Positions 1 through 64,000 of a DNA stretch of 64,000 nucleotides are shown here, one piece after another. Position 1 is the first letter of the stretch. Every line of letters starts with the position of its first letter. Position numbers and translations under genes: made by a program. The notes below the pieces were generated by a model. That model was not told where the DNA came from. It did not search any database and saw only the letters and a list, made by a program, of their open reading frames with translations. Source of the stretch: Actinomycetes bacterium (GTDB taxonomy: Bacteria > Actinomycetota > Acidimicrobiia > Acidimicrobiales > Acidimicrobilacustridaceae); contig JAKOVH010000031.1 of NCBI GenBank assembly GCA_029782145.1, positions 62,001-126,000 of the forward strand, given 5' to 3'.

Positions 1-114
1 GTACATCACGAGGCAGCGACGGCACACGTGACGGCCCGCCACCACCGCGCAGCGGTCGTACTGGTCGGGCCAGTGGTGGGCCAACCAGATGGGGGTGGTC
101 CGCGTGCCCTTCAC
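1..114 (-). CDS. Partial hypothetical protein, N-terminus only (runs off the left edge)
   Basis: A reading frame continues to the window edge. It starts at a GTG that overlaps the stop of the LCP gene by four bases (GTGA), which indicates translational coupling. The 38 visible residues include a tryptophan/histidine-rich start (LAHHWPDQYDRC) and three cysteines in the order C-x11-C-x2-C, which would suit a metal site. Similar starts occur in small actinobacterial membrane proteins of unknown function, but this is recall and not proof. I do not assign a function. The frame is supported by its coupling and by GC-rich codon use like its neighbours. Confidence 0.6.
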   Translation of the reverse strand, partial: MKGTRTTPIWLAHHWPDQYDRCAVVAGRHVCRRCLVMY

Positions 115-1466
115 GCCGCCAGGCCCGCGATCACCCCGGCCGCCGTCGGCTGCAGGTCGAGCACGGCGGCGCCGCCCGTGGTGGTGCGCGGCGTGACGGG
201 CAGGCTCACCGGCTGCGGGTCGATGCCCTTCATGCGCCATCCGAAGCGCAGGGCGTCGAGGTACCCGAGGGTGGTGTCGACCTTCATGCCGGACCCGAGC
301 GCACCAGGGACCCGCAGCAGGGCGATGGGGTTGCGCTCGCCGCCGATCTCGTCCATGAGGGCGGTGAGGAACGCCCGCTGGCGCTCGGTGCGGCCGATGT
401 CGGCGGTGGGGTCGGTCACCCACCGGCCGTCGATGAGCTCGGTGTAGTAGCGGCTGCGCACGTAGGCGAGCGCCTGGGAGCCGTCGAGGTGGTTCCGCCC
501 GGCCTGGTCGACGTAGAGGCCGGAGTGGTCGTCCTTGGCCGGGTGCGGGAAGTCGATGGTGATCCCGCCGACCGCGTCGACGAGCTCGGCGAAGCTCACG
601 AAGTTGATCTCGAGGTAGTGGTCGACGGGGATGCCGAGCTGCTCGACGGCGGTGACGAGGTTGGCCGGGCCGGCGGCGAAGGTGGAGTTGATGCGGCCCT
701 TCTGGCCCGTGGCCGGGTCGGTGACCCACAGGTCCCGCGGCACGGACACGAGCTGGGCGCCGGAGCCCTCGAGGTGCAGGACCATGATCGTGTCGGTGCG
801 AGCGCCCGACACGCCCTCGGAGAGGAAGGCACCCGCGTTGGGGTCGCTGGCCGAGATGCCCTCCCGGGAGTCGGTGCCGACCACCAGGTAGTTGGTGCCC
901 TTGCGCCCGCCCCGAGGGCTGAGCGTCGCCACGTCGACCTTGGGGATGCGCGAGTACTGCCACCAGCCGAAGGCGAACACCATGACCGGTAGGAGGACCA
1001 CCAGCGCCACCGCGACGGCCACGACGGTGCGGGGCCGAACCCGGCGCAGGCGGCGCCCGATCCCGCCGCCGCCCGGGCCACCCGGAGCGCCCGTGCGGGC
1101 CGACGGCGACGGTGGGGGCGGTGGCGGCGCGGCAGCCCCGCCGGCCCCCGCGACCGATGGCGGCGCGGCCACCGGGGCGGCGTCGGCGACACGGTTCGAG
1201 GAGCCGAGGACCTGGCGGCCCCTCGCCCCGGGGATGCCAGACCCGGGCGGCGCAGGCGGGGCGGGCGAGGCCGGTGGCGCGGCAGGGGCCGCTGGTGCGG
1301 CCGGCGCGGGAGCGAGGCCGGCTGCACCCGCCGCCGGCGGCGGCATCGACGCATCCACGACGACACGGCGCGGCTCGGCGCGGCGGGAGCGCCCGAGGAC
1401 GCGTCGGCCCTGCTCGTCGTGGTCGGCCTCAGCCACGACGGGTCGTGGCGTCGGAGGCGGCGGCAC
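111..1466 (-). CDS. LytR-CpsA-Psr (LCP) family cell-wall glycopolymer ligase
   Basis: LCP proteins move undecaprenyl-linked glycopolymers onto peptidoglycan at the outer face of the membrane. The 451-residue product has a long Ala/Pro-rich cytoplasmic tail (about residues 1-140) with two GR[RQ]VLG repeats (near 20 and 83), one membrane segment at about 148-168, then the LCP domain. Family signatures visible are NYLVVGTDSR, the arginine-bearing GARTDTIMVLHL, SVPRDLWV, the YLEINF/VDAVGGI block and ALAYVRSRYY, all in the usual order. A GTG start is used. It is followed by a coupled partial gene. The Pro-rich tail is longer than in most LCP proteins and could be a docking region (inference). Confidence 0.9.
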   Translation of the reverse strand: MPPPPTPRPVVAEADHDEQGRRVLGRSRRAEPRRVVVDASMPPPAAGAAGLAPAPAAPAAPAAPPASPAPPAPPGSGIPGARGRQVLGSSNRVADAAPVAAPPSVAGAGGAAAPPPPPPSPSARTGAPGGPGGGGIGRRLRRVRPRTVVAVAVALVVLLPVMVFAFGWWQYSRIPKVDVATLSPRGGRKGTNYLVVGTDSREGISASDPNAGAFLSEGVSGARTDTIMVLHLEGSGAQLVSVPRDLWVTDPATGQKGRINSTFAAGPANLVTAVEQLGIPVDHYLEINFVSFAELVDAVGGITIDFPHPAKDDHSGLYVDQAGRNHLDGSQALAYVRSRYYTELIDGRWVTDPTADIGRTERQRAFLTALMDEIGGERNPIALLRVPGALGSGMKVDTTLGYLDALRFGWRMKGIDPQPVSLPVTPRTTTGGAAVLDLQPTAAGVIAGLAA

Positions 1467-1543
1467 GGGAGGCGGCGTCCGGCATGGCGGCGATGGTAGG
1501 GCGGTCCGCGCTCACGTCCGCGGCAGCCCCGGCCCCTTGCCAG

Positions 1544-1588
1544 AGCTGGTTCTGTTCGTTGCGGTTCCCGGAACGAACAGAACCAGCT
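1544..1588. terminator. 17-bp perfect inverted repeat between the methyltransferase and LCP genes
   Basis: Arms at 1544-1560 and 1572-1588 pair perfectly around an 11-base spacer that can itself fold. There is no T-run on either side. It lies downstream of the methyltransferase stop and upstream of the LCP start on the same strand, so it may be a U-less terminator for the first gene. It could also be a mobile palindrome, but no second copy was seen in the window. Confidence 0.5.
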
Positions 1589-1602
1589 TCGGAAGGTCGG
1601 GA

Positions 1603-2304
1603 TCAGGCCGGCGGCCGGTGGTGCAGGACGCCGGTGACGACCATGTGGCGGTCGGCGACCACGACGAGCTCCAGCTCCTCGTCGAGGCCGGCATCGACGA
1701 GCTGCCGGCGGACCTCCTCGGGCCGGTAGGCGGCCCGCAGCGACGCCCGGAAGTCGTCCTGCAGCACGACGGACTCGCCCGCGGCGTGGGTGGCCACCAG
1801 CTCGTCGACGGCGTCGTCGTCGACGGGGCGCAGCAGGTCGACGACGTGCACCACGGCGCCGGGTGCGGCCAGCTGCTGCACGGTGCGCCACAGCGCGGCC
1901 GGCTCGGCGAGGTGGTGCAGGAGGCTGTTCGACACCACCACGTCGAACCGGCCGAGCTCGGCGAGCGCGGCGGGCGCGGCCGGCAGGCGCAGCGCCACCA
2001 ACCGCACCCGGTCGGCCAGGCCCAGCCGGTCGATGCGTTCCCGGCCCAGCGCCAGCATGCGGGCGCCGGCGTCGACGCCCACGACCTCGGCCGCCGGGAG
2101 CGCCCGGGCAACGCGTGCCGTCACGTCGGCGGGGCCGCAGCCCAGGTCGACCACCCGCTTCGCGCCGACCACGTGAGGGTGGCGCTGGAGCAGCCCGTCG
2201 ACGACGCCCTGGTGCGCCTCGGCGAAGTCGGCCTCGCTGTAGGCCCGGGCCTGGGCGGGCTCCTCCATCAGCTCGGGCTCCGGCACCCGCTCGTCCAGTC
2301 GCAC
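1603..2304 (-). CDS. Class I SAM-dependent methyltransferase
   Basis: A 233-residue Rossmann methyltransferase. Motif I (VVDLGCGPADV) is near residue 51, an acidic SAM-binding residue sits in VVGVDAG near 76, and the post-motif VVVSNSLLHHL is near 120. The substrate is unknown. The last third (HHRPPA end) carries no second domain. The GTG start follows a TACCGT -10 box by six bases, so the mRNA is probably leaderless and divergent from the GT87 gene. No operon partner is evident: a long inverted repeat separates it from the LCP gene downstream. Confidence 0.8.
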   Translation of the reverse strand: MRLDERVPEPELMEEPAQARAYSEADFAEAHQGVVDGLLQRHPHVVGAKRVVDLGCGPADVTARVARALPAAEVVGVDAGARMLALGRERIDRLGLADRVRLVALRLPAAPAALAELGRFDVVVSNSLLHHLAEPAALWRTVQQLAAPGAVVHVVDLLRPVDDDAVDELVATHAAGESVVLQDDFRASLRAAYRPEEVRRQLVDAGLDEELELVVVADRHMVVTGVLHHRPPA

Positions 2305-2310
2305 GGCCCG

Positions 2311-2316
2311 ACGGTA
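2311..2316 (-). promoter_or_regulatory. -10 box TACCGT of a leaderless promoter (methyltransferase)
   Basis: TACCGT on the minus strand ends six bases before the GTG start at 2304. Transcription would begin at or next to the start codon. It shares a 56-base divergent spacer with the GT87 promoter. Confidence 0.5.
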
Positions 2317-2348
2317 CCCGCCGCCCGCTGGCGGCCCGCGGCGACGAC

Positions 2349-2354
2349 TAGCGT
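2349..2354 (+). promoter_or_regulatory. -10 box TAGCGT of a leaderless promoter (GT87 gene)
   Basis: TAGCGT ends six bases before the GTG at 2361 and no Shine-Dalgarno sequence is present, which is the leaderless arrangement common in actinobacteria. Confidence 0.5.
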
Positions 2355-2360
2355 CCCGTC

Positions 2361-3803
2361 GTGCCCGAGTGGCTCTTCGAGCTCTTCAACCCGTGGACCA
2401 CGCCGGCCGCGTTGGGCCTGGCGGTCGTCGGCGTGGCGTGGGCGTGCGGTGTGAGGGGCCGGCGCCTGGCCCTGCTCGCCGCCGCCACCGCGGCCGGGCT
2501 GGGCCTCTGGCAGGGCTGGAAGATCGGCCCGCCCAGCGGTCTGCTCGACCTGCAGATCTACGTGGGGTCGGCCCGGGGCTGGTTGCAGGGCGGCTCCCTC
2601 TACGACTACCGCGACGGGGTCCACAACCTGGGCGCGACCTACCCGCCGGTCGGGCCCGTGTTCTTCGCCCTCTTCGAGCCGATGTCGGCGGAGTGCCGCG
2701 AGATCCTCTGGAGCGCCGTGAGCCTCGTCGCCCTCGGCGCCACCGCGTGGTTCGCCGCCGAGCTCGCCGGCGTCGAGCGGGCCCGCCGCACGACCTGGGC
2801 CCTCTGGGCGTTCGCCGCTGCGGTCGTCACCTTGCCCGTGTGGCTCACCCTGCGGCAGGGGCAGGTCAACATCGTGCTGTGGCTGCTGGTCGTCGCCGAC
2901 GTGGCGGCGCTCGGACGGCGCTCCCGCTGGAGCGGCATCGGCATCGGGGTGGCCACCGCCGTCAAGCTGGTGCCCGGGCTGTTCATCGTCTGGTTGGTGC
3001 TGGCCCGCCGCCGGGCGGCGGCGACCCGGGCGGTGCTGGCCGCGGTCGGCGCCACGGCGCTGGGCTGGGTCCTGGCGCCGTCCGACTCACGGCTCTACTG
3101 GACGACGCTGATCTTCGACTCCGACCGCATCGGACGGGTCGACGATCCCGCCAACAACTCGCTGCTCGGCCTCGTCGGTCGGGCGATCGGCCCGGGGCCC
3201 GCCCGCACCGCGGTCTGGCTCGCGGCGGCAGGCCTGGTGCTGGTGGTGGGGCTGTGGCGGGGGGTGGAGGCGGCCCGCCGCGACGACCTGCTGTGCGCCA
3301 CGGCGGTGGTGGGCTGCGCCGGCACGCTGGTCAGCCCCATCTCGTGGACCCACCACCTCGGCTTCGCGGTGCTGGCGCTGGCGGTCTTCGCCACCCGGCG
3401 CCCCCGGCCGTGGGCGGTGGCTGGTGTGGTGGCGGCGTGGATCGTCCTGGTGAGCCCGGGGGGCCACGGCAACGAGGTGGCGACGTCGACGATCCGCACC
3501 GCCGGGTTGCTGGCGATCGTGGCCTTCCTGCCGATCGTCACCGGCCGTTCCGCCGCCGGACGATCCTCGCCCGGCGCCGGCGCCAGGCGCACTGCGGGAG
3601 CGAGCTCAGGCGGGGACGACGCCGAGCACCCGGTCGACGAACTCGCGGCTGCCGCCCTCGAGGTCGTTGCGCCGGATGGTCATGCCTCCGAGCACGTCGG
3701 CGCCGCGCTCGACCATGAGGTCGGTGAGCTTCTCGAGGGTCTTGCCCGGGTCGAGGGCGAAGGTGCAGAACACGGCGCACCGCTTGCCGGTGAGGACCGG
3801 TAG
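2361..3803 (+). CDS. GT87 (DUF2029) polyprenol-phosphate-mannose-type mannosyltransferase
   Basis: A multi-pass membrane glycosyltransferase. GT87 enzymes use polyprenol-phosphomannose to mannosylate lipoglycans on the outer membrane face. The sequence shows successive hydrophobic segments, the family block SGLLDLQIYVGSARGWLQGG with a conserved Asp in the first loop, YPPVGPVFFALFEPMS, and LPVWLTLRQGQVNIVLWLL. The frame has no stop until it has run 198 bases into the antisense of the flavodoxin gene. The last ~75 residues (after SAAGRSSPGAG) are therefore acidic, non-membrane and probably accidental. The true family homology likely ends near residue 400. It has a GTG start with a leaderless promoter. 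Confidence 0.75.
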   Translation: MPEWLFELFNPWTTPAALGLAVVGVAWACGVRGRRLALLAAATAAGLGLWQGWKIGPPSGLLDLQIYVGSARGWLQGGSLYDYRDGVHNLGATYPPVGPVFFALFEPMSAECREILWSAVSLVALGATAWFAAELAGVERARRTTWALWAFAAAVVTLPVWLTLRQGQVNIVLWLLVVADVAALGRRSRWSGIGIGVATAVKLVPGLFIVWLVLARRRAAATRAVLAAVGATALGWVLAPSDSRLYWTTLIFDSDRIGRVDDPANNSLLGLVGRAIGPGPARTAVWLAAAGLVLVVGLWRGVEAARRDDLLCATAVVGCAGTLVSPISWTHHLGFAVLALAVFATRRPRPWAVAGVVAAWIVLVSPGGHGNEVATSTIRTAGLLAIVAFLPIVTGRSAAGRSSPGAGARRTAGASSGGDDAEHPVDELAAAALEVVAPDGHASEHVGAALDHEVGELLEGLARVEGEGAEHGAPLAGEDR

Positions 3804-4028
3804 CTGCGAGAGGCGGCCGGCCCGGGCCGGCCGCTGGGCGAAGAAGAACAGCCCGTCGGTCCAGCTGCCCACGATCACGAGGTCGGCGTCGGCCACGGCC
3901 TGGTAGTCGACCGCGGTGGTGGGGCAGACCGTGGTGGCGACGCCCTCGGCCACCAACCCCTGGCCGATCAGCTCGGCCGCGGTGCGGGTGTTGCCGGTGA
4001 GGCTCTCGTAGATCACGACGGCTCGCAT
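3606..4028 (-). CDS. Flavodoxin-like FMN protein
   Basis: A 140-residue flavodoxin fold protein carrying electrons on FMN in the cytoplasm. The N-terminal phosphate-binding loop [19 protein letters not shown] matches the T/S-x-T-G-N-T FMN signature. [13 protein letters not shown] is the second flavin loop and [12 protein letters not shown] the third. The upstream sequence reads CAAGGAGCTGCGGCG before the ATG, giving a clear ribosome site. Its 3' half is overlapped antisense by the GT87 frame. A redox partner (ferredoxin reductase) is not adjacent, so the reaction served is unknown. Confidence 0.85.
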
Positions 4029-4196
4029 CGCCGCAGCTCCTTGGGACTCCGGTGGAACCGGCCGAGACTACCGCGCCACCCTGGGCGCCCCGCAGGACCG
4101 AAGGTCCCGATCCGCCGCCTCCGGCGATCGGACGCCCGCCGCCGGCGGTTCGGCCTCGAGGAGCCGGCGGGTTCGTGGCCCGTCGGGGCGCGGCGG

Positions 4197-4202
4197 TACC
4201 GT
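4197..4202 (+). promoter_or_regulatory. -10 box TACCGT before the fumarase gene
   Basis: TACCGT ends seven bases before the ATG at 4210 and no Shine-Dalgarno sequence intervenes, so transcription is probably leaderless. Confidence 0.45.
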
Positions 4203-4209
4203 TCGGCCC

Positions 4210-5850
<1,641 letters not shown>

Positions 5851-5917
5851 CCCTCAGCTCCGGGCGCGGTTCGGGGCGACGCGCTACTGGCGCACGGTCG
5901 CCGGGCGGGGCACGATG

Positions 5918-5981
5918 GGGCGTACCCAAGGTCCGCCCCCGGCTGGGACATCGGGCGGACCCCGTCCCCGGAGGTACGCCC
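5918..5981 (+). promoter_or_regulatory. Two-tier hairpin ending at the start codon of the next gene
   Basis: An outer 9-bp stem (5918-5926 with 5973-5981) encloses an inner 9-bp stem (5930-5938 with 5953-5961, 14-base loop). The Shine-Dalgarno GGAGG (5970-5974) is partly inside the outer stem, and the right arm touches the ATG at 5982. It may terminate the fumarase mRNA, gate translation of the small gene, or both. Confidence 0.6.
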
Positions 5982-6293
5982 ATGGGAGCACGGCATCGTG
6001 GCCAGCGTCGCGACGGACGGGTGATCCCCGCCCGCGACATGCGGCAGGTGGAGCACCGCAAGGTCCGCCACCAGGCCACCATCCAGCTGCGCGAAGCGGC
6101 CTACGGCGCCGACCCCGACGGGTTGGTGCTGGCCGAGGACATCCGGCGCCACGGCTACGGCGAGATCTCCGAGCGCCCCGAGCCGCGGGTGGCGACGCGC
6201 CGGCTGCGCCACTGGAAGACGCCGTTCTGGAAGCGCCGCACCTCCCTGCGAGCCCAGCGCTGGGCGCTCGCCGGCACCGAGCTCGACCTCTGA
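5982..6293 (+). CDS. Small basic hypothetical protein (103 aa)
   Basis: The protein is strongly basic and arginine-rich (MGARHRGQRRDGRVIPARD start, RRLRHWKTPFWKRRTSLRAQ near the end) with an acidic patch in the middle (GADPDGLVLAEDIRRHGYGE). No signal peptide or membrane segment is seen. The start is set by GGAGGTACGCCC before the ATG. I do not recognise a family. The composition would allow nucleic-acid or membrane-surface binding, but this is inference only. The gene sits alone between the fumarase gene and the NlpC/P60 gene, behind an RBS-sequestering hairpin. Confidence 0.65.
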   Translation: MGARHRGQRRDGRVIPARDMRQVEHRKVRHQATIQLREAAYGADPDGLVLAEDIRRHGYGEISERPEPRVATRRLRHWKTPFWKRRTSLRAQRWALAGTELDL

Positions 6294-6339
6294 ACGAACC
6301 CGTCACCTGAGGTTCGGATCGCCGCCACCGGGTGGCCAC

Positions 6340-6420
6340 TCGGCCGACAACGGCTCCCTCTAGGGTCCGCGCCGGGCACGCCTTCGTGGTGCCCCTAAGG
6401 ATCCCCCTGCTGTCGGCCGA
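6340..6420 (+). promoter_or_regulatory. Structured 5' region of the NlpC/P60 gene
   Basis: A 10-bp closing stem (6340-6349 with 6411-6420) encloses a hairpin (GGGCAC 6374-6379 with GTGCCC 6389-6394). A TAGGGT box at 6361-6366 could be the -10 of the gene. The structure ends ten bases before the start codon. It resembles a regulatory leader or a terminator plus promoter. It does not match the c-di-AMP (ydaO) riboswitch often found before such genes. Confidence 0.4.
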
Positions 6421-6432
6421 AAACCCCAGGTG

Positions 6433-8025
6433 ATGACCCTGCCCCGACGCCGAGTCCTCGCGCGTCGCGCCCTGCTGATCGCCGCCCTCGTGGGCGGTCT
6501 CGTCGCGCCCGTGGCCGCACCGGCGACCCCGGTGTCGGCCGACCCCGCCCAGGACGTCGCCCATGCCGTCGGCGACTACGACGCCACCCGGGCCGCCGTG
6601 GCGACCACCGAGGCGACCCTGCGCGACGCCGAGGCCCAGCGGGCCCAGGCCCTGGCCGAGCGGGCGGACGCCTCGGCCGAGCTCGACCGGCGCAACGCCG
6701 AGCTGCAGGACCAGCGCGACCGCTACGCCGCCCTCAGCGCCGAGTACTACGTGCGCCAGGGGGCCAAGGACAAGACGGTCAACAGCAGCATGTACCTGGC
6801 CCTGTCGGGCCGGCGGGAGCTGCTCGACGACGCCAAGGACGCCCAGAAGGCCGCCGCCCGCCGCATGAAGGACGCCGAGAAGGCGCTGGCGGCACGAGAG
6901 AGCACCTACGCCACCGCCACCCGGCACCACGACGAGGCGGTGACCAAGGCCGACACCGCCGGGGCGGCCGCCGACACCGCCATCGCCGCCACCGGCGCCA
7001 GGGACCTGCCCGCCATCGCCTACCTCGCGTACCGCGGGGCGGCGGACCGGGCCAACGCCGGCCACCCGGACTGCAAGCTGTCGGCCGCCGTCCTCGCCGG
7101 CCTCGGCCGCATCAGCTCGGGCCACGGGCGCAACCAGGGATCGGCCCCTGACCACCTCGGTCGGGTGAGCCCGCTGCTGCGAGGCCTGCGAGGCACCCGC
7201 ACGGCCGACACCGACGGCGGCGAGATCGACGGCGACAGCGGAGGCGATCGTGCCGTCGGCCCCATGCAGCTCTCACCGGCGACGTGGCGGGACCACGCCG
7301 TCGACGGCGACGGCGACGGCGCCACCGATCCCGACAGCCTCTTCGACGCGGCCGCCACCACCGCCGAGCTGCTGTGCGCCAACGGCGCCCCACTCGACAC
7401 CTTCGCCCCGCTCGACCGCGCCGTCGACCGCTTCCTCGGTGAGGGGCAGCAGACGGCGGTCGCGCTCGGCGCGGCCCGCCGCTACGCCCGCACGGCCGGG
7501 CTCGACATGGGGAGCGTGCCCAACGACCCGAACGCGACGGCAGGCGACGGCAGCCCCCAGTTCGACACGAGCGACACGAACCTCCAGCCCGGCGACGTCC
7601 TGGGCATGATCGACTGGGCGATGACCCGGGTCGGCACGCCGTACTCCCAGTGCCTCGGCGTCGAGGCCCGCCCGCAGGACCCGGAGTGCCCACCGGGCAC
7701 CAACCGCTTCGGCGCCGGCTTCTTCGACTGCTCGGGCTTCGTCAGCAGCGCCTACCGCCGCATCGGCCTGGCCATCCCGGCCACGACCTACGCCATGGAG
7801 GCCGACCCGCGCTTCATGAGCACCCTGGTCGCCGACCACATCGACCTGTCGGTCATGCAGCCCGGCGACGTGTTCTTGATGGACGGCCACACCGGCATGT
7901 ACGTCGGTGGCGGGATGATCATCCACGCCGTCGGCGGCGGCCTCACCTACCAGCCGGTGCCCGGGTGGGTGGCCAACGGCACCTTCGCCGTGCTGCGGCC
8001 CGCCGAGCTCCTCCCGCCGGTGTAG
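6433..8025 (+). CDS. Secreted coiled-coil / degenerate transglycosylase / NlpC-P60 peptidoglycan hydrolase
   Basis: A 530-residue envelope protein. Residues 1-37 form a Tat- or Sec-like signal (MTLPRRRVLARRALLIAALV) with a cut site after VSA. Residues ~45-170 are a long Ala/Asp/Arg coiled coil like those of RipA/FtsX-activated hydrolases. Residues ~215-350 follow the lytic-transglycosylase layout (VLAGLGRISSGHG, VGPMQLSPATWRDHAVDGDGDG), but the expected Glu of R-[IV]-E-S-G-H-G is Ser228. The C-terminal ~150 residues are NlpC/P60 with DCSGFVSSAY (Cys about 433) and DGHTGMYVGGGMIIHA carrying the His. It probably cuts D-iGlu-mDap bonds. A GTG three bases upstream is an alternative start. Confidence 0.85.
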   Translation: MTLPRRRVLARRALLIAALVGGLVAPVAAPATPVSADPAQDVAHAVGDYDATRAAVATTEATLRDAEAQRAQALAERADASAELDRRNAELQDQRDRYAALSAEYYVRQGAKDKTVNSSMYLALSGRRELLDDAKDAQKAAARRMKDAEKALAARESTYATATRHHDEAVTKADTAGAAADTAIAATGARDLPAIAYLAYRGAADRANAGHPDCKLSAAVLAGLGRISSGHGRNQGSAPDHLGRVSPLLRGLRGTRTADTDGGEIDGDSGGDRAVGPMQLSPATWRDHAVDGDGDGATDPDSLFDAAATTAELLCANGAPLDTFAPLDRAVDRFLGEGQQTAVALGAARRYARTAGLDMGSVPNDPNATAGDGSPQFDTSDTNLQPGDVLGMIDWAMTRVGTPYSQCLGVEARPQDPECPPGTNRFGAGFFDCSGFVSSAYRRIGLAIPATTYAMEADPRFMSTLVADHIDLSVMQPGDVFLMDGHTGMYVGGGMIIHAVGGGLTYQPVPGWVANGTFAVLRPAELLPPV

Positions 8026-8053
8026 CGGCCCGTTCCCGGCGACCGCACGGGGC

Positions 8054-9625
8054 CTACGGGCGCGGCGCCGGGCTCCACGGCTTGTCGCGGAACTGGTCGC
8101 GCAGGTCGGTCTTGAGGATCTTGCCCAGGGTGTTGTTGCGGGGCAGGGCCTCGACCACCTCGAGCTGCTCGGGGATCTTCTGAACCATCAGCTCGTGGTC
8201 CTTGAGGTAGGCCACCATCTCGGCGAACTCGAGCGGTTCGGCGCCGGTGGCCGTCTCGACCACGGCGCACACCCGCTCGCCCCGCTCGCGGTCGGGCAGG
8301 CCGATCACGGCGACGTCGCCCACCTTGGGGTGCTGGTAGAGCAGGTCCTCGATCTCCTTCGCGGAGATGTTCTCGCCCTTGCGGATGATGACGTCCTTGA
8401 GCCGGCCGGTGAGCACGACGTGGCCGGCCTCGTCGAGGTGGCCGAGGTCGCCGGTGCGGAACCAGCCCTCGTCGTCGAACGCGTCGGCGTCGAGGGCCGG
8501 GTCGGTGTAGCCCTTGAACACCATGGGCCCCTTGACCCGCACCTCGCCGTCGTGGCCCTGCGGCGCCTCGTGCCCGTCGAGGGAGACGATGCGCACCTGG
8601 CAGGCCGTGACGGGGTGGCCGTCGGTGTACATGAGCTGGGCCTCGGTGTCGTCGGGGCCGCCCTGGGCGATCATCGGGCACTCCGTCATGCCGTACCCGT
8701 GGCACACGGGGATGCCCATCTCCTCCTTGACCTCGGTGTACATCTCCGGCGGCTTCGGGGCCCCGCCGCCCGACAGCAGCCGCAGCGACGGGATGATCGG
8801 CGTGCCCGGCTGCGTGCGCTGCTTCGACAGGTACATCTGGTAGAAGGCGGGGCCGCCGCCGGCCATGGTGGCGCCCTTGCGGGCGAACAGCTCCACCGCC
8901 TTGTCGAGGTCGAAGGCCTCGATGAGCACGGCGCCGCAGCCCCGGTACAGCAGCATCATCAGGTAGTCGGGCCCGGCGATGTGGGAGTACGGGAAGGCGA
9001 TGGAGCCGACATCCTCGGCCGTGAGCTCCAGGGCGTCGGCCAGGCCCAGCCCGCCCGCCATCAGGGTGCGGTCGGAGTGCTGCACGCCCTTGGGCGCCGA
9101 GGTGGTGCCAGAGGTGTAGTAGATCCACCGGACCTCGTCGCCGTCGGTGGGCGCCGGCGGGAGGGTGGCCGGGTCACCGTCGGGCAGCGAGTCGTAGGTG
9201 ACCAGCACCTTCGGGTCGATCCCGTGCTCCTCGGCGATGCGCCCCGCCATGGCCACGAAGTCGAAGCCGTTCCAGTCGCCGGGGACGCAGAAGAGCTCGG
9301 CCCTGGTCTGCGCGACCACGAAGCCGACCTCACGATCCCGGTAGAGCGGGAGGATCGGGTTCTGGACGGCACCGAGGCGGGCGAGGGCGAGCGACAGCGC
9401 CACCGTCTCGATGCGCGTCGGCAGCTGCCAGGTGACCCGGGTGCCACGGCCGACACCCATGGCGTGGAGGCCCGCCGCGGCGCGCTCGGCCATGTCCCGC
9501 AGCTCGGCGAAGGTGACCTGCCGGTCGCTCTCGATCAGGGCCGCCAGGTCCGGGGAGGCGGCAGCCCGGGCCTCCACCAGCTGCCACATGGTCGTCGCCT
9601 GCTCGACCCCATCCGCTGCGCTCAC
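8054..9625 (-). CDS. Acyl-CoA synthetase / AMP-dependent ligase
   Basis: A 523-residue ANL-family enzyme that activates a carboxylic acid as acyl-AMP and transfers it to CoA. Motifs in order: IYYTSGTTSAPKGVQHS (P-loop A3), GYGMTECP (A5), DEGWFRTGDLG (A7), GRLKDVIIRKGENIS (A8) and NNTLGKILKTDLR with the A10 catalytic lysine. It lacks N- or C-terminal extensions. GGGGAGG lies before the GTG start. The divergent zinc dehydrogenase and nearby thiolase/DUF35 pair suggest catabolism of a fatty, aromatic or steroid-like acid, but the substrate cannot be read from the sequence. Confidence 0.92.
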   Translation of the reverse strand: MSAADGVEQATTMWQLVEARAAASPDLAALIESDRQVTFAELRDMAERAAAGLHAMGVGRGTRVTWQLPTRIETVALSLALARLGAVQNPILPLYRDREVGFVVAQTRAELFCVPGDWNGFDFVAMAGRIAEEHGIDPKVLVTYDSLPDGDPATLPPAPTDGDEVRWIYYTSGTTSAPKGVQHSDRTLMAGGLGLADALELTAEDVGSIAFPYSHIAGPDYLMMLLYRGCGAVLIEAFDLDKAVELFARKGATMAGGGPAFYQMYLSKQRTQPGTPIIPSLRLLSGGGAPKPPEMYTEVKEEMGIPVCHGYGMTECPMIAQGGPDDTEAQLMYTDGHPVTACQVRIVSLDGHEAPQGHDGEVRVKGPMVFKGYTDPALDADAFDDEGWFRTGDLGHLDEAGHVVLTGRLKDVIIRKGENISAKEIEDLLYQHPKVGDVAVIGLPDRERGERVCAVVETATGAEPLEFAEMVAYLKDHELMVQKIPEQLEVVEALPRNNTLGKILKTDLRDQFRDKPWSPAPRP

Positions 9626-9712
9626 GTCGCCTCCCCGTCGCCGATCCGAGGCCCCATCATGCCGCGTGGTGCCCGGGCGCACCGCACCGTGCCGAGTGCC
9701 AGACTCCCCGGC

Positions 9713-10765
9713 ATGGGGGACACCATGGAGGCCTACCGAATCGTCGAGTGGGAGCACCCGCCGCAGCTCACCGAGGCGCCCGTGCCGGAGCCGGGACCCG
9801 GCCAGGTGCTCGTCGAGGTGGCCGGCAACGGCTTGTGCCACTCCGACATCGGCATGGCCCGGATGCCGGGCGCCATCGGTGAGGCCATCGGCTGGAAGGT
9901 GCCGTTCACCCTCGGCCACGAGGTCGGCGGGCGGGTCGCCGCGCTGGGCGCCGGTGTCACCGGGTTCGCCGAGGGAGACCCCGTGGCGGTGATCTCGCCC
10001 CGGTCGTGCGGGCACTGCAGCTGGTGCGTCCGGGGGGAGGACAACAACTGCCGCGACAGCTTCGCCGGCCGGGGCTACGGCATGGACGGCGGCCTCGCTC
10101 GCTACGTGCTGGTGCACAGCGCTCGCGAGCTGGTGAAGCTGCGCACGCTCGACCCCACGGTGGCCGGCCCGCTCACCGACGCCGGGGCCACCAGCTACCA
10201 CGCCGTGCGGCGCGCCCTCCCCCGCATCCGGCCCGGCGGCACCGCGGTGGTGATCGGCGCCGGCGGCCTGGGCAGCTACGCCGTGCAGCACCTGCGGGCG
10301 CTCACGACCGCGCAGGTCGTGGCCGTCGACCCGGTGCCGGCCCGCCTCGACTACGCCGTCGAGCTCGGCGCCGACGTCACCATGGAGGGCGTCACCCACG
10401 ACACCGCGGGCGACATCCTCGCCCTCACCGGCGAGGGCGCCGACGCCGTGCTCGACTTCGTCGGCATCGGCTCGACGATCCTGGCCGGGCTGCGGGCCAC
10501 CCGGCGAGGCGGCGCATTCGCCCTCGTCGGCGCCGGCCAGGGGCAGCTCGAGGGCGTGAGCCTGTTCGACGTGCTGCCCAAGGACGGCGAGGTCTTCACC
10601 TTCCAGGCACCGACCATCGCCGACACCCTCGACGTGATCGCCCTGGCCGACAGCGGCCGCCTCCGCGTCGACGTCGACCTGTTCCCCCTCGACCGGGTGG
10701 CCGAGGCCTACGAGGCCATGGAGGCTGGCACCCTACGCGGCCGCGCCGTCGTCACCCCCACCTGA
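9713..10765 (+). CDS. Zinc-dependent alcohol dehydrogenase (MDR family)
   Basis: A 350-residue medium-chain dehydrogenase oxidising an alcohol to an aldehyde or ketone with NAD(P). Catalytic zinc ligands lie in GNGLCHSDIGMAR and LGHEVGGRV. The structural zinc lobe is present as CGHCSWCVRGEDNNC. The Rossmann loop is VIGAGGLGSYAVQ and the acidic VAVDPVPARLDY strand end suggests NAD preference. A second ATG 12 bases downstream is possible as start. Its 3' side runs into the dispersed palindromic repeat. It is divergent from the acyl-CoA ligase, so both probably belong to one catabolic unit. Confidence 0.92.
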   Translation: MGDTMEAYRIVEWEHPPQLTEAPVPEPGPGQVLVEVAGNGLCHSDIGMARMPGAIGEAIGWKVPFTLGHEVGGRVAALGAGVTGFAEGDPVAVISPRSCGHCSWCVRGEDNNCRDSFAGRGYGMDGGLARYVLVHSARELVKLRTLDPTVAGPLTDAGATSYHAVRRALPRIRPGGTAVVIGAGGLGSYAVQHLRALTTAQVVAVDPVPARLDYAVELGADVTMEGVTHDTAGDILALTGEGADAVLDFVGIGSTILAGLRATRRGGAFALVGAGQGQLEGVSLFDVLPKDGEVFTFQAPTIADTLDVIALADSGRLRVDVDLFPLDRVAEAYEAMEAGTLRGRAVVTPT

Positions 10766-10782
10766 CCGACACCCCCTCCCGG

Positions 10783-10886
10783 ACCGCTGGCTCGATCCAT
10801 CACCTCCGAGGATCACCGATCGAGCCACCCTCCGGACCGCTGGCTCGATCCATCACCTCCGAGGATCATCGATCGAGCCAGCGGTC
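10783..10886. repeat. Tandem pair of dispersed palindromic elements
   Basis: Unit 1 has arms TGGCTCGATC (10788-10797) and GATCGAGCCA (10818-10827). Unit 2 has perfect 16-base arms at 10835-10850 and 10871-10886. Both centres read CATCACCTCCGAGGATCA. The family recurs at 21.5 and 42.5 kb. Unit 2 overlaps the end of the MarR gene and provides its stop codon. Confidence 0.85.
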
Positions 10887-11374
10887 TGGTCGGCGTCGGT
10901 GCTGAGGTAGGGGGTCGACTGCAGGTCGTCGACGAGGCGGAGGAGCAGGCGGCCGAGCTCGGCACGGTCCTCGTCGGGCCACTCGGCGAGGGCACGTGAG
11001 AGCTGGCTGCTGCGGACCCGCTCGAAGCGGCGGGCCATGGCTCGTCCTTGCTCGGTGGCGACGACGAGCACGACGCTGCGGTGCTGGGGGCTGGGACGGC
11101 GCTCGACCAGGCCCGCTTCCTCCAGCACCCGCACCTGGCGGCTCACCGCCCCCGCGTCCATGCGCGCCGCCCGGGCGAGGTCGCCCATGGGCAGCGGCTG
11201 GCGGTCGCCGAGGGCGCGCAGCACGTGCATGGCCTGCTGGGACAGGGTGACCCCGGCAGCCCCCGCCATGCCGGCGTGCACCCGGCGGCTCGCCAGCAGG
11301 CGGCCGAGCCGGGTGAGCCCCAGCCGGACGTCGCGCAGCTGGTCCTCGAGGGAGCTCGACTGGTCGATGCTCAC
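10853..11374 (-). CDS. MarR family transcriptional regulator
   Basis: A 173-residue winged-helix dimer regulator. The DNA-binding core reads SQQAMHVLRALGDRQPLPMGDLARAARMDAGAVSRQVRVLEEAGLVERRPSPQHRS, with the wing in VVLVVATEQGRA. MarR proteins usually repress adjacent catabolic genes and release DNA on ligand binding. It lies 37 bases downstream of the amidohydrolase on the same strand, so the two likely form an operon under the operator-bearing promoter near 12.67 kb. The last ~10 residues (TAGSIDDPRR) and the stop are encoded by the palindromic repeat, showing that an insertion replaced the native C-terminus. Confidence 0.88.
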   Translation of the reverse strand: MSIDQSSSLEDQLRDVRLGLTRLGRLLASRRVHAGMAGAAGVTLSQQAMHVLRALGDRQPLPMGDLARAARMDAGAVSRQVRVLEEAGLVERRPSPQHRSVVLVVATEQGRAMARRFERVRSSQLSRALAEWPDEDRAELGRLLLRLVDDLQSTPYLSTDADQTAGSIDDPRR

Positions 11375-11411
11375 CAGCGGGGCTCCCGTGCGCGGCGTCC
11401 GGCAGGCGTCG

Positions 11412-12608
11412 TCACGCCCGCTGGAAGGCGGGGCTGTTGTGGTCGGGAACCACGTCGAGGGGGACGGCGATCTCCTCGACCGTGGGGCCGATGCGGTCCG
11501 CGATCGGTCGCAGCGCGTCGAGGTCGAAGCCGTACACGGCCGCGGCGTTCTCCGACAGCACCTTGCGCAGGTCCTCCTCGCTCCAGCCCTCGAAGGTGCG
11601 CCGCAGCGACTCCCGGGTGAGCGGCGAGCACGCCTCGTCGTGGGGGTAGTCGGAGCCCCACAGGATCTTGTCGATGCCGACGTCGTGGAAGGTGGCGGCC
11701 TCCGAGGGCGGCGGGAAGCTGGCCCCGATGAAGCAGTTGCGCCGGAAGTAGTCGCTCGGCTTGTGCGGGAGCAGGCCGCTCTCGGGCATGCCGATCTCGC
11801 CGATGCGGCCCCGCACCATGGAGTTGTGGATGTCGTCCATGCGCGTGAGCGCCGGCGGGACCCACATGGTGCCCTGCTCGGTCATCACGAACTGCAGGCC
11901 GGGGAAGCGCTCGAAGACGCCGGACATGATGAGGTGCCACAGGGCCCGGTTGGCGAACCAGCCCGATTCGAGCACGAACATGGTGATCGACGACGGGTGC
12001 TTGCCGTAGTTGGGGATGCCCGAGCCGCCGGCGTGGTGGGTGATCGACAGGCCGGTCTCCTGGCAGGCGGCCCACAGCGGGTCGTAGGCGGCCGAGAACA
12101 GCGGGTCGATCCACGGCGTGTCGGGCGAGACGCCCGGCAGCAGGATGCCGGACAGGCCCTGCTCCTTCGCCCAGTAGACGTCCTTCACCGCCTCGTCGAC
12201 GTCGTTGAGGGCGATCTGGGCCAGCCCGGCGCGCCGCTCGGGCGACTCGGCCACGAAGTCGACGAGCCAGCGGTTGTGGGCCCGCAGGCCGGCGAGGCGC
12301 TTGGGGAAGTCCTCCGGGGACGGGGCCGGGGCGATGACCACGCCGGTGGGGAAGAAGGGCGGCACGGTGTTGGGGAACAGCACCTCGGCGGCCACGCCCT
12401 CGGCGTCCAGGTCGGCGTTGCGGCGGGCGGTGTCCCAGTTGCGGGTGCGGCCGTCGTCCTGGAGGTCGCGGAACGGGTTCTTGTACTTGCCGCGCCAGGC
12501 GTCGAACTCGTCGCGCCAGGCCGGGTCGAGGTACTCGCGGTACTGGGCGTGGTTGCCGCCGGCGTGGCCGTCGGACGAGATGATGATGTAGCGATCGCTC
12601 GGCGCCAT
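11412..12608 (-). CDS. Metal-dependent amidohydrolase (amidohydrolase_2 family)
   Basis: A 398-residue TIM-barrel hydrolase or decarboxylase of the ACMSD-like branch. Metal motifs seen: SSDGHAGGNHAQY at the N-terminus (S-x-D-x-H in place of H-x-H), the barrel histidine in SITHHAGGSG, and the late aspartate in ILWGSDYPHDEA. The branch acts on aromatic or carboxylated ring-cleavage products, but many members are uncharacterised. GGAG sits before the ATG. It is transcribed from a promoter whose spacer is a perfect palindrome and is followed by the MarR gene. It is a distant paralogue of the amidohydrolase at 20.3 kb. Confidence 0.88.
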   Translation of the reverse strand: MAPSDRYIIISSDGHAGGNHAQYREYLDPAWRDEFDAWRGKYKNPFRDLQDDGRTRNWDTARRNADLDAEGVAAEVLFPNTVPPFFPTGVVIAPAPSPEDFPKRLAGLRAHNRWLVDFVAESPERRAGLAQIALNDVDEAVKDVYWAKEQGLSGILLPGVSPDTPWIDPLFSAAYDPLWAACQETGLSITHHAGGSGIPNYGKHPSSITMFVLESGWFANRALWHLIMSGVFERFPGLQFVMTEQGTMWVPPALTRMDDIHNSMVRGRIGEIGMPESGLLPHKPSDYFRRNCFIGASFPPPSEAATFHDVGIDKILWGSDYPHDEACSPLTRESLRRTFEGWSEEDLRKVLSENAAAVYGFDLDALRPIADRIGPTVEEIAVPLDVVPDHNSPAFQRA

Positions 12609-12657
12609 CGTTCGCTCCTGTGTCGGTGGCCAGGGTTCCCCGACCCGGTGCCCCCAC

Positions 12658-12685
12658 ACTATCGACCCAGTCTTGACTGGATCAA
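12658..12685 (-). promoter_or_regulatory. Promoter with palindromic operator in the -35/-10 spacer
   Basis: On the minus strand TTGATC (12680-12685) and GATAGT (12658-12663) are separated by 16 bases. The spacer contains CCAGTC-TT-GACTGG (12667-12680), a perfect 6+6 palindrome. A repressor bound here would block RNA polymerase at the amidohydrolase-marR operon. MarR autoregulation is the simplest reading (inference). Confidence 0.6.
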
Positions 12686-12749
12686 CACCCTGCTCGCGGC
12701 GACCCGAGGGGCGGCCCGATGGCCAGGCTCGAGCCGCGAGGCGCGACGG

Positions 12750-13169
12750 TCAGCGGCGGGGGTGGAAGTACGGCAGGGTGATGCCGCCGGGGTGGGCGAA
12801 GAACTCCACCTCCACCGCCAGCCCGACGTGCACCGCGTCGTGCTCGCACCCGACGAGGTCGGCGAGCATGTGCCAGCCCTCCTCCATCTCGACGATGAGC
12901 GGCACGTAGGGCACCTCGAACGCCGGGGTGGCGGGGCGCCAGATCGTGGTCCAGCTGTAGACCTCACCGCGGCCCGAGCTCACCTCCCACACCAGGTCGG
13001 TCGAGGTGCAGTGGGCGCACAGCACCGCGGGCGTGTGGGTGGCGCCGCCGCAGTCCGAGCAGCGCTGGAAGCGCAGCTCCCCCGCCGCGCAGCCCTCCCA
13101 GTAGGGGACGGACAGCGCGCCGGGCACGGGCAGCGGGATGTCGCCCGCCTGGGGCGTCAGCAGCGTCAC
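12750..13169 (-). CDS. DUF35 zinc-ribbon/OB-fold acyl-CoA-associated protein
   Basis: A 139-residue protein with a rubredoxin-like zinc ribbon (FQRCSDCGG near residue 36 and CAHCTSTD near 51) followed by an OB-fold (GRGEVYSWTTIWRP onward). DUF35 proteins pair with thiolase-like partners in steroid side-chain and fatty-acid degradation (ChsH2/Ltp2 type), where they hold the acyl-CoA. The GTG start overlaps the stop of the upstream thiolase gene by four bases (GTGA), a coupling that is strong evidence for a joint complex. Confidence 0.88.
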   Translation of the reverse strand: MTLLTPQAGDIPLPVPGALSVPYWEGCAAGELRFQRCSDCGGATHTPAVLCAHCTSTDLVWEVSSGRGEVYSWTTIWRPATPAFEVPYVPLIVEMEEGWHMLADLVGCEHDAVHVGLAVEVEFFAHPGGITLPYFHPRR

Positions 13170-14335
13170 GGCCGTTCCCTCCCGAGCAGCACGACGTCGG
13201 TGAACAGCGCACCGGAGCCGCCGCCGGTGCACATGGCGACCTCGGCGCCCTCGACCTGCATCGACGCGCACGTGCCGCGCAGCTGCTCGACCCCGCGGAT
13301 GACCCGCTGGAGCAGCTGCACAGCGGCGCCGCCGTGGCTGAACGACATGGTCCCGCCGTCGGTGGTGACGGGTGTGGCGCCGCCGGGCTCGATGGCGCCC
13401 GAGGTGACGTAGGCGCCGCCCTCGCCGGGACCGCAGAAGCCGAACGCCTCGAACTGGCGGAGGATCTCGAACGAGAAGGGGTCGTAGAACTCGCAGACGT
13501 CGACGTCGTTCGGGCCCAGCCCGGCGCAGGCGAACGCCTCCTCGGCGGCTCGCCGGCCGACGTAGCCGGCCACCAGGTCGGGGCGCCGGTGGCCGCCGAG
13601 GTCCCACAGCGGCGGGTGCTGGTAGGCCGGCCCGTAGTAGTCGGTGCCCCCGCCGAGCACGTACACCGGCCGCTGGCGCAGGTCGGCCACCCGGTCGGCC
13701 CGGGTCAGCACCACGGCCGCCCCGCCCTCGGAGGTCATGGAGCACTCGAGCAGGTGGAACGGGTCGGCCACCATCCGCGACGCCAACACGTCCTCCGCGG
13801 TGAACGGCCCGCGCCCGGAGTAGACGGCGTCGGGGTGGGCGTGGCCGTTGTTGCGCACCACCGCTGCCGCGTGGGCCATCTGCTCGGCGGTGGTGCCGTG
13901 GAGGTGCATGTGGCGCCGAGCCATCAGCGCGAACTCCCCCGCGGTGTACATCCCGTAGGCGGCCACGAACTCGTTGGTGGGCCGCGTCCACGGGGCGGTC
14001 GACGCCCGCTGGGTGTACGTGCCCGCTCCACCGGTGGCGAACAGCACCGTGGTGGCCATGCCCGACGCGATGGCCGTCACGCCGTCGAGCAGGGCGGGGA
14101 TCCCGAGCGCCGACAGCGACCGCCACGCCGGGCCGATGCGGGCCTGGTACAGGAAGTCGTTGCCGAACGGCCCGATGACCCCGTCGACGTCACGGGGCTC
14201 GAGGCCGGCGTCGGCGATCGCCCCGAGCGCCGCCTGCAGGCTGATGCTGCGGTCGTCGTGGCCCTCGAGCACCCGGGCCTGCTCGGTGTTGTGGATGCCC
14301 ACGATCGCCACGTCGTGGAACGGATGCTGCCCCAT
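13166..14335 (-). CDS. SCP2/lipid-transfer-type thiolase
   Basis: A 389-residue thiolase-superfamily protein. It shows the N-terminal AIVGIHNTEQ, the ECSMTSEGGAAVVLTRADR block with a Cys in the usual thiolase zone, DVCEFYDPFSFEIL, the histidine in MSFSHGGAAVQLL and CTGGGSGALFTDVVLL. Such proteins act with DUF35 partners as retro-aldolases or thiolases that shorten steroid or branched side chains. An in-frame ATG 78 bases upstream (14413) would add 26 residues and overlap the start of the divergent hydrolase. The domain begins at the chosen start, so I prefer the shorter form. Confidence 0.88.
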   Translation of the reverse strand: MGQHPFHDVAIVGIHNTEQARVLEGHDDRSISLQAALGAIADAGLEPRDVDGVIGPFGNDFLYQARIGPAWRSLSALGIPALLDGVTAIASGMATTVLFATGGAGTYTQRASTAPWTRPTNEFVAAYGMYTAGEFALMARRHMHLHGTTAEQMAHAAAVVRNNGHAHPDAVYSGRGPFTAEDVLASRMVADPFHLLECSMTSEGGAAVVLTRADRVADLRQRPVYVLGGGTDYYGPAYQHPPLWDLGGHRRPDLVAGYVGRRAAEEAFACAGLGPNDVDVCEFYDPFSFEILRQFEAFGFCGPGEGGAYVTSGAIEPGGATPVTTDGGTMSFSHGGAAVQLLQRVIRGVEQLRGTCASMQVEGAEVAMCTGGGSGALFTDVVLLGRERP

Positions 14336-14397
14336 GGGCGCCGGGAACCCCCTTCGTCGCCCGGCGGCCCACGTCGGCGCACCGGCGTGCTCCTTCC

Positions 14398-14403
14398 TAG
14401 CAT
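14398..14403 (+). promoter_or_regulatory. -10 box TAGCAT before the alpha/beta hydrolase
   Basis: TAGCAT ends eight bases before the ATG at 14412 with no Shine-Dalgarno sequence, the leaderless pattern seen elsewhere in the window. Confidence 0.4.
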
Positions 14404-14411
14404 CTGCGCTC

Positions 14412-15320
14412 ATGGCCCCTTCACCGACCACCGTGCCCATCCCCGCCGCCGACGGCACGACCCTCGCCGCCGACCTGTGGTTGCCCGAGGGCGCATCGTC
14501 CGAGCGGCCCGTGCCCGGGTTGGTGATGAGCCACGGCTTCTCCGCCACCCGGCACATGGCCCTGCCGTCGTTCGCCGAGGCGTTCGCCGCCGCCGGCATC
14601 GCCGTGTGCCTCTACGACCACCGCTGCCTCGGGGGGTCGGCGGGCGAGCCGCGCCAGGCCATCGACCCGTGGCGCCAGACCCTCGACATGGGGGTGGTCC
14701 TCGGCTGGCTGGCCGAGCGCCCGGAGGTCGACGGTGACCGCCTCGGCGTGTGGGGCTCGAGCTTCAGCGGGGGCGAGGCCATCGTGCTCGGCGCCACCGA
14801 CCGCCGCCTGAGGGCGGTGGTGGCCAACGCGCCCTTCGCCGGGCTCGGCGACCTCGACCCGGCCGACACCGAGGCGGCCGAGGCCCGGTACCGGGCCATC
14901 GCCGAGGTGATGGCCGGCGACCGCCCCGTCCCGACCGGCGACCCGATCGGCCCCATGGCCGTGGTGCTCGAGCCCGGCGCCGACGGCCCCGCCTTCCTCC
15001 CCCAGCCCGAGTCGTCCGAGTGGTTCCTCGCCCACGGCCCCGGCACGGGCTGGGAGAACCGGTTCACCCTGACCATGACCGCCGACCCGCCGTTCGACCC
15101 GCTGGTGTGCGCCCGCCACGTGGCACCGGCGGCGCTGCTCATGGTGGTCGCCACCGACGACCGGGTCGCTCCCACCGCCACCGCGCTCGAGGCCTTCGAA
15201 CGGGCCCGTGAGCCCAAGCGCCTCGAGATGGTCGAGGGCCACCACTTCGTCGACTACCAGGGCGAGGGCTTCGACCACGCCGTGGCGGTCATGACCGCCT
15301 TCCTCCTCGAACACCTCTGA
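14412..15320 (+). CDS. Alpha/beta hydrolase (dienelactone/peptidase-S9-like)
   Basis: A 302-residue hydrolase. The nucleophile elbow is GVWGSSFSGGEAI (G-x-S-x-S-G), the oxyanion-hole region is LVMSHGFSATRHM, the acid lies in VVATDDRVAPT and the catalytic histidine in EGHHFVDY. These sit in canonical order and spacing. The N-terminal PIPAADGTTLAADLWLP is typical of Xaa-Pro-like and dienelactone hydrolase-like esterases. The substrate is unknown. It is divergent from the thiolase gene and ends at a strong bidirectional hairpin shared with the cupin gene. Confidence 0.85.
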   Translation: MAPSPTTVPIPAADGTTLAADLWLPEGASSERPVPGLVMSHGFSATRHMALPSFAEAFAAAGIAVCLYDHRCLGGSAGEPRQAIDPWRQTLDMGVVLGWLAERPEVDGDRLGVWGSSFSGGEAIVLGATDRRLRAVVANAPFAGLGDLDPADTEAAEARYRAIAEVMAGDRPVPTGDPIGPMAVVLEPGADGPAFLPQPESSEWFLAHGPGTGWENRFTLTMTADPPFDPLVCARHVAPAALLMVVATDDRVAPTATALEAFERAREPKRLEMVEGHHFVDYQGEGFDHAVAVMTAFLLEHL

Positions 15321-15341
15321 TCGCCCCTCCCCAGACGCGGA

Positions 15342-15385
15342 CCTGCCCGCGAACCGCACGCCGGCGCGTGCACCTCGCGGGCAGG
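15342..15385. terminator. Bidirectional terminator between convergent genes
   Basis: Arms CCTGCCCGCGA (15342-15352) and TCGCGGGCAGG (15375-15385) enclose a second hairpin GCACGC/GCGTGC (15356-15361 with 15366-15371). It lies exactly between two convergent stops. Confidence 0.75.
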
Positions 15386-15402
15386 ACGCGTTGGTCCGTC
15401 GT

Positions 15403-15864
15403 TCAGTCGACGACGACGGGCGGGCGGCCGTGGCCCTGGGCCTCGGCCAGCGCGTAGTAGGCGGCGAGGGTGCCGGCTCCGTCGGACACCGAGGCGACGT
15501 TGCCCTCGTCGTCGAGGTTGAGGTTCACGCCGTACATGTGGAACCACACGCGGGTGTCGTCCTCGATGCACTCGAGGGTGTGCACGGACCCGGCCGGCTC
15601 GTAGAGGAACGACCCGGCCCGGTTGACGTAGTCGTACTCCTTGTACTTCCACGCCCCCGAGGTGGTGTAGCCCCACACCGGGCCGGTGTGGCGGTGGGTC
15701 TGCACGTCGAAGCCGGCCTGGAAGATGTTCTCCACAATCCAGAGGCCCTCCTTCTCCTTGACCTGCAGGACGCGCAGCTTGTTGCCGTCGCCGATGTCGA
15801 CGAAGGGCAGGTCGCCGTCGCCGACGTGGACGGCTTCGGGGGCGTTGGGGGCGATGAGGGTCAT
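15403..15864 (-). CDS. Cupin protein, 2,4'-dihydroxyacetophenone dioxygenase-like
   Basis: A 153-residue single-domain cupin. Metal-ligand pattern: THRHTGPVWGYTTSG (two His) and the later SVHTLEC (His) with Glu in between (YEPAG). The N-terminal LPFVDIGDGNKLRVLQV and EGLWIVENIFQAG match the ChrR/DHAP-dioxygenase branch, which cleaves aryl-ketone C-C bonds or serves as a sensor. Adjacent catabolic genes favour an enzyme. The RBS GGAGACACGTC precedes the ATG. The D-aminoacylase gene lies 60 bases upstream on the same strand, so co-transcription is possible. Confidence 0.8.
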   Translation of the reverse strand: MTLIAPNAPEAVHVGDGDLPFVDIGDGNKLRVLQVKEKEGLWIVENIFQAGFDVQTHRHTGPVWGYTTSGAWKYKEYDYVNRAGSFLYEPAGSVHTLECIEDDTRVWFHMYGVNLNLDDEGNVASVSDGAGTLAAYYALAEAQGHGRPPVVVD

Positions 15865-15924
15865 GACGTGTCTCCTGCGGGTGCGGTGGCGGTGATGGTA
15901 GAGGCGGACGGGACGAGGGGCACC

Positions 15925-17673
15925 TCAGCGGGCGCCGCGCACGAGGCGGCCGGGGCGAGCCCCGGTGTCGGTGTCGTCGCGACGGGTGACCACCCCGGCC
16001 ACGACGGTGGCCCGGTAGCCCGAGGCGCGCTGCACCAGGCGGCGGCCTCCGGCGGGCAGGTCGTTGACGACCTCGGGCGGCAGCAGGCGGAGCTGCTCGA
16101 GGTCGATCACGTTGAGGTCGGCCCGCTTGCCGGCGGCGAGCACACCGCGGTCGCCGAGCCCGTAGAGCTCGGCCGTCTCGGAGGTCTGCATGCGCACCGC
16201 CGCCTCGAGGGCGATCCGCGGGCCCCGCGTGCGGTCGCGCACCCAGTGGGTGAGCAGCACGGTGGGGATGCAGGCGTCGACGAGCAGGCCGCAATGGGCG
16301 CCGGCGTCGGAGAGCCCGACGACCGTGGCCGGTGAGGTGAGCATGTCGTGCACGCCGTCGAGGCCGCCGCCGACGTAGTTGTTGATGGCCGCCATGAGCA
16401 GCGCCTGCCCGCCTCGCTCGAGCATGAGGTCGTACATCGCCTCGAGCGGGCCGACGCCGCGGGCCACCGCCAGCGCGGCGACGCTGCGGTCAGGGGTGGG
16501 CTCCTGCTCCACCTCGTCGCCCACGGGGAACACGATGGCCGCTGCGTGCTGAGCGAAGGCGGCGATGCCCTCGTAGAGCTCCCCGGTCGGCGGGCCGTCG
16601 TCCTCGCCGAGGATCGCCGCTCGGTTGGCGGGCTCGCGCAGCGCCGCCACCAGCGTGTCGAGGTCGCCGGCCGCCTCTTGGCGCAGCCGCACGAACGTGG
16701 GCCGGCGCATGAACGCGTGCGAGGTCGTGAGCCCGAGGTACAGGCCCTGGCTGCGGGCCGACACCTGGGGCACGATGCGGGCGCCGTCGGCGCGAGCGGC
16801 CAGCACGAGGTCGAGGACCTCCCGCCACAGCCCCGGGTTGGTGGGCAGCTCGGCCAGCACCATCGACACGGTGAGGCCGTGCTCGAGCGACAGCCGCCGC
16901 ATCCAGTCGACCTCCTTGAGCAGCTGCTCGGGGTCCTGGCTGGTGGTACCGAGCGGCGACACCTCGAAGACCCCGCCCCCGGCCCGGGCGACCGCCCCGG
17001 CGAGGGCCCAGAGCTCGTCGCGGCCGGCGTGGGTGCCGGGCACGTAGCTGCCGTCGGGCGCCTGGTGGCTGAAGGTGCGGGAGGTGGAGAACCCGAGGCC
17101 GCCCGCCTGCACCCCCTCGGCGACGAGCCGGGCCATCTCGTCGATCTCGGCCCCGGTGGGGTCGTGCTCGCCCACGGCCCGGTCGCCCATGACCCACACC
17201 CGCAGCGGGCCGTGGGTGACCTGGGTGGCGACGTCCATCGACCAGCGCCGGGCGTCGAGGGTGTCGAGGTACTCGGGGTAGGTGACCCAGTCCCACGTCA
17301 TGCCCTCGGTGAGGGCGGTGCCGGGGATGTCCTCGACGCCCTCCATGAGGTAGACGAGCTGGTCGCGCCGCTCGGGCCGGCAGGGGGCGAAGCCCACGCC
17401 GCAGTTGCCGGCCACCACGGTGGTCACGCCGTGAGAGGCGGACGGTTCGAGCACGTCGTCCCAGGTCACCTGGCCGTCGAAGTGGGTGTGGATGTCGACG
17501 AACCCGGGCGTGACGACCATGCCGGTGGCGTCGATGACCTCGGCCGCCTCACCGTGGACGGTGCCACCGACCTGCACGAGCACCCCGCCGCGCACCGCCA
17601 CGTCGCCGGTGAAGCGGGCGCTCCCCGTGCCGTCGACGATCGTCCCGCCCCGGATCACCAGGTCGTAGCTCAC
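15925..17673 (-). CDS. N-acyl-D-amino-acid deacylase family amidohydrolase (paralogue 1)
   Basis: A 582-residue amidohydrolase_3 enzyme hydrolysing N-acyl bonds with zinc. It starts VSYDLVIRGGTIVDGTG, the typical beta-sandwich strand. Metal sites: GFVDIHTHFDGQVTWD (H-x-H), VVAGNCGVGFAPCRP (conserved Cys), and the late aspartate in VVGLSDAGAHCGLL. A second paralogue lies at 18.6 kb with the same motif order. In actinobacteria this branch is common in amino-acylated lipid or xenobiotic catabolism, and the specific acyl substrate is not predictable. The GTG start has GGGGGAGGGGATCG before it. Confidence 0.9.
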   Translation of the reverse strand: MSYDLVIRGGTIVDGTGSARFTGDVAVRGGVLVQVGGTVHGEAAEVIDATGMVVTPGFVDIHTHFDGQVTWDDVLEPSASHGVTTVVAGNCGVGFAPCRPERRDQLVYLMEGVEDIPGTALTEGMTWDWVTYPEYLDTLDARRWSMDVATQVTHGPLRVWVMGDRAVGEHDPTGAEIDEMARLVAEGVQAGGLGFSTSRTFSHQAPDGSYVPGTHAGRDELWALAGAVARAGGGVFEVSPLGTTSQDPEQLLKEVDWMRRLSLEHGLTVSMVLAELPTNPGLWREVLDLVLAARADGARIVPQVSARSQGLYLGLTTSHAFMRRPTFVRLRQEAAGDLDTLVAALREPANRAAILGEDDGPPTGELYEGIAAFAQHAAAIVFPVGDEVEQEPTPDRSVAALAVARGVGPLEAMYDLMLERGGQALLMAAINNYVGGGLDGVHDMLTSPATVVGLSDAGAHCGLLVDACIPTVLLTHWVRDRTRGPRIALEAAVRMQTSETAELYGLGDRGVLAAGKRADLNVIDLEQLRLLPPEVVNDLPAGGRRLVQRASGYRATVVAGVVTRRDDTDTGARPGRLVRGAR

Positions 17674-17732
17674 CGATCCCCTCCCCCTGCGGTCGCGCGT
17701 GGGCACGAGTGTCGCACACGCCGACCGGTCGC

Positions 17733-17777
17733 GGGTCGTCCCTGCGCCCCGCCCGCCACGGGGCGCACGGACGACCC
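17733..17777. terminator. Two-tier terminator hairpin after the hemerythrin gene
   Basis: Outer arms GGGTCGTCC/GGACGACCC (17733-17741 with 17769-17777) and inner arms TGCGCCCCG/CGGGGCGCA (17743-17751 with 17759-17767) leave a 7-base loop. It sits just downstream of the minus-strand stop at 17785. Confidence 0.7.
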
Positions 17778-17784
17778 AGCAGGC

Positions 17785-18480
17785 TCAGGCGGACCGGGCC
17801 GCCCGCACGTCACGGGCGAGGCGCCGGTAGCGCACGGTCAGCGGTCCTTGGACCACCAGCGCCTTCGGTGCCGGCACGCTGGCGACCAGGCGGGCGCGGT
17901 CCTCACCGGTGGCGTGGTCGAGGAACCAGGGCCCGATGAAGGCCATGAGCGCCGGCGGCACCGACGCGACCGCCGCGGCCGAGAGCCGACCGTGGGTCTC
18001 GGGGTCGATGGCCGCCTGGTACGCCGGCACGTAGGTGCGGTCCTCGTGGTCGAGGTGGTCGGCGACGACGCGCACCAACCGCTCGGCCGCCGCCACCGCC
18101 GCCTCGCGCTCGGCGGCCCGGCCGGTGCCGGCCACGGCCTCCAGCGCGTGCCCGCAGGCCGACACCGACCGGTCGAGCTCGTCGTGCTCGACCTCCAGCG
18201 CCGCCACGCTGGCGGCGAAGGCAGGCGCCACCTCGGCCAGTGCCGGCCAGAAGATCTCGTCCTCCTCGGTCTGGTGGTGGGCCATGACGGCCTCAAAGCG
18301 CACGAACCACGTGCGCAGGCGTCGGGCCCCGCGGGTGGAGCCGTTGGGCAGGCGGCGCAGGGCGAGGGCCAGCGCCCGGGTGTCCTCCCGCATCGAGCGG
18401 TGGGCCAGGCGGACGAGGTAGGTGTCGGCGTCGGTGAGACCGGGCCGGGTCGGTCGGGCGTCGGTGGGTGAGGTGCTCAT
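17785..18480 (-). CDS. Hemerythrin HHE cation-binding domain protein
   Basis: A 231-residue helical protein with diiron ligands in AHHQTEEDEIFWPAL (H-H-x2-E-x2-E), EVEHDELD and ADHLDHEDRTYVPAY. Such domains bind O2, NO or iron in the cytoplasm. The C-terminal ~70 residues (ALMAFIGPWFLDHATGEDRARLV onward) match the second half of many actinobacterial HHE proteins. The start follows CCAGGAGCGCGCC. It lies between two D-aminoacylase paralogues but is bounded on both sides by hairpins, so it is probably its own unit. Confidence 0.88.
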   Translation of the reverse strand: MSTSPTDARPTRPGLTDADTYLVRLAHRSMREDTRALALALRRLPNGSTRGARRLRTWFVRFEAVMAHHQTEEDEIFWPALAEVAPAFAASVAALEVEHDELDRSVSACGHALEAVAGTGRAAEREAAVAAAERLVRVVADHLDHEDRTYVPAYQAAIDPETHGRLSAAAVASVPPALMAFIGPWFLDHATGEDRARLVASVPAPKALVVQGPLTVRYRRLARDVRAARSA

Positions 18481-18574
18481 GGCGCGCTCCTGGCGTCGGC
18501 CCCGCCCGGGTGGCGGGGGCTCGGCCCGCAGCGTGCGCCCTCGGCCTTGGAGGCGGGTTGGGGGCCGCTGCGGG

Positions 18575-18591
18575 CCGCGCTCCAAGCGCGG
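18575..18591 (-). terminator. Hairpin downstream of the second D-aminoacylase gene
   Basis: CCGCGCT (18575-18581) pairs with AGCGCGG (18585-18591) around CCA. It lies in the 166-base gap between the D-aminoacylase stop and the hemerythrin start. The remainder of that gap shows no gene. Confidence 0.45.
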
Positions 18592-18646
18592 TCCAAGCCG
18601 CCGGCGTCCGCCTCCCGGCTCTCGGCTGCCCGTCGGCCGCCGCTAG

Positions 18647-20311
18647 CTAGCGCCCGGGAGCCACCAGCTGGCCGGGGCCGCCGGCGTCGACCTGCTGCTC
18701 GTCGACCCGGATGGGCACGCCGTTCACCAGGACGTGGCGCACGCCGACGGGCGCGTCGGCCGTGAGCCGCTCGGAGCCGGCCGGGAAGTCGGCCACCCTG
18801 CGGATCGGGCCCGGCGCCACCGTGTCGGGGTCGAAGACCACGACGTCGGCCCAGGCGCCCGGGCGCAGCTCGCCCCGGTCGACCAGGCCGAACAGGTCGG
18901 CCTGCGCCTTCGTGAGCCGGCGAACGGCTTCTTCGACGGACATGACGCCGCGCTCGCGCACCCAGTTGCCGAGCAGGTCGGTGGCCTGCGGGGCATCGCA
19001 CAGCTGACCGACGTGGGCCCCCGCGTCGGAGAGGCCGAGGGCGCAGTGCTCCTCGGCGAGCAGGAAGGCCACCTCGTCGGGGTCGTCGTTGGCGAGGATG
19101 CACCGGACCCGCAGGCCGAGGTCCGCCTCGTCGAGGCCCAGGTCGAGCAGGGCGGCGAACGGCTCGCACCCGCGCTGGGCGGCCACGTCGGTGAGGCGGG
19201 CGCCCTCGAGGTCGCGGTGCGCCGGGCTCTCGGCCACCTCGTAGGTGTCCCAGCGGGGCACCATCGTGGCGGACTCGTGCCACGCCTCCAGGGCCGAGGC
19301 CCGCCACCCGGGATCGGCGTAGGCGCGCCGGCGGTCCTCCAGCGCCGCGCCCATCAGCTCGGCGAAGCGGGGGTTCACGTTGAGGGTGAACGGCTCGGCG
19401 AGGGTCATGGAGAAGGCGAGCGGCCGGGGCGACACCTGCGGCCACACCCGGGCGCCCCGCTCCCAGCCGGCCCGGTTCAGCTCCACCAGGCGCCGGTGGC
19501 TCCCCGTGGGCGAGGACAGCAGGGCGGTGAAGGTGAACGGCACCCCGGTGGCCAGCTGCAGCTCGTAGATCTCGTCGGGCGGCAACGAGTGGCCGGGCGT
19601 GACCTCGACGACCCCCCGCCCGGCCTCGCCGACCGTGCGGAACAGCGCCTCGAGCTCGTCGCGCTCGGCGAAGCGGGACGGCACCGGCTTGCCGTCGACC
19701 CCCCGGTGGGTGGGCGCGACGCTCGTGGCGAACCCGGCGGCGCCGGCGTCGAGCGCCTCGGCGAGCACGGCCCGCATGCGCTCGAGCTCGTCGGCGGTGG
19801 CGGCCCGCTCGTAGGCGTCGTCGCCCATGACGTAGAGGCGCAGCGCCGTGTGGCCCACGTAGGCGGCGAAGTTCAGCGCCAGCGGCAGGCGACCCACGGA
19901 CTGGAGGTACTCGGGGAACGAGGAGAAGTCCCACGGCACGCCCGCCGACAGGGCGGCGACGTCCATGTCCTCGACGTTCTCCAGGGTGCGGGCGATGAGC
20001 TCGCGGTGCTCGGGCCGGGTCGGGGCGATGGAGAACCCGCAGTTGCCGGCCACCACCGTCGTGACGCCGTGGAAGCACGACGGCGTGAGGGCGGGGTCCC
20101 AGAACACCTGGGCGTCGTAGTGGGTGTGGATGTCGATGAAGCCCGGGGCGACCACGCATCCGGTGGCGTCGAGCACCGTGTCGGCGCCGTCGGCCGGCAG
20201 GCCGGGGCGGACCTCGGCGACGCGGCCGTCGCGCACCAGCACGTCGGCGGCCACCCCGGGAGCGCCGGTGCCGTCGACCACGGTGCCGCCGCGGATCAGG
20301 ATCGTGCTCAT
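18647..20311 (-). CDS. N-acyl-D-amino-acid deacylase family amidohydrolase (paralogue 2)
   Basis: A 554-residue paralogue of the gene at 15.9 kb. Motifs: ILIRGGTVVDGTGAPGV start, GFIDIHTHYDAQVFWDP (H-x-H), VVAGNCGFSIAPTRPEH, and ALGLSDAGAHVGQL with the metal aspartate. The ATG overlaps the stop of the upstream amidohydrolase by four bases (ATGA), so the two are co-translated and probably act in sequence on one substrate. The paralogues differ in the middle (SLPPDEIYELQLATGVPF here), suggesting different acyl pockets. Confidence 0.9.
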   Translation of the reverse strand: MSTILIRGGTVVDGTGAPGVAADVLVRDGRVAEVRPGLPADGADTVLDATGCVVAPGFIDIHTHYDAQVFWDPALTPSCFHGVTTVVAGNCGFSIAPTRPEHRELIARTLENVEDMDVAALSAGVPWDFSSFPEYLQSVGRLPLALNFAAYVGHTALRLYVMGDDAYERAATADELERMRAVLAEALDAGAAGFATSVAPTHRGVDGKPVPSRFAERDELEALFRTVGEAGRGVVEVTPGHSLPPDEIYELQLATGVPFTFTALLSSPTGSHRRLVELNRAGWERGARVWPQVSPRPLAFSMTLAEPFTLNVNPRFAELMGAALEDRRRAYADPGWRASALEAWHESATMVPRWDTYEVAESPAHRDLEGARLTDVAAQRGCEPFAALLDLGLDEADLGLRVRCILANDDPDEVAFLLAEEHCALGLSDAGAHVGQLCDAPQATDLLGNWVRERGVMSVEEAVRRLTKAQADLFGLVDRGELRPGAWADVVVFDPDTVAPGPIRRVADFPAGSERLTADAPVGVRHVLVNGVPIRVDEQQVDAGGPGQLVAPGR

Positions 20312-21456
20312 CGGTGGACCTCCGGGGCCAGGGCGGCGATCTCCGCCTCCATGCCGTACAGGCGGGCGCAGTTGCGCCACACGATGTCGTCTCGGACCGC
20401 CGGGTCGAGCCCCGCGGTGTGCTCGGCGAGCAGCGCCTGGCTGTCGGGCCAGGTGGCGTCGCTGTGGGGGTGGTCGCTGGCCCACAGCAGCTTGCGGTGG
20501 TTCAGCAGGTCGACGACCTTGAACGCCGTCCAGTCGTCCTGGAAGGTGAACGACACGTTCTCGAACAGGTACTCGCTCGGCCGCCGCTGCATCGAGGCGG
20601 TGAGCCAGTTGCTGTGCCGGTCGGCGGCGTGGTCGGCGCGGTAGGCCCAGTGGGGCACCCAGCCGGCGTCGGCCTCCACGCACACGATCTGCAGCTCGGG
20701 GTGCCGGTCGAACACGCCGCCGAACACCATCGTGCCGACGATGTCCTGGTTGGCCCGCAGGATGCCGAGGAAGCTGTTCATCTTCGGCCCCCGGAACTCC
20801 GCCCCGCCGATGTTGCTGCGGGCGGTGAGGATGTGGAACGACAGCGGCAACCGCAGGGCGACGGCCGCTTCCCACAGCGGGTCCCACGCCGGGTCGTCGT
20901 AGTCGCCCACGCGCTCGAGGCACGCCGGCATGCCCGGCATCATCACCCCGCGCAGGCCGAGGTCGCGGATGCGCTGGAGGTCGGCGACGCCCTCCTCGAC
21001 GCTGCGCAGCGCGGTCTGGCCCACGCCCACCAGCCGGGTCGGGCTGGCCTGCTGGAACTCGGCGATCCAGAGGTTGTAGGCGTCGAAGCAGGCCTTCTTG
21101 TAGTCGGGGTCGTCGAGGTTGCAGATCAGCATGCCGGCCGACGGGTACAGCACCTCGGAGGCCACGCCGTCGCGGTCCTGCTCACCGAGGCGGGCCCGCG
21201 GGTCCCACCCTCCCGGGTGCAGCTCCTCCCACGGCACGTACTCGAAGGGGCCGATCCTCTCGGCCGGGCGGCCCGCCGCCGCCACCATCCCGTAGGGCAC
21301 CCGAGTGCGGCCCTCGTCGATGAGCAGCACGGCGCCCATGACGTCGTCGGTGACGGCCCGGGGCGCCCGGTCACGGAAGCGGGGGTCGATGCGGTCGAGG
21401 TAGCAGTCACCCGGCTCGGTGACGTGCGAGTCGGCCGACATGGTGAGCAGCGTCAT
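20308..21456 (-). CDS. Metal-dependent amidohydrolase (amidohydrolase_2 family)
   Basis: A 382-residue ACMSD-like TIM barrel. The start LLTMSADSHVTEPGDCYLDRID is the typical S-x-D-S-H-V-x-E-P opening. The barrel histidine is in LSFHILTARSN and the metal aspartate in LLWASDHPHSDATW. VCVEADAGWVPHWAYRADH and RRPSEYLFENVSFTFQDD are characteristic of this actinobacterial branch. GGGGGACACC precedes the ATG and favours it over an upstream GTG. It is translationally coupled to the D-aminoacylase downstream. Confidence 0.88.
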   Translation of the reverse strand: MTLLTMSADSHVTEPGDCYLDRIDPRFRDRAPRAVTDDVMGAVLLIDEGRTRVPYGMVAAAGRPAERIGPFEYVPWEELHPGGWDPRARLGEQDRDGVASEVLYPSAGMLICNLDDPDYKKACFDAYNLWIAEFQQASPTRLVGVGQTALRSVEEGVADLQRIRDLGLRGVMMPGMPACLERVGDYDDPAWDPLWEAAVALRLPLSFHILTARSNIGGAEFRGPKMNSFLGILRANQDIVGTMVFGGVFDRHPELQIVCVEADAGWVPHWAYRADHAADRHSNWLTASMQRRPSEYLFENVSFTFQDDWTAFKVVDLLNHRKLLWASDHPHSDATWPDSQALLAEHTAGLDPAVRDDIVWRNCARLYGMEAEIAALAPEVHR

Positions 21457-21501
21457 GGTGTCCCCCTCGGGCCTCTCGCCCGTCACACCGATGATGCCAC
21501 T

Positions 21502-21587
21502 CGCCGGCTCGATCGACTCCCTCCGCCACCATCACACCTCCGCTGGCTCGATCGATCACCTCATGAGGTCATCGATCGAGCCAGCGG
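21502..21587. repeat. Dispersed palindromic element with a degenerate half unit
   Basis: The complete unit spans 21540-21587: 48 bases, palindromic except for one central mismatch pair, with the core ACCTCATGAGGT. A degenerate left arm (CGCCGGCTCGATCGAC, 21502-21517) precedes it. It starts three bases past the P450 stop in the direction of that gene, between the P450 and amidohydrolase genes. Confidence 0.85.
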
Positions 21588-21590
21588 TCG

Positions 21591-22808
21591 TCAGGCGGGG
21601 GTGAGGCGGACCGGCATCGACTTGAAGGCGTTGTTCAGGTTGGAGCGGGTGCGCCTGGGCTCCCCCGCCAGCTCGATCGTCGGGAACGTGGCGAGGAGCT
21701 CCTCGAAGAACACGCGCCCCTCCAGGCGGGCGAGATGGACGCCGAGGCAGAAGTGCTCGCCGATCCCGAACGACAGCTGTGGGTTGGGGTTGCGGTGGAT
21801 GTCGAAGCGCTGCGGGTCGGCGAAGACCTTCTCGTCGCGGTTGGCCGACGTGTAGTACATCGCCACCTTGTCGCCCTCGGCGATGGGGGTGCCGCTGAGC
21901 TCGGTGTCGGCGGTGGCGGTGCGGCGGAAGTAGTGCAGCGGGTTGTGCCAGCGCAGGATCTCCTCCACCGCGCCGGGGATCAGCGCCGGGTCGGCCCGCA
22001 GCTCGGCCAGCTGCTCGGGGTGCTGGAGCAGCGCCCACACGCCGCCGACGATCATCGTCACCGTGGTGTCGTTGCCGGCGGTGATCATCTGCACCAGCAG
22101 GCTGCCGATGTCAGCGTCGGTGAGGTACCGGCCGTCGAAGCGCTCGCCGAGGATGATGTCCATCAGGTCGCCCTGGGGCGCCATCTCTCGTCGTGAGGCG
22201 GCGAACTGCATGCCGTACATCGCCATCTGCATCGACGAGTCGGGGCTGCCCGCCTCGGCGTTGCGCTCCCCCGGGTTGATCTCGGGGTCCTGGCCGCTGG
22301 TGTTGCGCTCGGCCAGGGCGTGGAGCATGTCCCAGTCGGCCTCGGGCAGGCCGAACAGCTGCCCGATCACCTGGGTGGGCAGCGAGCCGACGACCTCGTG
22401 GACGAGCTCGACGTCGCGGGCCTCGGCCGCCCGGGTGAGGACCGCGCGGGTGATGTCTCGGATCTGGCCCTCCAGCCCGGCGATCACCTTGGCCCGGAAC
22501 TCCGGGGCCAGCGGCTTGCGGTAGGCGATGTGCCGCGGCGGGTCCATCGACAGGAGCATGTCGCGCATGCGGGCGAGCCGCTCCGGGTCCATGTCCTCGA
22601 TCACCACGCCGCCGGCCTCGGCCGAGAAGAGGGTGGGGTTCCGCGAGACGTGCACCACGTCGGCGTGGGTCAGCACCGCCCAGAACCCGGGCTCGCCCGC
22701 CATGTCCTGCCAGTAGACGGGAGTGGTGCGGCGCAGCTCGGCCAGCGCCTCGTGGGGCGGGCCCTCGAGGAACGCGTCCGGGTCGGCCAGGTCGACGAGC
22801 ATGGTCAC
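21591..22808 (-). CDS. Cytochrome P450
   Basis: A 405-residue bacterial class I P450 monooxygenase. Signatures: I-helix ITAGNDTTVTMIVGG (acid/threonine pair for O2 activation), K-helix EEILRWHNPLHYFRR (ExxR), the heme loop LSFGIGEHFCLGVHLAR with the axial Cys, and NEAR-type LLSMDPPRHIAYRKPLAPEF. It resembles CYP125/CYP142-like steroid or fatty hydroxylases in layout, though family assignment needs alignment. GGGGGAGATCGCCC places the GTG start seven bases after the Shine-Dalgarno sequence. No ferredoxin gene adjoins it. Confidence 0.93.
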   Translation of the reverse strand: MTMLVDLADPDAFLEGPPHEALAELRRTTPVYWQDMAGEPGFWAVLTHADVVHVSRNPTLFSAEAGGVVIEDMDPERLARMRDMLLSMDPPRHIAYRKPLAPEFRAKVIAGLEGQIRDITRAVLTRAAEARDVELVHEVVGSLPTQVIGQLFGLPEADWDMLHALAERNTSGQDPEINPGERNAEAGSPDSSMQMAMYGMQFAASRREMAPQGDLMDIILGERFDGRYLTDADIGSLLVQMITAGNDTTVTMIVGGVWALLQHPEQLAELRADPALIPGAVEEILRWHNPLHYFRRTATADTELSGTPIAEGDKVAMYYTSANRDEKVFADPQRFDIHRNPNPQLSFGIGEHFCLGVHLARLEGRVFFEELLATFPTIELAGEPRRTRSNLNNAFKSMPVRLTPA

Positions 22809-22954
22809 GGGCGATCTCCCCCTCCGCCGGCGGCGCCCCCTCGTCACCCCCGGCTCGGCGCCGATTGTGGCCCAGCTACGGTGGCCCGTCACGCCCCCGC
22901 CGGGGCGCCGGACGCGAGACACTCGCACGCACTCGCACGCAGGGGGAGCCGACC

Positions 22955-24052
22955 GTGCCCGTACCGCTCGACGAGTACCCGATCCACCAGGGCCCGCAGT
23001 CGATGCGGTGGTTCCTGACGAGCGACCGCAACGTGTACGACCGCTGCATCATGCACGCCCTCTCCCCCGACGGCGCCGACCAGGTCGCCGTCGGCCTCGG
23101 CGTCTACCCCCACGTCGGCGTCATCGACTGCTACGTGGCCGTGCGCCGCGGCCGCACCCTCACGTCGCTGCGCACCTCGGGCGCCCTGGGCGACGACCGC
23201 ATGCGCCAGGAGGTCGGGCCCATGCGCATCGAGGTCGTCGAGGGCCTGCAGACGGTGCGCTTCGTGTGCGATGGGGCCGAGCACGGCGTGGAGGCCGACC
23301 TCACCTGGCACGGGGCGTTCCCCGCCATCGACGAGCCCCGCCACGTCCGGCGCAAGGGCGACGACGTGATCCTCGACGCCTTCCGTTTCGTGCAGACCGC
23401 CACGGTCACCGGCACCGTGACGATCGACGGCCGGGCGGTCGACGCCACCGCCGCCGGCTGGACCGGCGCCCGCGACCGATCGTGGGGCATCCGGCCCGTG
23501 GGGCTCGGCGCCCCCGCCGGCAAGCCCACCGACCCGGACATGTGGTGGTGCTGGATCCCGCTCCGCTTCGACGACTTCGCCCTCATGCTGGTGCTGGAGG
23601 AGGACCCCGACGGCTACCGCACGATCAACGAGGCGGTGCGGGTGTGGCCCGACGGCCGCATCGAGCAGCTCGGCTGGGCCGAGCCACGCATCGAGTACCG
23701 CTCGGGCACCCGGTACCCGACCCGGGCCCGCATCGGCCTGAAGGAGCGGGGCGGCAGGGAGCTCGAGCTCGACATCGAGCCGCTGGGGCCGATGCCGCTC
23801 AGCGTGGGGCTGGGGTACGGCCCCGACGACGACGGCTGGAACCACGGCCGGTGGATGGGCGAGCGCTGGATCCAGCGGGTCGACCACGACCTCGACGACC
23901 CCGCCGTCGAGGCGCGGGTGGCGTGGAGCATGATCGACCACGCCGCCCGGGCCACCCTCGACGGCCACGTCGGCCACGGCATCTTCGAGCACATGGCCCT
24001 CGGCCGACACGACCCGAGCGGCTTCGCCGACCTGTCGTCCGTGGCCCCGTAG
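22955..24052 (+). CDS. Conserved hypothetical protein (365 aa), lipocalin/hydroxysteroid-type fold possible
   Basis: A soluble protein with no signal or membrane segment. Notable segments: PIHQGPQSMRWFLTSDRNVY, DRSWGIRPVG, MWWCWIPLRFDDFALMLVLEED and GERWIQRVDHDLDDP. The D-R-S-W-G-I-R pattern and paired beta-rich halves recall the CrtC-like/AttH lipocalin proteins found with steroid and hydroxylation genes. That is recall only. AGGGGGAGCCGACC precedes the GTG start. It is followed at 12 bases by the LLM oxidoreductase, so the two form an operon. The catalytic role is unknown. Confidence 0.65.
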   Translation: MPVPLDEYPIHQGPQSMRWFLTSDRNVYDRCIMHALSPDGADQVAVGLGVYPHVGVIDCYVAVRRGRTLTSLRTSGALGDDRMRQEVGPMRIEVVEGLQTVRFVCDGAEHGVEADLTWHGAFPAIDEPRHVRRKGDDVILDAFRFVQTATVTGTVTIDGRAVDATAAGWTGARDRSWGIRPVGLGAPAGKPTDPDMWWCWIPLRFDDFALMLVLEEDPDGYRTINEAVRVWPDGRIEQLGWAEPRIEYRSGTRYPTRARIGLKERGGRELELDIEPLGPMPLSVGLGYGPDDDGWNHGRWMGERWIQRVDHDLDDPAVEARVAWSMIDHAARATLDGHVGHGIFEHMALGRHDPSGFADLSSVAP

Positions 24053-24064
24053 GGAGGCACGACC

Positions 24065-24946
24065 GTGGACATCGCCATGACGCTGCCGACGATGCTCGCT
24101 CACGACCGGGCCGACACCCTGGCGTGGTGCCGGGCCGTCGACGAGGGCCCCTGGTCGAGCCTCGCCGTGCCCGAGCGGGTCACCTATCCCAGCCACCACT
24201 GGCTGGTGGAGCTGTCGGCGACGGCGGCGCTCACCGAGCGGGTACGGCTCTGGACCACCATCGTGATCGCCCCTGCCCACGACGCCGTGGAGCTGGCCAA
24301 GGCGCTGGCATCGGTCGACCGGCTGAGCGACGGGCGCCTCACCGTGGGCATCGGCGTCGGAGGTCGGGAGCACGACTACCGGGCCATCGGCGCGCCGTTC
24401 GAGCGGCGGTGGGCGCGCATGGACGAGCAGGTCGCCGCCATGCGCCGGACCTGGGCGGGCGTGCCGCCGTTCGAGGGGGCCGACCCGGTGGGCCCGCCGC
24501 CGGTCCAGGCCGGCGGTCCGCCCTTCGTCGCCGGGGTGATGGGCCCCAAGGCGCTGGCCCGTGCCGCGCAGTGGGCGATCGGCATCGACGACGGCACCAC
24601 GGTGTTCGGCGTCGACCCGGCAGCCACCGGCGCCGCCTTCGAGCGGGTGCGGGCCGCCTGGCGGGACGCCGGCCGCCGCGACGAGCCGCACCTGTCGGCC
24701 TCGCTCTGGTACGCGCTCGGCGACGGCGCCGAGGAGCGCCTGCGCGACTACGGCTTCGCCTACATGCGCATCTTCGGCGACGACCTCGCCCGCGCCATGA
24801 CCGATGGGCTGACCACCACCACGCCCGAAGCGCTCGCGGGAGCGGTGGCGACGCTCCGCGACCTCGGCTGCGACGAGCTGTTCCTCGTCCCGACCACGGT
24901 GGACGTCACGGAGCTCGACCGCACCCGGGAGGCCCTCGGCCTGTGA
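24065..24946 (+). CDS. LLM-class (F420/flavin-dependent) oxidoreductase
   Basis: A 293-residue bacterial luciferase-like TIM barrel. Features: SSLAVPERVTYPSH near the N-terminus, VRLWTTIVIAPAHDAVELAKALASVDRLSDGRLTVGIGVGGRE (the hallmark strand-loop), PPFVAGVMGPKALARAAQWAIG and a C-terminal GCDELFLVPTT. Actinobacterial members usually use F420 or FMNH2. GGGAGGCACGACC precedes the GTG. It is co-transcribed with the preceding hypothetical gene and fits the oxidative catabolic setting. Confidence 0.88.
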   Translation: MDIAMTLPTMLAHDRADTLAWCRAVDEGPWSSLAVPERVTYPSHHWLVELSATAALTERVRLWTTIVIAPAHDAVELAKALASVDRLSDGRLTVGIGVGGREHDYRAIGAPFERRWARMDEQVAAMRRTWAGVPPFEGADPVGPPPVQAGGPPFVAGVMGPKALARAAQWAIGIDDGTTVFGVDPAATGAAFERVRAAWRDAGRRDEPHLSASLWYALGDGAEERLRDYGFAYMRIFGDDLARAMTDGLTTTTPEALAGAVATLRDLGCDELFLVPTTVDVTELDRTREALGL

Positions 24947-24994
24947 GCCGTCCGCCTCGTCTGGCGCGGCCCTCGCCAGGGTAAGCAGGGGCCC

Positions 24995-25660
24995 ATGGCG
25001 CCCGCCGTGCTCGACCCTGCCCGCCCGACCTCGCCGAGAGCCAGCCGCTTCGCTGACCTGGAGATCACCCACGACCGTGGGGTGCTCGAGCCCCGCCCGT
25101 GGACCGCGGTCCAGAGCCGCTGGGCCCGGCGGCTGCTCGCCTCGCTGCCGGGGGGACCGGTGCTCGAGCTGTGCTGCGGAGCGGGCCACATCGGCCTGGC
25201 CGCCGTGCGGGGCACCCGCCGTCGCCTCGTCCAGGTCGACGCCTCGGCCCGGGCGTGCGCGTGGGCCCACCACAACGCGGTGGCCAACGGGCTGGCCGCC
25301 CAGGTCGAGGTGCGCCACGCCGACGTGGCCGAGGCGCTGGCCGCTCACGAGCGCTTCGGCCTGGTCCTCGCCGACCCGCCCTACCTGCGCAGCGACGACG
25401 TCGACCACCATCCCGACGACCCGCGCGACGCGGTCGACGGTGGCGACGACGGTCTGGCGGTGCCCGAGCACGTGCTCGCCGTGGCCGCCCGTCACGTCGT
25501 GCCCGGCGGCGCCGTGCTGCTGCAGGCGCGGGGCCCCCGCCAGGTCGACGCCCTGGAGCCGGCGATCGCCCGCCTGGGGCTGGGGATCGGCGAGGTGCAC
25601 GCCGTCGACGTCGACCGCGCGGTGGCGTTGCTGCGACCTCGCCGGCCGGCCCGCCCCTGA
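24995..25660 (+). CDS. HemK/PrmC-like class I methyltransferase
   Basis: A 221-residue methyltransferase. Motif I is VLELCCGAGHIGLAAV, the acidic loop is LVQVDASARACAWAHHNA and the catalytic-type LVLADPPYL resembles N-P-P-Y with Ala-Asp in place of Asn. HemK-family enzymes methylate glutamine or small-molecule nitrogen. The ADPPY variant and the lack of the PrmC N-terminal domain point to a small-molecule or orphan enzyme. It is 48 bases after the LLM gene on the same strand but with no clear ribosome site, so it may be separate. Confidence 0.8.
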   Translation: MAPAVLDPARPTSPRASRFADLEITHDRGVLEPRPWTAVQSRWARRLLASLPGGPVLELCCGAGHIGLAAVRGTRRRLVQVDASARACAWAHHNAVANGLAAQVEVRHADVAEALAAHERFGLVLADPPYLRSDDVDHHPDDPRDAVDGGDDGLAVPEHVLAVAARHVVPGGAVLLQARGPRQVDALEPAIARLGLGIGEVHAVDVDRAVALLRPRRPARP

Positions 25661-25776
25661 GCCTCGCCGCAGCCGCGGCCGATCCGGGGTGGCGGCGGAT
25701 CCGGCGCCGACCGCTCCGGCGAACGAGCCCGACCCCCCGGCGCCCGTAGTATCCCCGTCTGCATGGATGTCGCCTC

Positions 25777-27018
25777 ATGGCTGTCGCCGCCCCACCCCGC
25801 CGGGGACCCCCGGTGACCAACCCCACAGGCCCCCGGTCCGGCCCCCGGTCCGGCCCCCGCCCGGGCACCGCCCTCGGGGTCCTCGTGGTGGAAGACGACG
25901 ACGGCGACGCCCTGCTCGTCGCCGAGCTGCTCGAGATCGGCCTCCCCGGCGCCGCGGTCCGGCGAGCCCGCACCGTGGCCGAGGCGGCGGCGATGCTGCC
26001 CGGCGACGTCGACTGCGTCCTGCTCGACCTCGGCCTGCCCGACTCCAGCGGCACCGACGGGGTCGACCGGCTGATCGCGGCGGCTCCCTCCGTCGCCGTC
26101 GTCGTGGTCACCGGGGCCGACGACGAGCGCATGGGGATCCGGGCGGTGGCCAGCGGCGCCCAGGACTACCTGGTGAAGGACCAGCTCGACGAGCGGGTCC
26201 TGACCCGTTCGATCCTCTACGCCGTCGAGCGCCGGCGCGCCGAGGAGTCGGCCCGCCGCCTGTTCGAGGCCGAGCGACGGCGCGACGACAACGCCCGCAT
26301 GGAGCGCGCCCTGCTGCCCCGCCCGATCCTCGCCTCCGAAGACACCGGGCTCGCCGTCACCTACCGGCCCGGCAACCAGGGCGCCGAGCTGGGCGGCGAC
26401 TTCTACGACGCCGTCGAGCTCGGCAACGGCTGGCTGCGGGTGGTCATCGGCGACGTGAGCGGGCACGGCCCCGACGAGGCCGCGCTGGGTGCCACCCTGC
26501 GCAGCGCGTGGCGTGCCCTGGTGCTCGCCGGCTTCCCCACCGACGAGGTGCTGCGCACCGTCGAGCAGCTGCTGCGCACCGAGCGCCACCACGAGCACGC
26601 CTTCGTCACGTTGTGCATGCTCGACATCGAGCCGGCCCGCCGGCTGGCGTCGGTGACCCTCGCCGGCCACCCGCCACCGATCCTGCTCGCCGACGACGCC
26701 CGCTTCGTCGCCGACGACCTGCGCGGCCCGCTCATGGGCATCATCGACCGCAGCCACTGGCCGTCGGCCACCCTCGAGCTCCCCGAGCGGTGGTCGCTGA
26801 TGCTCTACACCGACGGGCTCATCGAGGGCCGCGCCGGACCCGACCAGCGAGAGCGGCTCGGCGAGGCGCGGACGCTCGAGATCGTCCGGCGCCACCACCG
26901 CTCGGGCGCGGTGGGCGAGGTGCTGATCGACGCGGTGGTCACCGAGGTCGAGCAGCTCCACGGGGGCCCGTTGAGCGACGATGTCGCGGTGTGCCTGGTC
27001 GACGGGCGATGGCGGTGA
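25777..27018 (+). CDS. Response regulator with PP2C (SpoIIE-type) phosphatase output
   Basis: A 413-residue protein. The N-terminal linker holds a Gly-Pro-Arg-Ser tandem repeat (residues ~20-30). A receiver follows (LVVEDDDGDALLVAELL, phospho-Asp in VLLDLGLPDSSG, lysine in DYLVKDQ). After a short coiled linker comes the PP2C/SpoIIE domain (GAELGGDFYDAVEL, VIGDVSGHGPDEAAL, LYTDGLIEGR, LSDDVAVCLVD). This is an RsbU/RssB-like architecture that dephosphorylates an anti-sigma-factor antagonist on stress. The TAGTAT -10 box lies at 25747-25752. It overlaps the histidine kinase gene by ten bases. Confidence 0.92.
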   Translation: MAVAAPPRRGPPVTNPTGPRSGPRSGPRPGTALGVLVVEDDDGDALLVAELLEIGLPGAAVRRARTVAEAAAMLPGDVDCVLLDLGLPDSSGTDGVDRLIAAAPSVAVVVVTGADDERMGIRAVASGAQDYLVKDQLDERVLTRSILYAVERRRAEESARRLFEAERRRDDNARMERALLPRPILASEDTGLAVTYRPGNQGAELGGDFYDAVELGNGWLRVVIGDVSGHGPDEAALGATLRSAWRALVLAGFPTDEVLRTVEQLLRTERHHEHAFVTLCMLDIEPARRLASVTLAGHPPPILLADDARFVADDLRGPLMGIIDRSHWPSATLELPERWSLMLYTDGLIEGRAGPDQRERLGEARTLEIVRRHHRSGAVGEVLIDAVVTEVEQLHGGPLSDDVAVCLVDGRWR

Positions 27019-28712
27019 GCCCAGCCGACCGGCCCGCCGGACCCATCGCCCGGCTGCGACTGAGGACCCGGCTGCTGCTGCTGTTCGGCCTGGCCGCCGT
27101 GGCCCTCACCATGGTGGTGGGGTTGTTGCTGTACTCGCTCAACGACCTGTACCACCGGCGCAACGCCGTCATCGACCGGCTCGACCCGGCCAGCTTGGCC
27201 GTCGGCGACCTGCGCGCCGCCATCCTCGACCAGGAGACCGGCGTGCGGGGCTACGTGCTGTCGAGCGACGTGAGCTTCCTCGAGCCCTACGTCACCGGCC
27301 AGACGAGCGGCGAGGAGGCCTTCGACGAGCTCGACCGGCTCCTCCAGGACAGCCCGGTCGCCGGCGGCGAGCTGGCGGCGGCGCGTGCCGCGGTCCAGGA
27401 CTGGCGGTCGGGCTACGCCACCCGTGCCATCACCGGGGTCCGGCAGGGCGACACGGCACGCATCACCGCGTCGTTCCTCGACGACAGCCGGGACGCGTTC
27501 GAACGGGTCCGGGGGGCCGTCGACGACCTCGGCGCCGCCATCGACACGCAGCGCTCCGAGGCGCTCGACGACTGGACGGCCGCCTACCGCCAGGTCGTGG
27601 TCGTCGCCTTCGCCACGGTCGGCGTGCTGCTGGTCGTCGGGGTGCTCGTGGCCGTCGGGTTGCGGCGCTCGGTCACGCGGCCGGTCGAGGAGCTCGTCGG
27701 CGACGTCCAGCGGGTGGCCGACGGCGAGCTGCAGTCGCCGATCAGCGGCCACGGCCCGCCCGAGCTCGTCGGCCTGGCCGACCACATCGAGGCCATGCGC
27801 CGGCGCATCCTCGACGAGCTCGACCGCCTCAACGATGCCAACGCCGCCGTCGCCTCTCAGGCCCGGGAGCTCGAACGGTCCAACGCCGACCTCGAGCAGT
27901 TCGCCTACGTCGCCTCCCACGACCTGCAGGAGCCGCTGCGCAAGATCGCCGGCTTCTGCCAGCTGCTCGAACGCCGCTACAAGGGCCAGCTCGACGACAA
28001 GGCCGACCAGTACATCGCCTTCGTGGTCGACGGGGCCAAGCGCATGCAGGAGCTCATCAACGACCTGCTCGCCTTCTCCCGCGTGGGGCGAACCACCGAC
28101 CGCTTCGTCAGCGTCCCGCTCAACGCCGCGGTCGACGCCGGCATCGCCAACCTCGGCTCTGGCCCCGAGGAGCAGGGCGCCACCATCGACGTGGGTGAGC
28201 TGCCCACCGTCAAGGGCGATCCCCGCCTGCTCACCGCGCTGTTCCAGAACCTGATCGGGAACGCGGTCAAGTTCCACGGCGACGAGCCGCCGGTCGTGCG
28301 GGTTCTGGCCCGCCGCGACGACGACCAGACCTGCGAGATCGCCGTGTCCGACAATGGCATCGGGATCAGCGCCGAGTACGCCGACCAGATCTTCACGCTG
28401 TTCCAGCGCCTCCACAACAAGAGCCAGTACGACGGCACCGGCATCGGCCTCGCCCTGTGCAAGAAGATCGTGGAGTTCCACGGCGGCACGATCCGCCTCG
28501 ACAGCGAGGCACCCGGGCCGGGGGCGACCTTCGTGATCCGCCTCCCCCTCCACGCCGAGGTGCCCGCGCCGGCGCTCGTGCCGGGCGACGCCACCGCCGA
28601 GGACCACCAGGGCGGCCGACCCGAGCTCCCCTCCCCGACCAGCCCGTCCGCGACCACCGCGAACACCACCACCACCACCACCACCACCACCACCGAGGTC
28701 CTGCACCCATGA
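27009..28712 (+). CDS. Membrane histidine kinase (CHASE3-like/HAMP/HisKA/HATPase)
   Basis: A 567-residue sensor kinase. Membrane segments are at about 20-42 and 196-218, with an extracytoplasmic helical CHASE3-like domain between ([21 protein letters not shown]). A HAMP linker ([18 protein letters not shown]), the HisKA phosphoacceptor ([19 protein letters not shown]) and the ATPase (N box [10 protein letters not shown]1 DNGIGI, G2 [14 protein letters not shown]) follow. The [11 protein letters not shown] form is the phytochrome-like HWE-neighbour class. The tail is a 10-Thr run encoded by (ACC)10. It is sandwiched between two receiver genes with overlapping ends. Confidence 0.93.
28665..28694 (+). 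repeat. (ACC)10 microsatellite encoding poly-threonine
   Basis: Ten perfect ACC triplets near the 3' end of the histidine kinase gene. Slippage changes Thr number without a frameshift. Confidence 0.9.
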
Positions 28713-29149
28713 CCACCGACACCCGCCCCATCGAAGTGCTGCTCGTCGAGGACGACGAGGGCGACGTGGTCATGACGAGGGAGGCGCTCGACGAGGGCAA
28801 GGTGCTCAACCGCCTGCACGTCGTCGGCGACGGGGTGGAGGCCCTGCAGTTCCTACGCCGGGAGGGCACGTTCGCCGACGCGCCCAGGCCGGACCTCGTG
28901 CTGCTCGACCTCAACCTGCCCCGCCGCGACGGCCGGCAGGTCCTGGCCGACGTGAAGGCCGACCCCGATCTGCGCCGCATCCCGGTGGTGGTGCTCACCA
29001 CCTCCGAGGCCGAGGAGGACATCCTGCGCAGCTACGACCTGCACGCCAACGCCTACGTCACCAAGCCGGTGGACTTCGACCGCTTCGTGCGGGTCATCCA
29101 GCAGATCGACGAGTTCTTCATCTCGGTGGTGCGCCTGCCGGGGCGCTGA
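28709..29149 (+). CDS. Single-domain response regulator (Rcp1-like)
   Basis: A 146-residue stand-alone receiver. Acid pocket: [10 protein letters not shown]. Phospho-Asp: [13 protein letters not shown]. Thr: [12 protein letters not shown]. Lys: [12 protein letters not shown]. It belongs to the Rcp1 group that partners phytochrome-like kinases with the ASHDLQEPL motif, which matches the upstream kinase. The start ATG overlaps the kinase stop (ATGA), so they are stoichiometrically coupled. The 102-base gap that follows holds a weak inverted repeat (29144-29152 with 29187-29195) but no gene. Confidence 0.93.
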
Positions 29150-29251
29150 GCGGCGCTCGGGCCGACAGCAGCGTCTCGCTGGCTGGCGCTCAGCGACGTC
29201 GGCTGGCGTCCACCTCACCGGTCCTGCTCGGCATCCCTTCCGCGACCACGC

Positions 29252-30070
29252 TCAACCGACTGCTCCGGCGGGCGAGACGGCCCGTCCTGCCTCGGTGCCG
29301 GCCTCGGTCGCACCTGCATCGGCCCGCCGGTGGGCCAGGCCGGCGACCACCACGATGGCCGCAGCGACGGCTCCCCCGGCGAGCAGCCCGACCGGGCCGG
29401 CCCAGACGGCCGCGGCCACCACCCCGACCGCCAGCTCCACCCCGATGGTGACGAGCCGCACCGGCTGGCGCAGCGCACCGAAACGACGGTGGACGGCGAG
29501 GAGCGCGTCGGTCGTGGTGACGGTGCGACCGGCGTAGATCGCGAGGCCCCGCACCAGGCCGAAGCCGGCCCCGAGCGCCAGCGCGAAGCCGGGGCTGGCG
29601 GTGAGCGCCGTGAGCAGGATCGTGAGGTAGACGCCGGACGTGGTGATGTAGGTGGCCAGACCGACCCCGATCTGCCAGCCGAACCCGCCGCCGTACACCC
29701 ACGCTCGGTACTGGTCGAGCCAGCGCTCGTTGACCTGGCGGCCGTGGAACGGGAGGTGCAGGCCGAACAGGTCGAGGTCAGAGGCGGCGCACACCAGGGC
29801 GGCCACGGCGGCCACGGCGAGCACGGTGGTGGTCGACGGGTCGAGGGCGGCGACGAGGGCGGCGAGCCCCGCCATGGCGGCGCCGAGCGTGAGGCCGCCG
29901 AGCACGGCACCGGCCACGAACCACCGCGCCGTGACCGACCAACGCCGGCCCCGGCCGGCCTCGGCCAGCGGCGTCACCGTCGAGAGCATCGACAGTCCGC
30001 ACGGCGACCACGTCGATCGCACCGCCGTCACCACGGCGGTCACCACCGCCAGCACCACCACGATCGCCAC
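29252..30070 (-). CDS. Conserved integral membrane protein (about 7 TM)
   Basis: A 272-residue membrane protein. It begins with a hydrophobic helix, then the sequence PCGLSMLSTVTPLAEAGRGR, a Pro-Cys-Gly-Leu-Ser signature typical of an actinobacterial family of unknown role related in layout to DsbD/CcdA-like transporters. Further segments follow (WFVAGAVLGGLTLGAAMAGL, AVAAVAALVCAASDLDLFGL). GAGGAGGCCTC precedes the GTG. TACGCT (30097-30102, minus strand) could be its -10 box. It is divergent from the KhtT-like gene. I assign no function. Confidence 0.75.
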   Translation of the reverse strand: MAIVVVLAVVTAVVTAVRSTWSPCGLSMLSTVTPLAEAGRGRRWSVTARWFVAGAVLGGLTLGAAMAGLAALVAALDPSTTTVLAVAAVAALVCAASDLDLFGLHLPFHGRQVNERWLDQYRAWVYGGGFGWQIGVGLATYITTSGVYLTILLTALTASPGFALALGAGFGLVRGLAIYAGRTVTTTDALLAVHRRFGALRQPVRLVTIGVELAVGVVAAAVWAGPVGLLAGGAVAAAIVVVAGLAHRRADAGATEAGTEAGRAVSPAGAVG

Positions 30071-30225
30071 GAGGCCTCCTCGAGTCGCGGACGTCGCGAG
30101 CGTAGGCCGCCCGCATCGCTGCTGCTGCAGACTCGGGATCTCGACCGGCCCTCGGGCCTCTGCCGCTCGCAGCTGCCGGATCCGGACCACGCCGCCCACA
30201 CCGGGCCCCGCCTCAGGAGGACGCG

Positions 30226-30723
30226 ATGGCCTCGCCCGCACGCCGACCACGCATCACCCGGGTTCACCTGCCCGGGATCGGGAAGCGAACCGAGCTGCTC
30301 GCCGTCGACGGCAGCGCCATCAGCGTGGTGGAACACCCGGGCGGCCGCACCGACCTCCAGGTGGGCGAGGGCCCGACGGTTCGCATGTCGGGAGCCGACG
30401 CGCAGGCCCTGGGCGCCCTGCTGACGGGAACCTTCAGCGTCGACCCGTCCTTGCTCGACGATCTACACGCCGCCCTCGGCGGCCTGCGCATCGACGCGGT
30501 GACCATCGCCCGCGACGGTCCGCTGGCCGGTCGGTCGATCGGCACCCTGGAGATCCGGAAGCGCCACCGGGTCACGGTCGTCGCCGTGCTCCACGGCAGC
30601 TTGGCCGACGTGGCCCCGGCGGCCGAGACCCTGCTCCAGCCCGGGGACCGGGCGGTGGTGATCGGCCGACCGCAGGACGTCGACGACTTCCTCCTCCACG
30701 CCGGAGCCACCCATGGGCCATGA
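30226..30723 (+). CDS. KhtT-like TrkA-C regulatory subunit
   Basis: A 165-residue cytoplasmic protein. The first half (RITRVHLPGIGKRTELLAVDG) resembles the KhtT N-terminal domain. The second half is a TrkA-C/RCK-C domain (IARDGPLAGRSIGTLEIRKRHRVTVVAVLH, LQPGDRAVVIGRPQDVDDF), a ligand-binding fold for nucleotides such as c-di-AMP. It overlaps the start of the antiporter gene by 11 bases, giving a KhtTU-like pair in which this subunit gates K+ efflux. AGGAGGACGCG sets the ATG. Confidence 0.88.
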   Translation: MASPARRPRITRVHLPGIGKRTELLAVDGSAISVVEHPGGRTDLQVGEGPTVRMSGADAQALGALLTGTFSVDPSLLDDLHAALGGLRIDAVTIARDGPLAGRSIGTLEIRKRHRVTVVAVLHGSLADVAPAAETLLQPGDRAVVIGRPQDVDDFLLHAGATHGP

Positions 30724-31948
30724 CCTCGTCGTGCTGGGCGCCGCGTTCCTCCTGTGCGCCGCGCTGGCCAGGGGTGGCCGGCGCATCGGTCTCCCCACGA
30801 TCCCGTTGTTCATGGCCGCCGGCATCGCCCTGGGCCCCAACACTCCTGGGCCGGTCCTCTTCGAGCACCCTGACGACCTCGCCCTGCTGGCCGCGTTCGG
30901 TCTGGTGTTCCTCATGTTCACCCTGGGTCTCGAGTTCTCTGTCGACGACCTCACCTCGGGCGGCTCCCGCCTGCTCGTCACCGCCGGCACCTACCTCGCC
31001 CTCAACGTCGGCGGCGGTCTCGCCCTCGGCTTCGCCCTGGGCTGGGGCACCCCAGAGGCCTTCGTGGTCGCCGGCGCCACCGGCATCTCGTCCTCGGCCA
31101 TCGTCACCAAGGTGCTGGTCGAGCTCGGACGGCTCGGCAACCCCGAGACCCGCCTGATCCTCGGCATCATCGTGATCGAGGACCTCTTCCTCGCGCTCTA
31201 CCTCGCTGCTCTCGCACCGGTGCTCGGCAAGGCCGACGGCACGGGCGAGGCCCTGCTGCAGTTCGGTCGCTCGCTCGCCTTCCTGATCGTCCTGGCGCTG
31301 GTCGCCCGGTTCGGCAGCTCGCTGGCCGAGAAGCTGATCGGCTCCCGCGATGACGAGCTGCTCACGATCTCGTTCTTCGGGTTCGCCGTGCTCCTCGCCG
31401 GCCTGGCCGAGGTGCTCGGCGTGTCCGACGCGATCGGAGCGTTCATGGCGGGGCTGGTGCTGGCCGGCACGAGACTGGCACGGCGGGTGGAGCGTCTCGC
31501 CATCCCTCTGCGCGACGCGTTCGCCGCCGTGTTCTTCTTCGCCTTCGGCCTGGAGGTCAGGCCGGGTGACCTGTTCGAGCTGGTTGGTCCCGTGCTGGCG
31601 GCGGTCGCGGTGACGGTCGTGCTGGCCTTGGTCGCCGGTGTGATCGCCGCCCGGATCAACGGCCTCGACCGGCAGGCGGCGACCAACGTCGCGACGACGG
31701 TGATGGCCCGCGGCGAGTTCGCGCTCATACTCGTCTCGCTGGCGACAGCTGCCGGCCTCGACGAGCGGCTGGTGCCCTTCGTCGGTGGGTACGTCCTCGT
31801 CCTCGCCGTGCTCAGCCCACTCCTCGCGGCCCAGTCGCGCCATCTCACCGGCCTCCTCCCGCGCCGCGCGGTCCGGGCACCGGGGCGGCCACCGGCACCC
31901 GCGCCGTCGGCTGGAGCGAGGTTGGGCGGCTCGGAGGACGTCGGCTAG
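30713..31948 (+). CDS. KhtU-like CPA2 potassium/proton antiporter
   Basis: A 411-residue monovalent cation:proton antiporter-2 protein with about 12 membrane helices. Conserved sites: LMFTLGLEFSVDDL, GATGISSSAIVTKVL (unwound helix region), LILGIIVIEDLFLALY (ion-site Glu-Asp), DAIGAFMAGLVLAG and VMARGEFALILVSLA. No C-terminal RCK domain is attached; that function is in the upstream gene. The pair likely exports K+ in exchange for H+ to reset turgor or pH. The 3' end is rich in Pro/Ala and overlaps the tRNA-Val promoter. Confidence 0.92.
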   Translation: MGHDLVVLGAAFLLCAALARGGRRIGLPTIPLFMAAGIALGPNTPGPVLFEHPDDLALLAAFGLVFLMFTLGLEFSVDDLTSGGSRLLVTAGTYLALNVGGGLALGFALGWGTPEAFVVAGATGISSSAIVTKVLVELGRLGNPETRLILGIIVIEDLFLALYLAALAPVLGKADGTGEALLQFGRSLAFLIVLALVARFGSSLAEKLIGSRDDELLTISFFGFAVLLAGLAEVLGVSDAIGAFMAGLVLAGTRLARRVERLAIPLRDAFAAVFFFAFGLEVRPGDLFELVGPVLAAVAVTVVLALVAGVIAARINGLDRQAATNVATTVMARGEFALILVSLATAAGLDERLVPFVGGYVLVLAVLSPLLAAQSRHLTGLLPRRAVRAPGRPPAPAPSAGARLGGSEDVG

Positions 31949-31951
31949 GGT
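31922..31951 (+). promoter_or_regulatory. Promoter of tRNA-Val
   Basis: TTGGGC (31922-31927) and TAGGGT (31946-31951) are 18 bases apart and end 10 bases before the tRNA. The -35 is weak. The promoter lies inside the end of the antiporter gene. Confidence 0.5.
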
Positions 31952-31961
31952 TCCCTGCCCC

Positions 31962-32035
31962 GGGCGATTGGCTCAGATGGTTAGAGCGCTGCCTTCACAC
32001 GGCAGAGGTCACAGGTTCGAGTCCTGTATCGCCCA
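31962..32035 (+). tRNA. tRNA-Val (anticodon CAC)
   Basis: A cloverleaf with acceptor GGGCGAT/ATCGCCC, a D-loop (GGCTCAGATGGTTAGAGC), anticodon stem CTGCC/GGCAG with loop TTCACAC, and T-arm ACAGG TTCGAGT CCTGT. It reads the Val codon GUG. No CCA is encoded. The 3' side is followed by a terminator and the TA-like island. Confidence 0.95.
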
Positions 32036-32044
32036 CCCGGGAAG

Positions 32045-32065
32045 CCCCTGCTCAGCGGGGGTTTT
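32045..32065 (+). terminator. Rho-independent terminator after tRNA-Val
   Basis: CCCC-T-GC / TCA / GC-GGGG stem followed by GTTTT. It ends the tRNA transcript. The next ~220 bases (to 32288) are relatively AT-richer, carry two copies of TGTGCGCGG (32108 and 32119) and contain no gene that I can support. They may be a scar of an integrated element. Confidence 0.6.
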
Positions 32066-32288
32066 CTGCTTTTCGGACGGGGGACGGGAACCGCCGCCGA
32101 GAAAATTGTGCGCGGTTTGTGCGCGGGACTCTGGAGCGAGCTGCTCGGGGTCAGTGCACACCGGACCTCCCCGAGCGAGGAGCGCGAGCGCGGATTCCGA
32201 TGTGACGCTGCGGGATTCCGTGATCCAACGAGCGCGATCTCGGACCGACTTCACGTTTCGCACGCGCATCTCCGTTGCCAGAAGGACA

Positions 32289-32308
32289 TGTAAGCGTTTA
32301 CGCTTACA
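32289..32308. promoter_or_regulatory. Palindromic operator of the TA-like pair
   Basis: TGTAAGCG-TTTA-CGCTTACA is a perfect 8+8 inverted repeat three bases before the XRE start codon. The position is classical for autorepression by the antitoxin. Confidence 0.7.
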
Positions 32309-32311
32309 CAC

Positions 32312-32911
32312 ATGAGCGAGGTCGCTTCGCTGGTCAGAGAAGCTCGCACGGAGGCCGGGCTCTCGATGCGCGCCCTCGCCCGCCGCGCTGATGTGTCGTT
32401 CACGACGATCAACCGGATCGAGCATGACCAGCTCGATCCGACCTTCTCGACCGTCGAGAAGCTCCTCTCCGCGATCGGCCAGGAGCTCGCGCTGTCCCGC
32501 CGCAAGGCGGAGCCGGTCCCCAGTCTCGCTGATCTGACCGACGCGTGGTCGACCGACGACACGGGCCAGGACCAGCCCGACTGGACCCGTCTGCGGGCGT
32601 TCACCGACTACCTCGCCCACCACCACGACGTCTCCCAGGCCGCCGTCATCTCGGCCCCCGATCCATCCGGCTCGACGTTCCTCGACGCCCTTCTGGCCGG
32701 CCTCGCCGAGAAGATCGCCGATGACTGCGGATTCACGCGGCCGGCATGGACCAAGCGGGTCCCAGCGCTCGCTCGTCCATGGACGAGCTTCGGCACGCCT
32801 CGGATGCAGGCCGCTGATCGGGCGGCGACACCTCCCCAGCTAGCCCACCGCAACATCTTCATTCCCTCGGCGAGCCTCTGGCGGCGGGCCTCTGACATCG
32901 AGCCGGCTTGA
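32312..32911 (+). CDS. XRE-family HTH protein, probable antitoxin/repressor
   Basis: A 199-residue protein. Residues 1-60 form a Cro/C1 helix-turn-helix (LVREARTEAGLSMRALARRADVSFTTINRIEHDQLDPTFSTVEKLLSAIG). The rest (~60-199) is a long variable region without a recognised fold, with LRAFTDYLAHHHDVSQAAV and RNIFIPSASLWRR. It shares its stop/start (TGATG) with the nucleotidyltransferase gene. This order, regulator first and nucleotidyltransferase-like protein second, matches XRE/DUF6036 TA-like modules. The palindrome at its start suggests autorepression. Codon use is less GC-extreme than in its neighbours, consistent with transfer. Confidence 0.85.
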   Translation: MSEVASLVREARTEAGLSMRALARRADVSFTTINRIEHDQLDPTFSTVEKLLSAIGQELALSRRKAEPVPSLADLTDAWSTDDTGQDQPDWTRLRAFTDYLAHHHDVSQAAVISAPDPSGSTFLDALLAGLAEKIADDCGFTRPAWTKRVPALARPWTSFGTPRMQAADRAATPPQLAHRNIFIPSASLWRRASDIEPA

Positions 32912-33450
32912 TGGACGCCACGCCACTCGACGGGGACACCATCAAGGGCCTGTTGAGCGAGGTCGCCGAGCGGCTCTCCCCGGAGGGAGAACAACACGTC
33001 GTCGTGATCGTCGGTGGGTCACTGTTGGCGTGGCACGGGTTGCGGGACACGACCGTCGACGTCGACAGCGCCCGTCGACTCGACGACGAACTCGTCGCCG
33101 CTGTCGCCGAGGTGGCCGCCGCCCACGGCCTGGATCCGAAATGGCTCAATGCAGGTGCTGCTCGATTCAGTCCAGCGACGCTCGATATCACCGAGTGCGA
33201 CCACCTGCTCGAGACTCCGCGCCTCCTCGTCCTTGGCCCTCCCCTCCGGCTCGTGTTCGTCATGAAGCTGAGCAGGGCCCAACCCAACGACCTCGCCGAC
33301 CTCATCGTCCTGTTCCCTCACACAGGCTTCGTCACCGCGAGCGACGTCGTCGACGCCTACCGCGATGCCTATCCACACGAGGAGCCCGATCCCGGGCTGG
33401 CTGATCTGGTGATCGAGATCGCCCGACGAGCCGGGCGCGACCTGCCCTGA
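32911..33450 (+). CDS. Nucleotidyltransferase-fold protein (DUF6036-like), probable toxin
   Basis: A 179-residue protein. The nucleotidyltransferase core shows VVIVGGSLLAWHGLRDTTVDVDSA (G-G-S, then the D-x-D metal pair) and further VLGPPLRLVFVMKLSRAQPNDLADL, a typical lysine/aspartate block of AbiEii/DUF6036 proteins. Toxins of this fold can nucleotidylate tRNA or other targets, but this is known for related families and is only inferred here. Its ATG overlaps the XRE stop by one base. A TTG one codon upstream is an alternative. The pair sits next to tRNA-Val. Confidence 0.82.
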   Translation: MDATPLDGDTIKGLLSEVAERLSPEGEQHVVVIVGGSLLAWHGLRDTTVDVDSARRLDDELVAAVAEVAAAHGLDPKWLNAGAARFSPATLDITECDHLLETPRLLVLGPPLRLVFVMKLSRAQPNDLADLIVLFPHTGFVTASDVVDAYRDAYPHEEPDPGLADLVIEIARRAGRDLP

Positions 33451-33482
33451 ACCATGTCCTGCCTCGGCGTGGGGCAGTTCTC

Positions 33483-33488
33483 TAGATT
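33483..33488 (+). promoter_or_regulatory. -10 box TAGATT of a leaderless promoter
   Basis: TAGATT ends six bases before the ATG at 33495, the same spacing as the other leaderless genes. Confidence 0.45.
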
Positions 33489-33494
33489 CGGGAG

Positions 33495-33842
33495 ATGGCG
33501 GAGCTGGTTCCGGGCCTCTACGAGCGGCTGATCACGGCCGGGCTCGATGAGCAACTGCGTGGGGTGGAGGCTGATCTGATCGAGCGAAGTCGGTTGGATC
33601 CGGCTGATGCCGATGTCGAGGCCGGCGACGTCGGCGAGGTCGTCGTCCTGGCGCTCGAAGTGGCCGGAGCTGGCGAACTCGTCGATGCGGTGGCGGGCGC
33701 CGTCGACCATCACCTCCGGGTCGGAGCCTTCTTCACCGCACGCGACCGCGAACCGGGGGAACGACATGAGGGCACAACGTACGTCGAGCCGGCCCGGCCG
33801 ACCGGTGGCCGCCGGGCGCGCAGATCACCGGCAGAGAACTGA
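33495..33842 (+). pseudogene. Remnant resembling the N-terminus of a DUF3427/SNF2-like helicase protein
   Basis: The first 38 residues (MAELVPGLYERLITAGLDEQ, then RGVEADLIERSRLDPADAD) resemble the conserved opening of large DEAD/DEAH helicases carrying DUF3427 (G-L-Y-E-x-L-I/V-T and LDPADAH). After about residue 40 the similarity is lost, the sequence becomes low-complexity and the frame stops at 115 residues, far short of the ~1000 usual. I read it as a broken gene inside the tRNA-Val island. A genuine small protein remains possible because a -10 box precedes it. Confidence 0.4.
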
Positions 33843-33906
33843 CTGGTTGCCGACGCCGTCGTGGTCCGCGCTGGACGCCCGTCCCGCGTTGGCCGACCAT
33901 CACCGA

Positions 33907-34608
33907 ATGAGCGACGAGCGAGCCAGGGCGCTTCGCGGCGCGACCTTCCGGTGCGACAGCCAGGCGGTGCTGGAGCTGCTGTCCGGCAGGCCCCTCGATG
34001 CGCATCTTCTGCAGCTCGCCGGCGACGCCATCCGGGTCGCGGTCGCGGCCGGCGAGCCCGGCGCCGACGAGCTCGCCACCGACTGCGCCGCCGCGCTGCG
34101 CCAGCGGGACTGGCCGGGCGACGACCACCTGGCCGACCACCTCGATGCGCTGACCGGCCGTGGGCCGACGCCGTTGTTGCGACCCCTCGCCGTCGACCTC
34201 AGCGAGCTGAGCGAGATCCGCGAGGGCGACCCGTTGCACGGCGGAGGTCGCGTCGACCGGCGTACCGGCGAGGTCTGGCACCGGGCCCAGATCGAGTACG
34301 CGGTGGAGACCGGCGAGGAGGACCCGGACGACCACGAGCCGGACCGATGGCTGTGGGTGGAGTGCGAGGGGTCGCGTGACGGCTACCGCGACATGGAGGA
34401 CTTCATCGCCACGGTGGCCGATCCGCACCAAGCCGAGGTGCTCGCCGTCGCCGTCGAGGGCCGGGGGGCGTTCCGGCGGTTCAGGGACGTGCTGCACCGG
34501 TGGCCCGACCTCGTCGAGCGCTGGCACGGCTTCAGCGACGACCGGCGCATCGGCCGGGCGAGGGAGTGGCTCGCCGACGCCGGCTACCGGCCGGCCGACG
34601 TGCAGTGA
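33907..34608 (+). CDS. UPF0158 family protein
   Basis: A 233-residue soluble protein of unknown function. The UPF0158 pattern is clear in the second half: GRVDRRTGEVWHRAQIE, DRWLWVECEGSRDGYRDMEDFIATV, VEGRGAFRRFRDVLHRWPDL, ERWHGFSDDRRIGRAREWLADAGYRP. Each of these blocks is hallmark for the family. The first 60 residues (LRGATFRCDSQAVLELLSG) are a variable lead. No ribosome site is obvious. The SEC-C protein gene starts 43 bases downstream but has its own -10 box. Confidence 0.82.
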   Translation: MSDERARALRGATFRCDSQAVLELLSGRPLDAHLLQLAGDAIRVAVAAGEPGADELATDCAAALRQRDWPGDDHLADHLDALTGRGPTPLLRPLAVDLSELSEIREGDPLHGGGRVDRRTGEVWHRAQIEYAVETGEEDPDDHEPDRWLWVECEGSRDGYRDMEDFIATVADPHQAEVLAVAVEGRGAFRRFRDVLHRWPDLVERWHGFSDDRRIGRAREWLADAGYRPADVQ

Positions 34609-34639
34609 GCCGCAACCTCCCGGTGTCGATGGCGACCGC

Positions 34640-34645
34640 TACGGT
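34640..34645 (+). promoter_or_regulatory. -10 box TACGGT of a leaderless promoter (SEC-C gene)
   Basis: TACGGT ends six bases before the GTG at 34652. This spacing decides the start within a frame that is open for 276 bases further upstream. Confidence 0.5.
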
Positions 34646-34651
34646 GCGGGC

Positions 34652-37264
34652 GTGCCGCGTCTCGATCCCGCCGCCCGGGTACGCCACCACATCGAGGTGC
34701 TCCTCGCCGACGGCCCCGTCGACCTCGACGACCTGCAGGCTGCGCTGATCTCGCGGGGCCTGGACCTGGGCCCGGAGCCCGACGAGCGCCTCGACGACGT
34801 CCTCGGGACCATGGATCGGATCGCCTTCTTCGACCATCCCTGTGCCGATGATGACGACGACGAGCCCGAGCTCTGCTTCGACCGGCTGGCCCTCGTCGAC
34901 GGCACCACGTGGACGGTGCCGATCAGCGAGCTCGACCTCGCCTCCAACACCCTGCCCAGCGAGTCGCTCGGCCTCCTGTTGCTGCCACTCATCAGCGAGT
35001 GGTGCGTGCTCGACGGCGGCGACACGGTCGACATCGACGCCGAGGACCGGCGCCGGGAGGCCGCCGACGCGCTCGGCATCGAGGCCGGCGGAGGCATCGC
35101 CTTCCCCGTGGGCTGGCTCGCCGAGCACGGCGCGACGCCGGGCGGGTTCCTGCTGCTGCGGCTCCACGGCGGCGTCGTCGAGGGCCGTGGCACCGGCACG
35201 GCGCCCACGCCGTCGGCGGCGCTCGTCGACGCGCTGGCGTCCACGCTCGGTCCCGACTCGTCCACTCGCGCCTGCCGACACACCGCCCAGGCGCTGACCG
35301 AGGTCTTCGTCCTCCACCCCGAGCTGCGCGCCACGACGGTTCCGCCGCTGCCCGCCCTGGTCGAGGCCGCCGGGCTGGCCAGCGACCAGGGCTACCTCGC
35401 CCGCGCCGGATTCGACTTCGAGCGAGAGCGCGTGCGACGGCGGGTCGAGGACGTGGCCAACCGGCTGGAGCTCTCCGAGCGCGACGTGCAGGCGTACGCG
35501 ACCCTGGCCGTGGCCTGGCACGCGTGGTCGGCGCGTCGGGAGGATCTCGACCCGGAGCTGCTGGAGGGAGCGGCCCAGGCGCTGCAGCTCATCTCCGTGG
35601 CCACCGCGTTCGTCGACGAGGAGTGCGATCCCGAGGACCTCGAGACCATCGACGAGATGGTGTCGTTCGGCGAGGCGCTCATCGACGCCGCCAGCGGCCC
35701 CGCTCAGGCGGGGCCGGCCTGGCTCGTCGCCCAGGCCAGCGGCGTGGCGGGCCGGACCGCTAGCTTCGAGGACTGGATCGACACGGCACTGCTGTTCGAC
35801 GACGATCACGCGCTGTCGCTCTACGACAAGGCGTGGTTCGAGTTCGACCGGGGCGAAGCGAGGAAGGCCAAGGCCCTGCTCACGCGCATCGGAGCGGGCG
35901 CGTTCGCGCACGACCAGGCGATCCTCGACGCCGTGCTCGCACCGGGACGACCCGTGGCCCGGCGCAACGACCCGTGCCCGTGCGGCAGCGGCCGCAAGTA
36001 CAAGCACTGCCACCTCGGCATCGACGAGGTGGCCCTCGATGCTCGGCTGACGTGGCTGTACCGCAAGGCGAACTGGTGGCTCGAGCGCCGCCACGGAGAC
36101 GAGGTGGAGGGGATGGCGTGGCTGCGGGCCCGCCACAGCGAGCTGTCGCCGCAGCGGCTGCTCGAGGTCGATCCGCTCATCCCCGATGCCGTGCTCGCCG
36201 AAGGGGGCCGCTTCGCGGAGTGGCTGGCCGAGCGGGGGCCGCTGCTCCCCTCCGACGAGGCCATGCTCGCCGGGCAGTGGGCGCTGGTCGATCGGTCGGT
36301 GTTCGAGGTCACTGACGTTCGCCGCGACGAAGGCGTGACCGTGCGCGACGTCCGCACCGGTGACGTCCTCGACGTCGACGAGCGGCTCGGCTCGCACGAC
36401 CTCGCCGTCGGCCGGTACGTCCTCGCCCGGCCGCTGCCCACCGGCAGCGGGGCGCTCCAGTTCTTCGGCGGCATCACGTTCGTCCCCGACTCCATGCTCG
36501 ACCGGTTCATCGAGCTGCTCGACGACGAGCCGACACCGGCCCAGCTGCTCCTGCTCGTGGCCGAGTCCGAGGCGCCGCCCAGGCTCTCGAACCGCGACGG
36601 CGACCCCACGGTGTTCTGCGAGACCACCTGGACGGTGCCCGACGCCCAGGCGGCCGCCGCGGCCCTCGACGCCGCGTTCGAGCCCGACGACGAGCCGGGC
36701 CGCTGGACGTGGCTCCACGACGACGACCAGGAATCCGCCGGCAACGCAGTCGGCGGTCGGCCCGTGCTCGGCACCCTGGCGCTCGACGGCGACCGCCTCA
36801 CCGCCAGCACCAACAGCGTCGAGCGGGCCGAGGCCATCTCGCTGCTTGTCGGCGGCGTGCTCCCCGACGCCGAGCTGGTGGAGGACCTGCGCTCCGATGT
36901 CGACGACATCCGCGGCGACATGGCCTACGAGCGCGCCGTGTTCGGCGACGACGACCCCTCCGACGGCCTGGTCGACGCCGCCGACGTCCCGCCCGAGGTG
37001 CGCGCCGCGCTGCGCCAGCAGATGGCCCGCTACGAGGAGCAGTGGGTCGACGAGTCGATCCCGGCCCTCGGTGGCGCCACCCCTCGCCAGGCGCTCGACG
37101 ACCCCACCCGGGTCGACGACCTGCTCCGGCTGCTCGACCGGATGGAGGAGATGGAGGCCCGCCAGCCGCCCGACCAGCGCGGCATGGGCATGCGCGCCAG
37201 CCGTCTGCGAGAGCTGCTCGGGCTCCCACCTCGGGGCGAGCTGCGCCTCCCGAACCTCCCGTGA
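34652..37264 (+). CDS. Large SEC-C motif protein of unknown function
   Basis: An 870-residue cytoplasmic acidic protein. A SEC-C zinc motif (ARRNDPCPCGSGRKYKHCHLG) lies near residue 438, in the middle of the chain rather than at the C-terminus. The N-terminal half has RHHIEVLLADGPVDLDDLQAAL and helical TPR-like stretches (ALSLYDKAWFEFDRGEARKAKALLTRIG near 390-415). The C-terminal part has SIPALGGATPRQALDDPTR, a fragment also seen in MbcA/ParS-type antitoxin C-termini. SEC-C motifs bind zinc and SecB/ribosome-like partners in SecA, and no role is known here. It may work with the adjacent UPF0158 protein (inference). Confidence 0.78.
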   Translation: MPRLDPAARVRHHIEVLLADGPVDLDDLQAALISRGLDLGPEPDERLDDVLGTMDRIAFFDHPCADDDDDEPELCFDRLALVDGTTWTVPISELDLASNTLPSESLGLLLLPLISEWCVLDGGDTVDIDAEDRRREAADALGIEAGGGIAFPVGWLAEHGATPGGFLLLRLHGGVVEGRGTGTAPTPSAALVDALASTLGPDSSTRACRHTAQALTEVFVLHPELRATTVPPLPALVEAAGLASDQGYLARAGFDFERERVRRRVEDVANRLELSERDVQAYATLAVAWHAWSARREDLDPELLEGAAQALQLISVATAFVDEECDPEDLETIDEMVSFGEALIDAASGPAQAGPAWLVAQASGVAGRTASFEDWIDTALLFDDDHALSLYDKAWFEFDRGEARKAKALLTRIGAGAFAHDQAILDAVLAPGRPVARRNDPCPCGSGRKYKHCHLGIDEVALDARLTWLYRKANWWLERRHGDEVEGMAWLRARHSELSPQRLLEVDPLIPDAVLAEGGRFAEWLAERGPLLPSDEAMLAGQWALVDRSVFEVTDVRRDEGVTVRDVRTGDVLDVDERLGSHDLAVGRYVLARPLPTGSGALQFFGGITFVPDSMLDRFIELLDDEPTPAQLLLLVAESEAPPRLSNRDGDPTVFCETTWTVPDAQAAAAALDAAFEPDDEPGRWTWLHDDDQESAGNAVGGRPVLGTLALDGDRLTASTNSVERAEAISLLVGGVLPDAELVEDLRSDVDDIRGDMAYERAVFGDDDPSDGLVDAADVPPEVRAALRQQMARYEEQWVDESIPALGGATPRQALDDPTRVDDLLRLLDRMEEMEARQPPDQRGMGMRASRLRELLGLPPRGELRLPNLP

Positions 37265-37330
37265 CGACCCACTCGTGCGCCTCGCAGCCGGCACCTCGAA
37301 CGACCGACCACCACCCGGAGGGATGAGCCA

Positions 37331-38488
37331 GTGGCGAAGATCCTGTGGGCCTGCTGGGACGGCGGAGGGAACCTCACACCGAGCCTCGGGATCGCCCGCG
37401 AGCTGCAGCACCGCGGCCACCAGGTCGGCTTCCACGGCCGCCCGGAGATGGTCCCTCGAGCCCGCGCCGCCGGCCTCAGCGCCGAAGCGCTGACCGAGGC
37501 CCGCACCGACCTCGAGCGCTTCGGCTTCCACCCCCTGCCCACCGTCTTCGGCTACACGAGCTCGCCGGCGGTCGGCGAAGAGCTCGTCGACCTCGTCGAC
37601 GCCGCCGGGCCCGACGTCGTCGTGATCGACGCCATGTTCAGCACCGCCTTGCAGGTGGCTCCCCGGTTCGCCCGGCCCACCGCCGTCATGGTGCACAGCT
37701 TCTGCTGCCAGATCCTCGACGGATGGCGCGCCAACTTCGAGATGCAGAGCCAGTCACGCGTACGAGCCGGCTTCGACGCCCTCGACGACCTCGACGTGCT
37801 GTGGGGTGGGCGCGACGTCGTGCACGTCAACACCCTCGCCGACTTCGACGGCCGCCCCGACGCTGCCTGGCCGAACGTGGTGCACGGCGCGCCGGTGCTG
37901 GCCTCCGAGCCTCGCGCCGCGACGACGCAGCTGCCCTGGGCGCCCGACGACGCCGTCCCTGTCGTGCTGCTCGCCTTCAGCACCGTGCCCGAGCAGCGCA
38001 GCCCGGAGATGCTGCAACGGGCCCTCGACGCCATGGCCGAGCTGCCCGTGCACGTCGTCGCCACCACCGGCGGCGTGGTCGAGCCGGGCGAGCTGGCCCC
38101 ACCCGCCAACGCCCATCTGCTCCCGTTCGCCGACCACGACGAGCTCATGGCGCGGGCGTCGCTGATGCTCGGCCACGGCGGGCACGGCACGACCATGCGG
38201 GCGCTGCGCCACGGCCTGCCTCTGGTGGGCATCCCGGCGAAGGGCGCCGACCAGGCACCGATCACCCAGCTGCTCGAGGCCTGGGGTGTCGGTCGGGCCC
38301 TGCCCGCCGATCCCGAGATGGAGCAGATACGCGCCGCCGTCAGCGAGGTGCTCGACGACCCACGCTTCGCCACCGAGGCCCGCCGACGCGCCGGCGCCTT
38401 CGACGGGATGGACGGCGCCGCGCTGGCCGCCGACTCGGTGTGCCGGCTCCTGGGCGAGGCCCCCTCGCCGTCGGCTCCCGCCCCCTGA
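37331..38488 (+). CDS. MGT/UGT-family (GT1) glycosyltransferase
   Basis: A 385-residue GT-B glycosyltransferase that uses a nucleotide sugar. The N-terminal lobe starts ILWACWDGGGNLTPSLGIARELQHRGHQVGF, typical of macrolide-type enzymes. The donor-binding half has HLLPFADHDELMARASLMLGHGGHGTTMRALRHGLPLVGIPAKGADQ, the H-G-G-x-G-T signature with an Asp-Gln pair. Acceptors in this family are small lipophilic molecules or xenobiotics. GGAGGGATGAGCCA precedes the GTG. Confidence 0.9.
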   Translation: MAKILWACWDGGGNLTPSLGIARELQHRGHQVGFHGRPEMVPRARAAGLSAEALTEARTDLERFGFHPLPTVFGYTSSPAVGEELVDLVDAAGPDVVVIDAMFSTALQVAPRFARPTAVMVHSFCCQILDGWRANFEMQSQSRVRAGFDALDDLDVLWGGRDVVHVNTLADFDGRPDAAWPNVVHGAPVLASEPRAATTQLPWAPDDAVPVVLLAFSTVPEQRSPEMLQRALDAMAELPVHVVATTGGVVEPGELAPPANAHLLPFADHDELMARASLMLGHGGHGTTMRALRHGLPLVGIPAKGADQAPITQLLEAWGVGRALPADPEMEQIRAAVSEVLDDPRFATEARRRAGAFDGMDGAALAADSVCRLLGEAPSPSAPAP

Positions 38489-38534
38489 ACGGCCGGGCGG
38501 CGCCTGCGGCTCGGCGGCCGACCGCTCGACCGGG

Positions 38535-39254
38535 TCAGGGATCGCCCAGCAGCGTGCGCACCAAGGTGTCCTCGATCCAGGCGGCGTGGCGTTGCTCCGA
38601 CCACCCACGCTCGTCGCACAGCAGCCGACCCATGTCCGGGCTGGCCACGGCCCAGATGACCTCGCCCGCCCGCTCGACCGGCAGCCGCAACGGGCCCAGG
38701 GCGGCCAGCCACTCGGCGACGCTCGTCATGTTGGACAGGCGGTGCGCCTCCATCTCGGCGTGCACGGCGGCGAGGTCGGGATCGGCGGCGGCCGCGGTGC
38801 GCAGGACGTGGGCCACCGGGCGCACCGCGGTGGAGATGGCGGCGATCGAGGTCGCGAAGCGGGCCAGCATCGTGCGTTGGTCAGGTGCCTCTCGGACGGT
38901 GCGCACGGCCGCGGTGCTGAGCACGCTCGCCTCGCCGTCGGGCGCCAGGTGACGGTCGATGATCGCGGTGAGGAGCCGCGGCTTGGTGCCGAACGTGGCG
39001 TAGACGGTGTCGACGGCGACGCCGGCCGCCACCGCGATCTGGCGGACCGACGTGCGGGCGTACCCCTGCTCGACGAAGAGCGCCTCGGCCGCGTCGAGGA
39101 CCCGTCGTCGGGTCGCCGCCGCCTGCTGGCGCCGCAACGGCGAGTCGTAGCGACGCGGCGCGACGCCCGACGCCGGCTCGGCCGTCGCTCCCCCGCCACC
39201 TCGTCGCCCGCCACCTCGTCCCGCCCCTCGTCGACCCTTGACCTGACCGGCCAC
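38535..39254 (-). CDS. TetR/AcrR family transcriptional repressor
   Basis: A 239-residue regulator with a Gly/Arg-rich N-terminal tail (about 30 residues), then the TetR helix-turn-helix (RRVLDAAEALFVEQGYARTSVRQIAVAAGVAVDTVYATFGTKPRLL) and a helical ligand domain (VAHVLRTAAAADPDLAAVHAEME). It is divergent from the methyltransferase gene across a 73-base spacer full of palindromes, suggesting that it represses itself and that gene. The GTG start lies after a weak AAGG. Confidence 0.9.
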   Translation of the reverse strand: MAGQVKGRRGAGRGGGRRGGGGATAEPASGVAPRRYDSPLRRQQAAATRRRVLDAAEALFVEQGYARTSVRQIAVAAGVAVDTVYATFGTKPRLLTAIIDRHLAPDGEASVLSTAAVRTVREAPDQRTMLARFATSIAAISTAVRPVAHVLRTAAAADPDLAAVHAEMEAHRLSNMTSVAEWLAALGPLRLPVERAGEVIWAVASPDMGRLLCDERGWSEQRHAAWIEDTLVRTLLGDP

Positions 39255-39270
39255 TCGTCCTACCTTCGTC

Positions 39271-39311
39271 CTATCGTCACTCGGGTGAACCTACTCACCT
39301 TCGGATGATAG
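39271..39311. promoter_or_regulatory. Palindromic operator region between tetR and methyltransferase
   Basis: Nested inverted repeats occur here: CTATCGTC (39271-39278) with GATGATAG (39304-39311, 7 of 8 pairs), TCAC-TCGG-GTGA (39277-39288) and GGTGA-N6-TCACC (39284-39299). They occupy most of the divergent promoter, as expected for TetR binding. Confidence 0.55.
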
Positions 39312-39327
39312 TTGCGAGGGGGCCACC

Positions 39328-40230
39328 ATGTCCGCACCCATGTCCGCATCGTCCTCAGCCCAGGGGTCGTCGCCGACCCCGACCAGTGAGCCAGCGGAGG
39401 CCGATCCCCTCCGCCAGTCGTTGCGGGCCATGTGGTCGGCCGCCGCGCCGGGCTGGGAGCGCCATGCCCGGTTCGTGGAGCGCCGGGAGGCAACGGTGAG
39501 CGACCTCCTGCTCGCCAGCCTCCGACCCGGCACCACGGTGCTGGAGCTCGGCTGCGGGCCCGGCGGCCTCGGGCTCGCCGCGGCCGAGCGGGTCGGGCCG
39601 AGCGGCTCGGTGGTGCTGTCCGATGTGGTGCACGACATGCTCGCCGTGGCCGAGCGGGCCGTCGCCGAGCGCGGCCTACCCCAGGTGAGCACCCGCCTGC
39701 TCGACCTCGAGGATCTCGACCTCCCCGATCGCTCTGTCGACGTCGTGCTCTGCCGCGAGGCGCTCATGCTCGTGCCCGAGCCGAGCCGCGCCGCCGCCGA
39801 GATGGCCCGGGTGCTGCGGCCGGGAGGCCACGCCGCGGTGTCGGTGTGGGGGCCGCGACCGGACAACCCGTGGATCGCCGTCCTGCTCGACGCCGTGGGC
39901 GACGCGGTAGGCATGGAGGTGCCACCACCGGGCATCCCCGGTCCCTTCTCCCTCGACGACGCCGACCGGCTCGCCGCCCTGTTCCGCGGCGACGGGTTCG
40001 CCGACGTGCAGGTCCGAGCGGTGGCCACGCCCTGGGAGGGACCGTCGTTCGACGAGTGGTGGAACGTCGTGCCGGCCCTCGCGGGACCGGTGGGCACGAT
40101 GCTCGCCGGCCTCCCGCCAGAGACCGCCGAGGCCATCCGGGCGGCCTGCGAGCAGGAGCTGGTTCGCTACGAGTCGGCCACTGGCCTGGAGGTGCCGGGG
40201 CTCACCCTCGTGGCGACCGCCCGCCGCTGA
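39328..40230 (+). CDS. SAM-dependent methyltransferase (UbiE/type 11)
   Basis: A 300-residue methyltransferase. Motif I VLELGCGPGGLGLAAAERVG, the acidic DVVHDML strand end, motif IV DVVLCREALMLVPEPSRA and RVLRPGGHAAVSVWG are in UbiE/COQ5-like order. It has a Ser/Pro-rich 30-residue N-terminal tail. GAGGGGGCCACC precedes the ATG. Control by the divergent TetR is likely. The substrate (quinone, sterol or other small molecule) is not determined. Confidence 0.87.
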   Translation: MSAPMSASSSAQGSSPTPTSEPAEADPLRQSLRAMWSAAAPGWERHARFVERREATVSDLLLASLRPGTTVLELGCGPGGLGLAAAERVGPSGSVVLSDVVHDMLAVAERAVAERGLPQVSTRLLDLEDLDLPDRSVDVVLCREALMLVPEPSRAAAEMARVLRPGGHAAVSVWGPRPDNPWIAVLLDAVGDAVGMEVPPPGIPGPFSLDDADRLAALFRGDGFADVQVRAVATPWEGPSFDEWWNVVPALAGPVGTMLAGLPPETAEAIRAACEQELVRYESATGLEVPGLTLVATARR

Positions 40231-40240
40231 GCCGGCGTGC

Positions 40241-40477
40241 TCAGCTCCGCCAGCCGGCCCACTGCGGCGTGCTCAGCTGCACGGTGAGCCGGGCGACCTC
40301 CACCAAGCGGGCCACGACCTCGGCGGTGCGCTGCAGCGGCGACCGATCGGCCGGCTCGAGCACGTCGGACTCGAGCTGCACCAACGCCCCGACGCCCCAG
40401 GCCTCTGCCAGCGAGACGTGGAAGCGCTCGTCGCCCTCTGGGCGCACCGAGCGGCGCGGATCGAAGAGATGAGCCAT
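40241..40477 (-). CDS. Small hypothetical protein (78 aa)
   Basis: A short soluble protein with an N-terminal MAHLFDPRRSVRPEGDERF, a helix-prone stretch (EPADRSPLQRTAEVVARLVEVARLTVQL) and a Trp near the end. No signal or membrane segment. It is supported by a strong ribosome site (GGGGAGG seven bases before the ATG). No family was recognised. It is convergent with the methyltransferase gene, with only ten bases between stops. Confidence 0.55.
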   Translation of the reverse strand: MAHLFDPRRSVRPEGDERFHVSLAEAWGVGALVQLESDVLEPADRSPLQRTAEVVARLVEVARLTVQLSTPQWAGWRS

Positions 40478-40586
40478 CGAGGACCTCCCCTGAAGGGTCG
40501 ACATGGTACGACAACGACCCGCCGACGCAAGTCGCGCCACGCGCTGGGGCGCCGCCGCGCCGAGCCGGACCAGCGGCCTCGCCGGC

Positions 40587-40961
40587 TCAGGGGTAGGTGC
40601 GCAGCTCGACCACGTTGCCGTCGGGATCGCGGACGTAGAGGCCGGTGCCCGTGCCCTGGGCGCCGAACAGCGCCGCGGGTGGGCCGAGCACGTCGAACTC
40701 GCCGCTCTCGGCGACGCGGGCCAGGTCGGCGCCCTCGACCACGACACAGAGGTGGTCGACGTTGGTGCCGTCGCGCGGCGCCTCGAACAGGTCGATGATC
40801 GTGCGGTCGTCGAGGCGCACCGACGGGAAGAGCACCTCGCCGGCCTCCCACTCCTCGACCCGGAGCGCCTCGGCACCGAGCCGCTCGCACCACCAGGCGA
40901 GCGAGCGCCGGGCATCGGAGACGTTCAGCACCACGTGGTCGATGCCGGTGACCTTGAGCAC
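40587..40961 (-). CDS. Glyoxalase/VOC superfamily protein
   Basis: A 124-residue protein of two beta-alpha-beta-beta-beta units: GIDHVVLNVSDARRSLAWWCERLGAEAL and VDHLCVVVEGADLARVAE, with the terminal VRDPDGNVVELRTYP. Metal ligands likely are His8, Glu or Asp in the second unit, His70 and Glu119, consistent with a ring-cleavage or resistance VOC enzyme. TAGCAT eight bases before the GTG suggests a leaderless promoter. Confidence 0.85.
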   Translation of the reverse strand: MLKVTGIDHVVLNVSDARRSLAWWCERLGAEALRVEEWEAGEVLFPSVRLDDRTIIDLFEAPRDGTNVDHLCVVVEGADLARVAESGEFDVLGPPAALFGAQGTGTGLYVRDPDGNVVELRTYP

Positions 40962-41002
40962 GGCGCCCGATGCTAGGCCCGTCGTCCGGCGTGCGCCCGA
41001 GC

Positions 41003-41665
41003 TCATCCGAGGTAGGCGAGGCACAGCGTGGTCTCGTGGTCCGACAGGGCGAGGGCCACGTCGGTGCCGGTCGGGCACGGTCGAGGCGTGGCCACGGTGG
41101 ACCGGACCTGGTAGGCGCCCTGCGTCCCGCAGCTGACCGGCACCGGGGCCTGGCCCCCGGACAGGGCGGCCACCAGCACGCAGTCACCCACCTCCGGGGT
41201 CGCGACCCGCGCCTGCGTCCCGGGCGACGTGGCGGCGTCCTTCGAGGTGGCGTACGCGCTGAACACCAGCAGACCGACCAGCACGGCGAGCACCACGACG
41301 ATGGGTGCGTACCGCCAGAGGGTGGCGTGCCCGGCCGGGACCACGACGCCCGAGGGCGGCGCCGGCCGGGAACCGACGCGGCTCGCGCCGGTGGGGGCGG
41401 GCGAGGGGGGTGACGCGGTGGTGGCGTGGCCCTTCCCGGGGCTGCGCAGCGACTGGTCGTACTCGGCGCGGCGCTGCGGGTCACGCAGGACGTGCCAGGC
41501 CGCGTTGGCGGCCCGCATGCGCTCCTCGGCGCGGGCCCGGCGAGGCGGGTCGTCGCGCTGGCGCCGATCGGGGTGGTTGGCCTTGGCCACCACGACGTAG
41601 GCCCGGCGGATGGCCTCGGTGTCGGCGTCGGGGGCCACGCCGAGGACCTCGTAGTGGGTCGGCAC
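41003..41665 (-). CDS. Membrane-anchored J-domain protein with extracellular Cys domain
   Basis: A 220-residue protein. Residues 1-70 form a J-domain with the essential HPD (31-33) and QRRAEYDQSL. A Pro/Ser linker leads to one membrane segment (~118-138). The extracytoplasmic tail (VATPEVGDCVLVAALSGGQA, CGTQGAYQV, PCPTG, TTLCLAYLG) resembles septum-formation-type domains with four Cys that could form two disulfides. The start GTG has GGAGCTGACCCC before it. A GTG 30 bases upstream is possible. It is divergent from the pseudokinase gene. J-domains normally recruit DnaK. Confidence 0.8.
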   Translation of the reverse strand: MPTHYEVLGVAPDADTEAIRRAYVVVAKANHPDRRQRDDPPRRARAEERMRAANAAWHVLRDPQRRAEYDQSLRSPGKGHATTASPPSPAPTGASRVGSRPAPPSGVVVPAGHATLWRYAPIVVVLAVLVGLLVFSAYATSKDAATSPGTQARVATPEVGDCVLVAALSGGQAPVPVSCGTQGAYQVRSTVATPRPCPTGTDVALALSDHETTLCLAYLG

Positions 41666-41785
41666 GGGGTCAGCTCCGGGGGTCGTGCGGCCCACGCTAT
41701 CGCTGCCCGGCCGGAGCAGGTCATTCGGTCCATTTCCGTGCCATGTTGTTGCCTTTCATGTCCTCGGATGGCAAGGTCGTCGGCC

Positions 41786-43183
41786 ATGGGTGAACGGGTT
41801 CGAGTTGTGCGCGACGACGACGGCCGTCTCCTGGCCGTCAAGCAGCCGGTCGTCGGGGGCGAAGCAGCAGCCCACGCCGAGGTCGCGCTGCTGCGCCGGG
41901 CGCAGATGCCGGGCGTCGTGGAGCTGCTCGAGGGCGGCGGCCCCGCTCCTCACGTCGTGGTCACCCGGTGGGTGGGCGCGCGGTCGTTGGCCGACCTCGA
42001 GCCGCCCCTCTCACCCGAGCGTGCCGCCGCCCTCGTGCTCGCCGTCTCGGCGACCGTCGCCCAGCTGCATCGGCTGGGCGTGGTCCACGGCGCCGTGGAA
42101 CCGACGCACGTGCTGCTCGACGGGATGGGACGGCCGGTGCTGTGCGGCTTCGGCCGGGCCGCACGAGACGGCTCGGGCCTGCGCCCCGCCGTCGACGTGG
42201 CCGCGCTGGGCCACCTGCTCAGCCACCTGGTCGGCGGGCCCGAGGCCGTCGACCGCCAGCAGCTGCGGCGCGGTGGGCGGGGGCGCACCACCGCGGCCCG
42301 CCGCCGCGCCCTGCTCGCCGTCGCCGCCCAGGCCACGGTCGACGACCCCTCGTGCCGGCCGTCGGTCGCTGCGCTCGTCCACGGCATCCGGCGGGCGGTG
42401 CCCGACGCCCGACTCCTGGAGCTGCCCGACACCGACGAGGCGCCGGAGCCGATGGCGACGGACCGACCCGGCGCTGATCCCACGACCGCTGGCTCGATCG
42501 GTGACCTCATGAGGTCACCGATCGAGCCAGCGGACGGGGTGACGGCCGGGCCCGGCGAGCTCGACGACCTCGAGCGCCTCCGGCAGGGGCTCAGCTCCCC
42601 CGAGTGGCTCGACGACTCCGAGCGGGGCCTGATCCGCACCTGGGCGCCCGTCGCGGCCGCGGTGCTGGCCATCGGGGCGACCACCTACGTCGGGTTGTCG
42701 GTCTGGCGATCCTCTTCGACCCCGGCCGTCGACGCCGCAGCACCTCCCGCGGCCCGCCCGGCCGACAGCGGCTCCCCGAGCACCCGCCCGCCGACCACCA
42801 GGCCCTCGACCAGCTCGACGACGACCTCGACGACGGTCTCCACGAGCGCGACGACCACCGCCCCGACCACAGCGGCCGCGGCGCCGGTGGTGGAGCACGA
42901 CGGTCGCCGCTACCAGGTCGGCGAGCCCGGCGACGTCATCGCGGTCGGGCCGTGGCTGTGCGACGGTCGCGACCTGGTCGCGGTGCTGCGCCCCGCCACC
43001 GGGGCGATCCACGTGTTCCGCGACTGGGCCGCCCAGGGCGGCTCGCTCGACGCGACCCTCTCCACCACGGTGAGCCGAGCCCGCTCGCTCGCCCCGGCCG
43101 CCGAGGGCCCGGGGTGCGCCGGGCTGGTCGTCACCACCGCGTCTGGCACCACCGTCGCCCTGACCACCGAGGAGCTCCGATGA
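41786..43183 (+). CDS. Transmembrane protein-kinase-like protein (pseudokinase) with extracellular domain
   Basis: A 465-residue protein. Residues 1-215 follow a Ser/Thr-kinase fold, but the catalytic loop is VVHGAVEPTHVLLD instead of H-R-D-x-K-x-x-N and the metal loop is LCGFGRAAR instead of D-F-G. ATP-lysine AVKQP and Glu are recognisable. Residues ~234-250 (AGSIGDLMRSPIEPA) are encoded by a dispersed palindrome. One membrane helix follows at ~285-308 (APVAAAVLAIGATTYVGL), then a Thr/Ser-rich linker and a 100-residue extracellular domain (VEHDGRRYQVGEPGDVIAVG). The start could also be ATG 41768. It overlaps the LysM gene (ATGA). Confidence 0.8.
   Translation: MGERVRVVRDDDGRLLAVKQPVVGGEAAAHAEVALLRRAQMPGVVELLEGGGPAPHVVVTRWVGARSLADLEPPLSPERAAALVLAVSATVAQLHRLGVVHGAVEPTHVLLDGMGRPVLCGFGRAARDGSGLRPAVDVAALGHLLSHLVGGPEAVDRQQLRRGGRGRTTAARRRALLAVAAQATVDDPSCRPSVAALVHGIRRAVPDARLLELPDTDEAPEPMATDRPGADPTTAGSIGDLMRSPIEPADGVTAGPGELDDLERLRQGLSSPEWLDDSERGLIRTWAPVAAAVLAIGATTYVGLSVWRSSSTPAVDAAAPPAARPADSGSPSTRPPTTRPSTSSTTTSTTVSTSATTTAPTTAAAAPVVEHDGRRYQVGEPGDVIAVGPWLCDGRDLVAVLRPATGAIHVFRDWAAQGGSLDATLSTTVSRARSLAPAAEGPGCAGLVVTTASGTTVALTTEELR
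42486..42533. repeat. Perfect 48-bp palindrome inside a coding sequence
   Basis: Left arm 42486-42509 is the exact reverse complement of 42510-42533, with no loop. The core is GGTGACCTCATGAGGTCACC. It is a member of the family at 10.8 and 21.5 kb (shared CGCTGGCTCGATC). It is 16 codons long, so the reading frame is kept. Confidence 0.95.
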
Positions 43184-43989
43184 CGACCACCGGCCACTCC
43201 ACCACTCCGCGACGTCCCGGGCCTCGACCCACCACGGCCATCCTGCAGGCCGGCGCAGGTGCCGCCGCCGCAGCGGCCGCCCTGGTGGCCTGCGGCGGCG
43301 CCCTCCCCTTCCCCACCGACGCGCATCCCACCGCCCTGATGTCGTGGGCCCGCTCGGTCGGGCCGGCCGTGGCCTGCTTCACCGGGCTGCGGGCGCTCGG
43401 CTGGCTGCTGCTGGCGTGGCTGGTCCTCACCGGCGCCCTCGGCGTGGTGACCCGCCGCCTGCGGCTGGCGTCGGCCACCGCGGTGCTCGACCGCCTGTCG
43501 CTGCCCGTCGTGCGCCGCTTCGCCAACGCCGTGGCCGGCGCCGCGGTGGTGGCCGCCTCTCTCGCCCCGGCGGCCGCCGCCGGAGCGACACCCGCTTCCC
43601 CACCCCGGGTCGCCATGGTCGACCTCGGCCCGGTCGTCGAGGGGCCGGAGCCGGTGGCGCCGGCGAGCCCTGCGCCCGGGGCCCCCGGCTCGACGCTCGA
43701 CCCACGCGCCCCCGCACCCGCGCTGGTCGACCTCGGGCCGACCCCCGCCGCCCCGCCGGCCCCGGCACCCCCGACGGGCCCGAACGACACCACCACCTGG
43801 ACCGTGGCCCCCGGCGACACGCTGTGGCACGTGGCCGAGTCGACGCTCACCCAACGGCTCGGGCGCCGTCCCTCCGAGGCCGAGACGGCCGAGGCCCTCA
43901 CCCGGCTCGTCGCGGCCAACGCCGACCGGCTCGTCGTGGCGGGCGACCCGGACCTGGTGTTCCCCGGCCAGCAGTTCGTCGTGCCCTGA
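43180..43989 (+). CDS. LysM-domain membrane protein
   Basis: A 269-residue protein with two hydrophobic segments (residues ~20-40 and ~62-88: AVACFTGLRALGWLLLAWLVLTG), a Pro/Ala-rich linker with a repeated MVDLGP/LVDLGP element (near 147 and 186), and a C-terminal LysM (TTWTVAPGDTLWHVAESTL ... GDPDLVFPGQQFVVP) that binds peptidoglycan or chitin-like glycans. It is translationally coupled to the pseudokinase. Probably the two proteins act together at the envelope (inference). Confidence 0.82.
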   Translation: MTTTGHSTTPRRPGPRPTTAILQAGAGAAAAAAALVACGGALPFPTDAHPTALMSWARSVGPAVACFTGLRALGWLLLAWLVLTGALGVVTRRLRLASATAVLDRLSLPVVRRFANAVAGAAVVAASLAPAAAAGATPASPPRVAMVDLGPVVEGPEPVAPASPAPGAPGSTLDPRAPAPALVDLGPTPAAPPAPAPPTGPNDTTTWTVAPGDTLWHVAESTLTQRLGRRPSEAETAEALTRLVAANADRLVVAGDPDLVFPGQQFVVP

Positions 43990-44023
43990 CCGCACGCTGC
44001 CGCCAGGGAGCCCTGCCCGACGA

Positions 44024-45091
44024 TCAGCGCAGGCGCACCGCCACCTCGTTGGCGAGGAGCCGGCCGCCGACGGTGAGGCGGAGACGGCCACCGTCGGCGA
44101 CCACCAGGCCGTCGAGCAGGTCGAGGTCGGCCGGGTCGAGGGCGTCGACGGGCACGCCGCGGCTGGTGCGCAGCGCCAGCTGGAGCCCCTCGAGGCGGCG
44201 GCGGTCCGTCCCGAGCTCCTCGGCGGCGGCCTCGGTGGAGCGGTCGGCGAGCACGGCGTCGATGTAGCGCTCGGGCGTGCGGAGGTTCCACCACCGCCGA
44301 CCGGCCCGGTGCGAGTGGGCGGCGCAGCCGAACCCGAGGTAGTCGCCCTGCTGCCAGTACAGCTCGTTGTGCCGGCACCGATGGCCGGCCCGGGCCCAGT
44401 TGGAGATCTCGTAGTTGGCCAGCCCCGCACCGCTGAGGCGCTCCTCGGCGAGCAGGTACTTGTCGGCCTGGTCGTCGTCGTCGGGATGGCGTGCCTCGTC
44501 AGCGGCGAGCGGGGTGCCGGGCTCCACGGTGAGGGCGTAGGCGCTCACGTGCGGCGGGTCGAGGGCCACGGCGGCGTCGAGCGTGCGCTCCCAGTCGGCG
44601 AGCGTCTCCCCGGCGCCTCCGTAGATCAGGTCGAGGTTGAACGAGCGCACCCCGGCCGACCGTGCCGCGTCGACCGCGCGGTGCACCGCGTCGGGGTCGT
44701 GGCTGCGCCCGAGCGCCGACAGCACCTCGGGCACCATCGACTGCACGCCCAGCGAGATGCGATCGACCCCGCCGGCGACGTAGGTGTCGAGCAGGGCGCG
44801 GTCCACCGTGTCGGGGTTGCACTCGACCGTGACCTCGGCGCCGGGAGCGGTGGGGATCTCCGCCAGCACCGACACCAGGGCGGCGGCCGGCACGAGCGAC
44901 GGGGTGCCGCCGCCTACGAACACCGACGTGGCCGGGGGCAGCTGGCCCCGCTCGACCGCCCGGCGGATGTCGACGCGCAGGGCGTCGAGGTAGGGGCCCA
45001 TGAGCGGGGCGCGGTCGGTCCAGGTGGCGAAGGCGCAGTAGTCGCAGCGCCGCGCGCAGAACGGGATGTGGACGTAGACGCCGAAGGGCAC
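44024..45091 (-). CDS. hemW: HemW radical-SAM heme chaperone
   Basis: A 355-residue radical SAM protein formerly confused with HemN. The [4Fe-4S] motif is PFCARRCDYCAF (C-x3-C-x2-C). Following elements are VFVGGGTPSLV, VTVECNPDTV, RISLGVQSM and NLDLIYGGAGET, the standard HemW order, and the C-terminal HemN_C with YEISNWARAGHRCRHNELYW. HemW binds heme and passes it to respiratory proteins. The GTG follows CACACT by six bases, a leaderless promoter (45098-45103). The position between the LysM gene and bldD is not the typical lepA neighbourhood. Confidence 0.95.
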   Translation of the reverse strand: MPFGVYVHIPFCARRCDYCAFATWTDRAPLMGPYLDALRVDIRRAVERGQLPPATSVFVGGGTPSLVPAAALVSVLAEIPTAPGAEVTVECNPDTVDRALLDTYVAGGVDRISLGVQSMVPEVLSALGRSHDPDAVHRAVDAARSAGVRSFNLDLIYGGAGETLADWERTLDAAVALDPPHVSAYALTVEPGTPLAADEARHPDDDDQADKYLLAEERLSGAGLANYEISNWARAGHRCRHNELYWQQGDYLGFGCAAHSHRAGRRWWNLRTPERYIDAVLADRSTEAAAEELGTDRRRLEGLQLALRTSRGVPVDALDPADLDLLDGLVVADGGRLRLTVGGRLLANEVAVRLR

Positions 45092-45097
45092 GGGCCC

Positions 45098-45103
45098 AGT
45101 GTG
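45098..45103 (-). promoter_or_regulatory. -10 box CACACT of the leaderless hemW promoter
   Basis: CACACT on the minus strand ends six bases before the hemW GTG and no Shine-Dalgarno is visible. Confidence 0.4.
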
Positions 45104-45155
45104 CCGCGACGGCTGCCCGGGCCGCCCGCCCGACCGGGCGGCGGGCCGGGCGGGG

Positions 45156-45680
45156 TCACTGTCCGTGGCCGAGACCCAGGTCGTCGAGGCGATCGGTGGC
45201 CGAATCGGCGCCCACGCCGAGGATGCAGGCGATGGCGCGCAGGTCGTCCTTGCGGATGGTGAGCACCCGGCCGTTGAAGTCCTGGCGCTGCACCTGGATC
45301 ATCGTGAGGTAGCGGTTGAGCATCTCGGCCTCGGGCCCGGAGAGGTCCTCGAGGCGGCGTAGGTCGATGGTGAAGGACCGCTCGTCGAGGGAGAGCGCGC
45401 CGGTGCCGGACGCCTCACCGAAGGCGGGCCCCTCGTCGGCGGGCAGGAGCTGGTCGACCGGGACGTTGTAGAAGCGGGCGAGGCGCTGCAGGCGCGGCAC
45501 CGAGATGGCCCGCTCCCCCCGCTCGTAGGCGCCGAGCACCGACGCCTTGAACTCCAGCTCGGACGAGGCCTCGACGTCCTGCAGGGACAGGCGCTTCTGG
45601 CGACGGATGGCGCGCAGGCGCTCACCCACCTTGCGGCTGTAGGTGGTGGTCGTCGCCTCGCCCGTGACCGTCTCGCTCAT
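45156..45680 (-). CDS. bldD: BldD-type global regulator with c-di-GMP signature
   Basis: A 174-residue protein. Residues 14-80 are an XRE-type helix-turn-helix (VGERLRAIRRQKRLSLQDVE, SVLGAYERGERAISVPRLQ). The C-terminal domain has RQD-FNGRVLTI-RKDD (132-146), an exact match to the R-x-D-x8-R-x-x-D signature by which BldD of Streptomyces binds tetrameric c-di-GMP. In that group it represses sporulation genes. GAGAGGAGCTGGTGCC precedes the ATG. A promoter with an AGTGA/TCACC-like site lies ~120 bases upstream, suggesting autorepression. It is the clearest sign of a c-di-GMP-controlled developmental or growth switch here. Confidence 0.93.
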   Translation of the reverse strand: MSETVTGEATTTTYSRKVGERLRAIRRQKRLSLQDVEASSELEFKASVLGAYERGERAISVPRLQRLARFYNVPVDQLLPADEGPAFGEASGTGALSLDERSFTIDLRRLEDLSGPEAEMLNRYLTMIQVQRQDFNGRVLTIRKDDLRAIACILGVGADSATDRLDDLGLGHGQ

Positions 45681-45786
45681 GGCACCAGCTCCTCTCCCGC
45701 AGTGGCCTCGTGCCACGCCTGTCTCCGTGCCGGGCCGCGCCTCATGCCCCGCCAGGTCCCTCGTCGAACACTGCATGGCCACGCTC

Positions 45787-45798
45787 GGTGATCTCGCT
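45787..45798 (-). promoter_or_regulatory. Candidate BldD box at the bldD transcription start
   Basis: AGCGA-GA-TCACC on the minus strand resembles the BldD half-sites AGTGA and TCACC. It overlaps the predicted +1 of bldD, consistent with autorepression. Confidence 0.4.
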
Positions 45799-45805
45799 GG
45801 GTGCC

Positions 45806-45835
45806 ATACTACAGAGCGTCCACGCCGCAGGACAA
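45806..45835 (-). promoter_or_regulatory. bldD promoter
   Basis: TTGTCC (45830-45835, minus strand) and TAGTAT (45806-45811) are 18 bases apart. This leaves a 5' UTR of about 120 bases before the ATG. Confidence 0.6.
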
Positions 45836-45881
45836 TGACCACTGTGCGTGCGGACGACCAACGGGATGACCCGCCACCAGG

Positions 45882-46595
45882 TCACCGAGCCCGTACCACC
45901 CCAGACCGTAGCGCGCAGAGGAGCGCGGCTCCGGTGATGCTGGCCGTCTCGGCCCGCAGCACGGTGGCCCCCAGCGCGACCGAGGAGGGCAGGGCGGCCC
46001 GCTCGGACGGCGACCACCCGCCCTCCGGACCGACGAGCAGGGTGGGGCGGTCGAGGCCGGGGGCGGCGCCGTCGCGGTCGGCGCGGGTGGCACCGGGCAG
46101 GGCGCTCACCTCGTCGTAGGACGCCACCGGCGCCACCTCGGGCAGCCACGTGCGCCGGCTCTGCATGGCGGCCTCTCGAGCCACCTTGGCCAAGCGGGCC
46201 GCGTTCCGCTCGGCCTTGCCGGGCTCCCACCGCACGACCGAGCGCTCGGCCACGAACGGCACGATGCGGTCGACCCCCAGCTCGGTGAGCTTCTGCACGA
46301 CCAGCTCCGGGCGGTCGCCCTTCACCAGCGCGAAGGCGATGGTGATCCGCGGCTCGGGGGCGGGGTCGTGCTCGACCGGCCCGTCGGGCACCAGCTCTGC
46401 GCCGAAGCGGCACCAGCGCCAGGCGCCACGGCCGTCGGTGACCGACACGGGATCGCCGGGCCGCACGCGCCGCACCCGTTCGAGGTGGTGGCGGTCGTCG
46501 TCGGCGAGCACCGGGACGGCCACGTCGCCGACGAGGACGTGCGGCGCCGTGCCCCCGGGGCGGGCGGGCGGCGCCGGCCCCTGCTCCCCCTCCAC
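45882..46595 (-). CDS. rsmE: 16S rRNA m3U1498 methyltransferase
   Basis: A 237-residue SPOUT enzyme that methylates U1498 in the decoding site. The N-terminal PUA-like part is HHLERVRRVRPGDPVSVTDG and the trefoil-knot end is LLVGPEGGWSPSERAAL ... LGATVLRAETASITGAALLCAL (the conserved GPEGGxS and RAETA). The Q-S-R-R tetrad (EAAMQSRRTWLPEV) is also present. The GTG start is preceded by a GGAGGGGGAGC run. It follows dnaJ by eight bases and is in the same operon. Confidence 0.95.
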   Translation of the reverse strand: MEGEQGPAPPARPGGTAPHVLVGDVAVPVLADDDRHHLERVRRVRPGDPVSVTDGRGAWRWCRFGAELVPDGPVEHDPAPEPRITIAFALVKGDRPELVVQKLTELGVDRIVPFVAERSVVRWEPGKAERNAARLAKVAREAAMQSRRTWLPEVAPVASYDEVSALPGATRADRDGAAPGLDRPTLLVGPEGGWSPSERAALPSSVALGATVLRAETASITGAALLCALRSGVVRAR

Positions 46596-46603
46596 CGGCG
46601 GGC

Positions 46604-47710
46604 CTACTTGAACGCGGAGCGGAGCTTCGACATGAAGCCGTGCTCGGGCGGGGCGATCTCGTGGCCCCGCAGCTCGGCGAACCGGCTCAGCAGCCCGACC
46701 TCCTCGTCGGTGAGGTCGGTGGGGGTGTCGACGACGACCTGGACGAGCAGGTCACCGCGCCCCCGACCCTGCAGGTGCGGCACCCCGCGCTGCCTCAGGC
46801 GCACCACCTTGCCGGTCTGCGTGCCCGGCTCGATGGCGATGACCTCGTCGCCGTCGAGCGTCTCGAGCGGGACGTGGGCGCCCAGCGCGGCCTGGGTGAC
46901 CGGGACGTGCAGCTCGTGGACCAGGTCGTCGCCGTGACGGCTGAACCGCTCGTCGGGGGCGACGCGCACGTGGACGTACAGGTCGCCGGCGGCGCCACCT
47001 CGCGGACCGACCGCGCCCCGGCCGCTGAGGCGGAGGGTGGCGCCGGTGTCGATGCCGGCGGGCACGTCGACGGTGTAGGCGCGCTCGTCGACGATGCGGC
47101 CCTCCCCCCGGCACGCCGGGCAGGGCGTGGGCACCACGGTGCCGAACCCGCCGCAGCGGTTGCACGGGCCGGCGGTGACCATCTGGCCGAGGATCGACTG
47201 GCGCACCCGACGGACCTGGCCGGCGCCGTTGCACTCCGGGCAGGTCGCCGGCGTGGTGCCCGGCGCCGCGCCGGTGGCCTCGCAGTCGTCGCACGGCACC
47301 GCGGTGCGCACCGAGACGGGCGCCTCGACGCCGAACACCGCGTCGGCGAAGGCCAGGTCGACCACGGCCTCGAGGTCGGCGCCCCGCGGAGGCCCCGTGG
47401 GACCGGGCGCGCCCCCGCCGAAGGGGCTCGAGCCGTTGAAGAACATGTCGAAGATGTCGCCGAGGCCGCCACCCCCGAACGGTGACCCGGCCTGGGGGCC
47501 GGCCTCACCGAACATGTCGTACTGCTGGCGGCGCTGCGGGTCCGAGAGGGTCTCGTAGGCGACCGCCACCTCCTTGAACCGCGCCTCGGCCGCGGGGTCG
47601 TCGGGGTTGGCGTCCGGGTGCAGCTGGCGGGCCAGGCGCCGGTACGCCCGCTTGATGTCGTCGGCGCTGGCGTCGCGGCTCACGCCGAGCAGCTCGTAGT
47701 AGTCAGCCAT
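46604..47710 (-). CDS. dnaJ: DnaJ co-chaperone
   Basis: A 368-residue class A DnaJ. J-domain [34 protein letters not shown] (H-P-D present), Gly/Phe region [19 protein letters not shown], four zinc motifs ([32 protein letters not shown]) and the C-terminal substrate domain. It stimulates DnaK ATPase. It is seven bases after hrcA and before rsmE, so all three form one transcript under CIRCE control. This is the DnaJ2 type adjacent to hrcA in actinobacteria. Confidence 0.97.
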
Positions 47711-47717
47711 GCGCCTG

Positions 47718-48737
47718 TCAGCCCTCGCTCAGCCGGCGCCCGAGGCGGTTGGCCACCACGGCCACCGCGGACAGCGCCTGGTCGTAGTGCATCCGGGTGG
47801 GGCCCAGCACCCCGATGGTGCCCGTGGCCTCGCCGTCGACGACGTAGGGCGCCACGACGATCGAGCAGTCGGTGAGCGCCTGGTTGCCCGTCTCGGTGCC
47901 GATGGCGACCGACAGGCCCCGCTCGAGCACGTCCTCGAGCAGGCTCACCACCACCAGCTGCTGCTCGAGGATGCGCAGGATCTCGCTCACCGTGCCGACG
48001 GCGTCGAACGCCGCCGCCATCTGCGACGTGCCGCCGATGAACACCTGGTCGTCGTGGCGGTGCTCGCCCGTGAGCGCCTCGACGGTGGCGCGCAGCACCC
48101 GCGTGACGGGGTCGCCCTCGGGCGGCGCGCCCGGTGGCTCGTCGAGCACCAGGGCGGCGGCGTCGGAGAGCGGCCCGCCCACCAGCAGCGCGCCCAGCCG
48201 CACCCCGGCGGCGTTGACCACGAGCTCGTCGGCATCGGCCTCGAGCTCGAGGGTGTGCTTCTCGATGGCGCCGTTCGACAGCACGAGCACGGCGAGCACG
48301 ATGCGCGGGGCCAACGACACGAGCTGCACCGAGCGCACGGTGGCGACCTCGTGCGGCGGGCCCACCACCACCGCGGCGTAGTGGGTGAGGTGCGACAGCA
48401 GCCGGCTGGTGTCGGCGAGCATCTGCTCGAGCTCGCCATGGGCGCGGGCGAAGAAGGACCGCACCTGCTGGGTCTCGCTGGCCCCGAGCCGGCCGGGCCC
48501 GCCGAGCTGGTCGACGAAGAACCGGTAGCCCTTCTCGGTGGGCACCCGTCCCGCGCTGGTGTGGGGCTGGGCGAGGTAGCCCTCGGCCTCGAGCGCCGCC
48601 ATGTCGTTGCGGACCGTCGCCGGCGAGACGTTCACCTCGGGTGAGGTGGCGACGTGGCCCGATCCGACCGGCTGGGCGGTCTCGATGTACTCGGTGACCA
48701 CCGCCCGCAGGATGGTGGCCTTGCGTTCGTCGAGCAT
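47718..48737 (-). CDS. hrcA: Heat-inducible repressor HrcA
   Basis: A 339-residue repressor. Winged helix ([47 protein letters not shown]) plus the central dimer domain ([21 protein letters not shown]) and the [26 protein letters not shown] signature. It binds CIRCE and loses DNA binding in heat stress when GroE is titrated. The ATG is preceded by a weak site. A CIRCE-like element lies about 80 bases upstream, so the hrcA-dnaJ-rsmE operon is self-regulated. Confidence 0.97.
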
Positions 48738-48818
48738 GGGGAACCGTCGTGGTGGTGGAGGCACGCGCCAGGCGAGGCTCGCCTGTGCCCTGCGATGTTA
48801 CCCGGGAGACCGCGGCGG

Positions 48819-48845
48819 CAAGCAGACGACCGGCGAGAGTGCTAA
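48819..48845 (-). promoter_or_regulatory. CIRCE operator upstream of hrcA (one perfect half, one degenerate)
   Basis: On the minus strand TTAGCACTC (48837-48845) matches the CIRCE half perfectly. After a 9-base spacer comes GTCTGCTTG (48819-48827), with 5 of 9 matches to GAGTGCTAA. Position and spacing fit HrcA binding. Confidence 0.65.
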
Positions 48846-48867
48846 CCGCCCCGGGGCGGCGCCGCGC

Positions 48868-50652
<1,785 letters not shown>

Positions 50653-50766
50653 GAGGCGGGGGCGTCCTTGGCGGAGGGGTTCGACGCGGCCCTGGCGCTG
50701 GGGCTCAGGCCGTCGATCGAGCCTAGTGGCCGACCGGCCCGACACCGACCACGGCCAGGACCGGGG

Positions 50767-50796
50767 TGTGACGGCGCCCGCGCCAGCCGCTATGCT
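50767..50796 (+). promoter_or_regulatory. rpsT promoter
   Basis: TGTGAC (50767-50772) and TATGCT (50791-50796) are 18 bases apart, giving an ~85-base leader before rpsT. Confidence 0.55.
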
Positions 50797-50888
50797 GTCC
50801 GACTCGTGCCGGCGCCCGCGCGCCCGCCCCAAGATCGTCATCTCCCCCGCTCCTCCCCCCGAGGGCGACCACTCCCGAAGGTGCAGCT

Positions 50889-51161
50889 GTGGCCAACATC
50901 AAGAGCCAGATCAAGCGGAACCGGCAGAACGAGCGCCGTCGCCTGCGCAACAAGGCCGTCCGCTCCGAGCTCAAGACCCGCCAGAAGCGGGCCGTGACGG
51001 CGGCCGAGCAGGGCGCCGACGACTCGGCCGAGCTCACCCGCCTGGCCATCAAGCGCATCGACAAGGCGGCCAGCAAGGGCGTGATCCACAAGAACCAGGC
51101 GGCTCGCCGCAAGAGCCGCCTGATGAAGCGCGTCGCCGCCGCCGAGGCTGCGGCCGAGTGA
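50889..51161 (+). CDS. rpsT: 30S ribosomal protein S20
   Basis: A 90-residue basic protein binding the 5' domain of 16S r[30 protein letters not shown] and [23 protein letters not shown] are characteristic. The GTG start is in a normal position and lies 8 bases after a GAAGGTG site. It is divergent from lepA, and convergent with holA across a hairpin. Confidence 0.97.
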
Positions 51162-51202
51162 CGCCCGGGCGCCCTGCGCCCGACACCGAGACCTGACGAG
51201 CC

Positions 51203-51223
51203 GGCCGGAGCGTTGCTCCGGCC
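51203..51223. terminator. Terminator between rpsT and holA
   Basis: GGCCGGAGC (51203-51211), loop GTT, GCTCCGGCC (51215-51223). It lies between convergent stops and can serve both strands. Confidence 0.75.
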
Positions 51224-51242
51224 GCTTCGCGTCCGGCGCCCC

Positions 51243-52298
51243 TCAGCGCCGGGCGCGGGCGGCGCGGCTGCGGCCGGCCAGGCGCGCCACGAGCACCTCG
51301 ACCACCAGCTCGGGGGGCCACGCCTTGGCGCCGTGCAGGTCGAGGTCGGCCTCGGCGAGGAGGGCACCGAACTCGGCGAGCCGCTCCGAGCCGAGGCGGC
51401 GGGCGCCGTCGAGCGCCTTCTTGGCGGGGAACGTGCTGCCCTTGATGCCGAGGATCTCGGCCGCCGCCTTGTCGCCCCGGATGGTCGGGTCGTCGAGCCG
51501 GAGCATCCGCAGGTAGTGGTTGGTGAGCGTCGCCATGACCTGCAGCGGGTGGCGGCCCCCGCCACCGAGCATGCGGTGCAGCACGTCGAGGGCCCGGGCC
51601 ACGTCGCCGCCGTCAATGGCGTCGGTGAGGTCCCACGGGGCGACGTCGCCGGCTTGGCCGAGGTAGGGCTCGATCTCGTCGCGGCCCACCTTGGCGCCCT
51701 CGCCGAAGGCGCCCTCGAGGGTGGCCAGCAGTCCGGGGAGCCGGCTCGGCTCACTGCCGACGTGGTCGGCGATGAGCTTGCGGGCGGCGGGGTCGAACCG
51801 CAGCGAGCAGGCGGCGAGGTGCTCGTCGATCCAGGCGGCCTGGGCCTTGCCCGTGCCCGGTGAGGTGTCGACCACCACGCCGCCGGCGGCGGTGACGGCG
51901 TCGGCGAGGGACTTCGGCACGGACGGCAGCTTCGGCTGGCGTTGCGGTCGGGGGTCGCGCTCCCAGACGAGCACGAGGGAGGTGCTCGGCAGCGGGTCGG
52001 CGAGGTACGCCACCAGGGGCGCCACCGCGTCCTTGGTGGAGAAGACCGCGGCGTGGCGGGCCACCACCACACGGCGCTCGGTGAGGAACGGGGGCGTCTG
52101 GGCGGCGTCGACGAGCGGCCCGATGTCGTAGCCGCTGTCGTCGGCGACGGCGTGGTGGTCGACGGTGAGCTCCTCGACCATGAGGGAGCGGTCGCCGTCG
52201 CCCACCAGCTCGCCCACGAGCGAGGTGACGCCCTCGCCGAGGAGCACCTCGTCGCCGCCCTTCACCAGGTAGACGGGCGCCCCCAGCTCGACGGTCAT
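51243..52298 (-). CDS. holA: DNA polymerase III subunit delta
   Basis: A 351-residue clamp-loader subunit that opens the sliding clamp. N-terminal APVYLVKGGDEVLLGEGV, AAQTPPFLTERRVVVARHA and the central VVDTSPGTGKAQAAWIDEHLAACSLRFDPAARKLIADHVG with GSEPSRLPGLLATLEGAFG match HolA. The C-terminal helical bundle contains LTNHYLRMLRLDDP. The ATG overlaps the stop of the upstream folP-like gene (ATGA). Confidence 0.93.
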   Translation of the reverse strand: MTVELGAPVYLVKGGDEVLLGEGVTSLVGELVGDGDRSLMVEELTVDHHAVADDSGYDIGPLVDAAQTPPFLTERRVVVARHAAVFSTKDAVAPLVAYLADPLPSTSLVLVWERDPRPQRQPKLPSVPKSLADAVTAAGGVVVDTSPGTGKAQAAWIDEHLAACSLRFDPAARKLIADHVGSEPSRLPGLLATLEGAFGEGAKVGRDEIEPYLGQAGDVAPWDLTDAIDGGDVARALDVLHRMLGGGGRHPLQVMATLTNHYLRMLRLDDPTIRGDKAAAEILGIKGSTFPAKKALDGARRLGSERLAEFGALLAEADLDLHGAKAWPPELVVEVLVARLAGRSRAARARR

Positions 52299-53125
52299 GC
52301 GGCGGCGAGGACGGCCGCCATCACGTCGGCGACGCGACGACCGTTGCGGACGTCGTGGGCTCGCAGGACCCGGCAGCCGAGAGCGATGCCGATGGCGTGG
52401 GCGGCCATCGTGCCCTCGCCGGCCGAGGAGCGGTCGACGTCGAGCAGCGCCCACAGGAAGCGCTTGTTGGACGCCGACAGGAACACGGGGTACCCGAGCT
52501 CGGCGAGACGGTCGGAGGCCCGCAGCAGCACGAGCGACTGCGCCTCGGTCTTGCCCAGGTCGAGCCCGGCGTCGACCATGATCCGCTCCGCGGGGATCCC
52601 GGCGTCGCGGGCCCGCTTCGCCCGCTCGGCGAGGAAGTCGCACACGGTCTGCACCACGTCGTCGTAGTGCGGGTCGGGGTCGGGGACGCGAGGCCGCAAC
52701 CGGATGTGGGTGGCCACCACCGACGCACCCGCGGCGGCGCAGGCCGGCAGGTAGTCGGGGTCGGCGAAGCCGCTGATGTCGTTGCCGACCACCGCTCCCG
52801 CCTCGAAGCAGGCGCGGGCCACCGAGGCCCGCCAGGTGTCGACCGACAGGGGCACGTCGAAGCGGGCCGCCAGCGCCTGCACCGCCGGCACGACGCGGTC
52901 GAGCTCCTCCGCCTCGGTGACCTCCTCGCCGGGGCCCGCCTTCACCCCGCCGACGTCGAGGAAGTCGGCGCCGTCGGCGACGAGCTGCTCGGCCTTGCGC
53001 AGGAACGCGTCGAAGTCGTAGTAGGCGCCCTGGTCGTAGAAGGAGTCAGGCGTGCGGTTCAAGATGCCCATCACGACCGCCCGGTGGGTGATGTCGAAGC
53101 GGGTCGTGCCGAGCTCGAGGTGCAC
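52295..53125 (-). CDS. Dihydropteroate synthase-like pterin-binding protein (FolP2 type)
   Basis: A 276-residue TIM barrel. The pterin motif is MGILNRTPDSFYDQGAYYDF and later SVDTWRASVARACFEAGAVVGNDISG. The catalytic loop 2, normally D-[IV]-G-G-E-S-T-R-P-G, reads LDVGGVKAGPGEEVTEAEE, so the pABA-contacting Ser/Thr/Arg are absent. This is the FolP2 pattern of mycobacteria, which is not an active DHPS. The role is unknown. It lies between holA and comEC with overlapping ends, and the genome may hold a true folP elsewhere. Confidence 0.85.
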   Translation of the reverse strand: MHLELGTTRFDITHRAVVMGILNRTPDSFYDQGAYYDFDAFLRKAEQLVADGADFLDVGGVKAGPGEEVTEAEELDRVVPAVQALAARFDVPLSVDTWRASVARACFEAGAVVGNDISGFADPDYLPACAAAGASVVATHIRLRPRVPDPDPHYDDVVQTVCDFLAERAKRARDAGIPAERIMVDAGLDLGKTEAQSLVLLRASDRLAELGYPVFLSASNKRFLWALLDVDRSSAGEGTMAAHAIGIALGCRVLRAHDVRNGRRVADVMAAVLAAA

Positions 53126-53135
53126 GCCGCCGACC

Positions 53136-54965
53136 CTAACCGCGAGCAGGCACCGCCCCTCCCGGCGCGGTGACCTCGACGAGGAGCCCGTCGGCAGTGT
53201 TCCGGCACGCCACCCGGAGGCCGCCCGCCTCGAGCGGCTCCGCGGGCGGCGCCTCGGCCCCAGGGGCCGGGCTGCCCCGCGGCGCCCACACCAGGCGCAC
53301 CCCGACGCGCTGGCGGACGGCGGCGAGCACCCCGGCCGCGGCCGGGCCTGGCGACCGCAGGACCACGAGGTCGAGGCTCCGCACGCCCGAGCGCCGGAGC
53401 CCGGCCAGGACGGCGTCGGGGCGAGCGTTGCCCGGCACGACCAGCACGGTGGCGGCGCTCGGGCCGGCACCGCGCCACAGCTGGGCGCCGCCCATGTCCG
53501 ACACTCCAGCGGCCGGCGTGGGCGCACCGCCGACGAGCGGCAGCACCACCAGGAGACCGGCGAGGCCGAGCGCGGCCCGGCGGGGCCAGGCTCGCTGCCG
53601 ACGGTGGGCCACCACCGCCACGGCGAAGCAGAGGGCGAGGGCCGCCACCATCGACAGCCCGACCGAGCCGAGCGGGGCGGCGGCGGCGAGGCGGGCCACG
53701 CTCGCCACCCACCACAGCCCGAGCCGGGTGGGCCAGTGCACGGCAGCGGCCAGCGGGCCCGGCAGGAGCCCGGCGACGAACCCCGCCGTGCAGCCCCACA
53801 TCATCACCAGGCCCGCCACCGGCTCGGCGAGCAGGTTGGCGGGCAGGGCCGCGACCGGCATCGGCCCGAAGGCCGGCACCAGCAGCGGCGCCACCGCGGC
53901 CTGGGCCGAGAGCGTCACCGCCATGGGCAGCCCCAACCACCGCGGCACCCGGAGGACGCCGGCGAGCGGTGGTGCCAGCACGATGATGCTGACCGACGCC
54001 GCCGTCGACAGCCGGAAGCCCAGCGAGAGCACGAGCAGCGGATCGACCACCACCAGGCCGGTGACCGCGAGGGCCAGCACCCGCAGCCCGCTCGCCGGTC
54101 GGCCGCTCAGCACCGCCACCGCGCCGACGGCCGCCATGGCGGTGGCCCGCAGCACCGAGGGCTCGAAGCGGGTGACGGCGGCGAACAGCACCAGCACGCC
54201 GATGGTGGCGACGAAGCGCGCTCTCATCCGCAGCCGACCGAGCAGGGGCGCCGCCACCGCCAGCACGAACGCCACGTTCTGCCCGGAGACGACGAGCAGG
54301 TGCGACAGGCCCGCACCGTCGAAGTCGTCGGCGACCACGACCGACCCGCCCCGGTCGTCGCCCAGCACGAAGCCGGTGAACAACGTGCGCTGGTCGTCGG
54401 GCAGCGACCGGGCGCCACGGACGAGCAGGCCTCGCAGGCCGTTGACCGTGCGCCACGCCGGGCCCCCGTCGCCCACGGGAACCACCCGGTCGGCGACGAG
54501 CCGGGCGCGCACGTGCCGCGGGGCGGCGCGCATCGGGTCCGGCAGGGGCTCGAGCCGCCCGGTGACCTCGATCCGCTCCCCCGCCGCCCGGCTGGAGAGA
54601 CGTCCGCCGGCCGAGCCTCGCGCCGTCAGCTCGACCCGCCCCACGCCGGTGCGCACGTCGGCCCTCCACCCGCCGAAGGAGGGCTCGGGATCGCTCACCA
54701 GCGTGGCGCTCCCGTGGTACGGGCCGGCCGGCAGCGGCGCCAGACCCTCCCAGGCCTGGTGGGCCAGCCCCGAGCACAGCAGCGCCACGGCGGCGGCCAG
54801 CGGGAGGGCCCGGCGCCACGCCAGCCCGGCAGCCACGGCCGCCACGCCGACGGCCACGGGAACCGGCCGCGCCAGCAGCGCCCCGCCGGCGGCGCCGGAC
54901 GCGAGCAGCACCGCCGCCCCGTCGCTCAGCGGCCCTCGTCGCCAGAGCCCGAGGGTCGAGCTCAC
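53136..54965 (-). CDS. comEC: ComEC/Rec2-family DNA-channel protein lacking the metal beta-lactamase site
   Basis: A 609-residue membrane protein. An N-terminal DUF4131-like domain (YHGSATLVSDPEPSFGGWRADVRTG) and the competence domain (LSHLLVVSGQNVAFVLAVAAPLLG, LRATAMAAVGAVAVLSGRPASG) form the DNA channel. The C-terminal ~110 residues (VSDMGGAQLWRGAGPSAATV onward) occupy the place of the metallo-beta-lactamase domain, but no H-x-H-x-D-H is present. GTGA overlaps comEA. DNA import may not involve nuclease processing by this protein, or the gene has become a transport remnant. Confidence 0.87.
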   Translation of the reverse strand: MSSTLGLWRRGPLSDGAAVLLASGAAGGALLARPVPVAVGVAAVAAGLAWRRALPLAAAVALLCSGLAHQAWEGLAPLPAGPYHGSATLVSDPEPSFGGWRADVRTGVGRVELTARGSAGGRLSSRAAGERIEVTGRLEPLPDPMRAAPRHVRARLVADRVVPVGDGGPAWRTVNGLRGLLVRGARSLPDDQRTLFTGFVLGDDRGGSVVVADDFDGAGLSHLLVVSGQNVAFVLAVAAPLLGRLRMRARFVATIGVLVLFAAVTRFEPSVLRATAMAAVGAVAVLSGRPASGLRVLALAVTGLVVVDPLLVLSLGFRLSTAASVSIIVLAPPLAGVLRVPRWLGLPMAVTLSAQAAVAPLLVPAFGPMPVAALPANLLAEPVAGLVMMWGCTAGFVAGLLPGPLAAAVHWPTRLGLWWVASVARLAAAAPLGSVGLSMVAALALCFAVAVVAHRRQRAWPRRAALGLAGLLVVLPLVGGAPTPAAGVSDMGGAQLWRGAGPSAATVLVVPGNARPDAVLAGLRRSGVRSLDLVVLRSPGPAAAGVLAAVRQRVGVRLVWAPRGSPAPGAEAPPAEPLEAGGLRVACRNTADGLLVEVTAPGGAVPARG

Positions 54966-55750
54966 CCCACCGCCACCAGGTCTCGCAGCCCTTCGAGCTT
55001 CGCCGGGCCGATGCCGCGCACGTCGAGGAGGTCGTCGACGCTACGGAACGGCCCCTTGCGCTGGCGGTGGTCGACGATCGCCGCCGCGGTCGCCGGACCC
55101 ACGCCGGGCAGGGCGTCGAGCTGCTCGGCCGTGGCCGTGTTGAGGTCCAGCGGGCCGGCGGGCGCCGAACCGCTCCCGGCGGCGCCGGATCCGGCCGGGG
55201 CCGAGCCGGCGTCGGCCGCGACCGACGGGGGCATGGCCTCGCCGCGATGGGGCACGTAGAGCCGCTGCCCGTCGGCGAGCGGCGCAGCGAGGTTCACCCG
55301 GTCGAGGTCGGTGTCGTCGGTGGGGCCACCCGCCGCCTCGAGCAGGTCGGCGACGCGCGCCCCGGCGGCCACCCGGTAGAGGCCCGGGTTGCGGACCGCA
55401 CCCGCGGCGTGGACCACGAGGCCCGGCGCCGTCGTGGGGGCGCTGGTCGCCGGGAGGGCCGGGTCGGCCACCGTGTCCGGGGCGAACGGGGACGCCTCGG
55501 GCGCGGAGCGGCCGGGTGCCGACATGCTGACCACCAGCCAGGCCAGGGCACCGAGCACCACCGCGCCCACCACCACGGCCGCACCGGCCAGCAGGCGGCG
55601 TTCCTCGAGACCGGTGAGCTCGCCCAGGCGGGCCACGGCGCGGCCAGCGGGCCCCCTGAGGGCACGAGGCTGCGGTGAGCGCCGGCCGTCGCGCAGGGCG
55701 GCCAGAGCCGCGGCGGCTCGCGGGTCGACGTCGTCGCCGTCGTCGGGCAC
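54962..55750 (-). CDS. comEA: ComEA competence DNA receptor
   Basis: A 262-residue membrane-anchored DNA-binding protein. A cytoplasmic N-tail precedes one membrane helix (~55-77: LLAGAAVVVGAVVLGALAWLV). An SLBB domain follows (VVHAAGAVRNPGLYRVAAGA), then a Gly/Ala/Ser linker and the helix-hairpin-helix pair (LDLNTATAEQLDALPGVGPATAAAIVDHR, VDDLLDVRGIGPAKLEGL). It delivers double-stranded DNA to ComEC. The 169-base upstream gap holds a direct repeat GGGGCGCCG and no gene. The GTG start is assumed. Confidence 0.94.
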   Translation of the reverse strand: MPDDGDDVDPRAAAALAALRDGRRSPQPRALRGPAGRAVARLGELTGLEERRLLAGAAVVVGAVVLGALAWLVVSMSAPGRSAPEASPFAPDTVADPALPATSAPTTAPGLVVHAAGAVRNPGLYRVAAGARVADLLEAAGGPTDDTDLDRVNLAAPLADGQRLYVPHRGEAMPPSVAADAGSAPAGSGAAGSGSAPAGPLDLNTATAEQLDALPGVGPATAAAIVDHRQRKGPFRSVDDLLDVRGIGPAKLEGLRDLVAVG

Positions 55751-55919
55751 GGTGCTTCCCCCCGGCAGGAGGGGCGCCGCAGAAGGGGCGCCGTTGCTCT
55801 CGGGGGAAGTGCGGACGGGGGGCGCTCCCGCGCCGACCCGGGTCGCTCAGGCTAGGTCGTCCGCGGGGCCGAGGGAAGGGCCGATCCGCGCTCGACCGAA
55901 CGGGGCCGCGCCCGGGCGC

Positions 55920-56633
55920 TCAGAACAGGCGCGACGTCAGCTGCCGGCGGTAGGAGCCGGTGCGAGGGTCGTCGGGGCCGAGCAGCTCGAGCAGGTCGAG
56001 GAACTCCTGACGGGCGTCGTCGTCGCCCTTCACCGTGTCGAGCAGCTCGACGAGCCGCCGCTCGATGTCGGCGTCGGTGCTGTAGCTGCCGCCGCTGCGG
56101 GCCAGCGCGGCCACCCGACGGGTCTCGGCCGTCTCGGGGATCCGGGCGAGCAGCTCGAGCGCCTCCTCGGAGCGCTCCTCGCCGACGAGCAGCTCGGCGA
56201 GGTCGACGATCACCCCCTCGTCGTCGGGCTCGAGCTCGAGCGCGGCCCGCAGCGACGCTTCGTCGCCGAGCTCGCGCAGCCGCTCGACCTCGGTCTGCTC
56301 CCGGGTCGGCAGCAACCGGGAGACGAACGCGCGCACGGCGTCCTCGCCCTGGGCGCCGACGAAGCCGTCGACGACCTTGCCGTCGGCCACCGCGTAGACC
56401 GCGGGGATGCTCTGCACCCGGAACGCGGCCGCTGTCTGGGGGTTGGCGTCGACGTCGACCTTGGCCAGCACCACCTGCCCGTCCGCCTCGGCCACGACCT
56501 TCTCGAGGACCGGGCCGAGGGTCTTGCACGGCCCGCACCACTCGGCCCAGAGGTCGACCACCACGGGCGTGGTGAGGGAGCGCTCGAGCACGTCGGCTTG
56601 GAAGGTCGCGTCGGTCACGTCAAGGGTGGTCAC
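55920..56633 (-). CDS. Thioredoxin-TPR co-chaperone (YbbN/CnoX-like)
   Basis: A 237-residue protein. Thioredoxin domain with intact WAEWCGPCKTLGP (Trp-Cys-Gly-Pro-Cys) at ~29-41 and cis-Pro at VQSIPAVYAV. Then a TPR_20-type helical region (RLRELGDEASLRAALELEPDDEGVIVDLAELLVGEER, GDDDARQEFLDLLELLGPDDPR). CnoX-like proteins link DnaK/GroEL to redox repair. It is divergent from the phosphotransferase gene. The start GTG is chosen from the TTLDVTDATF strand. Confidence 0.9.
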   Translation of the reverse strand: MTTLDVTDATFQADVLERSLTTPVVVDLWAEWCGPCKTLGPVLEKVVAEADGQVVLAKVDVDANPQTAAAFRVQSIPAVYAVADGKVVDGFVGAQGEDAVRAFVSRLLPTREQTEVERLRELGDEASLRAALELEPDDEGVIVDLAELLVGEERSEEALELLARIPETAETRRVAALARSGGSYSTDADIERRLVELLDTVKGDDDARQEFLDLLELLGPDDPRTGSYRRQLTSRLF

Positions 56634-56723
56634 GGCGTCAAGGTTACGGCCGGCGATGGGTCGCGGCGACGTGACCACGACGGCCGGTAGCGTGGCGCGG
56701 CACCCGCCGACGAGGAGACCCCC

Positions 56724-57776
56724 GTGGAGCAGACGGCCCCAGTGGCCGGCATCGACGCCGCCAACGTCACGACCTGGATGGCCGAGCACGCTCCCAGCGT
56801 GGTCCCCCCGCTGACGTTCGAGCTCATCACCGGTGGGCTGTCCAACCTGACCTTCCTGGTGGTCGACGCCTCGGGGCACCGATGGGTGCTGCGCCGACCG
56901 CCGCTCGGGCACGTGCTGGCCACCGCCCACGACATGGGCCGCGAGCACCGCATCATCGCCGCCCTGGCCCCGACCGCGGTGCCCGTGGCCCCGGTCGTGG
57001 GCCTGTGCACCGACGACGCCGTGAACGGCGCTCCCTTCTACGTGATGGAGCACGTCGACGGCATCGTCGCCCGCGACGTCGCGGCCGCCGGCCAGCTGCC
57101 CGTCGACGCCCGCCGCCGCGCCGGCGAGGCCCTCGTCGAGGTGCTCGCCGCCATCCACGAGGTCGACGTCGACGCGGTGGGGCTGGGCGACCTGGGCCGG
57201 CGCGAGGCCTACGTGCAACGGCAGCTGTCGCGCTGGCAGCGGCAGTGGGAGGCCACCCGCGACACCGAGCTGCCCGTGATCGACGAGCTCCATGCCCGCC
57301 TGGCGGCGCAGATCCCGGAGCAGGGCCCGGCCACGATCGTGCACGGCGACTACCGGCTCGACAACTGCATCCTCTCCCCCGAGGGCGAGATCCGCGCCGT
57401 GCTCGACTGGGAGCTGTGCACCTTGGGTGACCCCCTCGCCGACCTGGGGTTGATGCTCGTGTACTGGATGGAAGCCGGCGACGCCATCCAGACGGGCCTT
57501 CCCACCGCCTCCACCCTGGAGGGGTTCCCGACCCGGTCCGAGCTCATCGCCGGCTACGCGGCCCGCTCCGGGCGCGACGTCTCCCAGATCGGCTTCTACG
57601 TGGCCCTCGGCTACTGGAAGCTGGCCTGCATCCTCCAGGGGGTGCTCGTGCGGTACCGCGCCGGCGCCATGGGTGACCAGGGCGGCGACTCCTCGCGGTT
57701 CACCGAGCAGGTGGCCGCCCTGGGCCACGCCGGCATGGCCGCCCTCGACGGCGACCACGGGGCGCTCCGTGGCTGA
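56724..57776 (+). CDS. APH-family phosphotransferase (ACAD10-like)
   Basis: A 350-residue kinase-like protein of the aminoglycoside/choline-kinase fold. Gly-loop: LITGGLSNLTFLVVD. Lys region: WVLRRPPLG. Catalytic loop: ATIVHGDYRLDNCILS (H-G-D-x4-N). Metal Asp: AVLDWELCTLGDPLADLG. This group often sits with acyl-CoA metabolism and may phosphorylate hydroxyacyl chains. TAGCGT (56688-56693) and GAGGAG before the GTG are visible. It overlaps the PAC2 gene by eight bases. Confidence 0.88.
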   Translation: MEQTAPVAGIDAANVTTWMAEHAPSVVPPLTFELITGGLSNLTFLVVDASGHRWVLRRPPLGHVLATAHDMGREHRIIAALAPTAVPVAPVVGLCTDDAVNGAPFYVMEHVDGIVARDVAAAGQLPVDARRRAGEALVEVLAAIHEVDVDAVGLGDLGRREAYVQRQLSRWQRQWEATRDTELPVIDELHARLAAQIPEQGPATIVHGDYRLDNCILSPEGEIRAVLDWELCTLGDPLADLGLMLVYWMEAGDAIQTGLPTASTLEGFPTRSELIAGYAARSGRDVSQIGFYVALGYWKLACILQGVLVRYRAGAMGDQGGDSSRFTEQVAALGHAGMAALDGDHGALRG

Positions 57777-58623
57777 CCTCTACGAGCTCCACGAGACCCC
57801 CGACCTCGGCGACGCCCTCCTGGTGCTCGCCCTCGACGGCTGGATCGACGCGGGCTACGCCACCACCAACGCCGTGGGCACCATGCTCGAGCACGCCGAC
57901 CAGGTCACGGTCGCGACCTTCGACGCCGACGTGCTGCTCGACCACCGATCCCGCCGCCCGACGATGCACCTCGTCAACGGGGTCAACACGGGGCTCACGT
58001 GGCCCACCATCGAGCTGCGGGCCGCGGTCGACCCGGGCGGCTCCGAAGCGCTGTTCCTCGTCGGCGCCGAGCCCGACCACCTCTGGCACGCCTTCTCGGC
58101 GGCGGTGGTCGACCTGGCCCACGAGCTCGGGGTCCTGGAGGTCGTCGCCCTCGGCGCCTACCCCGCCGCCGTGCCCCACACCCGCCCGGTGCGGGTGGTC
58201 GCCACCGGCTCGAGCGCAGAGGTGGCCAGCCGGGTCGGCACCGTGCTGGGCCGCATCGACGTGCCCGCCGGCATCCACGCCGCCGTCGAGGTCGCGGCCG
58301 CCGAGAGCGGCCTGCTCACCCTCGACCTGTGGGCCCAGGTCCCGCACTACGCGGCGGCGCTGCCCTACCCGGAGGCCTCTGCCGCCCTGGTGCGCGCCCT
58401 GGCCGACCACGGCGGCGTCACCTTCGGGTCCGGCACGCTCGACGCCGACGCCGTCCCCGTCAAGCAGCGCCTCGACGAGCTCGTGGCCGGCAACGACGAG
58501 CACCAGGCCATGCTGCGCCAGCTCGAGGTGCAGTACGACTCGGCCGAGGGCATGACCGGCCCCTTGCCGACCGGCGACGACCTGGCCGCCGAGCTCGAGC
58601 GCTTCCTGCGCGACCAGGACTGA
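57769..58623 (+). CDS. PAC2-family protein (proteasome assembly chaperone-like)
   Basis: A 284-residue protein. The PAC2 pattern is seen in LLVLALDGWIDAGYATTNAV, ALFLVGAEPDHLWHAF, VVALGAYPAAVPHTRPVRVVATGSS and the helical C-terminal part (VKQRLDELVAGNDEHQAMLRQLEVQYD). Actinobacterial PAC2 proteins are thought to act in proteasome biology or in ATP-grasp-like roles; function is not established. The GTG start at 57769 is selected because ADLYELHETP is the typical N-terminus. It overlaps the phosphotransferase stop, so the two are coupled. Confidence 0.85.
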   Translation: MADLYELHETPDLGDALLVLALDGWIDAGYATTNAVGTMLEHADQVTVATFDADVLLDHRSRRPTMHLVNGVNTGLTWPTIELRAAVDPGGSEALFLVGAEPDHLWHAFSAAVVDLAHELGVLEVVALGAYPAAVPHTRPVRVVATGSSAEVASRVGTVLGRIDVPAGIHAAVEVAAAESGLLTLDLWAQVPHYAAALPYPEASAALVRALADHGGVTFGSGTLDADAVPVKQRLDELVAGNDEHQAMLRQLEVQYDSAEGMTGPLPTGDDLAAELERFLRDQD

Positions 58624-58662
58624 CCCTGTCCGCACGGATCGGTCAGCGTCCCTCGCTCCCGT

Positions 58663-58715
58663 CGTTCTGGTGGAGGTTCACCCCCCGATCCGGTGGCCGA
58701 TCCTCCACCAGAACG
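58663..58715. terminator. Inverted repeat between convergent PAC2 and leuS genes
   Basis: CGTTCTGGTGGAGG (58663-58676) pairs with CCTCCACCAGAACG (58702-58715), 25-base spacer. It lies between convergent stops and likely serves as a bidirectional terminator. Confidence 0.6.
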
Positions 58716-58765
58716 CCGAGGAGAAGGAGGAGGAGGAGGAGTAGGAGGAGGCGGAGGAGGATGAG
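58716..58765 (+). repeat. GGA-rich purine tract
   Basis: About 50 bases of near-perfect GGA/GAG repeats (interrupted by one T and one C) just downstream of the convergent terminator. It is non-coding and could slip in replication. Confidence 0.7.
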
Positions 58766-58817
58766 CGGGGTGAGGGCGAGGCCGGCGGGGAGGTGGGCCG
58801 GCCCGAGGCAAGGGGGA

Positions 58818-61286
58818 TCAGCCGGCGACGACGTTCACCAGCTGAGGCGGGCGGGCGATCACCTTGCGCGGCGGTTTGCCACCCAGGTGAGCCTGCACCT
58901 TCTCGCTGGCGAGGGCCAGGCGCTCGGCCTCGGCCCCGTCGATGCCGGCGGGCACCTCGAGGCGGTCGCGCACCTTGCCGTTGACCTGCACGACCATGGT
59001 GACAGTGTCGACGACCAGCTTGGCGGGATCGGCCACCGGCCACGGCTGCTCGTGCACGTGCCCGCCCCGGCGGCGCTCCCAGAGCTCTGCCGTCACGTGC
59101 GGCGCCATCGGTGCCATCAACAGCAGCAGGGTGTCGACCGCCTCGTCGAGGGTGGCGGCACGCGGGCCGGTGTCGGCCTGGGCGTAGCGGTAGAGGTCGT
59201 TGGTGAACTCCATGAAGGCCGCCACCGCCGTGTTGTAGGACCAGCGGTCGTAGTCGTCGCTGACCCTGGCGATCAGGCGGTGCGTCAACCGGTCGACGGC
59301 GACGTCGGCGTCGGCCGCCTCGCGATCAACGCCGACCGCCACCTCGCCCTCGGCCAGGCGCCACAGGCGGGCCAGGAACCGGGCGCAGCCCTCGATGCCC
59401 ACGCCCTCCCAGTCGACGTCGTCCTGGGGCGGGCCGACGAACATGTGAGCCAGGCGCAGCGCATCGGCCCCCTCGGTGTCGAGGATCTCCTCGGGGGCCA
59501 CCAGGTTGCCCTTCGACTTGGACATCTTGTCGCCCCCCAGGCGGATCATCCCCTGGGTGAACAGGCGCGAGAACGGCTCGCGCAGCTCCTTCGGCGCCAC
59601 GCCGAGGTCGGCGAGCGCCTTGGTGAAGAAGCGGGCGTACATCAGGTGGAGGATGGCGTGCTCCACCCCGCCGATGTACTGGCCGACCGGCATCCACGCG
59701 GCGGCGGCGTCGACCCCGAAGGGCGCCTCGTCGTTCCACGGGTCGCAGAAGCGCAGGAAGTACCACGACGAGTCGACGAACGTGTCCATCGTGTCGGTCT
59801 CGCGCCGGGCGGGACCGCCGCACGACGGGCAGCTGGTGTGCAGGAAGCCGTCGTGGTGCTGCAGCGGCGACTCGCCGGTGGGCAGGAACTCGACGTCGTC
59901 GGGTGCCAGCACCGGCAGCTCGTCGTCGGGCACCGGCACGATGCCGCAGCCGTCGCAGTGCACGACCGGGATGGGGCAGCCCCAGAAGCGTTGCCGGCTC
60001 ACCAACCAGTCGCGCAGCCGGTAGTTGACCTTCCCCTCGCCGATGCCCTCGCGCTCGAGGAAGGCGATGGCGGCGGCGATGGCCTCGGCCTTCCCCATGC
60101 CGTCCATGAAGCCGCTGTTGATGTGCACGCCGTCGCCCGTGTAGGCCTCGCCTTCCCAGCCCTCGGGAGGCTGGATGGTGCGGACGACCGGCAGCCCGTG
60201 CACCTGGGCGAAGTCCCAGTCGCGCTGGTCCTCGGCCGGCACCGCCATGATGGCGCCGGTTCCGTAGCCCGTGAGCACGTAGTCGGCCAGGTAGAGCGGC
60301 ACCGGCCGCCCGGTGAACGGGTTGCGCACGTGGGCGCCGGTGAAGCAGCCGCGCTTGTCGAGCGAGCCCTCCGAGGCCATGCGCTCCACGTCGCTCTGCT
60401 GGGCGGCGGCGGCCACGAAGGCGTCGACCTCGGCTCGCCGGTCGTCGGTGACGATGCTCGCCACCAGCGGGTGCTCGGGAGCCATGACGGCGTAGGTCAT
60501 GCCGAAGCTGGTGTCGGGCCGGGTGGTGAACACCCGGATCGAGGCGCCGTCGGACCGGGGGGTGCCGTCGGCGTCGGTGACGACCATGTCGAACTCGGCG
60601 CCCTCGGAGCGTCCGATCCAGTTGCGCTGCATGGTCTTGACCCGCTCGGGCCAGTCGAGCGCGTCGAGGTCGTCGAGGAGCTGGTCGGCGTAGTCGGTGA
60701 TCTTGAAGAACCACTGCTCGAGGTCGCGCTTCTCGACGACGTCGCCGGAGCGCTCGCACGTGCCGTCAGCCAGGACCTGCTCGTTGGCGAGCACGGTCTG
60801 GCAGCCGGGACACCAGTTGACCTGGGCGTTGCGCCGGTAGGCCAGGCCCGCCTCCAGCAGGCGCAGGAAGATCCACTGGGTCCAACGCTGGTACTCCGGG
60901 TCGTGGCTGGTGACCTGGCGGCGCCAGTCGTAGACCGCGCCGATGCGCAGGATCGAGCTGCGCAGCTGCTCGATGCGCTCGTCGGTGAACTCGCGCGGGT
61001 GGCGGCCGGTCTTGATGGCGGCGTTCTCGGCGGGCAGCCCGAACGAGTCGAACCCCATGGGCGACAGCACGGCGTAGCCGTTCATGGTGCGGTGGCGGAC
61101 GTTGAGGTCGCCGAAGGTGTAGTTGCGCACGTGGCCCATGTGCGCCGCCCCGCTCGGATAGGGGTACATGCACAGCGTGTACCAGTGCGGCCTCGGGTCG
61201 TCGTTGTCGACCTCGTAGGTGCCGTGCTCGGCCCAGTACGCCTGCCACTTCTGCTCGATCGCCTGGGGGTCGTAGCCGTCAGCCAT
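58818..61286 (-). CDS. leuS: Leucyl-tRNA synthetase
   Basis: An 822-residue class Ia synthetase. HIGH motif [17 protein letters not shown], zinc ribbon near CPGCQTVL, editing domain ([21 protein letters not shown]), KMSKS motif [13 protein letters not shown] and the C-terminal [18 protein letters not shown] are all present. The ATG at 61286 was chosen because [17 protein letters not shown] is the usual N-terminus. TACGAT eight bases before it implies leaderless expression. Confidence 0.98.
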
Positions 61287-61294
61287 GGCCGACC

Positions 61295-61300
61295 ATCGTA
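61295..61300 (-). promoter_or_regulatory. -10 box TACGAT of the leaderless leuS promoter
   Basis: TACGAT on the minus strand ends eight bases before the leuS ATG and no Shine-Dalgarno is visible. Confidence 0.45.
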
Positions 61301-61360
61301 CGCAGGCGCTGTCGCACCCCCTGCGTACGGTTTGGCCCATGTGCTCGGCCTGCACCGATT

Positions 61361-61388
61361 TTGCGAGCCGCCTCGCGGCCGGTACAGT
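61361..61388 (+). promoter_or_regulatory. Promoter of tRNA-Ala
   Basis: TTGCGA (61361-61366) and TACAGT (61383-61388) are 16 bases apart, 13 bases before the tRNA. Confidence 0.65.
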
Positions 61389-61401
61389 CAACGATCCCTA
61401 C

Positions 61402-61477
61402 GGGGCCATAGCTCAGTTGGTAGAGCGCCTCCATGGCATGGAGGAGGCCGGGGGTTCAATTCCCCCTGGCTCCACCA
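61402..61477 (+). tRNA. tRNA-Ala (anticodon GGC)
   Basis: Acceptor GGGGCCA/TGGCTCC, D-loop GCTCAGTTGGTAGAGC, anticodon stem CCTCC/GGAGG with loop ATGGCAT, T-arm GGGGG TTCAATT CCCCC, and an encoded CCA end. It reads GCC. Two LAGLIDADG genes follow directly. Confidence 0.97.
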
Positions 61478-61485
61478 AGCAGCAC

Positions 61486-61968
61486 TTGCAGGAGGGACCA
61501 GTCTCCGACTGGTCCCTTGCAGGTTTTGTCGCCGGCGACGGCTACTTCAGCGTCACCCGGAAGCTACCGTCCTTCGCCGACGGGGACCCTCGGCTCCGGT
61601 TCGTCCTCGGTGTCCACGTGGCCCGGCGCGATCGGCCCTTGCTGGAAGCCCTGCGGACGAGGCTCGGCGTGGGGTCGATCAAGGACGCCGAGCCGAGACG
61701 GGCACACTGGCAGCCGACATCGACGTTCACGGTCAACTCGCTGCGCGCTCACCACGCCGCCGTCATACCGTTCTTCACCGCATTCCTGATCGGTGGCGAG
61801 AAGCGGCACCAGTTCGAGCTGTGGGTGCAGGCGATGCGCGCCTACGAGAGGCTTCATCCGACGCGGTACGGCAAGGGGCCATCGACCTGCAAGCGCCCCG
61901 GCTGCGAGCGCCCGGTGCGCGGCCAGGGCGTGTGCCGCATCCACTACTACGAGATCACGGGTCACTGA
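61486..61968 (+). CDS. LAGLIDADG homing endonuclease with C-terminal zinc motif
   Basis: 160 residues from the TTG start. The single LAGLIDADG motif is WSLAGFVAGDGYFSVTRKL near residue 8, with the catalytic Asp in G-D-G. The remainder (LRFVLGVHVARRDRPLLEALRTRLGVGSI, NSLRAHHAAVIPFFTAFLIGGEKRHQFELWV) matches the family's alpha-beta-beta-alpha core, consistent with a homodimeric enzyme. The tail CKRPGCERPVRGQGVCRIHYYE is a C4/C3H-type zinc motif common in phage nucleases. The frame is open upstream through the terminator and the tRNA, so the true start is uncertain. It overlaps the tRNA terminator and precedes a second LAGLIDADG gene by one base. Confidence 0.85.
   Translation: MQEGPVSDWSLAGFVAGDGYFSVTRKLPSFADGDPRLRFVLGVHVARRDRPLLEALRTRLGVGSIKDAEPRRAHWQPTSTFTVNSLRAHHAAVIPFFTAFLIGGEKRHQFELWVQAMRAYERLHPTRYGKGPSTCKRPGCERPVRGQGVCRIHYYEITGH
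61494..61516 (+). terminator. tRNA-Ala terminator, overlapping the homing-endonuclease frame
   Basis: GGGACCAGT (61494-61502), loop CTCCG, ACTGGTCCC (61508-61516), then TTGCAGGTTTT. It is a clean Rho-independent hairpin downstream of the tRNA. The first codons of the LAGLIDADG gene are read through it. Confidence 0.75.
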
Positions 61969-61969
61969 C

Positions 61970-62404
61970 ATGTCCTCGAGGATCCCGACGCTCGCGATGA
62001 CAGCACGTTCTCTCGCCGACCACCTGGGCGGCTTCGTCGCGGCTGAAGGCACCTTCTCTGTCCATCCGGACCGTCCGCGCGCCGACCGGACCCATCGGTC
62101 GGGTTTTCGGTTTGCGGTGGCGCTCGGAGCCAGGGACACCCCGAGCGTCGAGCTGCTGCAGGACTTCCTCGGTGTCGGGCGGGTCCGGCAGTACCCGCGC
62201 CGCAAGGAGCACTACGACGACGAGGTGGTGTTCGCGGTGCGGGCGCTCGACGAGCTGACCGGTGTCGTGGTCCCCTTCCTCGACGAGCACCTGCCTCCGT
62301 CGCACAAGCGCGAGCAGTACCTCGCCTGGCGCCAGCAGCTGCTGGCCTACGATGCCGAGCGCCCGGCTCGGGCAGGGTGGTCTCGGCGCCGACCAGAGCC
62401 GTAG
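61970..62404 (+). CDS. Second LAGLIDADG homing-endonuclease-like protein
   Basis: A 144-residue protein. The motif is LADHLGGFVAAEGTFSVHP with Glu as the acid (A-E-G). A typical second part follows: FRFAVALGARDTPSVELLQDFLGVGRVRQYPRR, and DELTGVVVPFLDEHLPPSHKREQYLAWRQQLLAYDAER. It is a diverged paralogue of the preceding protein in the same order of elements but without the zinc tail. The ATG lies one base after the upstream stop, so the two are one transcript. They could form a heterodimer (inference). Confidence 0.82.
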   Translation: MSSRIPTLAMTARSLADHLGGFVAAEGTFSVHPDRPRADRTHRSGFRFAVALGARDTPSVELLQDFLGVGRVRQYPRRKEHYDDEVVFAVRALDELTGVVVPFLDEHLPPSHKREQYLAWRQQLLAYDAERPARAGWSRRRPEP

Positions 62405-62458
62405 CGTGCCACGGCGCCGGGGAGGCATCTGCCGACGGCCGTCACCGCCGCCTCTCAG

Positions 62459-62464
62459 TAGCGT
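62459..62464 (+). promoter_or_regulatory. -10 box TAGCGT of the methyltransferase
   Basis: TAGCGT ends six bases before the ATG at 62471, a leaderless arrangement. Confidence 0.5.
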
Positions 62465-62470
62465 GTTGCG

Positions 62471-63322
62471 ATGGCCAGCGCCGAGGACGACCCCGCTCTG
62501 TTTGCCGCGTTGGTGGAGGCGCTCACTTCTCGGTCGACTCAGGAAGCCTTCGAGCGCTTCCAGTCCAAGCTCATCGCGGCGAGCAACACCGTGCGGTCGG
62601 GTCCGTTCACCGGGATGAGGCTCCTCGACACCACGTCCTGGGGGAACGTCGCCTCCTATCTCCTCGGCTCCTACGAGCAGGAGCTCCACCCTGCACTCGA
62701 GATCCTGCTCATGCGGGGCTACGAGACGGTGATCGACGTGGGCTGCGCAGAGGGCTACTACGCCGTGGGACTCGCCCGCCGCCTGCCCGGGGCTGCCGTG
62801 CACGCGTTCGACATCGACGAGGCGGCCCAACGGCTGTGTGCCGAGCTGGCGGTCCTCAACGGGGTGGCTGACCGCGTCGCTGTGGCTGGCGTCTGCGATG
62901 CGGGTCAGCTCGAACGACTCATCCACGGCTGCACGCTCGTGTTCGTCGACTGCGAGGGATGTGAGGCGCAGCTGCTCGATCCGACCCTGGCACCTGCCCT
63001 GGCCACGGCCGACCTCATCGTCGAACTGCACGACTTCGTGGACCCCACCATCACCGAGCGGGTGCTCGACCAGCTCGACTCCACGCATCGCATCGAGCTG
63101 GTCGACGTGACCTCGCGCTCGGCCGCCGACTACCCCGAGCTCGCTGGAGAACCAGGGACGGTGGCGTTCAGGGCCCTGTTCGAGGGTCGCCCGACCGACC
63201 CGCACCCTATGCAGTGGGCGGTCATGCGAAGCCGCCAGGACTTCGACGATCGGGCGTCGCCCGCCTTCCCGCCCGTCCAACGCCGCACATGGGGCAGGAT
63301 GACGAGGTGGCGGCGGGACTGA
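62471..63322 (+). CDS. Class I SAM-dependent methyltransferase
   Basis: A 283-residue protein. Motif I VIDVGCAEGYYAVGLARRLPGAAVHAFDIDEAA and the post-motif TLVFVDCEGCEAQLLDP are FkbM-like methyltransferase features. The N-terminal 90 residues (TRSTQEAFERFQSKLIAASNTVR... shown as helical) are family-specific. The C-terminus has LDSTHRIELVDVTSR. The substrate is unknown. It is the last gene before convergent rsfS, with its own -10 box. Confidence 0.8.
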   Translation: MASAEDDPALFAALVEALTSRSTQEAFERFQSKLIAASNTVRSGPFTGMRLLDTTSWGNVASYLLGSYEQELHPALEILLMRGYETVIDVGCAEGYYAVGLARRLPGAAVHAFDIDEAAQRLCAELAVLNGVADRVAVAGVCDAGQLERLIHGCTLVFVDCEGCEAQLLDPTLAPALATADLIVELHDFVDPTITERVLDQLDSTHRIELVDVTSRSAADYPELAGEPGTVAFRALFEGRPTDPHPMQWAVMRSRQDFDDRASPAFPPVQRRTWGRMTRWRRD

Positions 63323-63343
63323 ACCGTATCGACGCCCGGTGTC

Positions 63344-63718
63344 CTACGCGCTCTCGGCGCGCCAGTCGACGACGGGCACGTCGCGCCAGAGCCGCTCGAG
63401 GTCGTAGAACTCACGGGCCTCGTCGAGGAAGACGTGCACGATGAACTCGCCGTAGTCGAGCAGGACCCACTGGGCGACGTCGAGGCCCTCGATCCGCAGC
63501 GGCTTGGGGCCGCCCGCCTCGGCGATCTTCTCCTCGACCTCCTCGGCCAGGGTGCGCACCTGGCGGGTGTTCGAGCCCCCGGTGATGACGAACCAGCCGG
63601 TGATGGCCAGGACCTCGCCCACCTCGAGCACCACGGTGGGCGCGTCGGTCTTGGCCGCGGCGGCCTGGGCGGCGGCCAGCACCCAGCGCAGCGACGACTC
63701 CGCCGTGGGCTCAGCCAC
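63344..63718 (-). CDS. rsfS: Ribosomal silencing factor RsfS
   Basis: A 124-residue Iojap/RsfS protein that binds uL14 and prevents 50S-30S joining in starvation. Visible are VVLEVGEVLAITGWFVITGGSNTRQVRTLAEEVEE, PLRIEGLDVAQWVLLDYGEFIVHVFLDEAREFYDLERLW, the hallmark blocks. The GTG start at 63718 overlaps the stop of the LytR_C gene by eight bases. The rsfS neighbourhood with an LCP-type gene is the standard actinobacterial layout. Confidence 0.97.
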   Translation of the reverse strand: MAEPTAESSLRWVLAAAQAAAAKTDAPTVVLEVGEVLAITGWFVITGGSNTRQVRTLAEEVEEKIAEAGGPKPLRIEGLDVAQWVLLDYGEFIVHVFLDEAREFYDLERLWRDVPVVDWRAESA

Positions 63719-64000
63719 CCTGCTCCCCCACCGTGCTCGGCGTCGCCGCCCCGGTTGCCGACGTGCCGGCTGCCTGCAGGTAGTCGTCGCCGAGCACCAC
63801 CGTGAGGTCGGTGGCGGAGTTGGTCTGGTCGCTCTTGACGATCTCACCCACCCCCAGCGCGTCGCGCAACTGCTGGGCCGCGGCCTGGTAGGCGTCGTCG
63901 TAGTACACGAACTGCGTGGTGGCCTGGCCGAACGAGCGGGCGTTGCCGACCACGTCGATCTGGGCGCCGGCGGCGGCGAGGGCGATGGCGGCGGACACGC
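63711..64000 (-). CDS. LytR C-terminal (LytR_C) domain protein, partial
   Basis: The visible 96 residues form the LytR_C domain: VDVVGNARSFGQATTQFVYYDD-type start (GAQIDVVGNARSFGQATTQF), YQAAAQQLRDALGVGEIVKSD, SATDLTVVLGDDY. This domain follows LCP domains or stands alone as an envelope protein in actinobacteria. The frame runs off the right edge, so the N-terminus is missing. It is co-transcribed with and precedes rsfS. Confidence 0.85.
   Translation of the reverse strand, partial: VSAAIALAAAGAQIDVVGNARSFGQATTQFVYYDDAYQAAAQQLRDALGVGEIVKSDQTNSATDLTVVLGDDYLQAAGTSATGAATPSTVGEQGG

Follow-up and report, generated by a model that had tools for sequence, protein, structure and literature searches.

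A fixed-length 48-bp palindromic repeat family in an actinobacterium, with sites shared between sister species and inner sequences that differ between them

Introduction

Bacteria commonly carry short palindromic repeats, and how the uniform sequence of such repeats is kept up is poorly known. The systems closest to the one described here are the REP elements, the Rickettsia palindromic elements (RPE), bacterial MITEs and bidirectional intrinsic terminators. REP elements belong to a GTAG superfamily with RAYT transposases (PMC3733652); they are dispersed palindromes of 20-40 bp, lying mainly 3' of genes that are convergent or run in the same direction, often in groups and sometimes within genes, those for replication and repair included. 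RPE are 105-146 bp long (PMC2229807), a CGTC end tag has been reported for them (PMC3733652), and they occur between genes and, with many coding insertions, in frame in unrelated genes, no dedicated transposase being known (PMC2229807, PMC3733652, PMC10969869). MITEs are non-coding, multi-copy elements with inverted-repeat ends that can give in-frame fusions, and bidirectional intrinsic terminators place a strong hairpin between convergent genes.

Here we characterize a repeat family that came to light through a perfect palindrome in a 64-kb stretch (the window, by which we mean the whole stretch analysed) of a high-GC actinobacterial genome. The family resembles REP elements in its dispersal, its position downstream of genes, its grouping and its occasional genic copies, whereas its unit is 48 bp, its arrays are direct repeats spaced by whole helical turns (the spacers of REP dimers are variable, mostly 20-100 bp), its genome has no RAYT (Y1-type) gene, and the unpaired GTAG tag is found at 0/74, 0/52 and 0/26 ends in the source genome (G000), its sister species (G001) and one genome of a second genus (G218), or 0/152 in total. 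The preliminary description had likened the palindrome to RPE, and the likeness holds for behaviour, since in-frame, protein-tolerated copies do occur in unrelated genes, but not for kinship: all copies are 48 bp, the CGTC tag is present at 3/74 ends in the source genome and at none in G001 or G218, most copies are intergenic, and the host is from a different phylum, a high-GC actinobacterium and not an alphaproteobacterium. In its workings the family resembles a REP/RPE-type repeat, but we class it as a separate variant and not as a member, because the GTAG/RAYT and length/CGTC hallmarks are absent. The family also departs from MITEs in having no gap between its inverted repeats, no visible target duplication and no matching transposase ends, and from bidirectional terminators in being one homogenised family with genic copies and with T runs lacking in the high-GC species, although such runs are found in the lower-GC genus.

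Results

A perfect palindrome in frame in a pseudokinase gene

The features of the window are as follows.

41786-43183, + strand: host gene, 465 aa, with a kinase-like domain, a variable linker carrying the insert, a membrane helix and a conserved C-terminal domain
42486-42533, no strand assigned: 48-bp perfect palindrome, family member, in frame in the host gene
42490-42496 and 42523-42529: core half-sites of this palindrome, TGGCTCG and CGAGCCA
10784-10831, no strand assigned: family copy, first member of a pair with 53-bp spacing
10837-10884, no strand assigned: family copy, second of the pair, overlapping the 3' end of a MarR-type gene (10853-11374, - strand)
21540-21587, no strand assigned: intergenic family copy, lying 3 bp beyond the stop of a cytochrome P450 gene (21591-22802, - strand)

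Comparison of the arms of 42486-42533 bears out the reading of a perfect palindrome, with 24/24 bases paired and no spacer between the two 24-base arms. Folded as single-stranded DNA it reaches −30.6 kcal/mol (z = −11.6), with 0/200 shuffles as good. In the host gene it contributes 16 extra codons in frame, translated as TAGSIGDLMRSPIEPAD, and these lie between the kinase-like domain and the membrane helix, as originally proposed, in a linker that proved variable. The kinase-like domain gives a weak Pfam Pkinase match below the cut-off and its HRD and DFG motifs are degenerate. Gene calls were made with a home-made, codon-usage gene finder that missed this gene, so the call of 41786-43183 rests on homology.

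The 16-residue peptide is missing in each pseudokinase orthologue aligned across the linker, that of the sister species among them; distant orthologues sharing the peptide, an outcome that would have spoken against an insertion, were not seen. Both the length and the sequence of the linker vary among orthologues, and the exact ends of the insert are therefore not definable from them. Perfect palindromy is nothing special in this genome: 9 of the 57 family copies have identical halves, where 10.7 are expected from random pairing of halves, which rejects it as a selected trait.

A dispersed family in the source genome

A genome-wide search of the source genome (4.24 Mb draft, 34 contigs, 98% complete) confirmed the proposal of a dispersed repeat with relatives elsewhere and extended it well beyond the neighbourhood, to 57 copies at 37 loci, every copy exactly 48 bp. 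All share the core TGGCTCG-N26-CGAGCCA, the outer half-sites being essentially invariant. A covariance-model search of the 64-kb window found no copies further to those starting at 10784, 10837, 21540 and 42486. Relatives had been placed in intergenic DNA at 10.8 and 21.5 kb; relatives do exist at both places, but the first consists of two copies, of which the second provides the final codons and stop of the MarR-type gene (tail QTAGSIDD...). In the sister species the orthologous MarR-type gene stops before the element, and the site holds two copies 63 bp apart. Among the copies of the source genome half-sequences combine at random, and identical asymmetric sequences are found at up to five unlinked loci. 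The recurrence of such exact sequences is in keeping with copying, and not with convergence towards a binding consensus.

The bases flanking the 48-bp unit are A or T at 97% of ends in this genome, and the true length of the unit may thus be 50 bp. A diverged palindrome at L025:1883-1930, TCGAACGTGGTCG...CCACGTTCGA (model E-value 0.47), is similar to an apparently older subfamily of the sister species and is perhaps a relic that escaped homogenisation.

Occurrence in relatives and covariation of the stem

The sister species of the same genus is represented by a fragmented metagenome-assembled genome of 440 contigs ('uncultured actinobacterium SRR12456169_bin.11') and has about 44 exact cores of the same 48-bp length. 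Two genomes of a second genus in the family carry it with core and length unchanged, G218 in 17 copies and G239 in 2-3. By covariance search the element is present in 4/37 family genomes and was not found in the remaining 33. Across 298 genomes of the order, a looser scan gave elsewhere just single, non-palindromic chance matches, and in a class-wide scan of 395 genomes, a sample that did not include the sister species, only G000, G218 and G239 matched. Reversed-pattern controls gave no match.

The inner stems differ by species, being of the GGTGACCTCATGAGGTCACC type in the source genome, the CGCGCCCCTCCAGGGGCGCG type in the sister species and the TTTCTGGTTGC...GCAACCAGAAA type in G218. Despite the differing sequence, 88% of stem cells are paired, a figure that does not exceed 46% once the partner is slid; stem covariation is 0.34 against 0.15 in shuffles, and double-changed pair cells number 94 against 41. 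Of the two controls the slid partner is the safer, as related sequences beat shuffles more easily. No site common to both genera was found in the comparison made, which indicates that sites do turn over. Alongside the young, species-specific types, a GGTCGYC..GRCGACC inner stem occurs in the sister species (L172, L173, L176 and L169) and in G218 (C96, C146 and C213), and seems to be an older subfamily common to the two genera.

Shared sites with different sequence

The genes flanking the sites of the source genome were traced in the sister species, giving 22 testable junctions. At least 12 of these, some with only one flank assembled, hold the element in the sister species too (the 10.8-kb pair, L011, both L013 sites, L015, L021:2481, L022, L023, L027, L028, L033 and L037), the flanking proteins being mostly 63-93% identical. 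Under uniform placement the probability of this sharing is about 5e-16; we estimate that with placement limited to a few hundred favoured junctions it is higher, yet well below 1e-6. Beyond the 12 counted in the statistics, the L031/L175 junction holds a degenerate palindrome, and, in our reading of the sequence, there are arm remnants of the sister type (7-11 bases) at L016:2336, L030 and L034 and a decayed copy at L038. The other testable junctions are empty in the sister species, save L019, which has an ordinary GC-rich hairpin.

Orthology brings no added likeness between copies: orthologous pairs show 17.1 differences per 40 positions and random pairs across the two species 16.0 (permutation p = 0.54), whereas within a genome the figure is 3.6 for the source genome and 9.4 for the sister species. 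The nearest relative is always in the same genome, for all 57 copies of the former and all 43 of the latter. Since the two species have many of the same sites and different, species-specific sequences at them, the copies within one genome appear to have been rewritten together; as judged from these comparisons, the conserved sites undergo concerted turnover. Its simplest reading is gene conversion or overwriting through the common half-sites, and reinsertion at hot spots, or selection through a changing binding protein, are possible alternatives.

Array spacing

Thirty arrays in three genomes give 35 intervals, of 53 bp (11), 63 bp (19) or one base either side of these (5), and no other spacing was observed. 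Spacings of 52-54 and 62-64 bp correspond to five and six helical turns at 10.5 bp per turn. The spacer sequences are unlike between loci, and orthologous arrays change class, from 53 bp in the source genome to 63 bp in the sister species, at L027/L105 and at the 10.8-kb site/L173; by these two observations, the spacing does not stem from a single inherited array.

Gene context

Gene context was read from stretches of a few kilobases and from the 64-kb window with the home-made gene finder, rather than from whole genomes. The 32 intergenic loci of the source genome comprise 12 convergent, 16 same-direction and 4 divergent junctions; the convergent share, 12/32, compares with 9/60 junctions in the window (p = 0.0015). 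Same-direction copies are closer to the upstream stop in 23/28 cases over both species (p = 0.0009), and most copies lie within tens of bases of stop codons. Like intrinsic terminators, they are GC-rich hairpins after stop codons. The stretch between stop and element has C 0.62 and G 0.15, against 0.43 and 0.36 after other stops, with a similar trend in G001 and G218. C-rich and G-rich flanks were considered as parts of a longer, site-specific hairpin, and this was rejected, since pairing between cognate flanks does not exceed that of shuffled flanks. Runs of 4-5 T follow several copies in G218 and G239, the lower-GC genus; no U-tract follows the copies of G000 and G001, in which the longest T run within 12 bases is mostly 1-2. 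Such a context would suit an mRNA 3' end or a terminator working in both directions, with Rho perhaps taking part in the high-GC species.

Copies within genes

In-frame copies are found in four protein genes of the source genome, those of the pseudokinase, HldE, a DnaE2-type polymerase and an AcpS-Nnr fusion. These are 4/37 loci; a fifth in-gene locus, L026, was left out as a probable mis-called start. The HldE copy is located between the two domains of the protein, the insert in the DnaE2-type polymerase is lacking in all relatives compared, and the AcpS-Nnr linker has three copies at a 63-bp period, a position occupied by one copy in the sister species. The three single in-frame copies share one open frame (TAGSI...).

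The fusion of holo-ACP synthase and NAD(P)HX epimerase/dehydratase is a single ORF in several genera of the family (L015:1149-3110, - strand; L092:369-2195; L191-L205). It is present without the element in another genus, and we therefore reject the palindrome as its creator.

Searches for a mover or carrier

There is no match to PF01797 in the 98%-complete source genome, a search that was positive in 5/14 control genomes, and a RAYT or other Y1 transposase was accordingly ruled out as the mover. A parent element with distant ends was likewise rejected, all exact 12-base arms sitting at paired copies except for one singleton; a degenerate parent among arms with one mismatch is possible. No target duplication is visible in the flanks, the empty sites being too diverged to define ends. 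Phage and plasmid carriers were dismissed, as viral contigs gave no strict match, no phage matched and plasmid matches were weak and partial only; four loose viral matches are poor palindromes with other sequence. Rfam returned just sub-threshold microRNA hairpins, which we attribute to chance. No actinobacterial description of such a family was found in the literature searched, which lay outside subscription journals.

Discussion

On balance we lean towards a REP-like palindrome that would act mainly as a two-way 3'-end hairpin, be homogenised by copying and occasionally be tolerated in protein linkers. The palindrome of the pseudokinase gene would then be one copy of a REP-like, fixed-length, non-coding dispersed repeat family. 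As RNA it may form a strong hairpin past the gene end and serve from both sides as a transcription terminator or as the mRNA 3' end, a role that would retain the element at its sites, while a copying process acting through the conserved half-sites, either gene conversion or new copies overwriting old ones by way of a putative enzyme, would keep the copies uniform and now and then seed new sites. The pseudokinase copy may be a by-product, tolerated because its 48 bp amount to 16 codons, can be read in one open, hydrophilic frame and fall in a variable linker. The ordinary GC-rich hairpin at the sister's L019 site counts in favour of the terminator role; against it stand the 4/32 copies upstream of divergent genes and the 4/37 loci inside coding sequences of the source genome, where a terminator would be harmful, and the missing U-tracts of both sister species. 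Independently evolved, ordinary terminator hairpins, alike by chance or composition, would equally sit after stop codons, but the exact 48-bp length, the exact core, the identical inner sequences at unlinked loci and the empty reversed-pattern controls speak against them, and the shared exact haplotypes refute this reading, which we regard as scarcely credible.

The 3' bias could also reflect tolerated insertions of a selfish miniature element, that is, a non-autonomous mobile palindrome with a transposase acting on its ends, in which case the sister species would have hit the same hot spots or old copies would have served as targets. The patchy distribution (4/37 family genomes), the lack of a site common to the other genus in the comparison made and the missing insert in all pseudokinase orthologues and DnaE2-type relatives compared are in keeping with such an element; the genome without a Y1-type transposase, the exact arms confined to paired copies bar one singleton, with no distant-ended parent seen, the flanks without evident target duplication and the 12/22 shared junctions, far above chance under uniform placement, make it unlikely. 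Recurrent insertion at hot spots, instead of rewriting in place, retains some residual probability. Protein binding, by a dimeric DNA-binding or nucleoid protein on two TGGCTCG half-sites, with arrays aligning dimers on one face of the DNA and the inner sequence following changes of the protein, would account for the half-sites being the sole nearly invariant part across two genera, for their separation of 33 bp centre to centre, which with periods of 52-54 or 62-64 bp holds all sites in phase in the 30 arrays, and for the toggling of orthologous arrays between 53 and 63 bp (L027 and L105; the 10.8-kb pair and L173). However, the random combination of inner halves and the shared mismatched types fit copying better than selection on one consensus, the in-frame genic copies have no evident use and there is no candidate protein; we judge binding sites as such improbable, more so than the selfish element.

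A broader interpretation is possible, albeit doubtful: a fixed-length family rewritten in concert at dozens of fixed sites by a copying system, with a putative DNA-binding partner fixing the half-sites and the whole-turn spacing, could constitute a new class of bacterial repeat in which sites are conserved and sequence turns over. A pair of close species whose sites are the same and whose sequences differ, each set being uniform within its genome, offers a natural experiment on copying among dispersed 48-bp repeats, copying that would occur with no known transposase present, and the spacing by whole turns is suggestive of a protein partner. The family also extends protein-tolerated palindromes to actinobacteria, beyond Rickettsia and Wolbachia.

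Other strong hairpins lie near gene 3' ends in the window, at 1544-1588, 17733-17777 and 58660-58718; their sequences are unrelated to the family and they are probably ordinary terminators.

Follow-up and report, generated by a model that had tools for sequence, protein, structure and literature searches.

The window analysed here, 64,000 nucleotides of Acidimicrobiales DNA (contig JAKOVH010000031.1 of assembly GCA_029782145.1), carries two LAGLIDADG genes at a tRNA-Ala(GGC) gene, and the locus raises the question of how such a pair is connected to the tRNA and what it does there. The sequence-only reading that was followed up had placed the pair directly behind the tRNA, with gene 1 starting within ten bases of the tRNA 3' end and the tRNA supplying the promoter. 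The features of the locus are:

61326 to 61331, plus strand: -10-like hexamer TACGGT, 7 nt before the ATG, a putative gene 1 promoter read from the sequence.
61334 to 61347, plus strand: degenerate counterpart of a LexA/SOS box, GGCCCATGTGCTCG in the window versus CGAACATGTGTTCG in the relatives with a box.
61339 to 61968, plus strand: gene 1 (ORF1), 209 aa; start, tRNA and LAGLIDADG domain lie in one open frame in 12/12 intact copies.
61361 to 61388, plus strand: putative tRNA promoter TTGCGA-16 nt-TACAGT, read from the sequence, within the gene 1 coding sequence.
61402 to 61477, plus strand: tRNA-Ala(GGC) (ARAGORN; Rfam RF00005, 69.6 bits), nested in frame within gene 1.
61494 to 61516, plus strand: hairpin GGGACCAGTC-TCC-GACTGGTCCC on the 3' side of the tRNA, within gene 1 (fold -32.8 kcal/mol, z -3.9).
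61970 to 62404, plus strand: gene 2 (ORF2), 144 aa, a second single-motif LAGLIDADG_1 protein (AEG; PF00961 E 2.2e-9; AlphaFold2 pLDDT 85; dN/dS about 0.4 between the closest pairs).

The stop codon of ORF1 ends at 61968 and the ATG of ORF2 is at 61970, and both proteins match PF00961 (ORF1 E 2.4e-10; 41.6 and 38.6 bits against a cut-off of 23.1). The description of two LAGLIDADG proteins one base apart, with GDG in ORF1 and AEG in ORF2, thus holds, and the acidic D/E residue of the motif is retained in all aligned members. By profile each ORF matches half of a meganuclease of the I-OnuI/I-SmaMI type (best E 4e-18, to I-SmaMI), and ORF1 is also similar to I-SmaMI by structure (Foldseek E 1.6e-8). 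AlphaFold2 models of both proteins display an alpha-beta-beta-alpha-beta-beta core like that of I-OnuI. Since there is one LAGLIDADG domain per gene, and the two together correspond to one two-domain meganuclease, ORF1 and ORF2 probably act as a heterodimer. Both are under purifying selection, with dN/dS of roughly 0.2-0.4 in close pairs, and the pair would presumably have homing endonuclease activity and cleave the tRNA locus. The gene 1 product starts with MCSAC, followed by the tRNA-encoded segment (about residues 22-46), the LAGLIDADG_1 domain (60-165) and a zinc-finger-like C-x4-C-x9-C-x2-H tail that falls below the Pfam cut-off. In its model, residues 15-50, including the tRNA-encoded segment, are disordered, while the LAGLIDADG core is folded.

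The tRNA gene is uninterrupted at 61402-61477 according to both ARAGORN and Rfam, the last three nucleotides (61475-61477) being the encoded CCA, and no group I intron was found by Rfam in the window. An intron or intein setting is excluded by these two results, which bear out the earlier view that the tRNA is intact and that the pair is not intron-borne. In a pattern scan this was the sole tRNA-Ala(GGC) detected in its own genome, and in the 24 genomes scanned the tRNA of the locus was the only clear tRNA-Ala(GGC) match per genome. One genome, G247, gave no match in the scan; the tRNA there is severed by the contig end. The G3-U70 identity pair is present in 66/66 tRNAs compared. In the window, leuS lies upstream of the tRNA on the opposite strand, and a methyltransferase-like gene and rsfS (minus strand) follow the pair. 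The genome has one such LAGLIDADG pair. The -10-like TACAGT and the TTTTGCG element of the putative tRNA promoter also occur at empty sites of the same family.

Of the 397 genomes of the order, about 10 gave relatives in searches with the protein and with alignments, and eight more genomes with relatives belong to other orders of the class. The genomes sampled elsewhere in the phylum gave weak LAGLIDADG_1 matches only. Named records carrying relatives are mostly Acidimicrobiia or actinobacterial MAGs. All of the 19 relatives whose contig shows a tRNA are located at tRNA-Ala(GGC), and in one further genome the contig starts within the matching tRNA 3' arm. The link between the pair and this tRNA, as proposed earlier, is far beyond chance. 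Most of the weaker LAGLIDADG_1 matches that were checked fall within 23S rRNA genes that carry group I introns.

The gene order leuS - tRNA-Ala - rsfS is common, and in many genomes the stretch behind the tRNA shows no sign of the pair. The comparison of tRNA-Ala loci suggested by the sequence-only reading gives such empty sites also within one genus, so the lack of empty sites that would have spoken against that reading is not observed. In this genus the pair is absent from G346 and present in G262, and their 73-nt tRNAs are identical. G298 and G102, another pair from one genus, have the downstream gene in common. The element resembles free-standing homing endonuclease genes (HEGs) in lacking an intron or intein and in that its locus occurs both occupied and empty, but it is not a separate gene beside its presumed target gene, as ORF1 encloses the tRNA. 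Downstream of the tRNA the empty sites have no conserved sequence in common, so a target centred on the tRNA 3' boundary, which the sequence-only reading had favoured, appears less likely than a cleavage site inside the tRNA gene. Trees of the relatives are poorly resolved, and horizontal transfer is neither shown nor excluded by AU tests in which host-like groupings were not rejected (p 0.11-0.47). Carriage by phages was considered as well and rejected, as scans of IMG/VR gave no relative. A tRNA-targeting integrative element was also considered and excluded: there are no att repeats, no second tRNA end occurs in the window or downstream in 18 occupied loci, and no integrase is among the Pfam matches of the two genes and of the gene that follows them.

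When it comes to the start of gene 1, the frame does not begin just behind the tRNA. It can be followed back across the tRNA as far as a conserved ATG or GTG located 60-75 nt upstream, which opens the gene 1 frame in every intact copy (ATG 61339 in the window). The segments that make up this part of the gene vary in length, the upstream segment being 60, 61, 63 or 75 nt, the tRNA 73, 74 or 75 nt and the leader 26-89 nt, and their sum is always a multiple of three. If the copies were independent, the chance of keeping the frame in all twelve would be (1/3)^12 = 2e-6, a value that overstates independence because the copies are related by descent; re-dealing the upstream lengths among the copies gives p 0.015. 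G083 and G489 use another tRNA reading frame, and indels on both sides restore continuity. Most copies have an N-terminus of the form [MV]CSxC, and the signature start-TGY-N6-TGY (start-Cys-x-x-Cys) is found in 16/19 occupied versus 2/47 empty loci (Fisher 1.5e-10). Its cysteine codons vary between TGT and TGC, and the second cysteine is absent in G083. The two empty loci with the signature, G045 and G013, look like relics. The comparison indicates that gene 1 starts upstream and encloses both the tRNA and the tRNA promoter, so that the pair is not merely placed behind the tRNA, and gene 1 would be translated through the tRNA.

An alternative, though an unlikely one, is an ordinary free-standing HEG pair. 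ORF1 would then use a weak or non-canonical start codon located where the tRNA ends or immediately behind it, the open frame through the tRNA would be incidental, and transcription would come from the tRNA promoter or from an upstream SOS promoter. Openness alone means little, since frame 0 is free of stops from -63 to +45 in 22/46 empty loci as well (frame 2 in 4/46), and this is as the ordinary pair would have it; the retention of the frame in all twelve intact copies despite indels in three segments is not. The window further has a TTG at 61486, 8 nt after the tRNA, which could serve as a start in this genome, but in 7/12 intact copies no ATG, GTG or TTG occurs between the tRNA and the LAGLIDADG motif, and a non-canonical codon after the tRNA as the sole start is disfavoured by the frame conservation. 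The broken copies G102 and G262, moreover, have lost start codon and frame together. A LexA box by itself could account for the conserved ATGTGTTCG, yet the start and the CxxC remain where the box is gone.

This box overlaps the start codon of gene 1. A perfect GAAC-N4-GTTC is found there in 8/12 intact copies, all with the start codon inside GAAC-[A/G]TGT-GTTC and seven of them reading CGAACRNRYGTTCG, and none is found in the window. As a candidate LexA site it matches the LexA consensus of Streptomyces, tCGAAC-N4-GNNCGa (PMC9380542), and that of Bacillus, CGAAC(n)4GTTCG (PMC4551915). A box is also present in one empty, relic-like locus. The box is missing from the window copy and from its congener, as well as from G300 and several decayed copies. 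As the start codon and the codons for Cys2 and Ser3 overlap the box, part of their conservation may be regulatory. Start and CxxC persist without the box in G000, G001, G300, G538, L048 and G006, which argues that the box is not the only reason for the conservation of these codons. The putative LexA/SOS control of gene 1 is probably ancestral, the box having been lost in the window genome.

Nearly all occupied loci have a hexamer of the form [TC]ANNNT ending 6-7 nt before the start codon, which suggests that the gene 1 mRNA is leaderless. A sigma-70 consensus scan saw no promoter at the gene 1 start in the window, so the hexamer at 61326-61331 is a putative promoter. The proposal that the tRNA supplies the promoter fits poorly with a gene that starts upstream with its own -10-like box, has a LexA box in most intact relatives and encloses the tRNA promoter. 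The motif TGTCRCACC, about 29 nt upstream of the start (around 61310-61318 in the window), is present in 5/19 occupied loci and in no empty locus.

We consider it likely that the locus holds a split HEG pair of the I-OnuI type in which gene 1 contains the sole tRNA-Ala(GGC), with ancestral SOS control and repeated decay. The pair occupies the locus of the only tRNA-Ala(GGC) found in the genome, and the comparison of copies shows gene 1 beginning about 60 nt upstream and staying in frame across the tRNA's putative promoter and its full length as far as the LAGLIDADG domain. It would be transcribed from its own promoter, probably as a leaderless mRNA. With a LexA box on the start codon, as in most intact relatives, gene 1 is probably silent until DNA damage releases it, and release would coincide with active RecA-dependent recombination. 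The tRNA would be made from its own promoter inside gene 1. RNase P and tRNA 3' processing of the gene 1 transcript would yield tRNA and destroy the mRNA, keeping the enzyme level low. The enzyme presumably cuts tRNA-Ala(GGC) loci without the element, whereupon repair would copy the whole unit including the tRNA, and by enclosing an indispensable tRNA the element would be shielded from clean deletion. More tentatively, and with some doubt, it could be regarded as a natural SOS-triggered cleave-and-rescue element, a split meganuclease whose subunit 1 is translated through the only tRNA-Ala(GGC) gene, so that the same DNA encodes a tRNA the cell cannot do without as well as about 24 residues of an enzyme attacking loci that lack the element.

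Decay of the element is seen in G001, G102, G262, G456, G538, L048 and as a stub in G006. G001, from the same genus as the window genome, has most of ORF1 deleted. A remnant in G298 seemingly consists of the last ~20 codons of ORF2 (a weak profile match, E 0.016, in the right place). These at least seven decayed or remnant copies, and the further relics of the upstream signature (G045, G013, G298 and G049), would fit an ancient Acidimicrobiia element that is being lost everywhere and is now immobile, as would the fact that transfer is not demonstrated by the trees. We find it quite unlikely that the element is such a relic only, as twelve copies have intact ORFs under purifying selection, and carriage is very sparse with many clean empty sites. 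That the pair no longer homes and has been domesticated, for instance as a DNA-binding protein under SOS control that acts on the leuS - tRNA-Ala - rsfS region, is improbable: WhiA, which carries a LAGLIDADG fold (PMC3984707), offers a parallel, and purifying selection, vertical-looking sister pairs within genera and the SOS box in most intact copies would agree with it, but both subunits have the catalytic acidic residue, and sparse carriage, in about 10 of the order's 397 genomes, together with repeated decay suits a selfish gene better.

In four decayed loci, L006/L044 (G001), L048, L005/L046 (G102) and L019/L051 (G262), ORF1 is broken and ORF2 is open; the reverse was never clearly seen. 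This could mean that the cost of the pair lies in gene 1 or that gene 2 is useful by itself.

The split HEG pair proposed here shares with the two-domain meganucleases I-OnuI, I-SmaMI and I-LtrI the profile and Foldseek match and one acidic residue per LAGLIDADG motif. It differs from them in having two genes with one motif each, in residing in a bacterial chromosome and not in a mitochondrial intron, and in its additional parts, namely the CxxC N-terminus, the segment encoded by the tRNA and a zinc-finger-like tail at the C-terminus. The closest other relatives found in the phylum are the LAGLIDADG_1 proteins of bacterial 23S rRNA group I introns; unlike these, the pair has no intron, and the host gene is a tRNA. 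In the archaeal integrases of the SSV type, attP is a piece of a tRNA inside the int gene, so that there too a protein-coding sequence overlaps tRNA sequence. These, however, combine a tRNA 3' part with an integrase, while here the tRNA is complete, there is no integrase Pfam match and no tRNA end is repeated downstream. T4 SegB and other free-standing HEGs home without an intron, and in T4 expression is restrained by RNA structure and RNA processing (PMC2988022). SegB is likewise a free-standing HEG in a tRNA region, but it is a GIY-YIG enzyme encoded between phage tRNA genes with an ordinary start, whereas here the tRNA lies inside the HEG reading frame and the start often has a LexA box. 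Synthetic Cleave-and-Rescue drives couple a nuclease with a functional version of a gene that the organism needs (PMC7951863). The present element also has a nuclease physically joined to a working indispensable gene; it differs in being natural, and cleavage of the tRNA locus is here an inference only.

No tRNA-HEG fusion of this kind turned up in the open-access papers searched, and no earlier description was found of a complete tRNA gene read in frame within a protein gene in many species and in two reading frames. The arrangement sets tRNA maturation against translation on one transcript, and suggests a way in which a selfish gene could make its own removal costly. It also provides a candidate for a homing endonuclease gated by LexA. 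Genes of this type may go unnoticed, since ORFs overlapping a tRNA tend to be discarded in annotation.

Some further observations concern the tRNA, its flank and other LAGLIDADG genes. The hairpin at 61494-61516 is possibly a tRNA terminator or a translational brake; most relatives are without it. G300 (L023) has a strong hairpin, CAACGGCGCCGAC-TTCA-GTCGGCGCCGTTG, between the tRNA and the LAGLIDADG domain, read in frame like that of the window. The window tRNA (61402-61474) differs at 7/73 positions from its nearest family relative (L056-L084 and L171-L188 compared). The differences are paired stem changes with G3-U70 retained, and most of the family is identical. The congener of the window genome, in which the HEG pair is broken, has a near-consensus tRNA-Ala(GGC). 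Self-protection by an altered tRNA sequence was considered and is not established, as tRNA types also differ among empty genomes of other families. The contig CAMDCC010000123.1 (L052), binned as Bifidobacterium breve, carries an Acidimicrobiia-type ORF2 and is probably from a mislabelled MAG. In G067 (L007), two intron-like insertions with LAGLIDADG genes are found close together in one 23S rRNA gene.
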